A stretch of 45,755 bases of DNA. It comes from Anaerolineae bacterium. Lineage in GTDB: Bacteria; Chloroflexota; Anaerolineae; JAADDB01. The notes beneath the pieces were generated by a model. That model searched no databases. It was not told the origin of the DNA and was given only the letters and a program-made list of their open reading frames with translations. The first letter of the stretch is position 1; the number at the start of each line of letters is the position of its first letter. Shown here piece after piece: positions 1 to 45,755 of this stretch. The stretch lies in the NCBI GenBank assembly GCA_015490995.1, contig WFWT01000036.1:1-45755 (forward strand), read 5' to 3'. The translations under genes and the position numbers were made by a program.

Positions 1-21
1 CCTCCCCCCCTTCGCCTTCCC

Positions 22-57
22 GCCCCGGATGTTTAGCGGGGCTCCTCTTCTGGAGCC
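22..57 (-). terminator. Possible weak terminator after the M14 peptidase gene
   Basis: Just past the peptidase stop codon (85-87) lie two mutually exclusive short hairpins: GCCCCG (22-27) pairs with CGGGGC (37-42), and GGCTCC (40-45) pairs with GGAGCC (52-57). There is no U-tract on the minus strand, so this is only a weak candidate for the end of the thiD-peptidase transcript. Confidence 0.25.
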
Positions 58-84
58 GGCGCAGTTAACAGGAGGCGGAAAGGT

Positions 85-1662
85 CTAGCGTCGCGGGGTT
101 GATACGTTCATGAAGGGAGACCACCAGGTGGACGCCTGAGAGGTCACTTCGACGCGCAGGCTTTCACTTCGGCCCACGTTGTGGGCTCGGTCGTACGCTT
201 CGGCAACCAAGGTGTGTTCTCCAGGAGGTAACACCAGGGGGAGGGTAAGGGTGCCTTCCCGGAGCGGGGGCTCGATGCTGCGCAGCCGAGTGACCGTATC
301 CCCGGCTCGGATGGCGACCAACGTGACTCCCACGTTGTCGCTGATGGTAAGGGAGGCGAGGATTACGCCGCCGGCAGGTGGTTCTGGTGGCAGCGTCAAC
401 GTCACCGTGGGGGAGATGACGTCCCCCGCCAGGCCTAGCACTCGTCGCGGCTCGTCGGCCAGCGCGATGACGTATTCGATCATGCCACGGTTGCGTTCCG
501 TCTCCCGCGGGATGTCCTCGTCGGGGGGATAAAAGCCGAAGGGGGCAGAGGCCGGTGGGTAGAGTTCTACGGTCCAGGTTGGTATGCGGAGTGTGCCGTA
601 AATCCAATCGTCGGAAGTGCCGTCCGCTATGTAGAGATCGCTGGCCTGCATGGCCCGATACCCGCTGAGTTGAGCCATTTTTCGGCCGGCGCGAACCATC
701 ACCGCGTAGTCCGTTGGGTCCATGTCCGGAGGCAGGGCATCATACGTGTACCCGTACGGCCAGAGTACCAGCTCGCTGTACATGTGGAAGTTCAAGGCGA
801 TACGAATGTTAGGACGATCCAGGAGGAAGTTGCGGATAGCGTTCGTTTCCGGTTCTGAAAAGGGCGCCGGCCCCCGATAGGTTTCGGCAGAAGGGGTACT
901 ACTGGAACCACCACAGCATCCCCACCGATAGCCGAAGTTCCGGTTGAGGTCCACACCGTAGGAGCCATCCGGGTTGGGACGTCGGTTTTTGCGCCAGTAC
1001 CTGTAAGGATATCGGGCGATGTCGTACTCCACCCCGTCCGGGTTGGTCATCGGCATGATCCAGATCTCGCGCTGGTTGACGAGGTTGGTCACCGCAGGGT
1101 CTCGCCCATAGCGGGTTACCAGGTGCCGAATGGCCCAGATCGCCTGTTCTGCCGACAGGTGTTCGCGCGCGTGGATGTTGGCGAAGATCAGGACCCCCGG
1201 TTCGGAAGCTCTTTCATCCTCCCACACCCGGTCACTGATCTTGGCCACATACAGGGCCCGGCCTTCGACGCTGCGGCCGTACTCTTGGACGGCCAAGATA
1301 TCAGGGTACCGGTCTGCCAGGGAGAAGAGCACCTCCTGCATTTCGGTGTAGTCGTGGTACCCTGCGTCCCAGGAGGGGAAGCCGAGAGGTCGGACGGTAA
1401 GGAGAGGCCATCCTTGACGGCTTAGACGTTCTACCTCCGTGCGGGGCAGGACCATGGTCACCGTGCCTCGGTCCAGGTCGATGGCATCCGGGTGCCATCC
1501 CGCGCGCACCAGCGCAGTGCGGGCTTCTCGAGTGCCCGCGTAAAGTGTGACCTGATACCATCCCTCACGGGCGAGTAAGGTGCGGGACGACGGTGACCAG
1601 CCTACAAGTAACCACGGGAGGAGTCCCCCCAGGAGCAGGTAAACGCCCAAACGATAGTTCAT
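85..1662 (-). CDS. Secreted or membrane-anchored M14 family zinc carboxypeptidase
   Basis: A 525-residue zinc carboxypeptidase (M14, carboxypeptidase A/T type) that removes C-terminal residues from peptides outside the cytoplasm. Residues 5-21 form a hydrophobic signal or anchor segment. The zinc ligands are visible as H164-A-R-E167 and H293, with the substrate-binding DLNRN motif at 238-242 and the catalytic glutamate E366 in TVELYPP. About 135 residues after the catalytic domain look like a beta-rich, Ig-like tail (roughly 410-510) and could bind substrate or the cell surface. The start overlaps the thiD stop in an ATGA junction (1659-1662), so it is probably translated by coupling from thiD, and no strong ribosome binding site of its own was seen. 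The link to thiD looks positional. Family assignment is secure; substrate specificity cannot be read. Confidence 0.93.
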   Translation of the reverse strand: MNYRLGVYLLLGGLLPWLLVGWSPSSRTLLAREGWYQVTLYAGTREARTALVRAGWHPDAIDLDRGTVTMVLPRTEVERLSRQGWPLLTVRPLGFPSWDAGYHDYTEMQEVLFSLADRYPDILAVQEYGRSVEGRALYVAKISDRVWEDERASEPGVLIFANIHAREHLSAEQAIWAIRHLVTRYGRDPAVTNLVNQREIWIMPMTNPDGVEYDIARYPYRYWRKNRRPNPDGSYGVDLNRNFGYRWGCCGGSSSTPSAETYRGPAPFSEPETNAIRNFLLDRPNIRIALNFHMYSELVLWPYGYTYDALPPDMDPTDYAVMVRAGRKMAQLSGYRAMQASDLYIADGTSDDWIYGTLRIPTWTVELYPPASAPFGFYPPDEDIPRETERNRGMIEYVIALADEPRRVLGLAGDVISPTVTLTLPPEPPAGGVILASLTISDNVGVTLVAIRAGDTVTRLRSIEPPLREGTLTLPLVLPPGEHTLVAEAYDRAHNVGRSESLRVEVTSQASTWWSPFMNVSTPRR

Positions 1663-2510
1663 GAAGGTGTAACCTCAATGACCTGTACATCTACATTCCC
1701 CACCGGTACTTCACGTCCGAGAAAGTGGTTAAGTGGACCGTGTCCACGGCCGATGGAGAGGTGAGCACCTTCTCGCAGGGCCAGGAAGAGGTAAGCCTTT
1801 GCCGTGCGGATCGCGTCCAGGGGGGCTTTCCCCTTGGCCAGCTCCGCGGCAAGGGCCGAAGCAAAGGTACAGCCGGTTCCATGGGTGTTGGGTGTCTCAA
1901 TGCGCGGGACCCACAGTTCATAGAAGCGTTGGCCGTCATACACCACATCTACGGCCATGCCCAAGGATTCCGCTTCTGGCAGGTGGCCACCTTTGACCAC
2001 CACAAAACGAGGCCCCATGGCGTGAATGGTCCGTGCAGCTTCCCGCGCGTCGGCGCGCGTGCGGATGACTTGTCCGGTGAGGACCTGCGCTTCGTGGTGG
2101 TTTGGGGTGACGACAAGGGCCAGCGGAAGGAGTTCGCGGATGAGGGCATCGCGCGCTTCGGGGCGCAGCAAGGGGTCGCCCCCCTTGGCCACCATAACGG
2201 GATCAACCACCAGGATTTCTACCTGATATTGGCGGGTTTTCTCCGCGACCACGTGGATAATATCCGCGTTGGCCAACATTCCGGTCTTCCACGCGTCCGC
2301 GCCGATGTCGCTCATGACCGAGTCGATCTGTTGGGCGACAAACGCCGGAGGCAGCTCGTACACGCCCTGGACACCCACAGTGTTTTGGGCAGTGAGGGCA
2401 GTAAGGGCGCTCATGCCGTACACCCCGCGGGCAGCAAAGGCCTTCAGGTCCGCTTGAATACCTGCACCGCCACCGGAGTCCGAACCGGCAATGGTGAGCA
2501 CCTTTTTCAT
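1659..2510 (-). CDS. thiD: Hydroxymethylpyrimidine/phosphomethylpyrimidine kinase ThiD
   Basis: A 283-residue ribokinase-family enzyme that phosphorylates hydroxymethylpyrimidine and then its monophosphate, supplying the pyrimidine half of thiamine. It opens with the ThiD signature TIAGSDSGGGAGIQAD and carries the anion-hole motif NTHGTGCTFASALAA near residues 208-222. Length is normal for the family (about 265-285). The start at 2510 has AGGAG about 9 bases upstream on the minus strand, and its own promoter lies at 2583-2610. The adjacent upstream ECF transporter genes suggest pyrimidine or thiamine salvage. The CTGAGA core of a TPP riboswitch was not found in the leader. A pyridoxal kinase role is possible for some relatives, but the sequence reads as a standard ThiD. 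Confidence 0.95.
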   Translation of the reverse strand: MKKVLTIAGSDSGGGAGIQADLKAFAARGVYGMSALTALTAQNTVGVQGVYELPPAFVAQQIDSVMSDIGADAWKTGMLANADIIHVVAEKTRQYQVEILVVDPVMVAKGGDPLLRPEARDALIRELLPLALVVTPNHHEAQVLTGQVIRTRADAREAARTIHAMGPRFVVVKGGHLPEAESLGMAVDVVYDGQRFYELWVPRIETPNTHGTGCTFASALAAELAKGKAPLDAIRTAKAYLFLALREGAHLSIGRGHGPLNHFLGREVPVGNVDVQVIEVTPS

Positions 2511-2582
2511 GGTCTACCTCTCCTAACAATTAGCGGTGTCTTTAATCTCCGGCCACGCCGATACCCGATACGCGCATGGGCC

Positions 2583-2610
2583 AGTATACCCCGAAACGTT
2601 CGCAGACCAA
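2583..2610 (-). promoter_or_regulatory. Sigma-70-like promoter of thiD
   Basis: On the minus strand TTGGTC (2605-2610) and TATACT (2583-2588) are separated by 16 bases, about 70 bases ahead of the thiD start codon. This would let thiD and the peptidase be expressed independently of the ecf genes upstream. Confidence 0.6.
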
Positions 2611-2671
2611 ATGGGCATCTGTTAACCAGGAACTGTGACGGCCACCTTGGCCCGGGAATCTATCGGGAATC

Positions 2672-3325
2672 TTAGCGCAGCCACCACGTCAGGATCAAAA
2701 CCAGTGCCATCATTCCCATGATTCCCCAATCGGTGGCCCGGAGGTGATAGGGCTGGATAAAAGTGCGCCCCTTGCGGCCAAATCCTCGGGATTCCAGGGC
2801 TTCTGCAAGCCGGTCGCTGAGGGTAAATGCCTGGGCCAGTAAAGGAATTAATAAGGCAGGATAATAGGCCAAGGCCCGCCATCCCGGCTCAAGGGGAATC
2901 CCCCGGGCACGTTGGGCGTCCATGACCTCCCGCGTGCGGCGGGCCAGAACGGGCACAAAGGCCAAGCCCGCGTTGAAGACGAAAGCTACCGGATAGGGTA
3001 CTCCCATAGCTACCAGCGCATTTCCCATGTCCTCTGGCGCGGTGGTGCGGAAAAACAGGAAGAAGGTAGTGAACATAGCGAGCAGGCGCAAGGAGGCTTG
3101 CAAGGCGGTGAGCCAATCCGAGGCCAACCAGGTGATGAGAAACCAGGAAACAACGGTGATGCCGGCCCAGCGCAACCACGCCAGGTACGCACGGACCAGC
3201 CGTAGATATCCGATAACCCCGCCCAGCGGAAGGAGGGCCACAGGGGCCCAGGCAATGGGCAACAGGGCAATCCATGCCGTATAGCCGATCGTAACAGCAA
3301 AACGCGTGCGCGGGTCCAGCTGCAT
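2672..3325 (-). CDS. ECF transporter T component (EcfT/YkoC-like)
   Basis: A 217-residue integral membrane protein that couples the ATPases of an energy-coupling-factor vitamin importer to its substrate-binding S component. It has several hydrophobic segments and the two short Ala/Ser-Arg-Gly motifs that contact the ATPases, A140-R-G142 and S179-R-G181, in the cytoplasmic coupling region. It is shorter than typical EcfT proteins (about 250-265), though both coupling motifs are present. It starts 4 bases after the fused ATPase gene ends, so the two are certainly one transcript. No S component gene is visible nearby. With thiD downstream, a pyrimidine or thiamine substrate is a reasonable guess, not a demonstrated one. 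Confidence 0.9.
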   Translation of the reverse strand: MQLDPRTRFAVTIGYTAWIALLPIAWAPVALLPLGGVIGYLRLVRAYLAWLRWAGITVVSWFLITWLASDWLTALQASLRLLAMFTTFFLFFRTTAPEDMGNALVAMGVPYPVAFVFNAGLAFVPVLARRTREVMDAQRARGIPLEPGWRALAYYPALLIPLLAQAFTLSDRLAEALESRGFGRKGRTFIQPYHLRATDWGIMGMMALVLILTWWLR

Positions 3326-3329
3326 TGTT

Positions 3330-4943
3330 TCACTCCGTGGGTGACGCTGTCCGGGTTTGGCGTACGTAAAACCCCGCGGTAGGTTCTAACCGGGCTCGTC
3401 TCATCAATTCTGGGTCGGCCATAATGATGTCAGGCGGCGCCACGGCCAGCAGCCGACCATCGGCCAGCACGGCCCACCGGTCGGCACACGTTTCCGCGAA
3501 ATCCAGGTCGTGGGTGGCCAGGATGACCGTCCGCCCTTCGTCGCGCAGGTGTTGCAGGAAGACGTGTAACGCGGCCCGCGTGTGCGCGTCTTGACCGGCA
3601 GTGGGCTCGTCGAGGATCACGACGTCGGGTCGGGCGGCCATCGCTAGGGCGAAACTCAGGCGACGTTTTTCTCCCTCGCTTAAGGTGTAGGGTGAACGCT
3701 CCAAAACGTCCTCCAACTGAAAACGCCGCACAATGGTCATCAACCACTCAGGGTCCAAACACCCCAGCACGCGCGGACCGACCTCCAGTTCTTCCCGCAC
3801 CCGGGGTTTGAAAAACTGTGCTGTAGGGTTTTGAAAGCTCATGCCCACTCGGCGGGCCAGGGTGGAGGCCTTGGCCCGCCCTACGTCCTGTCCCAGGACC
3901 TGTACGGTGCCCTGTTCAGGGCGCAGCAGGCCGTTCAGGTGACGGATGAGTGTGGTCTTGCCCGCGCCGTTAGGCCCCACAATGGCCAGGCATTCCCCCG
4001 CGTGCACCGTGAGTGAGATATCGTGCAACACACGACGTTCGCCTTGCCGCGCCTGCAGTTTTTCCACGACTACTACCGGCTTATCTGAAGGGGACGGCCG
4101 GTCTGATAGCCTGGGAAGCGGAGAAGGCGTGAGCATAGGCACACGCGTGGCCAGCTCTTCCACGGTGAGTGGAAGCGGCGAAAGGCCTAGACACCGTCCC
4201 CAGCGTACCGCTGGCGGCTCCACGACACCAAACCGTTCAAGGTCCTCGGCCACCCCGTCGCGTGGGTCCCCGTCGAACACTATCCGACCGCGTTCAAGCA
4301 CAACGAGGCGGGTAGCATCTTGGATCACGTGGTGCAGGTGATGTTCAACCACCAACAGAGTTATCCCCTGCCGGTGGATGCGGCGTAGCAGTTCCTGTAA
4401 GCGGCGGGCGTGCCACGCGTCCAGGTGGGCAAAGGGTTCGTCCAGAATCAGAAGTTGCGGTTGAAGCGCCAGCGCGGCGGCAATGACCACCTGTTGCTGT
4501 TCACCTCCCGAAAGCGCGTGGGGGGGGCGTGAAAGCAACGTTTCAATGCCCAAAAGCGCGGCCACTTCGGCGATACGCTGACGGATTGTGGTCGGGGGCA
4601 AACCAAGACTTTCGAGACCGAACGCAATCTCCCGGGCCACGGAGGAGGTGAACAGTTGGGCCTCCGGATTTTGAAACGCAATACCTACGTGGATTATCAG
4701 ATCATGTACCGGGTGCTCGCGCGTGTTCAACCCAGCCACCCACACCTGTCCCTGCATCTCTCCGCCGTGCAAGTGGGGGATCAAGCCGTTGCAAGTGCGG
4801 ACCAGGGTGGATTTCCCGGAACCGTTGGCACCGGCCAGCACCACGTACTCCCCGGGCTCCACGCGCCAGGTGATGTCATGGAGGACCCAGGGTGTGCTCT
4901 GTCGGTACCGGTAGCGTAACCCCTCGATGTGCAGGATAGCCAT
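3330..4943 (-). CDS. Fused two-domain ECF transporter ATPase (YkoD-like)
   Basis: A 537-residue protein with two complete ABC ATPase domains in one chain, corresponding to EcfA1 plus EcfA2. Domain 1 has Walker A at 38-46, signature LSGGEQQ at 144-150 and Walker B LLILDEP at 164-170. Domain 2 (from about 292) has Walker A at 323-331, a variant signature LSEGEKR at 421-427 and Walker B VVILDEP at 441-447. A proline/serine-rich linker joins them around 270-290. Fused ECF ATPases of this kind include YkoD of the Bacillus ykoFEDC hydroxymethylpyrimidine/thiamine system. It is the first gene of the ecf pair and is divergent from the PHP-helicase gene at 5192. Substrate is inferred only from the thiD neighbour. 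Confidence 0.92.
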   Translation of the reverse strand: MAILHIEGLRYRYRQSTPWVLHDITWRVEPGEYVVLAGANGSGKSTLVRTCNGLIPHLHGGEMQGQVWVAGLNTREHPVHDLIIHVGIAFQNPEAQLFTSSVAREIAFGLESLGLPPTTIRQRIAEVAALLGIETLLSRPPHALSGGEQQQVVIAAALALQPQLLILDEPFAHLDAWHARRLQELLRRIHRQGITLLVVEHHLHHVIQDATRLVVLERGRIVFDGDPRDGVAEDLERFGVVEPPAVRWGRCLGLSPLPLTVEELATRVPMLTPSPLPRLSDRPSPSDKPVVVVEKLQARQGERRVLHDISLTVHAGECLAIVGPNGAGKTTLIRHLNGLLRPEQGTVQVLGQDVGRAKASTLARRVGMSFQNPTAQFFKPRVREELEVGPRVLGCLDPEWLMTIVRRFQLEDVLERSPYTLSEGEKRRLSFALAMAARPDVVILDEPTAGQDAHTRAALHVFLQHLRDEGRTVILATHDLDFAETCADRWAVLADGRLLAVAPPDIIMADPELMRRARLEPTAGFYVRQTRTASPTE

Positions 4944-5139
4944 CGTTCCTCTTTCGTCACCGACCTTTGGTCGGTTTAATCCGCCGGCTTTCCCGGCCGG
5001 AGATGTGCCTTGTGCGTGAGGTAATATGGCTCAGGGGAAGGTTGTATGTCCAGTTCGGGAAGGCTGTGGGGGAAGGCGCTTCGACGCGCTCGCGGTGTTG
5101 GTGTGAGGCAGGGGATGGGGTGCTTGAGCTTTTCCCGAG

Positions 5140-5186
5140 TATAATTAGGGGACACATCCAGAACCGTGCCCCCTACACACCGGAGG
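5140..5186 (+). promoter_or_regulatory. Possible -10 box and ribosome binding site of the PHP-helicase gene
   Basis: A perfect TATAAT lies at 5140-5145 with no convincing -35 at normal spacing. CGGAGG at 5181-5186 sits 5 bases before the ATG at 5192. Together they fix the start at 5192 and argue against the in-frame upstream extension to 4967. Confidence 0.45.
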
Positions 5187-5191
5187 CTCAG

Positions 5192-8100
5192 ATGAAGATC
5201 ATTGCCGATCTGCACATTCACTCTTACTACTCGCGAGCAACCAGCAAGGATTTGACCATTCCGCACCTGGCGATATGGGCTCAACGGAAGGGCATTCATG
5301 TCGTAGCTACCGGGGACATTGCCCATCCGGGGTGGGTAAAAGAGGTTGAGGAGGTGCTGGAGCCTGCGGAGGAGGGACTGTACCGGTTGAAGCCCGAGGT
5401 GGCCCAAGCCGTAACTTCTCGGGTACCTGCGGCGTGTCAGGGGACGGTGCGGTTTATCCTCGGCGGGGAGATCAGCAACATTTATAAGAAGAAGGGACGG
5501 GTGCGCAAGATCCACAATATGGTGTACTTTCCCACCTTTGAGGCGGTGCGCCGGTTTCAGGCGGTTCTCGAACGTATCGGCAACATTCACGCTGATGGGC
5601 GTCCTATCCTCGGCTTAGACGCACGTGACCTACTGGAGATCGTGTTGGATGTGGACCCTGGGGGGTTCCTTATCCCGGCGCACATCTGGACCCCCTGGTT
5701 TTCCCTGCTGGGGTCCCGTTCTGGCTTCGACTCGGTGGAAGAATGTTTTGAGGACTTGACGCCCCACATTTTCGCGTTGGAGACCGGCCTGTCCTCCGAT
5801 CCGCCCATGAATTGGCGGGTTTCCGCGCTGGATCGGTATACGCTTGTGTCCGCGTCCGATGCACATTCGCCCCAGAAGCTCGGCCGGGAGGCCACGCTGT
5901 TTCACACCGAACTCTCGTATTTTGCGCTTCTGGAGGCAATGCGCACAGGGGATCCCCAAACCTTTGGCGGCACGGTGGAGTTCTTTCCCGAAGAGGGCAA
6001 GTATCACTTGGATGGACATCGCAAATGTGGCGTGGTGTGGGAGCCTCACACCACGCGCGCGCATCAGGGGATCTGCCCGGTGTGTGGTAAGCCGGTTACG
6101 GTGGGAGTTATGCACAGGGTGGAAGAGCTGGCCGATCGGCCTGAGGGTGCGCGGAAGCCAAACGCTCATCCCTTTTACAGTCTGATCCCCTTGCCTGAAA
6201 TTTTGAGCGAGCTCCTCAACGTGGGACCGAACAGCCGTCGAGTGCAGCAGGAGTACGAGCGGTTGCTGACCACACTGGGACCTGAATTGCGCATCTTAAT
6301 GGACGTGCCTCTCGACGCGATCGCTCAGGTGGGGGGAGAACGGTTGGCGGAAGGAATAGGCCGGATGAGACGGGGGGAAGTGGTCCGCCAACCTGGGTTC
6401 GACGGCCAATACGGCGTAATCCGGCTGTTTGCCACACCCCCTAACCTCTCAGAAGCTCCCACCCTCTTTGAGTGGTCTGAACAGCCCTCTACAGAAACCG
6501 CGTCGGAGACGCTGTCGGCCGGACAGGCGTCTCGCCCCTCAACCGCGGACACCGTTGACACGCATGACCCCTCTGGGACCGACACTTCCTGGCTGAACGC
6601 GCTGAATCCGGAACAGCGTGCGGCCGTGGAAACGGTGGACCGTCCCCTGGTGATCGTGGCGGGGCCGGGGACAGGAAAGACGTTGACCCTGACCACGCGG
6701 ATTGCATACTTGGTTGAGTCCCGCGGTGTGCCTCCGGAACACATCCTTGCCATTACCTTCACCAACAAAGCGGCCGGAGAGATGCGTGAGCGCCTGGTTC
6801 GCCTGTTGGGTGAGGCGCGAGCGCATCAGGTGACGGTGGCCACATTCCACGCGCTGGCCACGCACCTGTTACGTCGCTGGGGAGAGGTTATAGGCATTCC
6901 TCCGGACTTCGTCATCCTGGACGACGACGCGCGCCGCCAGTTGTTGAAAACCGTGCAGCCGGCATTGAGTGGGGCGCGATTGAACGCCGCGTTGGACGCT
7001 CTCAGTCGGTGGAAACATCGCGTCGATCCCGGCGTCGGGGAACCCCCGTTTCCCCCGGAATTGGCGCCTTGGGAACGTGTTATCCGTGCTTATGAGGCGG
7101 CCCGACAGGCCGCTCACGCTCTGGACTTCGATGACCTAGTGCGGGAAGCTGTGCGCTTGTTGGCCAGCGTGCCGGAAGTGCGGAAAGCAGTCCACCGTCA
7201 GTATCGGTGGATCGCGGTGGACGAATATCAAGATGTCAACGAGGTGCAGTACCGTTTGCTGCGGTGGTTAGCCGCGGGGGGAGCCAACGTGTGTGTTATC
7301 GGCGATCCGGACCAGGCTATTTACGGGTTCCGCGGGGCGGATCGGCAATATTTCCTGCGCTTTACGGAGGATTTCCCCACCGCGCGGGAGATACGGCTCA
7401 CACGGAATTACCGTTCCACCCAGGTGTTGCTGGACGCGGCATGGCACGTGATTCATCGGGGCGTGGATACTTACGGGACACCCCTGATCGCCCGATGGGC
7501 CACCGGGCGAAAAGTTCACATCCAGGAGGCGCCTACGGAGAAGGCTGAAGCCGAGTACGTGGTCCACACTATTGAACAGCTGGTAGGGGGGTTAAGTTAC
7601 TTTTCCATCGACTCCGGTCGAGTGGACGACACGCAGGTCCCACGTCGCTCCTTTGGTGATATTGCCGTCTTGTATCGATTACGTGCCCTGGCTCGACCAC
7701 TGGTGGAGGCATTTAAGCGGGCAGGCATTCCCTTTCAGACGGTCGGTGAAACCCCTCCTACCGCGCGTCCGGTGGTACGGGACGCGCTCGCACACTTGTG
7801 GCTCTGGGTGGCCCCACGTGCCCAATGGCCCTTGATGCAGGTGCTCAAGGCGTGGGGACTGGACAGTTCGGCGGTGCAGGAAGCGCTCTTGAACCGTGAG
7901 GGGGAGGCTCTGGAGTGGCGCGCGTTACCGGCCCAGGTACATTTATCTCCCGGGCAGGTCCGGCGGGTGGACGCGCTGGCTGCGCTGTGGGAACGCCTGA
8001 ACACGACCGATCTTTCGGTCGTGGAACGGTGTCGGTACGTGTGGGACGCCCTTACGGCACACCAGGAGATCACCCCCGCGGATGAGGAAGCGTGGCAGTA

Positions 8101-8560
8101 TGTCGTGCGCGTGGCCGAGGGGTTTGGTAATCGGGTGCTTGATTTTCTGGAGCAGGTCACCCTCCAGAGCGAGACAGATTTTTACAACCCTCGGGCAGAC
8201 CGAGTAGCCTTAATGACCCTGCACGCGGCCAAAGGGCTGGAGTTTCCGGTGGTGTTCATCGTGGGGTGTGAGGAGGGCATCATCCCCTATTTGAGAGAGG
8301 ACGACGCCGCGGACGTGGAGGAGGAACGACGGCTGTTCTACGTGGGGATGACCCGCGCGAAGGAAGTCCTCTTTCTTACCCATGCCCGTCGACGTCTCCT
8401 TTACGGCGAACGTCGTCAACAGCACCCGTCCCGTTTTTTGGACGATATTGAGGCCGCGTTGAAGGAGCTACACGTCTGGCAAAGCGCTCGGCGCCGACGT
8501 CCACGGCAGGACAGTGTCCAGGCGGAGCAGCTCTCGTTATGGGGCGAGGATGGGCCATGA
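5192..8560 (+). CDS. Endonuclease Q-like PHP domain fused to UvrD/Rep-family DNA helicase
   Basis: A 1122-residue fusion. Residues 1 to about 400 match the endonuclease Q family: PHP metal motif DLHIHSYYSRATSKD near the N terminus, then a zinc-finger region with C279 and C295-PVC. EndoQ cuts 5' of deaminated bases or abasic sites. From about 469 the protein is a superfamily 1A helicase: Q motif LNPEQRAA, Walker A GPGTGKT (about 490-496), motif Ia TFTNKAA, Walker B DEYQD (about 675), motif III GDPDQAIYGFRGAD, motif V TLHAAKGLEF and motif VI YVGMTRAK. The linker (about 425-465) is rich in Ser, Thr, Glu and Asp. The start is chosen by its CGGAGG site and the family-typical first residues. It is coupled by an ATGA overlap to pbpC. 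A role in repair of deaminated DNA is inferred. Confidence 0.92.
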   Translation: MKIIADLHIHSYYSRATSKDLTIPHLAIWAQRKGIHVVATGDIAHPGWVKEVEEVLEPAEEGLYRLKPEVAQAVTSRVPAACQGTVRFILGGEISNIYKKKGRVRKIHNMVYFPTFEAVRRFQAVLERIGNIHADGRPILGLDARDLLEIVLDVDPGGFLIPAHIWTPWFSLLGSRSGFDSVEECFEDLTPHIFALETGLSSDPPMNWRVSALDRYTLVSASDAHSPQKLGREATLFHTELSYFALLEAMRTGDPQTFGGTVEFFPEEGKYHLDGHRKCGVVWEPHTTRAHQGICPVCGKPVTVGVMHRVEELADRPEGARKPNAHPFYSLIPLPEILSELLNVGPNSRRVQQEYERLLTTLGPELRILMDVPLDAIAQVGGERLAEGIGRMRRGEVVRQPGFDGQYGVIRLFATPPNLSEAPTLFEWSEQPSTETASETLSAGQASRPSTADTVDTHDPSGTDTSWLNALNPEQRAAVETVDRPLVIVAGPGTGKTLTLTTRIAYLVESRGVPPEHILAITFTNKAAGEMRERLVRLLGEARAHQVTVATFHALATHLLRRWGEVIGIPPDFVILDDDARRQLLKTVQPALSGARLNAALDALSRWKHRVDPGVGEPPFPPELAPWERVIRAYEAARQAAHALDFDDLVREAVRLLASVPEVRKAVHRQYRWIAVDEYQDVNEVQYRLLRWLAAGGANVCVIGDPDQAIYGFRGADRQYFLRFTEDFPTAREIRLTRNYRSTQVLLDAAWHVIHRGVDTYGTPLIARWATGRKVHIQEAPTEKAEAEYVVHTIEQLVGGLSYFSIDSGRVDDTQVPRRSFGDIAVLYRLRALARPLVEAFKRAGIPFQTVGETPPTARPVVRDALAHLWLWVAPRAQWPLMQVLKAWGLDSSAVQEALLNREGEALEWRALPAQVHLSPGQVRRVDALAALWERLNTTDLSVVERCRYVWDALTAHQEITPADEEAWQYVVRVAEGFGNRVLDFLEQVTLQSETDFYNPRADRVALMTLHAAKGLEFPVVFIVGCEEGIIPYLREDDAADVEEERRLFYVGMTRAKEVLFLTHARRRLLYGERRQQHPSRFLDDIEAALKELHVWQSARRRRPRQDSVQAEQLSLWGEDGP

Positions 8561-10902
8561 GACGTCGGTGGCGCCGAGTCGTTTACGTGGCTGTGGCCCT
8601 TTTGATCGGCGGCCCATTGGGGGTTCTGGGAACGGCCCTGCTGGTCGCGTGGTGGCTACCTCCACCCGACGTGCAACCACCGGTGCGACCTTCTAACCTC
8701 ATCCTGGACCGTCAAGGACGGCTTTTGTACGAGTGGATCGATCCGAACGGTGCCAAAGCGCGACCGGTTCCGTTGGAGGCCATTGCGCCGGCGTGTGTCC
8801 AGGCTACCTTGGCCGTGGAGGACGCGCGGTTCTTTCAACATCCCGGCGTGGATGTGGTGGCCATTGCGCGCAGTGTGTATCGGTCCTTGCGTTACGGGCA
8901 GCCCCTCACGGGGGCCAGCACGTTGACCCAGCAGCTGGTGCGCATTACGCTGCTCTCGCCGGAGGAGCGGTATGAGCGTTCGGTGATGCGTAAGCTGAAG
9001 GAGGTGTGGCTGGCCTGGCGCCTGGAGCGTCATCTCTCGAAAGAGGCCATTCTCACCCTGTATTTAAACCGCGTGTATTACGGCAACTTTGCCGTAGGCA
9101 TAGAGGCAGCCGCGCACGCGTACTTTGGGCGTTCCGCCCGGGAACTGGACCTCGCCCAGTGTGCGTTGTTGGCGGGATTGCCCCAGGCTCCCACGGTGTG
9201 GAATCCGCTGGTAAACCCCACTGCTGCGCGGACGCGGCAACGTCTGGTCCTGCGTCGCATGCTGGCGGAGGGGTATATCTCCGAGGAGGCATACCAACGT
9301 GCTGTGGCCGAACCGCTGGCCTTTGCCGCTTCACCCTTTCCCATCGCCGCGCCTCACTTTGTCAACGTTGTCCAAGCAACGTTAGAACGCGAGGTGGGGA
9401 TCGATCGGCTGCAGGAAGGGGGATGGGTGATTACCACCACACTGGATTTGGACGTTCAGCAGGAGTTGGAGCGCGTTCTGGTCCGCCATCTCCACCGTTT
9501 GAACCGGGATCCACAAGCGCCGCCGGGACGACGTGTAACGGCCGCGGCGGCGGTGGTACTGGATGTACAGAGCGGTGAAGTGATTGCCCTGGTAGGCAGT
9601 CCTAATTACTTCGACGTGGTCAACGCAGGGGCGGTCAACATGGCCCTGACCCTTCGTCAGCCAGGATCGGCCATCAAACCGTTGGTGTACGCCGCTGCCT
9701 TTGATCCTAAACTTCCTCGGCCATGGGGTCCGGCTACCCTTATTGCGGATGAACGTACCCGGTTTACGGCCGCGGACGGCACCCTTTACGTGCCGGAAAA
9801 CGTTGATCGCCGGTGGCACGGGGTTATCCCCGCACGTGTTGCGTTGGCCGCGTCGCTGAACGTTCCTGCCGTGAAGGCCTTACAACACGCGGGGCTGGAA
9901 CGTTTTCTGGCCTTGGCCGAGGCGCTGGGGGTGACGAGCTTGGCGCGACATTCCAACCCGGATTTGGCCCTCGCGCTGGGGGCCGGGGAAGTGTCCCTGC
10001 TGGAGTTGACACGTGCGTACGCGGCCTTTGCCCGTGGAGGACAGCGAGTGCGCACGCGGTGGGTGAAGGCCGTAAGTTACCAAGGACAGCCCGTGCCGGG
10101 GCCATGGACCCAGAGTCCTTCACCTGAACCGGCGCTCCCCCCTGGTGTGGCCTATCTCATCACCGATGTGCTGAGCGACCGGTATGCCCGTACGTTGACC
10201 TTTGGCCTGAACAGCGCGCTGGATTTTTCACCCCATGCGGCGGTGAAAACGGGCACCACCACAGACTGGCGGGATGCCTGGACCGTCGGTTACACCACCC
10301 GGTGGGCGGTAGGAGTGTGGGTGGGTAACTGGGATAACACGCCCATGAAAGGGGTCACGGGCGCGCTGGCCGCGGCGCCCATATGGCGGGCGATGATGGC
10401 CTTTCTGCATCGACAAGCCCCCCCTTCGCCCTTCCCCAAACCTGCAGGGATACGGGTCGTGCGGGTGTGCGCGACCACCGGCCTACCGCCTACCCCTGAA
10501 TGTCCGCGGGTACGGGAGGACCTGGCTTTGCAGGGTGTGGCCTTCCTCCCGCGTGAACCGGCCGTGATCCAGCGGCGCGTCACCGGCGCAGCCCTGGACT
10601 CTGCAACGCCCGTGCCCACGCCTGCACAGGTGCGCTTGCTTTCTCCCGATCCGGGCGCCGTGTACCGACTGGACCGCCAGGCACCGACGGCGGAGCAGGC
10701 CCTGCCACTGGCCGTGGCCGCGCCGCCCGGCAGTCAGGTGCTCTTTCTGGTAAACGGCACGACCATCGGTCGGCGTAGTGCCCCTCCCTACAGAGTGTGG
10801 TGGCCGATCCGGCCGGGAGAACACCGGATAAGGGTGCGCGTCCGTCTGCCCGAGGGCGAGACGGTAAACCTCTCCGCGAACATTACTGTTTTGGCCCCGT
10901 GA
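8557..10902 (+). CDS. pbpC: Bifunctional penicillin-binding protein of the PbpC (PBP1C) type
   Basis: A 781-residue class A penicillin-binding protein that polymerises and cross-links peptidoglycan outside the membrane. An N-terminal membrane anchor (about 8-35) is followed by a GT51 glycosyltransferase domain with catalytic Glu88 in VEDARFFQHPG and GASTLTQQLVR at 119-129. The transpeptidase domain has S371-A-I-K374, S433-L-N435 and K564-T-G-T. The last 90 residues, from LLSPDPGAVYRL, resemble the BiPBP_C domain typical of PbpC proteins. I chose the ATG at 8557 because GAGGA at 8546-8550 is well spaced and the codon overlaps the helicase stop (ATGA). An in-frame ATG at 8539 would add 6 residues. 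Confidence 0.92.
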   Translation: MRRRWRRVVYVAVALLIGGPLGVLGTALLVAWWLPPPDVQPPVRPSNLILDRQGRLLYEWIDPNGAKARPVPLEAIAPACVQATLAVEDARFFQHPGVDVVAIARSVYRSLRYGQPLTGASTLTQQLVRITLLSPEERYERSVMRKLKEVWLAWRLERHLSKEAILTLYLNRVYYGNFAVGIEAAAHAYFGRSARELDLAQCALLAGLPQAPTVWNPLVNPTAARTRQRLVLRRMLAEGYISEEAYQRAVAEPLAFAASPFPIAAPHFVNVVQATLEREVGIDRLQEGGWVITTTLDLDVQQELERVLVRHLHRLNRDPQAPPGRRVTAAAAVVLDVQSGEVIALVGSPNYFDVVNAGAVNMALTLRQPGSAIKPLVYAAAFDPKLPRPWGPATLIADERTRFTAADGTLYVPENVDRRWHGVIPARVALAASLNVPAVKALQHAGLERFLALAEALGVTSLARHSNPDLALALGAGEVSLLELTRAYAAFARGGQRVRTRWVKAVSYQGQPVPGPWTQSPSPEPALPPGVAYLITDVLSDRYARTLTFGLNSALDFSPHAAVKTGTTTDWRDAWTVGYTTRWAVGVWVGNWDNTPMKGVTGALAAAPIWRAMMAFLHRQAPPSPFPKPAGIRVVRVCATTGLPPTPECPRVREDLALQGVAFLPREPAVIQRRVTGAALDSATPVPTPAQVRLLSPDPGAVYRLDRQAPTAEQALPLAVAAPPGSQVLFLVNGTTIGRRSAPPYRVWWPIRPGEHRIRVRVRLPEGETVNLSANITVLAP

Positions 10903-11098
10903 GCCGGGGAGCAGAACGGACGGGAAGGAACGTGTACTCAAAGCGGCCTGTGCCGAAGGTACGGCGCGTCTCCCTTAAAGACCACGTGTTATCTTGCCGA
11001 TGGGCCTTTTTCATCGACCGATTCACTGGGTTAATTGTATGTCGGACGGGTAGAAACCCTGCGGAGGACAACATATCCTGTTGAGAGGAGTCACGGTC

Positions 11099-11671
11099 AT
11101 GCATGAACGAAGGTTTAACCCGGAGCTAGCTCATCGCCTGGTGAGTCCAGAACGTGAAGCACGCTGGAAACCTCGTGCCTTTTTGCAGCGGCTGGGCCTG
11201 CCGTCGGGTGCCACGGTCGCCGACCTGGGGTGTGGGCCGGGGTTCTGGACGGTGCCCTTGGCCGAAGTGGTGGGGACGAGAGGACGGGTTTGGGCGGTGG
11301 ATGTCAGCCCGCAGATGATGCAGTTGTTGCGCGAACGGGGAGTGCCCGGACATGTGTGCCCTGTGTTGGCCGCGCTGCCGGATGTCCCGCTTCCCCCGGA
11401 GAGCGTGGATTGGGTTTGGACAGCGTTCACCTTTCATGAGGTGGAGCCGTTTCCCGCGTTTGCCGCGGCACTGCGTCGCCTAGTGCGCCCCGGCGGGCAG
11501 GTGCTGGTTCTGGAATGGCGGCCCGATGCCGTAAGTCCTCAAGGTCCCCCTCGACACCATCGCCTATGGCCGGCACAGGTCCAGGAGTGGCTTCAAGAGG
11601 CGGGCATACATAACGTCACTCTGGCCTGGCAGGATGAGGACACCTACTTGGTGGTAGGTCGAAGGGCCTGA
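11099..11671 (+). CDS. Class I SAM-dependent methyltransferase
   Basis: A 190-residue methyltransferase of the UbiE/Methyltransf_11 group. Motif I VADLGCGPGFW (about 40-50) binds S-adenosylmethionine, and an acidic VDVS at the end of strand 2 follows. The small molecule or protein substrate is not evident. The start at 11099 has GAGAGGAG (11083-11090) 8 bases upstream; an upstream TTG at 11081 is unlikely. It stands about 200 bases after pbpC, in a gap with no clear promoter or terminator, and is followed after 35 bases by a promoter for the thioesterase gene, so it may be a one-gene unit. Confidence 0.85.
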   Translation: MHERRFNPELAHRLVSPEREARWKPRAFLQRLGLPSGATVADLGCGPGFWTVPLAEVVGTRGRVWAVDVSPQMMQLLRERGVPGHVCPVLAALPDVPLPPESVDWVWTAFTFHEVEPFPAFAAALRRLVRPGGQVLVLEWRPDAVSPQGPPRHHRLWPAQVQEWLQEAGIHNVTLAWQDEDTYLVVGRRA

Positions 11672-11705
11672 ATGACGTGCGGGAGACGCGACTTATGTGC
11701 CGGCC

Positions 11706-11734
11706 TTGACAAGAGGCTCAGCATACCCTATGTG
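11706..11734 (+). promoter_or_regulatory. Candidate promoter of the thioesterase gene
   Basis: A perfect -35 TTGACA (11706-11711) is followed after 17 bases by TATGTG (11729-11734), which matches the -10 consensus only in part. It lies in the short gap between the methyltransferase and thioesterase genes. Confidence 0.5.
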
Positions 11735-11750
11735 ACGTGGAGGGGGAACC

Positions 11751-12245
11751 ATGGCGGAACCGAGGTTCACCGTGGCCATACAAGATCGATATCCCGACCA
11801 CTTGGCGCATTGTTACGGTTGTGGGCGGCTGAACCCGCACGGCTATCGCCTGCGCACCTTCTGGCTGAACGACGAGGAGACGGTGGCCTTTTTCACACCG
11901 CAGCCGTATCACACCGCGATTCCTGGCTATGTGTACGGCGGCCTGATCGCTTCCCTGATCGACTGTCATGGTACAGGGACGGCAGCAGCGGTGGCTGCTC
12001 GAACCCGCGGCCAGGAGGATCACCCCCCGCGCTTCCTTACCGCGGCCCTGCGCGTGGATTACCTGAAGCCCACTCCTCTGGGCCCCACGCTGGAGTTGCG
12101 GGGCCGGGCCAAGGAGAGCAAGGGACGGAAGATCGTGGTAGAGGTACGGCTGTACGCGAACGGAGAGCTCACCGCACGGGGGGAGGTGGTGTGTGTGGAG
12201 GTCCCTGAACGTTACCTGACGGCGCTCTTGCAGGAAAGGGAGTGA
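11751..12245 (+). CDS. PaaI-family hotdog-fold thioesterase
   Basis: A 164-residue hotdog-fold protein of the PaaI/YbgC-like acyl-CoA thioesterase group, which hydrolyses acyl- or aryl-CoA esters. The central helix with PGYVYGGLIASLIDCHG (about residues 62-78) is the characteristic hotdog motif in which Gly-Gly and Asp line the active site. The N-terminal HCYGCG pair of cysteines is common in this subgroup. AGGGGG at 11741-11746 lies 4 bases before the ATG. The gene converges on speB with only 31 bases between the stops. The physiological substrate cannot be told from the sequence. Confidence 0.85.
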   Translation: MAEPRFTVAIQDRYPDHLAHCYGCGRLNPHGYRLRTFWLNDEETVAFFTPQPYHTAIPGYVYGGLIASLIDCHGTGTAAAVAARTRGQEDHPPRFLTAALRVDYLKPTPLGPTLELRGRAKESKGRKIVVEVRLYANGELTARGEVVCVEVPERYLTALLQERE

Positions 12246-12276
12246 GGGGCCCCCGAACTGTTCACGCGTGTGCGGC

Positions 12277-13149
12277 CTAGGGGAAGCTTGTAAACGCCAG
12301 GATCATCTCGCGGGCCAAGAACGCGGCCAAGATCCCCGTCGTGCCGCTTGGGTCGTGGGGAGGACTGTATTCGACCAGGTCGGCAGAGACTACCCGCACC
12401 CGTCGCAACGCCCGGAAGATCCGCAAAAGGTCTTGTACCTGCCAGCCGCACGGTTCAGGATTGCCGGTGCCCGGGGCCAGGCTGGGGTCAAGGACATCGA
12501 TGTCCAGGGAGAGGTGCACCCGGGTGTGCGGGGGGAGGGTCTGTAACCGTTCGAGCAGGGCGTCAGGCGTAGGAGCCAGGATGTTGAGGCGGTGTGCGAG
12601 GGCGAACTCTTCGCGTAGCCCAGAGCGGGCGCCCGCGATGAGGAGGCGTTCGGGGCCAAGCCATTCCAGGGCACGACGGGCCCAGGCAGCGTGGGAGTAC
12701 GGGCTGCCCTGGTAGGTGGGCCGCAGGTCGGTGTGGGCGTCCAGCACGATGAGCCTGAAGTGGGGATCATCAATCTCTTCCGGGGTGAGGAAGGCTAAGG
12801 TGACGGTGTGTTCCCCGCCTAGGAAAAGGGTGAAGGGGGTACGGGCCTTCACTTCGGCCAGGAAGGCCCGTACCGTCTGCAGGTGATCGGGGAAAAGGGC
12901 CAGTGGCTCTTCGATAACGACGTCACCTCGATCTATCAGGTGGATGTCTTGCTCCAGGTCTCGTTCCTGGTAGGGGCTGTATGTTTCGATGCTTTCTGCG
13001 TAGTGCCGAATGGCCTGGGGAGCGAAGTGTGTGCCTCCTCGGAAGGAGGCCGTCGTCTCATGAGGGAAACCGACCACTTGGGCGTCACCTGTCTCGCCCG
13101 GACGAGCTCCTAGGAAGGGTTGCACAGGTATTAGGCGGACAGAGGTCAT
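12277..13149 (-). CDS. speB: Agmatinase-family ureohydrolase (agmatine or N1-aminopropylagmatine)
   Basis: A 290-residue arginase/agmatinase-family enzyme that releases urea from a guanidino compound using two manganese ions. All metal ligands are present: H114 in GGEHT, D137-A-H139-T-D141 and D216-I-D218. The gene starts 2 bases after the decarboxylase/aminopropyltransferase fusion ends, so they share one mRNA. In Thermus the homologous enzyme prefers N1-aminopropylagmatine and yields spermidine directly; here that reading is favoured because the preceding protein could make that compound from arginine. Classical agmatinase activity (agmatine to putrescine) remains possible. The hydrolase family is certain, the substrate is inferred. 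Confidence 0.92.
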   Translation of the reverse strand: MTSVRLIPVQPFLGARPGETGDAQVVGFPHETTASFRGGTHFAPQAIRHYAESIETYSPYQERDLEQDIHLIDRGDVVIEEPLALFPDHLQTVRAFLAEVKARTPFTLFLGGEHTVTLAFLTPEEIDDPHFRLIVLDAHTDLRPTYQGSPYSHAAWARRALEWLGPERLLIAGARSGLREEFALAHRLNILAPTPDALLERLQTLPPHTRVHLSLDIDVLDPSLAPGTGNPEPCGWQVQDLLRIFRALRRVRVVSADLVEYSPPHDPSGTTGILAAFLAREMILAFTSFP

Positions 13150-13151
13150 GG

Positions 13152-14483
13152 TTAGGGCGCCTCCTGAGCGATCAGTCGTTGAACGAAGGGGGGCAGGACA
13201 AAGGCAGCTTGGTGGATGGCGGGCGTGTAGTATTGGGTTTCTATGCCTAGGGCCCGGAAGCGTTCCTCCAGTTGAGCGGGAGACACCGCTGTGGGATCAA
13301 CTCCCCGTGCGCCCAACATAAAGGACCACAGGCCGCCCGGATAGGTGGGCACGTGTGTCAGGTAGAGGTGCAGATGGGAGAAGTGGGGCCGCATGGCCTG
13401 CCAGTTGCGGGTGATCACGTCCGGTTGTAACCAGGGCGATCCGCTCTGGGCGGAGACCACCCCCACGGAGGAGAGATGTCGGGTGACCAGCGCGTAGAAG
13501 TCTGAGGTGAAAAGGCGCATGGCCGGCCCTACCGGATCGGTAGTGTCCATAAGGATAACGTCGAACGGTTCGTGGGCCTGTTCCAGATAGGTGTACGCGT
13601 CCTCGTACACCAGCTGGGTGCGGGGCTCGTCGAACGCATTGCCACAGATGGAAGCCAGGTACTCGCGGGCAGCCCGTACGACATCTCGGTCGATTTCCAC
13701 CATCACCACTTGGTCAACCGGGTAATGTAACACCGTGCGGAGGGCGCCGCCATCCCCACCCCCGACAATCAGGACCCGCCGTGGGGCCGGGTGGATCAGC
13801 ATCGGCACGTGGACCAGCATTTCGTGATAAGCCCATTGATCTGCTTCGCTCGTTTGGACGGTGCCCTCCAGCCAGAGCATACGACCGAACTGGAAAGTGT
13901 CCACAATGTCGATGTGCTGGTAAGGAGATCGCATGGAGAAGATGGACTCCCGTACCCGCACGCTGAAGCGGACATCCGGGGTCCACGCTTCGGTTTCCCA
14001 TTGCTCAGGCAGTTCCTCCAGTTCGTCCCCCCAAAGCACAGCAGCGGCCACCGCGCATCCATGTTGTTCTACCGTGTGTTCCGCGGAGATCACGTAGTAT
14101 TCGTGCAAAGGAATGTCACGGGCGCTAAAGGCGGCCTCCACCCGCATTCGAACCTGTGCCTCGATTTCCTCCCGGGTGCCCACGCCATGGCTTTCCATAA
14201 TGACCCCACGGCCGTCCGGGCTTAGGCCCAACGCCACGGCCGCGGCGATCGTTTGCCCCGGTACGTTGCTGTACGCCTGGGCGTAGACCGTAGGGACCAG
14301 GCTGCCTACGGGGAACTCGCGCAACGGGACTAACCGGGCCCCTTGGGGCACGATGGAGGAAACTTTTATCAGGTTAAGGTCAGCGATGCCGGCGTCCATC
14401 AGCGCGTTGTCGAACGCGGTCAGGCTGTCAGGACCTTCGGCGTGGCCGGCGGTCAGGGATACGTATTTGGGCAGGGTGATCAT
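13152..14483 (-). CDS. Fusion of pyruvoyl-dependent arginine decarboxylase and spermidine synthase-type aminopropyltransferase
   Basis: A 443-residue fusion. Residues 1-152 match pyruvoyl-dependent arginine decarboxylases of archaea: N-terminal LPKYVSLTAGHAEG, LTAFDNALMDAGI, and the self-cleavage site V41-S42-S43-I44-V-P, where Ser43 would become the pyruvoyl group; Glu97 sits in the conserved IME motif, and AEHTVEQHGCAVAAA closes the domain. Residues about 165-443 are an aminopropyltransferase: SAM-type glycine loop GGGDGG (241-246), MVEID, and the catalytic D313-T-T-D316 motif. Self-processing would leave a 42-residue beta chain and an alpha chain attached to the transferase. Agmatine made by the first domain could feed the second. 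The start has AAGGAGG 5 bases upstream. No AdoMet decarboxylase is in the window. Confidence 0.92.
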   Translation of the reverse strand: MITLPKYVSLTAGHAEGPDSLTAFDNALMDAGIADLNLIKVSSIVPQGARLVPLREFPVGSLVPTVYAQAYSNVPGQTIAAAVALGLSPDGRGVIMESHGVGTREEIEAQVRMRVEAAFSARDIPLHEYYVISAEHTVEQHGCAVAAAVLWGDELEELPEQWETEAWTPDVRFSVRVRESIFSMRSPYQHIDIVDTFQFGRMLWLEGTVQTSEADQWAYHEMLVHVPMLIHPAPRRVLIVGGGDGGALRTVLHYPVDQVVMVEIDRDVVRAAREYLASICGNAFDEPRTQLVYEDAYTYLEQAHEPFDVILMDTTDPVGPAMRLFTSDFYALVTRHLSSVGVVSAQSGSPWLQPDVITRNWQAMRPHFSHLHLYLTHVPTYPGGLWSFMLGARGVDPTAVSPAQLEERFRALGIETQYYTPAIHQAAFVLPPFVQRLIAQEAP

Positions 14484-14676
14484 GTGCGCCTCCTTACATG
14501 TGCTGTTCAGTTATCAGGATGTTTGCGAAAGATGGCGCCGCGTGACAGAACGGCACAGGTCGCGTGTTGTGCACCGGTGGCAGGTGTACAGCGCGTACTT
14601 CCGATGGGTGATACTGCAAAACGGCCAGGACGTCAAATGTCACCGGCCAGGTAGCGATGGGATCCGGAAAGTAGGT

Positions 14677-14712
14677 CCCCTGCGGATGGCTGTAGAAGGC
14701 CATCCGCAGGGG
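14677..14712 (-). terminator. Strong hairpin after glmS
   Basis: A perfect 13-bp stem (14677-14689 with 14700-14712) around a 10-base loop begins 14 bases after the glmS stop. It lacks a clean U-tract on the minus strand, but its stability and position make it the likely end of the glmS transcript and insulate the polyamine genes downstream. Confidence 0.6.
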
Positions 14713-14725
14713 CGATAGAGGGCAG

Positions 14726-16576
14726 TTACTCCACCGTGACCGACTTGGCGAGGTTCCGGGGTTGGTCTACGTCGTTGCCCAGGCGAACGGCCACGTAATA
14801 GGCAAAGAGCTGACAGGGAATGACCGATAGCACAGGCTGCAGGAGCGGAGGCGCCTTAGGGATGTAAATAACGTCGTCCGCTTTCTGCGCGATGAGCTCA
14901 TCGCCGACGTTGGCAATAGCGATGACGCGGCCGTCTCGAGCTTTCACCTGTTCCACTTGGCTCACCATCTTATCGTACACGTGGTCCTGAGGTACCAGAG
15001 CTACAACCGGCATATCCTCGTCGATAAGCGCGATGGGACCGTGCTTCATTTCGCCGGCCGGGTAGCCTTCGGCGTGGATGTAGGAGATTTCCTTGAGTTT
15101 GAGCGCGCCCTCCAGCGCGATGGGGTAATGGATGCCTCGGCCCAGATAGAGGAAGTTGCGGGCCCGATAATATTTGGTGGCTAACTCACGCGTAATGGAG
15201 TCCACTGCGGCCAGCGTGTCCCCCACCAACTTGGGCAACAGGGCCAACGCACGAGCGTGGGTTAACGCGTCCTGACGGGTTAGGAGACCGCGTTGTTGGG
15301 CAATGTATAAAGCAAGGAGGTACTCGTCCACCACCGAGGCGGTGAACGCTTTGGTGGAGGCCACCCCGATCTCAGGCCCGGCCTGCATGTAAATCACCCC
15401 GTCGCTCACGCGAGCCGCCTGGCTGCCGACCACGTTGACAATGGCCCAGGTGCGCACCTGTTTACGCCGGGCTTCTTCCAGGGCGGCCAAGGTGTCCACG
15501 GTTTCCCCCGATTGACTGATGGCCAACACAACATCCGTCTCGGCCAGGATAGGGTCACGATATCGGAATTCAGAGCCGTAATCCACCTCCACAGGAACGC
15601 GCGCAATGCGCTCAAGGAGATATTTGCCCACAAGCGCGGCATAGTAGGACGTGCCACAGGCTACGGCGTGAATGCGCGTCAGGGCGCGGGCTTCCGCGGG
15701 GGAAAGGTGTAAACCTTCCAGCGTGACTTCGCCGGTGGTGAAGTTGATGCGCCCGCGCAGGGTGTCGGTGATGGCCTGGGGTTGTTCGAAGATCTCTTTT
15801 TGCATGAAGTGTTTGTACTCCCCTTTCGCCGCGGCGAGGGGATCCCAGGGAATCGTGTGTACCGTTGGCTGGAAGGGCACACCGGTGTCCAAGTGAAAAC
15901 ACCGGACGCGCTCGGGTTCCACCACCGCGGCTTGACGGTTTTCCAGAAAGATCATGCGTCGGGTATAAGGGAGGATGGCCGGGATGTCAGACGCGACAAA
16001 GTTCTCCCCCTCACCTAAGCCGATGACGACGCCGCCGGCGTTCCCCAGGCGGGCCGCGATCAGGGTGTCCGGCATGTGACGGGACATCACCACCACCGCG
16101 CTGGCCCCTTCCAGTCGTTGCAGCGCGTGGCGGACCGCGGTGACCAGGTCATTCCCCGCGTGAAGGTAACGGTCAATGAGGTGAGCGATCACTTCGGTGT
16201 CCGTGTCTGACGCGAACCGGATGCCCTCGGCGGCCAGTTCCTCGCGTAACTCAAGGAAGTTCTCCACAATGCCGTTGTGTACGATGACCACATCCCGTTC
16301 CGGGTCGGTGTGGGGATGGGCGTTATACCGGGTAGGTTTACCGTGGGTGGCCCACCGGGTGTGCCCGATACCCGGGGAACCGGTCAAGGGTTCGGCCGCT
16401 ATAAGGCCATCCAGGTTGCTCAGTTTGCCCACTTCGCGCCGAATCTCCACCTGGCCGTTGCGGGTGAGCACGGCCAGGCCTGCCGAGTCATATCCCCGGT
16501 ATTCCAGCCGGTGCAGCCCTTCCAGAATGATGGGGACCGCGTCCCGGGGACCCACATAGCCTACAATACCGCACAT
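14726..16576 (-). CDS. glmS: Glutamine-fructose-6-phosphate aminotransferase GlmS
   Basis: A 616-residue full-length GlmS that makes glucosamine-6-phosphate from fructose-6-phosphate and glutamine, the first step toward UDP-GlcNAc. The N-terminal glutaminase begins MCGIVGYVG with Cys2 as nucleophile and contains GHTRWATHG. Two SIS sugar-isomerase domains follow (SQSGETVDTLAAL in the first), and the C terminus ends in the signature DQPRNLAKSVTVE. AAGGAGG lies 6 bases before the ATG. Its mRNA has a leader of more than 500 bases that contains a glmS self-cleaving ribozyme (16885-17112), so expression should fall when glucosamine-6-phosphate accumulates. Confidence 0.97.
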   Translation of the reverse strand: MCGIVGYVGPRDAVPIILEGLHRLEYRGYDSAGLAVLTRNGQVEIRREVGKLSNLDGLIAAEPLTGSPGIGHTRWATHGKPTRYNAHPHTDPERDVVIVHNGIVENFLELREELAAEGIRFASDTDTEVIAHLIDRYLHAGNDLVTAVRHALQRLEGASAVVVMSRHMPDTLIAARLGNAGGVVIGLGEGENFVASDIPAILPYTRRMIFLENRQAAVVEPERVRCFHLDTGVPFQPTVHTIPWDPLAAAKGEYKHFMQKEIFEQPQAITDTLRGRINFTTGEVTLEGLHLSPAEARALTRIHAVACGTSYYAALVGKYLLERIARVPVEVDYGSEFRYRDPILAETDVVLAISQSGETVDTLAALEEARRKQVRTWAIVNVVGSQAARVSDGVIYMQAGPEIGVASTKAFTASVVDEYLLALYIAQQRGLLTRQDALTHARALALLPKLVGDTLAAVDSITRELATKYYRARNFLYLGRGIHYPIALEGALKLKEISYIHAEGYPAGEMKHGPIALIDEDMPVVALVPQDHVYDKMVSQVEQVKARDGRVIAIANVGDELIAQKADDVIYIPKAPPLLQPVLSVIPCQLFAYYVAVRLGNDVDQPRNLAKSVTVE

Positions 16577-16884
16577 GGATTGCCTCCTTGACCTCCAGGG
16601 TTTGGGTGGTACCGCGCGTGGCCCTCCGCAGGGGGCGCGGGAAGAGATGAGCTAACCGGATTTTGAACGGGAGTGTCGTCGCACCGGACATCCCAGTGTT
16701 GCGCGCGCAACACGATGCCGCGTGTGCTTCCTCCACAGCAACCGACCGGGACGACGACGGGACAGACTGTTATACCCCACGTGACATAGCTTCCCTGTTT
16801 CGAGACGCGGCACAGGGAAGGTGTGCTTGTGCACGTGAGGTATCCTCGGATATTCACAGCAGCCGGAAAGGGCTGCTGGCCACT
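16577..16884 (-). other. Structured glmS leader between ribozyme and start codon
   Basis: About 308 bases with no credible gene. On the minus strand, after the ribozyme, come an 8-bp hairpin (CAGCAGCC with GGCTGCTG, 16857-16878), a 9-bp hairpin (CTTCCCTGT with ACAGGGAAG, 16790-16820) and an 18-base perfect palindrome (16696-16713). Near the coding region a further pairing of CCGCGC with GCGCGG is possible (about 16612-16640). None has a U-tract, so they are not ordinary terminators. They may protect or present the 5'-hydroxyl RNA left by ribozyme cleavage. Confidence 0.5.
16696..16713. repeat. 18-bp perfect palindrome GTGTTGCGCGCGCAACAC
   Basis: The sequence equals its own reverse complement over 18 bases, within the glmS leader. 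It could be a protein operator on DNA or fold into a 7-bp hairpin in the mRNA. No known regulator site was recognised. Confidence 0.6.
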
Positions 16885-17112
16885 GTGCCCTGTTTTGTCC
16901 CACGGTCGCCCGTGGGCTTTGTCAGGGCACTTGCACGTTGGGGGACATCAGGGTGGTGGCACACCCTGGGAGGCATCCGCCGATCTCTCGATTTTCCCCG
17001 GACGGGCGTCCGGGTTAGCCTCGCCTTGCGGCGAGGAACCTCCACCCTCGTCAACTCCGGGAAATGGGACGATAGCCGATAGGTCGCCCTCTTCTCCCGG
17101 AGCCCTGGCGCT
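16885..17112 (-). ncRNA. glmS ribozyme (glucosamine-6-phosphate-activated self-cleaving RNA)
   Basis: Reading the minus strand, the 5' end is A17112 followed by GCGCC, placing the cleavage site between 17112 and 17111. P2 is CTCCGGGA pairing with TCCCGGAG, followed directly by the conserved GTTGACGAGG (17046-17055). The conserved ATCGAGAGATCGGCGGATG follows at about 16974-16992, then P3.1 (CAGGGTG/CACCCTG), P4 (GTGCCCTG at 16923-16930 with CAGGGCAC at 16885-16892) and P4.1 (CCCACGG-GCGA-CCGTGGG), all in the order and spacing of known glmS ribozymes. An insertion of about 45 bases with two extra hairpins separates GGTT from ATCGAG. It lies 308 bases ahead of glmS, its expected target. Confidence 0.95.
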
Positions 17113-17221
17113 TGTGTCCCCCCCTTGCGGTGTGGTTATCGCTCCCACCTCCTTCCGCAGGGTATGATTTAAAGAAGCCCGGCGGCCCATCTCGTTGGAG
17201 CCCTTCAACGGTCCACAGGGT

Positions 17222-17250
17222 ATGTTAATCAGAAGCGAAGAATTGTGCAA
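17222..17250 (-). promoter_or_regulatory. Candidate glmS promoter
   Basis: On the minus strand TTGCAC (17245-17250) and TAACAT (17222-17227) are 17 bases apart, about 110 bases before the ribozyme cleavage site. The match is moderate, but it is the best-spaced pair seen upstream of the ribozyme. Confidence 0.4.
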
Positions 17251-17267
17251 ATGCAGTATTTGAGCGG

Positions 17268-17345
17268 ATCCCAAATTGGGAGAGGAGGGGGAATAGGGAG
17301 GGGGTGAGGGCATGAGGAACACGGATTTTTGAACGCTCTCTCGAA
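17268..17345 (+). repeat. Dispersed repeat, copy 1
   Basis: A purine-rich element starting with a small inverted repeat (CCCAAATTGGG) and running through GGGAGAGG, AGGGGGTGAGGGC and GAACACGGATTTTTGAACG. It shares order, orientation and about 20 of 24 bases in its right part with the copy at 44571-44660. It sits in the gap between the ZIP and glmS genes. No transposase is nearby. Confidence 0.6.
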
Positions 17346-17364
17346 GAATGAGCGTGGCGGAGTG

Positions 17365-18156
17365 TTAGCCAAGGGTGACGTCCAGGTAAAGCATAATGAC
17401 CACACCGATGATGGTTCCCAGCGTGGCCAACCGCTCATGGCCGGTGCGGTGGGTTTCGGGTACGATCTCATCGCTGATCACGTATAACATGGCCCCGGCT
17501 GCGAATCCCATTGCGTATGGCAACAGGGGGCGCATGGCGTGGACGGCCCATGCGCCCAGCACGGCCAAGGGAATCTCTACCAGACCCGCACGCACCCCTA
17601 CCAGGCTGGCGTAAAAGCGCGCGCCAAACCCCGCGTTGAGCGCGGAGACGGCTACGGCAAGCCCTTCCGGAATGTTTTGAAAGCCAATAGCCAGCATCAG
17701 CACGATGGCATCGTGCAGCTCACCCCGGCCAAATCCCACACCCACAGCCAGCCCTTCCGGCATGTTGTGCAACGTGATGGCGAGAATAAACAACCACACC
17801 GCGCGAATACGTCGTGTGTCCAGGCCTTCGTACCCGATGTGCATGTGCATGTGAGGCAGCAAGTGGTCCGTAATGTCCAGAAAAGCCGCGCCTAACACCA
17901 GGCCTATCAGCACCGGTAACACGCCGCCGATCTCTATGCCGGGCAAGATCAGGCTGGTAAAGCTGGCCGTCAACATGACACCGGCAGCAAAGCCGAGCGC
18001 GCCGTCGAGGAACCGTTGGGAAGGGCGCGGCCAGACCAATACCAACAGGGCACCCAGCATGTTCAACCCGGCAATGACCAGGCCTCCCATCAACGCCTGC
18101 ACTACCGGATTCTCACCGAGCCAGATCTCCATCCACTGTTGGAGCACGTTTATCAT
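17365..18156 (-). CDS. ZIP-family divalent metal transporter
   Basis: A 263-residue ZIP (ZupT/GufA-like) membrane protein, normally importing zinc, iron or manganese. It has about eight hydrophobic segments. Signature metal-binding helices are seen: HNMPEGLAVGVGFG and QNIPEGLAVAV (helices IV and V), and ISDEIVPETHRTGH near the C terminus. A His-rich stretch HMHMHIG lies in the central loop. The annotated start could be one of several codons: AAGGAGG at 18165-18171 is 8 bases from the ATG at 18156 but only 2 from the ATG at 18162, so 18156 is preferred. A dyad resembling DtxR/MntR operators overlaps its -10 box (18252-18267), suggesting metal-dependent repression. Confidence 0.92.
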   Translation of the reverse strand: MINVLQQWMEIWLGENPVVQALMGGLVIAGLNMLGALLVLVWPRPSQRFLDGALGFAAGVMLTASFTSLILPGIEIGGVLPVLIGLVLGAAFLDITDHLLPHMHMHIGYEGLDTRRIRAVWLFILAITLHNMPEGLAVGVGFGRGELHDAIVLMLAIGFQNIPEGLAVAVSALNAGFGARFYASLVGVRAGLVEIPLAVLGAWAVHAMRPLLPYAMGFAAGAMLYVISDEIVPETHRTGHERLATLGTIIGVVIMLYLDVTLG

Positions 18157-18251
18157 CGACATCACCTCCTTTCCAGGGTAAAGGGCTGTCCGGCCGCATC
18201 ATGACCGGATGGGTTGTCGTCCCGGATCCTCTGTCAGACGTACGCCGTTTA

Positions 18252-18267
18252 TTTAGTATAGCCTAAA
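18252..18267 (-). promoter_or_regulatory. DtxR/MntR-like operator over the ZIP gene -10 box
   Basis: TTTAG-TATAGC-CTAAA is a 16-bp dyad, and its inner 14 bases match the half of the DtxR consensus written TTAGGTTAGCCTAA at 12 positions. On the minus strand TATACT (18255-18260) inside it is a good -10 box for the ZIP gene. Repression by a metal-loaded DtxR-family protein is inferred. No such regulator gene is in the window. Confidence 0.55.
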
Positions 18268-18318
18268 ATATAAGTTTTTGTTGTTAGAATTTCGTTTGTC
18301 GGCGAGTGTAGAAGAGGA

Positions 18319-18347
18319 TTGCCCGGGACTTGGCGTTGTGGTAAAGT
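18319..18347 (+). promoter_or_regulatory. Candidate promoter of the aminotransferase-his-glycosyltransferase run
   Basis: TTGCCC (18319-18324) and TAAAGT (18342-18347) are exactly 17 bases apart, about 50 bases before the ribosome binding site at 18393-18400. Confidence 0.45.
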
Positions 18348-18406
18348 AACGCAGTCCCGGCCGTGGGGTCGGGGAACAGGCCAGTTCACCGCAGGGGAGG
18401 TGCCCT

Positions 18407-19693
18407 GTGACCACGCAGGGAGAGGCGCTCTCGAAAGAGGTCATTTTCGACCTGTTCAGCCGCTATGTGTCCCCTCCGAAAGTCCGTTTCTTCCAGCAGG
18501 TGGGGATTGACTTTGTCATAGGTAGGCGGGAGGGAGCGTTTTTGTGGGATGTGGACGGCAGGCGGCAGTTGATAGACTGTCACTGTAACGGTGGGGTGTT
18601 CAACCTGGGGCACAGGCATCCGGAACTTGTGCGCACATTGCAGGAGAGCCTGAGCGCGCTGGACATCGGCAACCACCATTTGGTCAGCGAGTGGCGCGCG
18701 CGTCTGGGAGCACGTTTGGCCGAGTTGACACCGGGCGACTTAACTTACACCGTGTTTGGTGTGAGCGGTGGCGAGGCCATTGACCTGGCGATCAAAGTGG
18801 CCCGGGGATATACCGGAAGGCCGCGCATTATCTCCGCCCGTGGGGGGTACCACGGGCATACCGGGCTGGCGTTAGCCGCTGGTGATGAGAAGTATCGTCG
18901 GCCCTTTGGGCCAATGCCACCCGGTTTTGTGCAGGTGCCCTTTAATGATCTGGAGGCTCTGGATGCCGTGATGGACGAAACGACCGCGGCGGTGCTCTTG
19001 GAAACGGTGCCGGCCACCTCCGGGATAGTAGTGCCGGATCCTGAGTATTTGCCCGGGGTGCGGGAGTTATGTGATCGTTATGGCGCATTGCTCATCATCG
19101 ATGAAGTACAGGCAGGTCTAGGACGTACCGGCCGTCTCTGGGGCGTGGAGCACTACCAGGTTTTGCCGGACATTCTGGTTATCGGCAAGGGCCTCTCCGG
19201 AGGGTTGTATCCCATAACCGCGACGGTTCTTCGTCCTCCGTTAATACGGGTGTTTGAGCCGGATCCGTTTATCCACGTGTCCACTTTTGGGGGCGCGGAG
19301 CTGGGAGTGCCGGTTGCCTTAAAGGTGCTGGAGATTACCGCAACGCCCGATTTTCTGGCCCACGTACGGGCGATGGCGGCCTATTTCCGACAAGCCTTTG
19401 CTTCTCTGGCCGCGCGCCACACCGGTCTGTTAGTGCGGCTTCGACAGCTGGGCCTAATGATGGGGATTGAGCTCCCACACCCGCAAGCAGGCCCCTTGTT
19501 CTCGCGTATGGCGTATGAAGCCGGTTTGCTCTGTGTGTACGCGTACAATGACCCCCGCGTGGTTCAGTTCCTGCCCCCGTTAACCGTTGACCGTGTCCTG
19601 GCCGAGGAGATAGTGCAACGGGTGGACCAGGCTCTGACCGTCACGGCCCAGGTTCTAGCCCAGGGGAAGGAGGCTGGCGCATGGAGCGACTAG
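18407..19693 (+). CDS. Class III PLP-dependent aminotransferase
   Basis: A 428-residue class III (ornithine/4-aminobutyrate type) aminotransferase. The PLP lysine is K261 in VIGKGLSGG, and the cofactor-contacting aspartate is D232 in IIDEVQAGLGRTG. The GHRHPEL and YHGHTG motifs are typical of the family. Substrate is not evident: it could act on diamines, omega-amino acids or amino sugars. The GTG start is set by AGGGGAGG (18393-18400) 6 bases upstream. It overlaps the following kinase-fold gene by 13 bases, implying the two work together. It is not a plain argD or gabT by context, and GSA aminotransferase is separately encoded in the heme operon. Confidence 0.88.
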   Translation: MTTQGEALSKEVIFDLFSRYVSPPKVRFFQQVGIDFVIGRREGAFLWDVDGRRQLIDCHCNGGVFNLGHRHPELVRTLQESLSALDIGNHHLVSEWRARLGARLAELTPGDLTYTVFGVSGGEAIDLAIKVARGYTGRPRIISARGGYHGHTGLALAAGDEKYRRPFGPMPPGFVQVPFNDLEALDAVMDETTAAVLLETVPATSGIVVPDPEYLPGVRELCDRYGALLIIDEVQAGLGRTGRLWGVEHYQVLPDILVIGKGLSGGLYPITATVLRPPLIRVFEPDPFIHVSTFGGAELGVPVALKVLEITATPDFLAHVRAMAAYFRQAFASLAARHTGLLVRLRQLGLMMGIELPHPQAGPLFSRMAYEAGLLCVYAYNDPRVVQFLPPLTVDRVLAEEIVQRVDQALTVTAQVLAQGKEAGAWSD

Positions 19694-20640
19694 CCGCCTG
19701 GCTAGAGGCGTGGGAGGCAGCGCTGGACCCGCGGTATCCCGAGCGGGCCCGGCCCCCGGCCAAGGTGCTAGGATACGGCGAAATTAGCACCGTGATGGTG
19801 ATCGATCACCCGGACCTGGTCCACTTCGCCGTTAAGCGAATGCCCATGTTCCGCAGCGAAGCCGAGGTGCGCGCGTACGCAGCACTGCACGAGACATACC
19901 TCACCCACCTGGCTCGAGCAGGCATCCAGGTGCCGGAGACGCATCTGGTGCCGGTACCACGTGGCGAGCGGGGATGGGCTGTGTACATCCTGCAACGACG
20001 AGTGCCAACGCAGTCCTTAGCCCACCGGTTAATCCATCACCTCTCCTTGGAAGAGGGCCTGCGCCTGGCCCGGGCTGTGTTGGACGCTACTCGGCGTGTT
20101 TTCGCCTATAACGCGCAAAATCCGGAGGGCGTGGCTGTCGGTTTCGACGCGCAAATAGCTAACTGGGCTGTGGGCAACGTGTCGGCAAACACCGGAGGGC
20201 TACCATCGTCGCCGGCATTGCTGTACCTTGACACCAGTACCCCCTTGTTGCGGCGTCAGGGCCGGGAACAGCTGAATCCTGAATTATTCCTGCGCAGTGC
20301 ACCGTCGTTTTTGGTGTGGATTATGCGTCTGTTGTTCCTGGAGGAGGTGATGAACCGGTATTATGACTTGCGCCAGGTGGTACTGGACGTGATAGCCAAT
20401 CTTTACAAGGAAAAGCGGGGGGAGTGGGTGCCGGCCCTGGTGGACGCGGTGAACCGGTGGCGAGAAGCATGGCCTGAATTTAAGGGAGCGGCTTTTACCG
20501 TCCAGGAGGTGCGCAGGTATTATCGGCAGGACGCGTTTATCTGGCGGTTTTACCTGGCGGCGCGTAAACTGGACCGCTGGTTACATCATCTCGTGGGCAG
20601 GGAGTATCCCTACATGCTACCGGCGAAGATTGAGCGGTGA
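19681..20640 (+). CDS. Uncharacterised protein with kinase-like fold features
   Basis: A 319-residue protein I do not recognise as a named family. Several features recall protein-kinase/aminoglycoside-phosphotransferase folds: a glycine-rich GYGEIST at 31-37, a lysine in FAVKRMP (K52), a catalytic-loop-like D156-A-Q-I-A-N161, and a metal-binding-like D184 in LYLDTSTP. The C-terminal third is helical and basic with many aromatic residues. No transmembrane segment is seen. It overlaps the aminotransferase gene by 13 bases, with GGAGG about 8-10 bases before the ATG, and is followed after 13 bases by hisI. A small-molecule kinase acting on the aminotransferase substrate or product is possible but unproven. 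Confidence 0.7.
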
Positions 20641-20653
20641 GGGAGGGGGGATG

Positions 20654-21034
20654 ATGGCGGGGCCCATTTCGGTAGATGAGTTACGGCGTTTGGTGCGCTG
20701 GGACGCGCGAGGGCTGGTGCCCGTGATCGTGCAGGACGCGAGGACCGGTCAGGTGCTCACGCTGGCTTACATGAACGCGGAAGCCCTGGAACGCACGCTA
20801 CACACCGGTGAGACCTGGTTCTGGTCCCGCAGCCGGCAACGCCTTTGGCATAAAGGGGAAACCAGCGGTAACATACAGCGCGTGGTGGACATTGCCCTGG
20901 ATTGTGACGGGGACGCGCTGCTGGTTCGGGTACATCCAGCGGGCCCAGCTTGTCATACAGGCGCGGTCTCCTGTTTTTATCGGTCCTGGGAATGGACAAC
21001 GGTATCCGACGAGACCGAGGGAACGGATGAGTGA
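20654..21034 (+). CDS. hisI: Phosphoribosyl-AMP cyclohydrolase HisI
   Basis: A 126-residue enzyme that opens the adenine ring of phosphoribosyl-AMP in histidine synthesis. It has the conserved [21 protein letters not shown] block, the metal-binding D-C-D-G-D segment and the C-terminal [12 protein letters not shown] with its two cysteines. The start is at one of two adjacent ATGs (20651 or 20654) after a GGAGGGGGG ribosome binding site; 20654 has the better spacing. It is not fused to HisE, which follows and overlaps it by 8 bases, so this organism keeps the two activities as separate proteins. Confidence 0.95.
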
Positions 21035-21308
21035 CACGTTGGACACGCTGTGGCGTGTAATACAAGAGCGCAAAGCGAACCCGCCGCCCGGGTCGTATAC
21101 GGCCCATCTCTTCGCACAAGGGGAACAGGCCATCGCGAAGAAAGTCGGTGAAGAGGCGATTGAGGTCATTGTCGCGACGCGTGAGGGTGATGCTCGGGTG
21201 ATCTCAGAGGCAGCCGACCTGATCTATCACTTAATGGTCCTCCTGGCCGCGCGCAACCTCCGGTGGGCCGACGTGGAGGCCGAGTTACGGCGACGGTTGA
21301 AGTCGTAG
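21027..21308 (+). CDS. hisE: Phosphoribosyl-ATP pyrophosphatase HisE
   Basis: A 93-residue all-alpha pyrophosphohydrolase that converts phosphoribosyl-ATP to phosphoribosyl-AMP, the step just before HisI. The MazG-like metal-binding helices are visible as [13 protein letters not shown] and [13 protein letters not shown]. The ATG at 21027 lies 6 bases after GAGG and overlaps the hisI end by 8 bases, giving tight translational coupling. The rest of the histidine pathway is not in this window. Confidence 0.95.
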
Positions 21309-21322
21309 GGAGGGAATGGGGT

Positions 21323-22354
21323 ATGACGGAACAGGCCAAGGAACGACCGCGGATATCCATCGTAGCACCTGCGTACAACGAAGAAGAGGTGTTGCCTGAG
21401 TTTTACCGGCGGGTTCGGGAGGTGATGGATGCCCTCGGTGAGTCCTGGGAGCTTATTCTGGTCAACGATGGCAGTCAGGATAACACCCTGGCCGTGATGC
21501 GTGAGCTGCACGCTAAAGATCCCCGGGTGAAGGTGATCTCTTTCTCACGCAACTTCGGCCATCAGCTGGCCATCACCGCCGGTTTGGACTACGCCCAGGG
21601 GGACGCGGTGGTGATTATCGACGCGGATCTTCAGGACCCTCCCGAGGTGATCGCCGAGCTGGTAGAAAAGTGGCGGGAAGGCTACGACGTGGTGTACGCG
21701 GTGCGCAAGGAACGGCACGGGGAGTCGTGGTTCAAGGAATGGACGGCAAAGCTCTTTTACCGGCTGATCTACCGTATTACCGATGTGGACATCCCCAAGG
21801 ACACGGGTGACTTCCGGCTGATGGACCGGAAGGTGGTCAACGTGCTCCGGACTATGCGGGAACGCAGTCGGTTTATGCGCGGCCTTTCTGTGTGGGTGGG
21901 CTTTAAGCAAACCGGGGTGTTCTACGTGCGGGAGCCCCGCTTCGCGGGGGAAACGAAGTACCCCCTTCGGAAGATGCTAAAGTTCGCGTTGGACGCGATC
22001 ACTTCTTTCTCTTATGTACCCCTGCAGCTGGCCACCTACTTTGGGTTTGCCATCGCGTTCATCAGCTTGGTGGCCATGATTGTCGCGGTGTACCTGCGCC
22101 TGTCCACCGGCCGGGCGCTTCTCGGACAGGCCACCACTTTGGTGGCTGTCCTCTTCCTGGGCGGCATCCAGCTGATCTTCTTGGGAATTATCGGCGAGTA
22201 TCTAGGACGCATCTACGACGAGGTTAAAGCGCGCCCGCTGTACATTGTCGCCGAGACCATTGGCTTTGATGACCGGGGGCCTCAGGTGCGTACCATTCCT
22301 TCCTCTGTCCAGGCACCTACTGCTGTTGTCTCTGAAGAAAAGGAGGCCATGTGA
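21323..22354 (+). CDS. GtrB/DPMS-like family 2 glycosyltransferase with membrane helices
   Basis: A 343-residue polyprenyl-phosphate sugar transferase. The cytoplasmic GT2 domain begins [14 protein letters not shown] and has the DADLQDPPE metal/nucleotide motif near residue 93. The [11 protein letters not shown] motif precedes two C-terminal membrane helices (about 235-260 and 270-295), as in GtrB, ArnC and dolichyl-phosphate mannose synthases. It would load a hexose onto undecaprenyl phosphate on the inner membrane face. The start at 21323 has GGGAGGG 8 bases upstream; an in-frame extension back to 21263 inside hisE is unlikely. The GtrA-like protein at 25780 could be a partner for moving the lipid-linked sugar. 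Confidence 0.9.
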
Positions 22355-23214
22355 ACGTCGACCAAATGTTGCGCCGGTTACCTGTGACCGGTCTACGCAC
22401 AGAGATTTCCCGTGTGCTCCCGCTGGTGGTGGAAGCCGGAAACACCGCGTTGCGCTATTACGCTGGGGACATTCAGGTTCACTTCAAGGGCCAGGGGGAC
22501 CCCGTTACCTTGGCCGACCGGGACATTAATGCCTTCCTGGTGCAGGGGCTGCGTCACGCGTTCCCGGAGGATGCTGTACTGGCCGAGGAATCTGCCGATG
22601 AGCCGGCCACGCGAGTGCATCATCGCCGGTTGTGGTGCGTGGACCCGCTGGACGGAACCCAGGAATTCACGGAACACGTGGACCACCAGTGGGCCATCAT
22701 GGTAGGGTTGGCCGTGAGCGGCACGGCCGTGCTTGGGCTCGTTTACCCACCCACCTGTGGACAGCTCTTGCTGGGAGTTACCAGCGAAGGCGCGTGGTTG
22801 TGGGACGATGGGAAGTGGCGCCCCCTTCAGGTCTCCGATGTGCGGGACCCGGGCCAGGCTACCATTGCGGTAAGTCGTTCCCACCGCAGCCAGCGGATAG
22901 ATGCCATCATCCGACATATGGGCATTCGGCAGGAAGTACGCTACGGCAGTGTGGGCATGAAGGTCAGTTTGCTGGCCACCCGGCAAGCAGACGTGTACAT
23001 TCATCCCACACCCGGCACAAAGGAATGGGATCTCTGTGCACCTGAAGCGATACTGAAAGCCGCCGGTGGGGAGATGACCGACATGTTTGGTCGCCCCCTG
23101 CGGTACAACAAGCCCGATCCCGCGAATCCTCACGGGCTGGTGGCGTCCAACGGGTACCTCCACGCAGCTGCTCTGGAGGCCGTGCGCCAGACGGTGTTGT
23201 CGGCGCAAGCCTAA
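22351..23214 (+). CDS. Inositol monophosphatase-family phosphatase (CysQ-like or HisN-like)
   Basis: A 287-residue Mg-dependent phosphatase of the inositol monophosphatase superfamily. The metal ligands are visible as E79/E80 in LAEES, D98-P-L-D101-G-T103 and D227 in [10 protein letters not shown]. The KEWD-x-CAPEAIL block is typical of 3'(2'),5'-bisphosphate nucleotidases (CysQ). Because it follows hisI and hisE in the same run, a histidinol-phosphatase (HisN) role is an alternative. The GTG start at 22351 overlaps the stop of the glycosyltransferase gene (GTGA) and is served by AGGAGG at 22341-22346, 4 bases away. Family certain, substrate open. Confidence 0.87.
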
Positions 23215-23297
23215 TATTCCTCTTGCCATCCTCAGGGGCCATCCCCAACGCAACGAGGACTAAAGCGCATCACAAACCTGGATGGGAGGTGGTACTC

Positions 23298-24161
23298 ATG
23301 GAACCGATCCGGATCGGCGTCATCGGTGGCAGCGGCATTTATGAGATGGAGGCGTTGCGGGACGTGGCGGAGGTACAGGTAGACACTCCCTTCGGTCCCC
23401 CGTCGGACAACTATGTTGTGGGCACATTGGAAGGAGTACGGGTCGCGTTCCTTGCCCGGCATGGCCGGGGACACCGCATTATGCCCCATGAGCTCAACAG
23501 TCGGGCGAATATTTGGGGGTTCAAGAAGCTGGGAGTGGAGTATCTCATCGCGATCTCCGCCTGCGGGTCCATGAAGGAGGAAATTGCGCCTGGGCACATT
23601 GTGATTCCCGATCAACTTTTCGACCGCACACGACGTTCGCCGCAGACCTTCTTCGGGGACGGCCTGGTGGTACACGTGAGTGTGGCGGATCCCTTGTGTC
23701 CGTATTTGTCCTCTGTGCTGTATGAGGCCGTGCGGGAGACAGGTGCCACGGTGCACAAGGGCGGTACATTCATTATCATCGAAGGCCCCCGTTTCAGCAC
23801 CAAGGGTGAGAGTCGCATCTTCCGTCAGTGGGGGGTTGACATCATCGGTATGACCGCCATCCCGGAAGCCTTCCTGGCCCGCGAGGCGGAGATGAGCTAT
23901 GCCATCATGGCCCATGTGACCGATTACGACGTGTGGCATGAGGAAGAGGAGCCGGTCACCGTCGAGATGGTGATTCAGCGGTTGCGCCAGAACGCGGAGA
24001 TCGCCAAACAGGCGGTCATCAACGCGGTACGGCGCCTCAAGGACGCGCCGCCTAGCCCCTACCGGGACGCGCTTAAGGACGCTATTATCACCGCCCGGGA
24101 TAAAATTCCTCCCGAGACCAAGGAGCGGTTGCGGCTTCTGGTGGGCAAGTATCTCGATTAA
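23298..24161 (+). CDS. mtnP: S-methyl-5'-thioadenosine phosphorylase MtnP
   Basis: A 287-residue phosphorylase of the PNP/MTAP family that splits methylthioadenosine into adenine and methylthioribose-1-phosphate. It has the N-terminal phosphate-binding GGSGIYE, RHGRGH, the NSRANIW block, and the purine/ribose motif MTAIPEAFLAREAEMSYA followed by TDYDVW. Methylthioadenosine is the by-product of aminopropyl transfer, so this enzyme complements the spermidine synthase domain encoded at 13.2-14.5 kb. The start is fixed by GGAGGT at 23285-23290, 7 bases before the ATG; an upstream in-frame ATG at 23223 has no such site. Confidence 0.93.
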   Translation: MEPIRIGVIGGSGIYEMEALRDVAEVQVDTPFGPPSDNYVVGTLEGVRVAFLARHGRGHRIMPHELNSRANIWGFKKLGVEYLIAISACGSMKEEIAPGHIVIPDQLFDRTRRSPQTFFGDGLVVHVSVADPLCPYLSSVLYEAVRETGATVHKGGTFIIIEGPRFSTKGESRIFRQWGVDIIGMTAIPEAFLAREAEMSYAIMAHVTDYDVWHEEEEPVTVEMVIQRLRQNAEIAKQAVINAVRRLKDAPPSPYRDALKDAIITARDKIPPETKERLRLLVGKYLD

Positions 24162-24290
24162 ACGCTCAAGTCGTCTGCTGCATTGGACCAGGGCTTCAGG
24201 TGACTGCTGTGGGGGGCGCGGGGTAGGCGTGTTCCGTCTAACCCGGTGGTGGGTATCCCCGTAAAGGGTGCCTTTGCCAGGAGATGGAGT

Positions 24291-25838
24291 GTGCTCGGGA
24301 AGGGATATTGGTTAGGGGGCAACCTGGGGAGAAAGGGTTATGCCCTGCGTGAGTCGCTGGTGTGGGCGGGAGTGGGGATCGTCCTGGCCGGGTTTGTAGC
24401 CCGTGGTCCGCTGTCCGTAGTCGCTCTTGGGGCGGGGGGGGCAGGACTCTTAATGGCTGCCCTTCTTTGGCCGCCGGTTGTGTACCCCGCGTTGGCGTTT
24501 GCCGTTCCTTTCGGCCCCGGCCTGTCCCTGGGTGCGTTCACCGTGGGCAGTGCTGATCTCCTGGTAGGGTTAATTGTAGCCGTCTGGATGGGCTACAACC
24601 TGGCTCAACGTCGGTGGCCGACGTTACGGGCGGAGTGGACGATCCCCCTTGTGCTCTTCTTCCTGGCCCAGGTGGTGAGTTTGCGGGAGGCCTGGAGCTG
24701 GACGGCCGCGCTGCCCGAGTTAATTAAGTGGGGGGAAATTATCGCCCTTTACGTGGTCACGGTGGATATCCTCCGCACGTGGCGACGGCACTGGGAAAGG
24801 CTGGCGTTGTGGATCGCGGGTGGGCTTGTAGTGGCCGCGGCGGCAGAGGCCGCGTTAGGGCTGGTGCAGTTCCTTTTCCGGATTGGACCACCGCAGTTCA
24901 TCATTTTGGGGCGCTTTCTGCGGGCCTATGGCACCTTTGCTCAGCCGAACCCCTACGCCGGTTATCTGGGGCTGGTCTTGCCACTGGCCGTGAGCCTTAG
25001 CCTACACGCCCTGCATGTAGGGGTGTGGCCGGATGAGGAACGGCCGCTCAGACAGTGGTTGGGCCGCGCTGTCGCCCTTGTGGGTGCCGCGTTGACAGGG
25101 ATTATCGGCATGGGGTTGTTGGCCTCTTGGTCCCGTGGCGGTTGGCTGGGCATGGTCGCGGCCCTGAGCGTGGTGATAGGGTTGCGTTCCCGACGGGCGG
25201 TGCTCCTCAGCGTTGTGCTCGCTTTTCTCCTGCTCAGCACGGTGGTCCTGGGGGTCGTGGGCGCGTTGCCCCCTGCAGTCCAGGAGCGTTTCCAGGGGTT
25301 GGAGGATTGGACCCTCTTTTTGAGGCCGGTGGAGTTGCGGAGCATCCGGGTGACGGGGGAGAACTTTGCCCTGGTGGAGCGCATGGCGCATTGGTGGGCA
25401 GCCTGGGCTATGTGGCTTGATTATCCGTGGACAGGCGTCGGCGCGGGAAACTACGCCGTGGCCTACGAGGCATATCGGATGCCGGGGTGGAAGGACCCGT
25501 TAGGCCACGCCCATAACATTTTTCTCAACGTCATGGCGGAGACCGGCCTGGTGGGCCTGGTGGCATATGTGCTGCTCTGGGGATGGGTTTATGTGCTGGC
25601 GCTGTATCGTCTGCCCCGGACGCACGGGTGGGCACGGGCGGTTCACCTCGGCGCGCTAGGAGGATTGACCCACTTGACCGTGCATAACCTCTTTGATAAC
25701 CTCTACGTCCGCGGGATGTACACTTACGTGGCGATCCTGTTGGCCCTGTTGAGTACCTCGCTGGAGGGTCAGACCCAATATGGAGAACACACATCCGACG
25801 TCCCGGACGATGAATCGCCGGCGGCAGGGGAATCTTAG
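24291..25838 (+). CDS. O-antigen ligase/polymerase-like membrane protein (Wzy_C family)
   Basis: A 515-residue protein with about 11-12 hydrophobic segments, resembling WaaL/Wzy-type O-antigen ligases and polymerases. The family motif SWSRGGWLG is present, followed by a large periplasmic-type loop containing GVGAGNY and ending in GHAHNIFLNVMAETGLVG. It would join lipid-linked oligosaccharides to an acceptor or to each other outside the membrane. I chose the GTG at 24291 because AGGAG at 24279-24283 is 7 bases upstream; a GTG at 24246 would add 15 residues. The downstream GtrA-like and GT4 genes overlap in series, indicating a surface-glycan operon. Confidence 0.85.
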   Translation: MLGKGYWLGGNLGRKGYALRESLVWAGVGIVLAGFVARGPLSVVALGAGGAGLLMAALLWPPVVYPALAFAVPFGPGLSLGAFTVGSADLLVGLIVAVWMGYNLAQRRWPTLRAEWTIPLVLFFLAQVVSLREAWSWTAALPELIKWGEIIALYVVTVDILRTWRRHWERLALWIAGGLVVAAAAEAALGLVQFLFRIGPPQFIILGRFLRAYGTFAQPNPYAGYLGLVLPLAVSLSLHALHVGVWPDEERPLRQWLGRAVALVGAALTGIIGMGLLASWSRGGWLGMVAALSVVIGLRSRRAVLLSVVLAFLLLSTVVLGVVGALPPAVQERFQGLEDWTLFLRPVELRSIRVTGENFALVERMAHWWAAWAMWLDYPWTGVGAGNYAVAYEAYRMPGWKDPLGHAHNIFLNVMAETGLVGLVAYVLLWGWVYVLALYRLPRTHGWARAVHLGALGGLTHLTVHNLFDNLYVRGMYTYVAILLALLSTSLEGQTQYGEHTSDVPDDESPAAGES

Positions 25839-26409
25839 GGAATCCGGGGCCGTGGTGAACACCCCTCACTGGATGAAAGCTGCCTCCCAGCAGCGTTCAC
25901 ATCCGCCGGGACGATTCCCCCTCCTTGGGTATTGGTGGGTCCGTCTGCGGCATGGCTTTTACGCCTTGCTCCAGCGGGTGGGCCGTCGTATTCCCTTGCC
26001 GGAGAAAGAAATCACCCGCTTCCTTAAGTTCGCCATGGTAGGTACGCTGGGCGCGGCCATCGACTTTAGCCTTTTGAACGTGTTTCACTTCGTGTTCGGG
26101 TGGACTAAGTTCTGGGCGAACACCGGCTCCTTTTCCATCGCGGTGTGCAGTAATTTCCTGTGGAACCGGTACTGGACTTTTCCCGAATCGCGTTCGCGGC
26201 CGGTACATAAACAGTTGCCGATGTTTTTCGCGGTGTATGTGGTCGGTTATTTCATCAACCAGAGCGTGTTTCTGGGGAGTGATGCCTACCTTTTCAGTCG
26301 ATTTCTTCCCCCTGCCCTCTCTGTCAACCTGGCTAAAGCGTTAGCCAACCTGGTGGGCTTGTTCTGGAATTTCACTGCGAACCGGTTTTCTACTTACCGG
26401 GGGTTGTAG
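25780..26409 (+). CDS. GtrA-family membrane protein
   Basis: A protein of up to 209 residues whose last 130 residues match the GtrA family: FLKFAMVGTLGAAIDFSLLNV, a conserved CSNFLWNRYWTF in the second loop and WNFTANRFSTY at the end, with four membrane helices. GtrA proteins take part in moving or presenting polyprenyl-linked sugars. The first about 75 residues are hydrophilic and basic and may be partly untranslated: the ATG at 25780 overlaps the ligase gene by 59 bases with only a distant GGAGGG, and GTG codons at 25852 and 25855 are alternatives. Likely partner of the GtrB-like enzyme at 21323. Confidence 0.85.
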   Translation: MENTHPTSRTMNRRRQGNLRESGAVVNTPHWMKAASQQRSHPPGRFPLLGYWWVRLRHGFYALLQRVGRRIPLPEKEITRFLKFAMVGTLGAAIDFSLLNVFHFVFGWTKFWANTGSFSIAVCSNFLWNRYWTFPESRSRPVHKQLPMFFAVYVVGYFINQSVFLGSDAYLFSRFLPPALSVNLAKALANLVGLFWNFTANRFSTYRGL

Positions 26410-27539
26410 TGGGCATGGGGCGATTGCTCTTCGAGGCGACGGCAGCCCTTAAACAGCACGCGGGTATCGGACGGTACGCGCGCGGTTTGGTCGGCGCGCT
26501 GGCCCGTTACTACCCGGACCTGCCGTTGGTGCTGGTAGCGTCGCGGGACGCGCCGGCTCCTCCCAAGGCGTGGCCCTTTCCCCTCCGACGGTGGCCTTTC
26601 GGCGAACGGTTGGGCGTTATTCTCTGGCAACGGCTGCGGGTACCCCTCTTTGCCGATATGTTGGTGGGACAGGGTGATCTCTTTCACTCGCCTGATTTTG
26701 TGCTGCCCCCCTTACGCCGCACGCCAGGCGTGGTCACCATTCACGACCTGTCCTTTCTCGTGTATCCCCAATACGCGGTGCCTGGGTTAGAGTATTATCT
26801 GCGGGGCGCGGTGCCCCGGGCAGTGCGCCGGGCACACGTCGTGCTGGCCGATTCTGAAAACACGCGCCGGGACCTCTTGCGTTTTTGGGATGTCCCTCCG
26901 GACAAAGTCCACGTGTTATACCCTGGGTTGGCACCCCACTTTCAGCCTGTCCGGGCATCGGAAATACTGGAAACGGTGCGGGAGCGATACCGGTTGCCGC
27001 AACATTTCATCCTCGGTGTCAGTCGTCTGGAGCCCCGCAAGAACTTCCTTGGCCTAATTCAGTCCTTTAACCGGTTTAAGGCGCAGACCGGGTTGCCCCA
27101 CCACCTGGTGATCGCGGGCGGCAAGGGATGGTTGTACGAGCCTATCTTCGAGGCGGCAGCCCGCTCCCCTTACCGAGAGGCCATTCACTTCCTCGGCTTT
27201 GTGCCTGATGCTGATCTGCCCGCGTTGTACACTCTGGCCGACGTGTTCGCCTACCCCTCATTTTACGAGGGCTTTGGGTTTCCCCCTTTGGAGGCCATGG
27301 CCTGTGGTACGCCGGTGGTGTGTGCCGATAATTCTTCCCTGCCGGAGGTGGTGGGTGAAGCAGGGGTGTTATTACCTGCGGAGGACGAGGCCGCATGGGC
27401 GGACGCGTTGGCCCGCGTGGTGACGGATAAGGCGCTGCGAGAACGGTTAGTCGCCGCGGGATACCGTCAAGCAGCTCGTTTCACGTGGGAAGCGACGGCC
27501 CATCGTTTGGTGACGATATATCGGCAGTTTCTGGAGTAA
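26409..27539 (+). CDS. Family 4 glycosyltransferase (group 1)
   Basis: A GT-B fold glycosyltransferase of about 376 residues. The N-terminal acceptor domain begins MGRLLFEATAALKQHAGIGRYARGL. The C-terminal donor domain has ILGVSRLEPRKN and the EX7E-type motif FYEGFGFPPLEAMACGTPVV. It is cytosolic or peripheral on the membrane and adds a sugar from a nucleotide-sugar donor. The start is either the GTG at 26409, overlapping the gtrA-like stop by one base, or the ATG at 26415; GGGGG upstream gives a weak ribosome binding site for both. It is the last gene of the plus-strand glycan run and ends in a bidirectional terminator. Confidence 0.88.
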   Translation: MGMGRLLFEATAALKQHAGIGRYARGLVGALARYYPDLPLVLVASRDAPAPPKAWPFPLRRWPFGERLGVILWQRLRVPLFADMLVGQGDLFHSPDFVLPPLRRTPGVVTIHDLSFLVYPQYAVPGLEYYLRGAVPRAVRRAHVVLADSENTRRDLLRFWDVPPDKVHVLYPGLAPHFQPVRASEILETVRERYRLPQHFILGVSRLEPRKNFLGLIQSFNRFKAQTGLPHHLVIAGGKGWLYEPIFEAAARSPYREAIHFLGFVPDADLPALYTLADVFAYPSFYEGFGFPPLEAMACGTPVVCADNSSLPEVVGEAGVLLPAEDEAAWADALARVVTDKALRERLVAAGYRQAARFTWEATAHRLVTIYRQFLE

Positions 27540-27558
27540 GCCGGCAGGAGGATGTTGA

Positions 27559-27593
27559 GCGGGCGAGCAGGAAAGACGTGCCCGCTCGCCCGC
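27559..27593. terminator. Bidirectional terminator between convergent genes
   Basis: GCGGGCGAGC (27559-27568) and GCTCGCCCGC (27584-27593) form a perfect 10-bp stem with a 15-base loop, located between the glycosyltransferase stop (27539) and the ABC permease stop (27600). Position and symmetry suggest it ends both transcripts. Confidence 0.65.
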
Positions 27594-27599
27594 GTGGAT

Positions 27600-28580
27600 T
27601 TAGGCCCGGATCTCCTGTCGCTGGAAGAGGACATAACCCAGCGCGAAGAGCAGAATGGTGACCGCGATCAGGCCGGTCATCTGGGGCCAGATGAGCAACA
27701 GGCTCTGGCGGAGCGGGAGGGGGGTTCCCAAAATCGCGCCCGAAAGCTGGATGGGCAGCACCAGGCCCAGGGCGCGCGTCGCCGGATTGAGCAGCGCCAG
27801 GGCAATCTCCGAGTACAGTGTGTTGGGCGACAGACGGGAGAGGAAGAGCTGCCACTCCAGCTGGCGGATGAATTCTTCCGGAAAGCCGAAGCGGATGGGC
27901 GCGATGATCTGTGCCAGGACGTCGGCCAGCATCCCCCAGAACGCGATGTAAAAGAGCCAGACGGCAATCGATGCCAGCGCGGCCGTGGCCGGCTCGCGGA
28001 AAACAATGGAGAAAAGCATAGCAAGGGTCAGCCAGATACCCCCGTAGAAAATGGTGGCCAGCAGAAACCACAGGGCACGGGCCACTTCCTCTCCTCCAGG
28101 GCGCACGCCCAAACGCACGATGCCCAGGCCGAAGATGAGCAACCAGATGGCCGTCAGCACCAGGGCTAGGGTGAACAGGTGGGCCAGAAACTTGCCGAAA
28201 AGGAGTGCGTCTCGGTAGATGGGCTGAGCCAGCACGCGGGACATGGTGCGGCGGTTGAATTCCCCGTTCACCGTGTCAAACGCGAGCGCGATGGCCACCA
28301 GGGGGACCAGAAACCCCAGGAACCCAATAAAGGCCGGCAAGGGCTCCCGGCCAACGGTGAAGAGGCGCAAGTACACAAAGGGATCTTGCTCCACGGTCTC
28401 CAGAATGGTTTGGATAGCTCCGAACACCGCGCCTACCGCGGTGAGCGCGATGAGGATCTCAAGGATGTGCATGCGCACGCTGGTGAGGTTATCGGCCATC
28501 TCTTTGGCCAGTACGGCCCACATGCCGGTCCAGGGCGAACCCTCCCGACGGCGCTCATGCGGCCTTGCCTGCACGGTCAT
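27600..28580 (-). CDS. ABC-2 type transporter permease
   Basis: A 326-residue integral membrane protein of the ABC-2/NosY-like exporter permease group, with about six membrane segments and the large extracytoplasmic loop between the first two (about 55-80 and 100-115). The conserved [20 protein letters not shown] segment, in which a coupling helix contacts the ATPase, is typical. AGAGGAGG lies about 7 bases before the ATG at 28580, which overlaps the upstream ATPase gene by 26 bases; an upstream in-frame extension to 28622 is unlikely. The exported substrate is unknown. It forms one operon with the ATPase and the NEW3-domain protein. Confidence 0.87.
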
Positions 28581-29520
28581 GGGCCACCTCCTCTGTTTCA
28601 AAGTAACGGGCATAAATCTCATCCAGGTTGGGTTCTTCCAGGTCCAGGTTGAGGAGTTCGCCGCCGGCTTCCACGACGGCGCGTGCGGCCTGCGGACGCA
28701 CGTCTCGTTGTGCGAGCAGTTCGTATGTCATGTCACCCTTGGGTTGGACCTCCACCACGTGGCTGAGCCCGCGCAAGTGGCGGAGGATAGTGTCTGTTTC
28801 GCCACGTGCGATGACGCGTACCCGATATCCGCCGCCCAGGACCTGCCGCGCCAGTTCCGGTACCGTGCCCTCCACCACCATGCGCCCTTTGCGGAACAGC
28901 CCCACCCGGTCACACACGGCCTGCACCTGGTGCAACAGGTGGGACGCCAACAGAACCGTGATCCCTTCCGCTTTCAAGTCCCGGATGATGTTCAGGAATT
29001 CCACAGCGGCAGCGGGGTCCAAGCCCTGGGTAGGCTCGTCCAGGATGACCATCTGTGGGCGTTTGATGAGGAGTTCCGCAACTCCTAAGCGTTGTTTCAT
29101 ACCTCGGGAATAGGTGCCCACCGGTCGGTCGGCTACGTCGGCCAGGCCAATGCGCGTGAGGGCTTCGTCAATCCGACGATACGCCTCCCGGCGGGGGATG
29201 CCGTTGAGCTTGGCGATGTAGATCAGGTTCTCACGGGCAGTGAGCTGGTCGTAGAAGCCCACTTGGTCCGGCAGATAGCCCACGCGTGCTTTCACGCTTA
29301 AAGGCTGGCGGACCGGGTTGAACCCCAGCACGCGCACTTCCCCTTTCGTCGGCTCGGTAAGCCCTAATAGCATCAGGATGGTGGTCGTCTTGCCCGAACC
29401 GTTGGGACCCAGCAAGCCGAAGACCTCCCCCGCTTTGACCCGCAGGTTCAGGTTGTCCACCGCGACAACGCCGTTATAGTGTTTGCTCAGGTTACGGGTT
29501 TCCACCACATATTCGGCCAT
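28555..29520 (-). CDS. ABC-2 type exporter ATP-binding protein
   Basis: A 321-residue ABC ATPase. Walker A GPNGSGKT (about 39-46), signature YSRGMKQRL in place of LSGGQ, Walker [14 protein letters not shown] and a following switch histidine in ASHLLH are all present. A C-terminal accessory domain (about 225-321) is typical of ABC-2 exporter ATPases such as CcmA/NatA types. GGAGGAGG lies just before the ATG. The gene follows the NEW3-domain gene after 60 bases that hold a strong hairpin. It pairs with the permease encoded immediately after. Confidence 0.92.
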
Positions 29521-29546
29521 GGCTAGCCTCCTCCCGTCGGGATCCG

Positions 29547-29573
29547 GCGGGGGCAGGTAGATCCTGCCCCCGC
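29547..29573 (-). other. Intra-operon 11-bp hairpin
   Basis: GCGGGGGCAGG (29547-29557) pairs perfectly with CCTGCCCCCGC (29563-29573) across a 5-base loop, between the NEW3 gene stop and the ATPase start. There is no U-tract. It may be a partial terminator or an mRNA stability element that lets the NEW3 protein be made in excess over the transporter. Confidence 0.6.
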
Positions 29574-29580
29574 AAGAGAA

Positions 29581-30747
29581 TTACCGACGGCCGAAGCGCA
29601 TTACGGCAAAGCCGACGACCAGCACGGCCACCGCGATCAAGCCGATGCCTATCATCCCCCAAATGGTGGATGTCAACACGGTGATGCGGAAGTCCGTGGA
29701 GTCGGAAACGCCTCCCTCCGCGCTGGCGCGGATGGTCACCATGTAATCTCCCGCGACGGCCTTGTCCGCCGGTCGGATGCGCGCGGTGACTTCGACCTGT
29801 TGTCCGGGCGGGATCTCATCGATGCGCTTGGGGTCGAATTCCACCTTCCAGTTGGCCGGTTCGGTGGCGCTCATCTCCACGTTGCGTGCCGGCGCAGAGC
29901 CCGTGTTCTGCACAATGACCTTCAAGGGCGTTTCCTGGCCCACGTACGCGTTGGCGGAGAGGCGTCCTTCCGGCGCGGTGACGTTCAGGTCCGCCTGGCC
30001 GGTGATCTCCACGGCCAGTTCCACGGTGGCTTCCGCGTCCCCGCCAATGGCGCGCACGGTGATAGGATAGCGCCCGGCCGGTGTGTTGCGAGGCACGCTC
30101 ACCTCAATGTTCAAGCTCTTGGAGGAGTTGGCATTCACCGGCAAGCTGGTCACTTCCTGGGCGCCGAACGAGGGCTTAAAGGCCACCTGAAACCCTTGCG
30201 GAGCCTGCGCTTCCAGGTTGACGGTGATGTCCTCATCGCCGTCGTTCTTGATGGTGCCGTCGAAGCGGAAGTTGGTGCTGGTCGTTCCTCGCAGGACGGG
30301 GAGCTCCACGGTGAAGGAGAGCTGGGGCGGCAGCTTTTCCTCCACGGTTAGCTCAATGGGCAACTCCGCAGTCCACTGGTCCGCTCGTCCCAGAACCACA
30401 AACTGATAAGTGCCGGGCGTTACGTCTTTGGGCTGTTCCAATCGCAGGTCGACCGACAGGGAGCGGTCCGGTTTGACGTAAATCGCCTTGATAATACGGC
30501 CACCGCCACGGAACGTTGCCTTCCATCCCTCCGGCAGCTCTTTCATCTCCAGGTAAACGATGAATGGCGTCTCCCCCCTGTTTTCAATGTCCAGCGACAC
30601 AGTGACGGTACGGTTGGCTTCCACCACCTGGGCGGGGTATCGGGTGGAGATGCTCAGCGGTGATTCCACGTCTCCCTGAGCTAAGACCGGCATGGCGGTG
30701 GTGGTCAGGAGCACCAGTGCAATGAGTAGGGACGCTGCTCGTCGCAT
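29581..30747 (-). CDS. Membrane-anchored NEW3 (NPCBM-associated) domain protein
   Basis: A 388-residue exported protein. A signal peptide (1-23, ending PVLAQ) is followed by three tandem beta-sandwich repeats of the NEW3/alpha-galactosidase-associated type (about 30-130, 135-235 and 245-345), each with phrases like VTVSLDIENRGETPF and PPGQQVEVTARIRP. A C-terminal membrane helix (about 362-385) ends in a basic FGRR. This architecture is common beside ABC-2 exporters, but its function is not established; it may be an accessory envelope protein. GGGAGGGG lies about 6 bases before the ATG. A strong terminator hairpin lies only 49 bases upstream, leaving little room for a promoter of its own. Confidence 0.85.
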   Translation of the reverse strand: MRRAASLLIALVLLTTTAMPVLAQGDVESPLSISTRYPAQVVEANRTVTVSLDIENRGETPFIVYLEMKELPEGWKATFRGGGRIIKAIYVKPDRSLSVDLRLEQPKDVTPGTYQFVVLGRADQWTAELPIELTVEEKLPPQLSFTVELPVLRGTTSTNFRFDGTIKNDGDEDITVNLEAQAPQGFQVAFKPSFGAQEVTSLPVNANSSKSLNIEVSVPRNTPAGRYPITVRAIGGDAEATVELAVEITGQADLNVTAPEGRLSANAYVGQETPLKVIVQNTGSAPARNVEMSATEPANWKVEFDPKRIDEIPPGQQVEVTARIRPADKAVAGDYMVTIRASAEGGVSDSTDFRITVLTSTIWGMIGIGLIAVAVLVVGFAVMRFGRR

Positions 30748-30795
30748 GGCTCACCCCTCCCTGCATGGTAAATTTTGGCGAAGGCTCCAGGCCAC

Positions 30796-30820
30796 AAAAA
30801 AGGCACCTGAAAGAGGTGCC
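30796..30820 (-). terminator. Rho-independent terminator of the heme operon or attenuator of the NEW3 operon
   Basis: On the minus strand GGCACCT-CTTTC-AGGTGCC (30820-30802) forms a 7-bp stem followed directly by six U residues (30801-30796). It is about 200 bases past the hemY stop and 49 bases before the NEW3 gene. It most simply ends the heme operon, but its closeness to the next gene leaves open a leader attenuator. Confidence 0.85.
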
Positions 30821-30936
30821 TACTTCTGCCCAAGATATACGCAACGTCAGCACGGTTCAGGATCTTAGCTTATCCGTGGAAAGAGCACCAAATATTGAGC
30901 ATGTGTGGGTTTGTGGGCACCCGTCGTGTTCGTGAT

Positions 30937-30970
30937 GGTGCTACACAGCACCGCGAGGCCTTTGGGCCTC
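30937..30970 (-). other. Tandem small hairpins downstream of hemY
   Basis: GGTGCT-ACAC-AGCACC (30937-30952) and GAGGCC-TTTG-GGCCTC (30955-30970) are two adjacent 6-bp hairpins in the 205-base gap between hemY and the terminator. They may protect the 3' end of the heme mRNA. No gene was accepted in this gap. Confidence 0.45.
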
Positions 30971-31025
30971 AGCAGGAGGACCGGCTCGTTGGGCGCGGCC
31001 ATAAGGACCGAATAGTCGGCGAGCG

Positions 31026-32477
31026 TCACTCCGGCCGGGTGGGACACAGTTGTTCTGCCACGCGGTGTCCGGCAGCGATACAGTCGGGGATGCCCACCCC
31101 GGAGTACGCGTTGCCCACCAGGTACAGGTGAGGCCATTCCGCCAGACGGGCCTGGATGTGGGCCAGACGGTCTTGGTGGCCGATGACGTACTGGGGCAAT
31201 GCCCGTTGCCAGCGGAAGATCCAGGTGTGCTCGGGACGGGCCGTGATACCCATAATCGCACGCAGTTCTTCGGTCGCCAGGGCCAGGATGGCTTTATCCG
31301 GCAAGGAAACCACCTCATCCGCGCCCGCGCGGCCGAAAAAGCACCGGAACAGCGCGTATCCCGCCGGCGCACGGTGTGGAAACTTGCTGGACGTCCACGT
31401 GCAGGCCAGCAGGGCGCGGCCTTCCACGCGTGGAACGACGAACCCGTATCCCTTCAGTGGATGCGGCACGTCATCACGAGGGTAAGCAAGGGAAACGGTA
31501 AGGGTAGACGCGTAAGGAATGGCGTCCAGGGTGTGGGCTAGGTCCGGATCCACGGCGTCTATCAGTTGGGCGCTCACGTGGGCCGGCGTAGCGAGGATTA
31601 CCGCGTGAGCGCTCAGGCGTTCGCCTGTAGCCAGATGCACTTCCCAAGGACCCGTAGCCGTCCCGGCGTGGCGGTCACGGAGGCGAACCTGGGTAACGGG
31701 TGTGCCGGCCCGCAGGTGGACGCCCTTAAGGGCAGGGAGGAGGGCTTCTATCATTTGTGTGAGGCCATGACGCAGGGTGACGAAGGGCGTCCAGCGCGCG
31801 GTACGGTCTCGCGCTGGCGCGTGTCGGCGTCGGGCCAGGAGGCCGCGCAACAAGCTACCGTGGGCCCGGGTGATCTCCAGCAGCTGGGGATAGGTGGCAG
31901 CCACACTGAGCTGCTGGGCGTCCCCCCCGTAAATGCCTGCAAACAGGGGCTCCACTATGCGCTCGAACACCTCTCGCCCCAGATGGGTGCTGACAAATTC
32001 GGCCACCGAGATATCCCGCCCGTCGGGATGACGGGTCCAGATCAAGTCCAGGCCGGCCCGCACTTTGCCCGGCCATGAGATCAGGGAGGTGCGAAAGAGG
32101 GGCCCCAAGCGGGCCGGGATCATGAGCGTTAAACCTTCTGGGAGGGGATGGAGGCTGCCTCGGGAGTAAATGAAGGAACCGGCATGCTCGCGCGACGTGC
32201 CGACAATGTCCTCTGTCAGGCCCAGGGACTGCCACAGGGCAATGCCCGCGGGCTTGTAGGAGAGGATGCTATCCGGTCCGCCTTCTACGATAAAGCCTTT
32301 CTCGCGCACCGTGTGAATAACGCCTCCCCATCGAGAGGAGGCATCAACAAGGTAGATGTCCAGGGGCCGTTCGAGTGTGCGTGCGTGGTGTTGCAGGTAG
32401 TACGCGGTGGCGAGCCCGCTGATACCGCCCCCTACAATCACCACCGTCCGTGCTGGTGTCGTGTTATGTGCTGGCAT
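31026..32477 (-). CDS. hemY: Coproporphyrinogen III (or protoporphyrinogen IX) oxidase HemY/CgoX
   Basis: A 483-residue FAD enzyme that oxidises the porphyrinogen ring with oxygen. The dinucleotide-binding motif VVIVGGGISGLATAYYL (12-28) opens the protein; SSRWGG, VEGGPDSIL and the C-terminal FAD contact NAYSGVGIPDCIAAG are typical of HemY. Because hemQ is in the same operon, the expected reaction is coproporphyrinogen III to coproporphyrin III. The start at 32477 matches the family; the 104 in-frame residues upstream read as the hemH gene in another frame. Only a weak ribosome binding site is seen. It is the last gene of the heme operon, 82 bases after hemH, with a hairpin in the gap. Confidence 0.93.
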   Translation of the reverse strand: MPAHNTTPARTVVIVGGGISGLATAYYLQHHARTLERPLDIYLVDASSRWGGVIHTVREKGFIVEGGPDSILSYKPAGIALWQSLGLTEDIVGTSREHAGSFIYSRGSLHPLPEGLTLMIPARLGPLFRTSLISWPGKVRAGLDLIWTRHPDGRDISVAEFVSTHLGREVFERIVEPLFAGIYGGDAQQLSVAATYPQLLEITRAHGSLLRGLLARRRHAPARDRTARWTPFVTLRHGLTQMIEALLPALKGVHLRAGTPVTQVRLRDRHAGTATGPWEVHLATGERLSAHAVILATPAHVSAQLIDAVDPDLAHTLDAIPYASTLTVSLAYPRDDVPHPLKGYGFVVPRVEGRALLACTWTSSKFPHRAPAGYALFRCFFGRAGADEVVSLPDKAILALATEELRAIMGITARPEHTWIFRWQRALPQYVIGHQDRLAHIQARLAEWPHLYLVGNAYSGVGIPDCIAAGHRVAEQLCPTRPE

Positions 32478-32524
32478 GGCGTTTTTGTCCCGCCCTTTGG
32501 GAAGTGACGTGTCTCCGTCGGGAG

Positions 32525-32546
32525 GGAGCCTTCGGCAGAAGGCCCC
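32525..32546 (-). other. Hairpin between hemH and hemY
   Basis: A 10-bp stem with one G-U pair around a TGCC loop on the minus strand, centred on GCCTTC/GAAGGC (32528-32543). No U-tract follows, so read-through into hemY is expected; it may tune hemY levels. Confidence 0.4.
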
Positions 32547-32559
32547 CACCCGTGTCGGC

Positions 32560-33537
32560 TCAGGATGTAAAACGGTTATGGGCCAACACCAGCTGGCCCA
32601 GCGTCTCGATAAAGGCCGGGTCGTCGTTGAGGGAGGCCGTTCGTTCCAGGTGCACCCCCAGACGTTCCGCGTGTTGGCGTAATTCGATGTCAATGTCGTA
32701 CAGGATCTCCACGTGATCGCACACGAAGCCGATAGGCACCACCAGCACATGGCGGGCTCCTCGGGCGGCCAGGTCGCTGACCACTTCACTCACATCCGGT
32801 CCCAGCCAAGGCACGTTGGAAGCGCCGGCGCTCTGGTACGCGAAGTGCCAACGGGAGAGGCCTACCCGTTGGGCGACCAAAGCCGCGCTTGTGGTCAGTT
32901 CTTCGTGGTAGGGGTCTCCTCGCTCAACCACCTTGCGAGGTAGACTGTGGGCCGTGAAAATGACCTCGACATTGGGACGAACGGCCGTGGGGAAACGTTG
33001 TAAGGCCTCCTGCACTTTGGCGGCTACCACAGCAATAAACCCGGGGTGATCGCCCCATCGTTCCACGAACTGAACCTCTACCGGTTCGGCGACCCTTTCG
33101 AGTGCCTGGTTCAGGGCGCGGCGGTACGCGCCGACACTCATGCGGGAGTAATGAGGCGCCATGGGGATGGCGATAAGTCGTTGGTAGCCCTGGGCAACGA
33201 TTGTGGGGACCACGTCTCGAATGTAGGGGTGCCAGTGCCTCATGGCGACAAATGTGCGGAAGTGAGGTCCCGCGTGGCGGTGCAGCCACCTTTCCAGCGC
33301 ACGCGCCTGAGCCTGAGTGTGGTCTAGCAGGGGAGAGCGCCCCCCGATCAGCGCGTAGCGTTCCCGCACTTCGGCGACCAGTTCCGGAGGGGTGGGGCGG
33401 CCGCCTCGCACGTCCAGCAAGTAGGGTTCCACGTCGTCCAGGGAAAGGGGGCCGCCATAAGCCAGCAGAAGTACGGCGACAGGCGTCGTTGTAAGGGAAG
33501 GTGTGGATTTCTCCCTTGCCGTTACTGTCGTTGTCAT
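32560..33537 (-). CDS. hemH: Ferrochelatase (coproporphyrin ferrochelatase, CpfC/HemH)
   Basis: A 325-residue ferrochelatase that inserts ferrous iron into a porphyrin. The catalytic histidine is H197 in FTAHSLP and the acidic partner E277 lies in CDHVEILYDID. There is no cysteine-rich C-terminal iron-sulfur extension. With HemQ and HemY in the same operon the likely substrate is coproporphyrin III. The ATG overlaps the hemE stop (ATGA, 33534-33537). Confidence 0.93.
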   Translation of the reverse strand: MTTTVTAREKSTPSLTTTPVAVLLLAYGGPLSLDDVEPYLLDVRGGRPTPPELVAEVRERYALIGGRSPLLDHTQAQARALERWLHRHAGPHFRTFVAMRHWHPYIRDVVPTIVAQGYQRLIAIPMAPHYSRMSVGAYRRALNQALERVAEPVEVQFVERWGDHPGFIAVVAAKVQEALQRFPTAVRPNVEVIFTAHSLPRKVVERGDPYHEELTTSAALVAQRVGLSRWHFAYQSAGASNVPWLGPDVSEVVSDLAARGARHVLVVPIGFVCDHVEILYDIDIELRQHAERLGVHLERTASLNDDPAFIETLGQLVLAHNRFTS

Positions 33538-34721
33538 GGCTCGGTTGCCTCCTTCCGTGGGTTTGCGTCCGTACGGGCGAGGGGCAGGTGAGGCGTCTTT
33601 TGCCCGGGAGGTTCCGTCCGTACAGGACGATAGGCGTGTACCAGCTCTACCACGTATTGCACGTTTTCCACCGGCGTCTGGGGCAGAACCCCATGGCCTA
33701 GGTTAAAGATATGACCGGGACGCCCTCCGGCCAGGGCCAGGATGCGGTGCACGTGATGGGCCAGCACATCGCGTGGGGCGAGGAGAGCTACCGGGTCCAG
33801 GTTGCCTTGAATAGCCCGGTCATACCCTATCTGGGTCCAAGCCCGGTCCAAGTCAACCCGCCAGTCCACACCGATGACATCGCCCCCCGCTTCCCGCAAC
33901 AAGGGGAGCATACCCGCCGTGCCGGTGGCAAAGTGAATGCGGGGCACGTCGAGGTCGGCCAGGCCTTCAAAGATGCGGCGAGTGTAAGGCAACGCGTACC
34001 GGCGGTAGTCCTGAGGGCTGAGCGCGCCGACCCAGCTGTCGAACAGCTGGATAGCCTGAGCACCCGCGTGAACCTGAGCCCGCAGGTACGCGATGGTGAT
34101 GTCTGCCAGTTGGGTCATAAGCGTGTCCCACGCGGCGGGATGGCTGTACATAAGGTGTTTGGTGTGAAGGTAGTGTCGGGAACTGCCCCCCTCAATGGCG
34201 TACGAGGCGAGGGTGAAGGGCGCGCCTGCGAAGCCGATAAGGGGGATGGAGCCGTTGAGTTCCCGCCGTACCAGGCGAAGGGTTTCCAGGACGTACCCCA
34301 GGCTTTCTTCCACCTCCACGGGATGTAAGCGGTCCAGGTCTGCCGGGCTGCGCAGGGGGCGTTCCAGGACGGGGCCCTGTCCTGGAACGAAGCGCAAACC
34401 CAGGCCCAGAGCTTCCAGGGGCAGCAGGATGTCCGCGAAGAGGATGAGGGCATCCACGCCCAGACGGGTGGGCAGCAGGGTTACCTGTGCAGCGAGCTCG
34501 GGTGTGCGCATCATCTCCAGCAAACCATAGCGTTCCCGCAGGGCCCGATACTCCGGCATGTACCGTCCGGCCTGGCGCATAAACCACACCGGTGTGGTGT
34601 CCACCGGACGTCGGCGGCACGCGGCCAGAAAGCGAGATGTGGTGTTCTTGTTCTCAAAACGATGATGAGTGTTCTGTTGTTCGATCATGGTGTGTCTCTC
34701 GCGTTCTCTGTAGCCGGTCAT
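33534..34721 (-). CDS. hemE: Uroporphyrinogen decarboxylase HemE
   Basis: Uroporphyrinogen III decarboxylase, converting the four acetate side chains to methyls to give coproporphyrinogen III. The signature FMRQAGRYMPEYR and the internal GFAGAPFTLASYAIEGG are present. Two starts are possible: the ATG at 34721 (395 residues) or 34688 (384 residues); neither has a strong ribosome binding site, and the first conserved residues (RFLAACRR) come after both. The C terminus runs about 30 residues past the usual family end with a proline-rich, basic tail. It is followed by hemH with an ATGA overlap. Confidence 0.95.
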   Translation of the reverse strand: MTGYRERERHTMIEQQNTHHRFENKNTTSRFLAACRRRPVDTTPVWFMRQAGRYMPEYRALRERYGLLEMMRTPELAAQVTLLPTRLGVDALILFADILLPLEALGLGLRFVPGQGPVLERPLRSPADLDRLHPVEVEESLGYVLETLRLVRRELNGSIPLIGFAGAPFTLASYAIEGGSSRHYLHTKHLMYSHPAAWDTLMTQLADITIAYLRAQVHAGAQAIQLFDSWVGALSPQDYRRYALPYTRRIFEGLADLDVPRIHFATGTAGMLPLLREAGGDVIGVDWRVDLDRAWTQIGYDRAIQGNLDPVALLAPRDVLAHHVHRILALAGGRPGHIFNLGHGVLPQTPVENVQYVVELVHAYRPVRTEPPGQKTPHLPLARTDANPRKEATEP

Positions 34722-34773
34722 CGCTTATCCAAAGTGGCCGTTTCCGCAAGCATCACCGTGGTGAAGCACGGGA

Positions 34774-36093
34774 TTACATGGCGCGAAAGGCGTCGTAGGC
34801 CACCTCAATGGTGCGTTCGATAACCGAATCATCGTGGGCCAGGGACATAAAGCCTGCTTCGAACTGGGAGGGCGCGACGTATACCCCGCGAGCGGCCAAC
34901 GCCCAGAACCAGCGGGCGTAGCGTTGGGTATCGGCCTGTTGTACGTCATCCCAAGAGCGGGGTTGAGGGCCATCCATGAAGAAGAGGCTGAACATGGTGC
35001 CGACCTGGGTTTGCACGACGGGTACGCCGGCGGCGTCGGCCGCCTGTTTCAAGCCGGCGGCGAGGCGTTGGGTGCGTTCCAGCAGTGTGGCCCATGTGCC
35101 GGGTTCCCGGAGCACATCTAGGGTAGCCAGACCGGCAGCCATCGCGATAGGGTTGCCGGAAAGGGTTCCTGCTTGATACATGGTGCCTACGGGCGCGACG
35201 TGTTCCATAATGTCCCGAGGGCCCGCGTACGCACCTACCGGGAGCCCGCCGCCGATAACCTTGCCTAGAGTGGTAATGTCCGGCCGTACACCGTAAAGGG
35301 CCTGCGCGCCACCCAGGTGTACTCGGAACCCGGTCATTACTTCGTCAAAGATGAGAAGCGCACCGTAGCGGTCGCACAGGGAGCGTAGGCCCTCCAGGAA
35401 GCCCGGCGCAGGCGGGATGACGCCCATATTACCGGCTACCGGTTCCACAATCACCGCGGCGATGGTCTCGGCATGAGCCTGAAAAAGCGTTTCTACAGCT
35501 TCCAGGTCGTTGTAGGGGGCTACCAGCGTGTCCTGGGTAGTCCCTTGCGTGACGCCGGGGGAATCGGGCAGGCCCAGCGTGGCCACCCCTGACCCCGCGC
35601 GCACAAGAAGGGCATCTACGTGGCCGTGGTAGCAGCCGATGAATTTGATGATCTTGGTGCGGCCGGTGACGGCGCGGGCCAGACGAAGGGCACTCATGGT
35701 CGCCTCGGTGCCAGAGTTGACAAAACGGACCATTTCTACCGATGGCACCATCTCGATTACCCGTTCTGCGAGCTCAATCTCGGCCCGAGTAGGGGCCCCG
35801 AAGGATGTGCCCCCCTCGGCCGCGCGGCGCACGGCTTCCACCACTCGGGGATGGGCGTGGCCCAGGATCAATGGACCCCACGAGAGCACATAGTCAATGT
35901 ACCGATTACCGTCCTCGTCCCAGATATACGGTCCTTCCCCGCGGCGAATGAAGAGGGGGGTGCCGCCCACCGCGCGGAAGGCGCGCACCGGGGAATTCAC
36001 ACCGCCGGGGATGAATTGCCGGGCCCGTTCGTAAAGCTGCCGCGAGGTGTCTGTTCGCAACGCAACGGGTGTGGGCCGGTGGGTCTCCTTCAT
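34774..36093 (-). CDS. hemL: Glutamate-1-semialdehyde 2,1-aminomutase HemL
   Basis: A 439-residue PLP enzyme that isomerises glutamate-1-semialdehyde to 5-aminolevulinate. PLP lysine is K278 in [29 protein letters not shown] at the N terminus and [15 protein letters not shown] are HemL signatures that separate it from other class III aminotransferases. GGAGGG lies about 6 bases before the ATG, which overlaps the hemA stop (ATGA). It acts directly on the HemA product, so coupled translation makes sense. Confidence 0.97.
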
Positions 36094-37379
36094 GATGTCC
36101 CTCCGTTCGGTGCGTTGGTGTCCAGTTCAAACAGCCGGGTTAGGACCGCTTGATACGTGTCCACATCTCCGTTCAGGGCCAGAGACCGCAGGTTGCGTGC
36201 CGGCACCTGCAACAGTTTTTCCACCAGGTAGCGGGACACGAGGTCCGCCACTTCTTCGGGGGCAGTGTCCTTGGGCAGCCGACGCAGGGTGCGGGTGACC
36301 ACCTCCTGACGCACTGCTTCGGCTTGAGCGTACAGGGCGGCGATCGTGGGGGCCACGCATCGCGTGCGCCACCAGCGCATGAAGTCCGCCACCGCGTGGT
36401 AGATGATGGCTTCCGCGGCCGGAATGGCCTGTCGGCGCAGGGTCAGGCCGGCATCCACGATGCGGCGCAGGTCGTCGATGTCGAACAGGCGAACGAAAGG
36501 AAGGTCCCCTGCCCGGGGATGGACGTTGCGGGGAACACCGATGTCCACAATGACCAAGGGGGAGGCGTCCTCGCCTCGCGCCCGATGGAGGACGGTGTCG
36601 TCAATGAGATGGCCGGGAGCGGCGGTCGCCACAATGACCACCTCGGCCCAACCGAGAGCCACGGGCAAAAGTTCCCAGGGATATGCTCGCGCGTTGACCT
36701 CGGCGGCCAGCTGTTTGGCCCGGCTGGCCGTGCGGTTGACCACGGCCAGCCGCGAGATCCCCAAGTCGTGGAGATAGCGGGCCGCGGTGCGGGCCATGGT
36801 GCCGGCACCGATAACCAGCACGCGACGTCGGGCCAGTTCAGGCACCTCGTGTTGCAGGAGGTGGACGGCCGCGGAACCGACGGATGCCGGCGCCTGGCCG
36901 ATGGAAGTCTCGCGACGCACACGCTTGCCCGTGTGGATGGCCTGCTGAAACAGTCGGGACAACAAGGGGCCCGTCGCGCGGGCGCGCTGGGCCAGCTCGT
37001 AAGCAGCCACCACCTGTCCCAGGATCTGTGATTCCCCCAGGATCATGGAATCCAGACCCGCGGCCACTCGGCACAGGTGATGTACGGCTTCTTCATCCAC
37101 CAGGGTGTACACGTGTTCCTGGACCTCCTGCAAGGAAAAGGCCGCGATCTCCCGAGTGACCCGGTTGAACACGCGAGCGCTCTCTTCCGGATGGGCAACG
37201 ACCGTGTAGACTTCAAAGCGATTACACGTGGACAACACAGCACACTCCGCGGGCGTGCGGCCGTTGCCCGTGGTCAGGCCCTGCAGGATCCGGAAAAGCA
37301 CCTTTTCCGGCACGGCCAGACGTTCCCGCAAGGCTACCGGCGCAGTCCGGTGATTCATCCCCACCACTGCAATGTGCAT
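36090..37379 (-). CDS. hemA: Glutamyl-tRNA reductase HemA
   Basis: A 429-residue NADPH-dependent reductase that turns glutamyl-tRNA into glutamate-1-semialdehyde, the committed step of C5 tetrapyrrole synthesis. The nucleophilic cysteine is C52 in [26 protein letters not shown] and the NADP fold [12 protein letters not shown] are present, with the dimerisation domain at the C terminus. I chose the ATG at 37379 because GGAGGAG is 7-8 bases upstream and [15 protein letters not shown] is the family start. No N-terminal heme-binding extension is seen. Confidence 0.96.
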
Positions 37380-37423
37380 CCTTGGTCTCCTCCCCCTTGC
37401 CCGACACACGAACTCTGGGAGCG

Positions 37424-38515
37424 TTATGCCCCCGGCGGTGCCGTGGATGCCCCCGTGACCGCCGCTTGGGCGTTGGGTTCATAGGCGCAAAGCGGATCGG
37501 ACGCCAGGGGATCGCCCAGGACGGCGTACGCCCGCGCGCGAGAGCCGCCACAGATCCGCCGGTACTCGCACACGCCGCATTTCCCCCGGAACCGGTCCGG
37601 GTCTCGCAGGGCTACAAAGAGCGGATGGTGTCGGTACACGGTAACCGGATCATCGGCACGCACGTTGCCCACCACAATGGGAAGAAATCCGGCGGGATAG
37701 ATTTCCCCGATGTGAGAAATAAACATGATACCCGACCCATCGCGGATGCCGAATCCCCGCCGCAGGGAGGCCAGGGCATTCCGCTGGCCGTTCCCTCGCG
37801 CCCGTTCCACCGCGATGCGGCGATAATGGTGGGCTTCCGTGGTCTTGATGGCGAAGGGCGCTTCCTGGCTGAACTCGTACAGCCAGTGGAGTAACTGTTC
37901 GGCCTGTTCCGGGGTGATGTCCCCCAACACCTTGCCGCGCCCGGTGGGGACAAGGAAAAAGACACTCCAGCGTTCCACGTCTAGCTCGATGAGCAGGCGG
38001 CCGATGTTGGGAATGTCGTCGTACGTTTCGACGCACACTAACGTGTTAATCTGGAGGGGCAGGCCCACCTCCTTGGCCCAGCGGATGGCAGCGATGGTCT
38101 GGGCGAAGCTGCCCGGCACCTGCCGGATTGCATCGTGCCGTTCGGCAGTGGACCCGTCGATGCTAACGGACATCATCCAGACACCTACGTCCTTAAACCG
38201 GTGAACTACTTCTCGCGTTAACGCGTAGGTGCCGCTGGGGGTAATCGCCGTACGAAAGCCCAGCTCAACGGCGCGCGAGAGCCAGTCGAAGAGGTCCGGC
38301 CGCTTCAGAGGGTCCCCGCCGGTGAACACGATGTGAGGCAAAGGGTTCCCAAATGCTCGCAGTTGTTCCAGCAGGCGAAACCCCTCTTCTGTCGTCAGCT
38401 CCAAAGGGTGGCGCAAGGGCTGGGCCTCAGCCCGACAGTGACGACAGGCCAAGTCGCACGCTCGGGTTACTTCCCAGTACACCAACAGCGGTGCCTCGTG
38501 CACGTTCACTTTCAT
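37424..38515 (-). CDS. Radical SAM/SPASM-type protein in the heme operon
   Basis: A 363-residue radical SAM enzyme. The 4Fe-4S cluster motif is C20-x3-C24-x2-C27, followed by TGGDPLKRPD. A C-terminal SPASM/twitch-like cluster region has four cysteines in GKCGVCEYRRICGGSRARAY...LC. It resembles AhbC/AhbD/NirJ-related proteins and the radical SAM family often found beside heme genes in bacteria. All steps to heme b already have enzymes in this operon, so it may be an alternative heme-forming or decarboxylating step under low oxygen, or a heme-modifying enzyme. GGGGAGG lies 7 bases before the ATG. Enzyme class certain, substrate unknown. Confidence 0.88.
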   Translation of the reverse strand: MKVNVHEAPLLVYWEVTRACDLACRHCRAEAQPLRHPLELTTEEGFRLLEQLRAFGNPLPHIVFTGGDPLKRPDLFDWLSRAVELGFRTAITPSGTYALTREVVHRFKDVGVWMMSVSIDGSTAERHDAIRQVPGSFAQTIAAIRWAKEVGLPLQINTLVCVETYDDIPNIGRLLIELDVERWSVFFLVPTGRGKVLGDITPEQAEQLLHWLYEFSQEAPFAIKTTEAHHYRRIAVERARGNGQRNALASLRRGFGIRDGSGIMFISHIGEIYPAGFLPIVVGNVRADDPVTVYRHHPLFVALRDPDRFRGKCGVCEYRRICGGSRARAYAVLGDPLASDPLCAYEPNAQAAVTGASTAPPGA

Positions 38516-38548
38516 ATCCTGTCCTCCCCTTTGCCGCCCAGGCCGCGT

Positions 38549-39217
38549 TTATGTGCTCTCCGGTCCGGACGTGTAGATGGCCGTAATGATAGGGGTATCC
38601 CGTAAGGTGTAACGCCGCGCCTCGGTGCTGCGAAGATCCTGCACCAGGTCGGAGAACTGGGCGATGTCTTCCATCTCGTAGACCACCACGAATTCTTGGT
38701 CTTGCAATCCAAAGGAGTACAAGAGCAATTGCTTGATTTCGGGATATTGATGGCCCACCCGGATGTGTTCGTTCATCATGCCCTGACGTGTGTCCCGACT
38801 CAACAGGTACCACGGCGCGGTTTTGACAAAAGGATAAACTACCAGGTAGGTTTTGCGGTCAGGGCTAAAGGGGTCAATCTCCTGTGGGGATTTGCCCCGA
38901 CTGTAGATGGAAGGCTTCGTGAGCCCCCAGAGGGTGAGGGTGACATCGAGGTACTGCCGCCAGGGCGCGAACGCCTGATGGAACGCGGTGAAAAATTCGG
39001 CCACAGCACGGGATTCGGCCGCAGGACGGGCACTCCACAACAGAACATCCGCGTCGGCACGGGCAGGGAAGACCTGATAAAGGTAGCAGTGGGAGGCCAC
39101 GTTGCTCATGGCCGTCCACCAGGCCTGCAGAGTTTGTTCCCGTGCCTCTGCTGAAAGTTCCCAGTACGACTCCCGAAAGCGCACTAGAGTGAAATGACTC
39201 AACGTTCGTTCAGCCAC
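38549..39217 (-). CDS. hemQ: Coproheme decarboxylase HemQ (ChdC)
   Basis: A 222-residue chlorite dismutase-family protein of the HemQ type, which decarboxylates iron-coproporphyrin III to heme b using peroxide. The catalytic tyrosine and lysine match Y128-P-F-V-K132 and the proximal heme histidine H151 in MMNEHIRVG. The C-terminal [13 protein letters not shown] is typical. The GTG start at 39217 is set by AAGGAGG 7 bases upstream and overlaps hemB by 19 bases. Its presence defines the coproporphyrin-dependent branch of heme synthesis in this organism. Confidence 0.93.
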
Positions 39218-40224
39218 CGTGCTGCCTCCTTTGCGAAATATGTAAGGATTAGATCCGCACCGGCCCGTTTCATGGCCGTGAGGGTTTCGAGAACAATGGT
39301 GCGTTCATCGAGCCACCCCTTTTGGGCTGCGGCCTTGACCATGGCGTATTCGCCGCTGACGTTGTACGCGGCCACCGGCACAGGGAAGCGTTCCCGCACG
39401 GCGCGAATCACATCCAGGTAAGCGAGCGCCGGCTTGACCATAACAATATCCGCACCTTCCTGGATGTCCAGGGCCACTTCCCGCAGGGCTTCCCGCACGT
39501 TGGCCGGGGGCATTTGATATCCCCGGCGGTCGCCGAACTGGGGTGGACTTTCGGCCGCGTCCCGGAAGGGGCCGTAAAAGCCGCTGGCGTACTTGGCCGC
39601 GTAGGCCATGATGGGAATGTGGGAGAAGCCCGCGGCATCCAAGGCTTGCCGAATGGCCTGCACCTGACCGTCCATCATGCCGCTGGGCGCCACCATGTCC
39701 GCACCGGCGGTCGCGTGGGCCACTGCTACTCGACCGTAAATTTCCAGGGTCTCGTCGTTTACCACCTCACCGTCCCGAATAATCCCACAATGGCCGTGGT
39801 CGGTGTACTCACACATGCAAATGTCGGTGATCACCACCAGCTCAGGGGTGACGCGCTTGATGGCTCGTATGGCCTGGGGAATGATGCCCTCTGGGTCGAA
39901 GTTTTCCTGGCCGATGGGATCTTTGTGGGCAGGCACGCCAAACAGAATGACGGCGGGGATGCCCAGCTCGCTGATTGTCTCAACCTCGCGCGCCACCTCG
40001 TCCACCGAGAGCTGAAATACACCGGGCATGGAGGGTACTTCGCGTCGTACTTGTTGACCATGGACTACAAACAGGGGATAAATAAAGTCATCCACCGACA
40101 GGCGTGTTTCCTCCACCATGCGTCGCAGGGTAGACGTACGTCGGAGACGGCGCAGCCGCACGGCGGGAAAAGCTCCCCCGGTAGTGGTGGATTCCGCTTG
40201 AACCAGGTTGTTCCGCACGTTCAT
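39199..40224 (-). CDS. hemB: Delta-aminolevulinic acid dehydratase (porphobilinogen synthase) HemB
   Basis: A 341-residue enzyme that condenses two 5-aminolevulinate molecules to porphobilinogen. The Schiff-base lysines are K210 in AYAAKYAS and K263 in [10 protein letters not shown]. The three cysteines C136, C138 and C146 in [13 protein letters not shown] mark the zinc-dependent type. About 20 extra residues precede the usual family start. AAGGAGG lies 7 bases before the ATG. It follows hemCD after 29 bases. Confidence 0.97.
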
Positions 40225-40253
40225 GGCCGTTCCTCCTTCCGACAGGTAGCACC

Positions 40254-41927
40254 TTACGGTGTGCCCACTACCGAGCGAATGGCTGCCATGAGCCCTGAGA
40301 TGGTGTACTCGTCAGCTTCCGCGTGGACGGGCAATCCGGCCGCGCGCGCAGCCCGTGCGGTGATGGGGCCAATGCACACCACGCGCGTTGCCGGGGGAAG
40401 GTGCCGTTGTCCTAAAGCCCTGACAAACCCTTCCACCGTGGAAGGACTGGTAAACGCAATGACTTCTACAGGGGGCGGGGGTGTGGCAGGGGGCGCGATG
40501 ACGGTCCGATATGCGGTTACTTCGTCCACCTGCGCGCCTCGTGCTGTCAGCTGCTCCCGCAAGGTGGGCCGGGCGCGGTCCGCGCGCGCGAGGAGGATAC
40601 GCTGGCCGGCCACGTCGCCCAGCGCGTCCGCCAGGGCCTCGGCAACGTACGTTTCGGGCATGACGGTGGGGACATGGCCCTTGGCCGCCAGGGCGCGAGC
40701 GGTAGCCGGTCCAATGACGGCCACCTGTACGGTATCCGGTACGGAGAGCCCCAGGGCTTCCAGCCGCTCCCACACATAACGCACGCCGTTAGCCGAGGTG
40801 AGCACCAGCCAGTCATACGCGCCTTCGGCCAGACGATACAAGGCGGTGTCCAGTGGTTCCCAGCGCTCCGGGGGCAAAATGCGAATGGTAGGGTATATAA
40901 CCGGTTCCATGCCCGCTTCCCGCACCGCTTGGGCCAGCGCTTCTGCCTGTTCCTCTGCCCGCAAGATAAGCACCCGCGGCCGCGCCGTGCGTTGAGCGGA
41001 TGGCGTTGACGATGCCCGCGATTGGGCGTTGTGCAGGTGTTCCCGAACCATGTTGGCGAGGCGATGGCCGAGCGCTGCAGCCTCTTGGGGAGGGGCCTCC
41101 CCCTGCACGCGAATGGGGTGCCCTTCAGGGGTGATGAACAGCCCCTGAAGGCGCAGGCGGCCGTTGACCTGTTCTGCCAGGGCAGCTATCGGCTGCGCGC
41201 ATCCTCCTCCCAATCCCTGGAGAAACGCGCGTTCGGCCGTCACCGCCGCACGGGTGTCGGGATCATCCAATGGAACCAGAAGTTCCAGGATAGCGTCATC
41301 ATCAGCCCGACATTGCACGGCAATAGCCCCTTGCCCCGGTGCCGGCAACATCACCGAGAAGGGTAAGACCTGAGTGACATGTGTTTCCAGGCCCAGGCGT
41401 GCTACGCCGGCTCGGGCCAGGATAACGGCATCGTACGGTCCTTCCGGGTCCAGCGCTTTGCGAACGCGCGTGTCTACATTGCCGCGCAGGGGCAGCACGA
41501 CGGCGTCCGGCCGGGCGAGGCGCACTTGCGCCGCGCGACGGGTGCTGCTGGTGCCGATGGCCGGTCGGGGCGGCAGCGCGTCCAAGGGGCACCCGTGGCG
41601 CGAGATCAGGACATCATGGGGGTCATCGCGGGCCAACACCGCGCCAATGGTCAGAGCTTCCGGTTGGGCGGTGGGCAGGTCCTTTAACGAGTGCACGGCG
41701 ATGTCAATCTCTCTGTGTCGAAGAGCGGCCTCCAGCTCCGCGGTGAACAGCCCCTTGCCCCCAATGTCCGGCAGGGGACGGTGCCGTTCCCGATCGCCGC
41801 GAGTGACGATAGGAATGACTTCGACGATCAGGTCCGGCCAGCAGCTCTGTAACCGTTGGGCCACTTGCTCCGTTTGCCAACGGGCGAGGGCACTTCCTCG
41901 AGTGCCGATACGTATTTTTCGGACCAT
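40254..41927 (-). CDS. hemCD: Fused porphobilinogen deaminase and uroporphyrinogen III synthase (HemC-HemD)
   Basis: A 557-residue fusion of the two consecutive enzymes that make uroporphyrinogen III. Residues 1 to about 305 are Hem[22 protein letters not shown] and the dipyrromethane-cofactor cysteine C243 in GLGGGCAQP. After a short Ser/Ala-rich linker (about 305-318), residues 320-557 are HemD, with [15 protein letters not shown] and [15 protein letters not shown]. Fusion should pass the unstable hydroxymethylbilane directly between domains. It is the first gene of the heme operon, with a near-consensus promoter 43 bases upstream and only a weak GGGG ribosome binding site. Confidence 0.96.
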
Positions 41928-41969
41928 GAGCGCCCCAAACTTACATAAAGTTGAGTCAATCTACCAGAA

Positions 41970-41997
41970 ATTATAATGGGCTTTCCCGAAATGCCAA
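41970..41997 (-). promoter_or_regulatory. Heme operon promoter
   Basis: On the minus strand TTGGCA (41992-41997) and a perfect TATAAT (41970-41975) are 16 bases apart. Between the -10 box and the hemCD start lies a dyad AACTT-ACATA-AAGTT (about 41938-41952), placed where a repressor could act. This should drive all nine heme-operon genes. Confidence 0.75.
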
Positions 41998-42077
41998 ATG
42001 ATGTGGATCATCTGGTGCACGGGTGGCGGCGGTATCGTTGAACGGTGTAGGGGGTATGACGGGTCTGTTCGGTGAGA

Positions 42078-42139
42078 GGCGGGGGCGCAGGGTCCCGCGC
42101 GGTCACAGGTCCCGGGGGCTTATCCGATGCGCCCCCGCC
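42078..42139. repeat. 11-bp GC-rich inverted repeat in the hemCD/lipoprotein gap
   Basis: The divergent gap of 483 bases (41928-42410) holds no credible gene. Besides the heme promoter it contains GGCGGGGGCGC (42078-42088) and its exact complement GCGCCCCCGCC (42129-42139) with 40 bases between. No U-tract follows. No clear promoter for the lipoprotein gene was found. Confidence 0.5.
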
Positions 42140-42410
42140 CGGGACAGCGACAGGACATACAAGGGGGGTAATGGACGAACCAGAGGCGTCGCAGCGCGTT
42201 CATCGTTTGTGTTGTCCCGCGAAACTCCAACCTGTCACCTCTATCACCCTAATACATTGAGGAAGTCTCGTCAAATTTACCGAAAACCGGCTGTGGGGGT
42301 ATCATTGGTGAACACTGCCAGGGTTGTCTTTGCGGTGCGCTGTGTGAAGCGCGTGTGTGTTGGTGGATGCGTGGTGCATCGACGTACGGAATGGTCGGGG
42401 GGATGAACTC

Positions 42411-43421
42411 ATGAGGTGGTTAGGGTATCTTGGATTGCTGGGTGGGTTGCTTCTTGCCGCGTGTCAACCCGTTATCCCTCCGCCCACGGCGGTCATGCCG
42501 CCTGCGTCCACTTATGAAGCCCTGGCCACGTACTATGCGCCGGTCATCTACCAAGGCGCGGCCTCAGACCAGGACTACATTACCCGGGTGGATTTCGACG
42601 GTGATTGGGTGGGAAACAACAACTGGGAAAATCAGCCCTATGGTGACCTTTCGGCGTACGTGTATTACTCGGTGGTAGAAACGGAGACTCACTGGTTTTT
42701 GTTCTACAGCCTGTTCCACCCGCGGGATTATACGCCTGAGCCCTGTGAGGTTTCCAACGGGTGTCACGAGAATGACATGGAATCGGTGCAGTTGGTGGTG
42801 AGAAAAGACGGTACCTCTTACGGTCAGTTGCAGGCGATGGAAACCCTGGCACACGGCGACATTTACCTTTACACCGCGGACGATCGTGTGGGAGCGGGGT
42901 TCTTGCCCGTGACGGGGCCGGTACAGCGGGAAGGGGATCGCCCGGTGGTATACGTGGAAACGTACGGTCATGGTATTTACGGGCACGCGATACCTCTGTC
43001 ACCGGGGCGGGTGGTGTATCGGGTAGGTCCGAAGGCGCAGCGTCCTGTGGGGATAGACACTCAGGCCACATATCGTTTGTTGTCCATTTATGACACGTTG
43101 TGGGCACGCCGGGCGGAGATGGGAGATGGCCGGGCCTTTGATCGGCCCTTTTTCTACGGTCCCAACCTGATTCCGGCGGCCATTGACGGCGACACGTACG
43201 GTGTGGATCGGGCCAACACGCCATGGGGGTACGATCAGGCGCGGGGAATGAAGCTTCACCGGGGGGATTGGTTCCTCGACCCTGCTAAAGCACTGGCTTT
43301 CCATGCGACGTTCCCACCTCCCTTCTCGCGACGTTACGTGTACAACCCGTACCTGGCGGACTTGGGCCTGCTCTCGCCGAAAGGTTTTTCCACCCGCGGG
43401 GTACAGCAATCATCACCGTAA
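42411..43421 (+). CDS. Vps62-like lipoprotein of unknown function
   Basis: A 336-residue lipoprotein: the first 16 residues are a hydrophobic signal ending in the lipobox LLAAC, so the mature protein would be lipid-anchored on the outside of the membrane. The remainder resembles Vps62-like/uncharacterised surface proteins: YYAPVIYQ, a DFDGDW acidic motif, HPRDY and HENDMES, and YGHGIYGH. The conserved acidic and histidine residues suggest a metal or carbohydrate ligand, but no catalytic role can be assigned. The ATG at 42411 gives the lipoprotein signal; GGGGGGAT lies 7-8 bases before it. It stands alone between the heme operon and a convergent response regulator. Confidence 0.75.
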   Translation: MRWLGYLGLLGGLLLAACQPVIPPPTAVMPPASTYEALATYYAPVIYQGAASDQDYITRVDFDGDWVGNNNWENQPYGDLSAYVYYSVVETETHWFLFYSLFHPRDYTPEPCEVSNGCHENDMESVQLVVRKDGTSYGQLQAMETLAHGDIYLYTADDRVGAGFLPVTGPVQREGDRPVVYVETYGHGIYGHAIPLSPGRVVYRVGPKAQRPVGIDTQATYRLLSIYDTLWARRAEMGDGRAFDRPFFYGPNLIPAAIDGDTYGVDRANTPWGYDQARGMKLHRGDWFLDPAKALAFHATFPPPFSRRYVYNPYLADLGLLSPKGFSTRGVQQSSP

Positions 43422-43523
43422 GGTGATGCGTTAGTTGTTCAGAACACGCCTCCGACTGAACTGAAACAACCTCCGGCATGAAGGCATGACGTGTCGCCGG
43501 ACTCTGCCGCGGGCCCGCTCGGG

Positions 43524-43892
43524 TCAAGAGACGGCCCGTACACGGGCGGTGAGTTCCATTGGGCTAAACGGCTTCGCCAACACATCATCCACACCCAACT
43601 GGCGTGCCTGATGCCGCGATTTTCCCCCGTCCACGCCGGTCAACAGAATCACCCGGGGTTGTCGCTCAGGAGCCATATGCTCTCGAATCTCCCGCGCCAC
43701 CTGATAGCCATCTTTATTAGGCATTACCACATCCAACAGCACAATATCCGGCTGCAATTGCCGGATCTTCTGCAACGCTTCCTCGCCGTCGGCAGCCACC
43801 TCTACCCGATAACCCTCTTGGTGCAATACCTGCGTAATCAGTCGCCTCAACAGGGGCGAGTCGTCCACTACCAGGACCAATTTGCCCGCCAT
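43524..43892 (-). CDS. Single-domain response regulator (CheY-like receiver)
   Basis: A 122-residue stand-alone receiver domain. Acidic pocket residues D10 and D11, phospho-acceptor D54 in IVLLDVVMP, T85 and K107 in AKPFSP are all present. There is no output domain, so it must signal by protein contacts, as in CheY, PilG/PilH or phosphorelay intermediates. No histidine kinase is in the window. AAGGAGGG lies 5-6 bases before the ATG at 43892; the 12 in-frame residues upstream are probably not translated. It converges on the lipoprotein gene. Confidence 0.9.
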   Translation of the reverse strand: MAGKLVLVVDDSPLLRRLITQVLHQEGYRVEVAADGEEALQKIRQLQPDIVLLDVVMPNKDGYQVAREIREHMAPERQPRVILLTGVDGGKSRHQARQLGVDDVLAKPFSPMELTARVRAVS

Positions 43893-43963
43893 GCGCGCCC
43901 TCCTTGGTGTTGTGTGCATGTTGTCCACCGCACAAAGACCCCACGCAACCCGAATTCACCCTT

Positions 43964-43992
43964 AGCATACGGATAGGCCGGAGAAAATGCAA
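43964..43992 (-). promoter_or_regulatory. Candidate promoter of the response regulator
   Basis: On the minus strand TTGCAT (43987-43992) and TATGCT (43964-43969) are 17 bases apart, about 70 bases upstream of the start codon. Moderate match to consensus. Confidence 0.4.
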
Positions 43993-44381
43993 GGGGATAA
44001 AAGTACTATATTTGAGGCGGCAGCACCTCACCCCCGTCCAGGACAGGTATGTCCTATCCCGGTGTTTCTCGAGTTTCAGCGTCCCTTCACTTCCCGGTCA
44101 GACACACACTTCGAGCGTTGTCTGGGTTAAGCATGACCGCCGGATGCGCCACCTCCCCTTTCCGCATGCCATCCACCCGCGAGGGAAGAACCGTGCACCT
44201 CCCCAGAAACCGTCCCCCCTCACAGGCAGCTATACCGGTTATACCGTCCATCTGCAGTGACAAGTGTAAAAAATCATCAACGCACCGGTAGCACATCTCT
44301 CCCGGGTTTCGTGAAATTGTAAACAAATAGGCCTGACTTGGCCTGTTCCAGGTGCCAAGTGTAGATCCTCCTCGAGAGAAT

Positions 44382-44409
44382 TTGACAAATATCCGTTGGT
44401 GCTTACCAT
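44382..44409 (+). promoter_or_regulatory. Candidate promoter of the NusG-like gene
   Basis: A perfect TTGACA (44382-44387) and TACCAT (44404-44409) separated by 16 bases, just after a stable hairpin. It lies about 310 bases before the start codon. Confidence 0.55.
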
Positions 44410-44570
44410 ATGGGTTGACGCCCTTTCTTTAGCACCCGGCGACGGTGTCGGTGCATCCCTTTTACTACCGATTGACCTACCGATCGAGAGCGTTCGGGAT
44501 AACTATGCTGGCCATTCAGCCTTCACCCCCACCCCTCGCAGATAGACAGAACGAGGAGAATGGCTTAATC

Positions 44571-44660
44571 CCTTCCCCTTCTCCTGAATTCGGGAGAGGG
44601 AGAAAGGATGGGGAGAGGGGTTAGGGCGTAGAGAACACGAATTTCCGAACGTTCTCCTGA
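44571..44660 (+). repeat. Dispersed repeat, copy 2
   Basis: Starts with an imperfect inverted repeat (CTTCTCCTGAATTCGGGAGAGG) and continues through GGGGAGAGGGGTTAGGGC and GAACACGAATTTCCGAACG. Same order and orientation as the copy at 17268-17345. It lies in the leader of the NusG-like gene, 60 bases before the start. Confidence 0.6.
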
Positions 44661-44719
44661 TGCAGCACTGACCCAGTAAGCTTTATCCCCTGCCTGGAGC
44701 AGGTTCACGAGGAGGAGAG

Positions 44720-45319
44720 ATGGACCACTGGTATGTGCTGTACACCAAGCCCAACGCCGAGTACGCCGCCTCTCATTTCCTCTCCCAGAAAGGATACGAA
44801 ACGTTTCTCCCGGTGGTGAAGTCCCCCCACCCACGGCGTGGTTATGAAACGGTCCCTCTCTTTCCCTCCTACCTGTTTATTCGCTTCGACCCAAACCGCC
44901 TGGTGATCAAGGACATTTACCAAACTCCAGGTGTGCGTACGCTGGTTAAGTTTGATAACCGTTTGGCCATTGTTCCCGACATTGTTATTGAGTTCATCCG
45001 TAAACGTGTAGAAGCAATTAACGAAGTCGGGGGATTGCCCAATCACAACTTCAAGCCAGGGGATTTGGTTTACATCCGTTCCGGCCCTCTGGCCGGGTTG
45101 GAAGCTATTTTCGAAGGCCCCCTGGGGCCTCGCGAGCGTGTCTGGGTACTGGTGTACATCCTGGGAGCGCTAAACCGGGCTGAGGTGCCGGTGGAGGACC
45201 TTGAACCCATTGTTAAGGCATATAGCGGGCTTCGACCGAAGAAGAAATTGCCTCGGCGCACGCGCGGGCGCGGCCGCCGTATCCGCAATGCTCCCGACTT
45301 TACACCCCAACCCAAATAA
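44720..45319 (+). CDS. NusG-family transcription antiterminator paralogue (RfaH/LoaP-like)
   Basis: A 199-residue NusG-family protein. The N-terminal NGN domain begins HWYVLYTKPNAEYAASHFL and has PLFPSYLFIRFDP, which contacts RNA polymerase. A KOW domain follows (FKPGDLVYIRSGPLAGLEAIFEG, about 112-134). The C terminus carries an unusual basic tail rich in Lys and Arg (about 173-190), which could bind RNA. Specialised NusG paralogues of this type usually sit at the head of polysaccharide or natural-product operons and let polymerase read through terminators. GGAGG lies 4 bases before the ATG. A strong terminator follows at 45347-45389, then a lipoprotein gene. Confidence 0.87.
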   Translation: MDHWYVLYTKPNAEYAASHFLSQKGYETFLPVVKSPHPRRGYETVPLFPSYLFIRFDPNRLVIKDIYQTPGVRTLVKFDNRLAIVPDIVIEFIRKRVEAINEVGGLPNHNFKPGDLVYIRSGPLAGLEAIFEGPLGPRERVWVLVYILGALNRAEVPVEDLEPIVKAYSGLRPKKKLPRRTRGRGRRIRNAPDFTPQPK

Positions 45320-45346
45320 ATGGTGTGCTCTCCCTTCCTCCTGACG

Positions 45347-45389
45347 TCACCGGGCAGTCCGTACGATGGGCTGTCCGGTGATGCTTTTT
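45347..45389 (+). terminator. Strong Rho-independent terminator after the NusG-like gene
   Basis: TCACCGGGCAG (45347-45357) pairs with CTGTCCGGTGA (45371-45381) over 11 bp with one G-U pair, followed by TGC and five U residues (45385-45389). It separates the NusG-like gene from the lipoprotein gene at the window end. Confidence 0.85.
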
Positions 45390-45541
45390 GTGGAAAGGAG
45401 ACTCCACTTGGGGTAAACTATGGCCATGCTCCGTCTTCGCCTGCGCGCGACACGGTGAGGGGATAAACGCCCCAATAGGGCACGGTGGTTGAATGACACA
45501 CCACCGGGTGGCTCCTGACACCCACCGGAGGCAAGGGCTTT

Positions 45542-45755
45542 GTGAGGATGGACAGTTACACGCGAGGGTGGCAAGGCCGGACACGGTGGCGGCGTTATGG
45601 ATGGTTGCTCGGATGGATGCTGGGTGTGTTGACGGCTTGTGCATCAGGCTTACCCATTCCTTCCTCGGTCACGCCTTATCCCCCGGAAACGCGCCCGGCC
45701 GTACGATGGACTTCCTCGCCTTCTCCGACGTGGACGCCTTCACCCACTCCCACAC
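45542..45755 (+). CDS. Lipoprotein, N-terminal part (cut by window end)
   Basis: The reading frame stays open to the window edge. Starting from GTG 45542 or ATG 45548, it encodes a basic N terminus (about 20 residues), a hydrophobic segment and a lipobox VLTAC, then a Ser/Thr/Pro-rich stretch ending PSPTWTPSPTPT. This is the usual design of a surface lipoprotein with a flexible linker before the functional domain, which lies outside the window. AGGG lies a few bases before the GTG. It is the first gene after the NusG paralogue and its terminator, so it may head a surface-polymer operon. Confidence 0.7.
   Translation, partial: MRMDSYTRGWQGRTRWRRYGWLLGWMLGVLTACASGLPIPSSVTPYPPETRPAVRWTSSPSPTWTPSPTPT

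Follow-up and report, generated by a model that had tools for sequence, protein, structure and literature searches.

A Pyruvoyl Arginine Decarboxylase Joined to an Aminopropyltransferase in the Anaerolineae, and Its Predicted Part in Spermidine Synthesis

A single open reading frame of 443 amino acids in an Anaerolineae bacterium joins a pyruvoyl arginine decarboxylase (PvlArgDC) to an aminopropyltransferase (APT). It lies on the minus strand, running from ATG to TAA at positions 14483..13152 of the window, by which we mean the whole 45,755 nucleotide stretch of DNA analysed here, and is followed by a gene for a SpeB-like ureohydrolase. We consider it probable that the fusion is bifunctional and that, with its neighbour, it makes spermidine from arginine by way of agmatine and N1-aminopropylagmatine, without putrescine. 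The pathway, each of its enzymes, and fusions of polyamine enzymes as such are already known, and it is the domain arrangement that is new. We found no description of a PvlArgDC-APT fusion in full-text literature searches, the coverage of which is thin for subscription journals, and the remark in a preliminary description of this DNA that the fusion appeared uncharacterised is thus borne out in the literature searched.

The fusion gene (13152..14483, minus strand) comprises a PvlArgDC domain (residues 5-151), a linker of about 10 residues (about 152-161) and an aminopropyltransferase (about 160-440), as delimited by the reading frame, Pfam and NCBIfam matches, and alignments to 1n2m and 1iy9; loci L052, L053 and L054 have the same architecture. 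An AAGGAGG ribosome-binding site precedes the start codon. The PvlArgDC domain (14031..14471, minus strand), detected both by Pfam and by a genome search with PF01862, matches that family over residues 5-151 (8e-41, 140 bits against a cut-off of 22.7), and the APT domain (13173..14003, minus strand) matches PF17284 at residues 161-213 (1.2e-12) and PF01564 at residues 218-391 (6.4e-55). The NCBIfam equivalog models TIGR00286 (155 bits, cut-off 107) and TIGR00417 for speE (279 bits, cut-off 249.55) match the fusion as well, as does NF002010 (335, cut-off 260). These matches uphold the domain identities proposed in the preliminary description, but its span of 165-443 for the APT begins too late, as the domain starts near residue 160. 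The AdoMetDC family PF02675 is absent from the N-terminus by Pfam, where the domain is PF01862, and the protein is not an AdoMetDC-APT fusion. The junction itself (residues 152-162, GDELEELPEQW; 13998..14030, minus strand) is kept in all four of the fusions that we identified, as seen in their alignment and in substitution counts. An AlphaFold prediction made with the four fusions has a mean pLDDT of 45, too poor for judging how the domains pack.

The PvlArgDC half aligns end to end with the M. jannaschii PvlArgDC (1n2m), bringing S42-S43, N37 and E97 of the fusion opposite S52-S53, N47 and E109, which we take to be the cleavage pair (Ser52-Ser53) and two catalytic residues (N47 and E109), respectively; residue 53 is alanine in the crystallised 1n2m chain. 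The alignment places the Ser-Ser pair where self-cleavage had been proposed from the sequence, and S43, encoded at 14355..14357 (minus strand), is the predicted self-cleavage serine, which would become the pyruvoyl group on cutting between S42 and S43. S42, S43, N37 and E97 are invariant across the four fusions. Alignment of the APT half to 1iy9, 3o4f and 1inl locates the GGGDGG stretch for dcAdoMet binding (residues 241-246), the acidic E263 and the catalytic DTTD motif (313-316), and D313 and D316 are kept in all four fusions, although that of the assembly J4 has DIPD. The best solved relative of the APT domain is 1iy9 (E = 8.5e-75), presumably B. subtilis SpeE.

The neighbouring gene (12277..13149, minus strand) encodes a SpeB-like protein of 290 amino acids, predicted to be either an N1-aminopropylagmatine ureohydrolase or an agmatinase. 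It matches PF00491 (3.7e-58, 198 bits), has the metal-binding motifs GGEHT, DAHTD and SLDID, and passes the NCBIfam agmatinase model TIGR01230 only narrowly (176.6 bits, barely above the cut-off of 174.3). As first described, only 2 bases (13151-13150) separate the stop codon of the fusion from the ureohydrolase start. The AGGAGG ribosome-binding site of the ureohydrolase sits within the last codons of the fusion, suggesting that translation of the two is probably coupled.

The remainder of the genome was examined by profile searches of a draft in 150 contigs, and the absences found are strong, not absolute, because the draft is 99% complete. The fusion is the only PvlArgDC (PF01862), and the sole PF02784 match is LysA, a diaminopimelate decarboxylase; besides LysA we found no PLP-dependent ornithine, arginine or carboxyspermidine decarboxylase of the PF02784 fold, and no OKR_DC or agmatine deiminase. 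With no ornithine decarboxylase, other arginine decarboxylase or agmatine deiminase found, spermidine should come from agmatine, the starting point assumed in the preliminary description and the only entry to spermidine visible in these searches. They likewise show no path by which ornithine could be converted to putrescine. A speD gene elsewhere in the genome, the presence of which had been left to be checked, is indeed there: the only PF02675 match lies on contig C95, next to a second APT. The designation of the fusion and its neighbour as a two-gene module is accordingly overstated, since the decarboxylated AdoMet donor needs SpeD, encoded on another contig. The second APT on C95 (L045, 1436-2858, with speD) is divergent, carries GGGDG together with Asp in the second acidic position, and might be a thermospermine synthase. 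A true arginase is encoded on contig C49, and contig C44 encodes a branched-polyamine synthase, BpsA, that would use spermidine. On contig C29 an agmatinase-like gene (L047, 7182-7880) is cut by the contig end; its neighbour resembles urocanase (HutU) by eye, and the contig end also matches the agmatinase-like family on the opposite strand, which suggests a fold-back in the assembly. In two further genomes that carry the fusion (G741 and G742) there is no other strong APT match, and the fused domain is likely to be their spermidine-forming transferase.

Unfused relatives of these genes occur together in other Chloroflexota. A survey of PvlArgDC covering 396 genomes from the class and 400 from the phylum, two samples that overlap, found it in 38 and 18 genomes, respectively. 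In 14 Chloroflexota genomes from six families, separate pdaD, speD and speE genes are adjacent, tightly packed or overlapping (loci such as L041, L075, L076, L078 and L099-L108), and speB is next in 13 of them, being split over two frames in G600; none was found in G586. In G088 bpsA lies ahead of the group. The functional linkage suggested for the fused enzymes is strengthened by this arrangement, which resembles the fused locus in enzyme families and in order, the fused form being pdaD-speE-speB. It differs in that its three or four genes are separate and speD intervenes between pdaD and speE, whereas the fused lineage has speD elsewhere: next to speE2 in the genome described here (G000) and in G110, next to bpsA in G742. 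The fused locus resembles the operon minus speD, with pdaD joined in frame to speE. A candidate triple pdaD-speD-speE fusion in G565, counted as an open frame of 618 amino acids, was rejected, its DNA reading as three separate overlapping reading frames. We also note that pdaD directly follows bpsA in several genomes (L041, 2307-3921, in G088; L042, L043 and L044), linking agmatine production to branched polyamines, and that in the f9 genomes pdaD adjoins bpsA only. Another PvlArgDC subfamily of the class (L002-L024) has, at 15 of its 23 loci, a ureohydrolase gene alongside and neither speE nor speD within about 1.5 kb, and the two enzymes are likely to form a putrescine-making pair.

We propose that the fused chain folds and would then undergo self-cleavage at S42-S43. 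The shorter product would be a beta chain of 42 residues; the longer, an alpha chain of 401 residues, would begin with the pyruvoyl group and have the aminopropyltransferase as its C-terminal portion. The N-terminal domain would decarboxylate arginine to agmatine, the C-terminal part would transfer an aminopropyl group to agmatine from decarboxylated AdoMet (the product of the SpeD encoded elsewhere) to give N1-aminopropylagmatine, and the SpeB-like enzyme, its synthesis coupled to that of the fusion, would strip off urea to leave spermidine. Several lines of evidence favour this order of steps: the fusion joins two activities that are consecutive only in the N1-aminopropylagmatine route; in published tests 17 of 18 spermidine synthases from bacteria used agmatine, typically from species having arginine decarboxylase only (PMC11107197); T. 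kodakarensis and Thermus thermophilus make spermidine through N1-aminopropylagmatine without putrescine (PMC12175538, PMC11107197); and the ureohydrolases of the fused and operon loci cluster together in trees, separately from those found next to pdaD where speE is lacking, with moderate support (81/86). We nonetheless infer rather than prove which of the last two steps comes first, because no sequence motif is known that identifies agmatine-using aminopropyltransferases or separates them from putrescine users (PMC11107197). Counting against the proposal are the narrow margin of the SpeB-like protein over the agmatinase cut-off and the truncated agmatinase-like gene on C29, which could make putrescine.

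Comparison with known systems shows both precedents and differences. The arginine decarboxylase of T. kodakarensis is pyruvoyl-type and that of Thermus is a PLP enzyme; for the enzyme set we would regard T. kodakarensis as being as close a parallel as Thermus. Both have, as predicted here, an arginine decarboxylase, an agmatine aminopropyltransferase and a ureohydrolase, but as separate proteins whose activities have been demonstrated, whereas those described here are read from sequence. Human spermine synthase derives from an AdoMetDC-APT fusion, and such fusions, in Ca. Pelagibacter and others, likewise place a pyruvoyl decarboxylase N-terminal to an aminopropyltransferase. In the Ca. Pelagibacter proteins each half is functional (PMC11107197), but their decarboxylase supplies the donor, decarboxylated AdoMet, whereas here it would supply the acceptor, agmatine, and AdoMetDC and PvlArgDC are two unrelated pyruvoyl decarboxylase folds (PMC9992855). 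Because those fusions join the transferase to its donor source, fusion alone is no proof of the acceptor. B. subtilis SpeE, presumably the closest solved relative of the C-terminal domain, is a stand-alone enzyme with no PvlArgDC; it is reported to aminopropylate agmatine, and in a strain of E. coli rich in agmatine its yield of N1-aminopropylagmatine is similar to that of the T. kodakarensis enzyme (PMC11107197). The question of whether putrescine or N1-aminopropylagmatine is on the main bacterial route to spermidine has recently been reopened (PMC11107197), and a natural fusion that links agmatine synthesis with aminopropyl transfer, leaving urea removal outside, is genomic evidence for the N1-aminopropylagmatine order. 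It also brings a further type of decarboxylase into the set of known polyamine enzyme fusions and indicates a probable source operon, and with one gene and its neighbour the order of the route becomes testable in E. coli.

An alternative with a fair claim to attention, if short of probable, is that both routes run in parallel, with a promiscuous transferase and ureohydrolase, flux being set by how much agmatine and putrescine are present and tilted by the fusion towards aminopropylagmatine. The same 17 of 18 bacterial enzymes that aminopropylate agmatine also make spermidine from putrescine (PMC11107197), as this alternative would require; it is, however, compatible with the agmatine route that we prefer and differs from it only in degree, so the two overlap and the confidences that we attach to them do not add up to one. 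Because most tested bacterial spermidine synthases accept both substrates, putrescine activity of the transferase alone would not contradict the agmatine route (PMC11107197).

A stricter form of the agmatine route is that the fusion builds a fixed assembly which channels agmatine, with no free agmatine or putrescine and a dedicated N1-aminopropylagmatine ureohydrolase, and this we find doubtful. PvlArgDC is a trimer and these aminopropyltransferases are dimers or tetramers, and the fusion should therefore form a larger assembly; direct handing of agmatine from one fused active site to the other is purely speculative. Were channelling to be true, this would be, in the literature searched, the first natural fusion of the acceptor-making and acceptor-using enzymes of the route.

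The conventional putrescine route, in which the SpeB homologue would turn agmatine from the first domain into putrescine, the acceptor from which the transferase domain would then form spermidine, so that fusion would serve only to equalise the amounts of the first and last enzymes, seems to us unlikely. The neighbour does pass the agmatinase model and the APT the spermidine synthase model, putrescine is an accepted or preferred substrate for many spermidine synthases, and agmatinase-type ureohydrolases are common; but this route would fuse non-consecutive steps and leave the middle enzyme outside, in 13 operons the ureohydrolase gene follows that of the transferase, and the ureohydrolases beside pdaD without speE belong to a different group. 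Moreover, species with arginine decarboxylase but without ornithine decarboxylase mostly have agmatine-accepting transferases (PMC11107197).

The domain order seen here, for which the preliminary description proposed a database search, recurs in other assemblies. A scan of named genomes recovered the fusion intact in three, the Anaerolineales MAGs S140_45 and S139_71, whose fusions are near-identical to one another and 79% identical to that in the window, and the Caldilineae MAG J4 (72% identical), which we treat as one genome with G110; the scan used two narrow peptide patterns and may miss more diverged fusions. A scan of viral contigs with two narrow peptide patterns found no relatives. The ureohydrolase gene directly follows the fusion in all fusion assemblies. 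Non-synonymous differences per site are far fewer than synonymous ones in both domains and in the linker, and the base composition of the cassette is like that of the rest of the contig and of other contigs of the genome. The 150-contig draft and the lack of PvlArgDC in relatives of the same order might suggest an artefact of assembly or frameshift, or a gene in decay, but this is hardly conceivable given the same architecture and linker at 72-79% identity in three assemblies of two other lineages, strong suppression of protein-level relative to silent changes, and a base composition that fits its surroundings.

In trees the fused proteins form one clade for the pdaD part (98/98), the speE part (100/100) and the neighbouring speB (100/100), and the two-gene cassette therefore has a single origin. 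The fusion would have arisen once, speD having first left the cluster, and its source would be a pdaD-speD-speE-speB operon or something similar; derivation from exactly that operon is our inference, as the trees leave the sister group of the fused form ambiguous. Five other genomes of the same order are without PvlArgDC, which implies either acquisition of the cassette in this lineage or its loss from the relatives.

The gene upstream of the fusion is glmS (14726-16576), which is preceded by a glmS ribozyme (RF00234, 54 bits; 16875-17123, minus strand), a known regulatory pair; this is the only RNA family match in the window, and none lies near the fusion. Between glmS and the fusion, at about 14675-14715, is a strong inverted repeat, CCCCTGCGGATGG...CCATCCGCAGGGG, with no T run, which probably separates the two transcription units. 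Elsewhere in the window a plus-strand gene (4967-8560) encodes a 1197-residue protein in which a UvrD/Rep helicase occupies residues 546-1140; its N-terminal half resembles PHP-type phosphoesterases by eye (DLHIHSYYS) and has no Pfam match at the threshold used. A DUF6206 protein (19681-20640, plus strand) is encoded beside a class-III aminotransferase (18407-19693).
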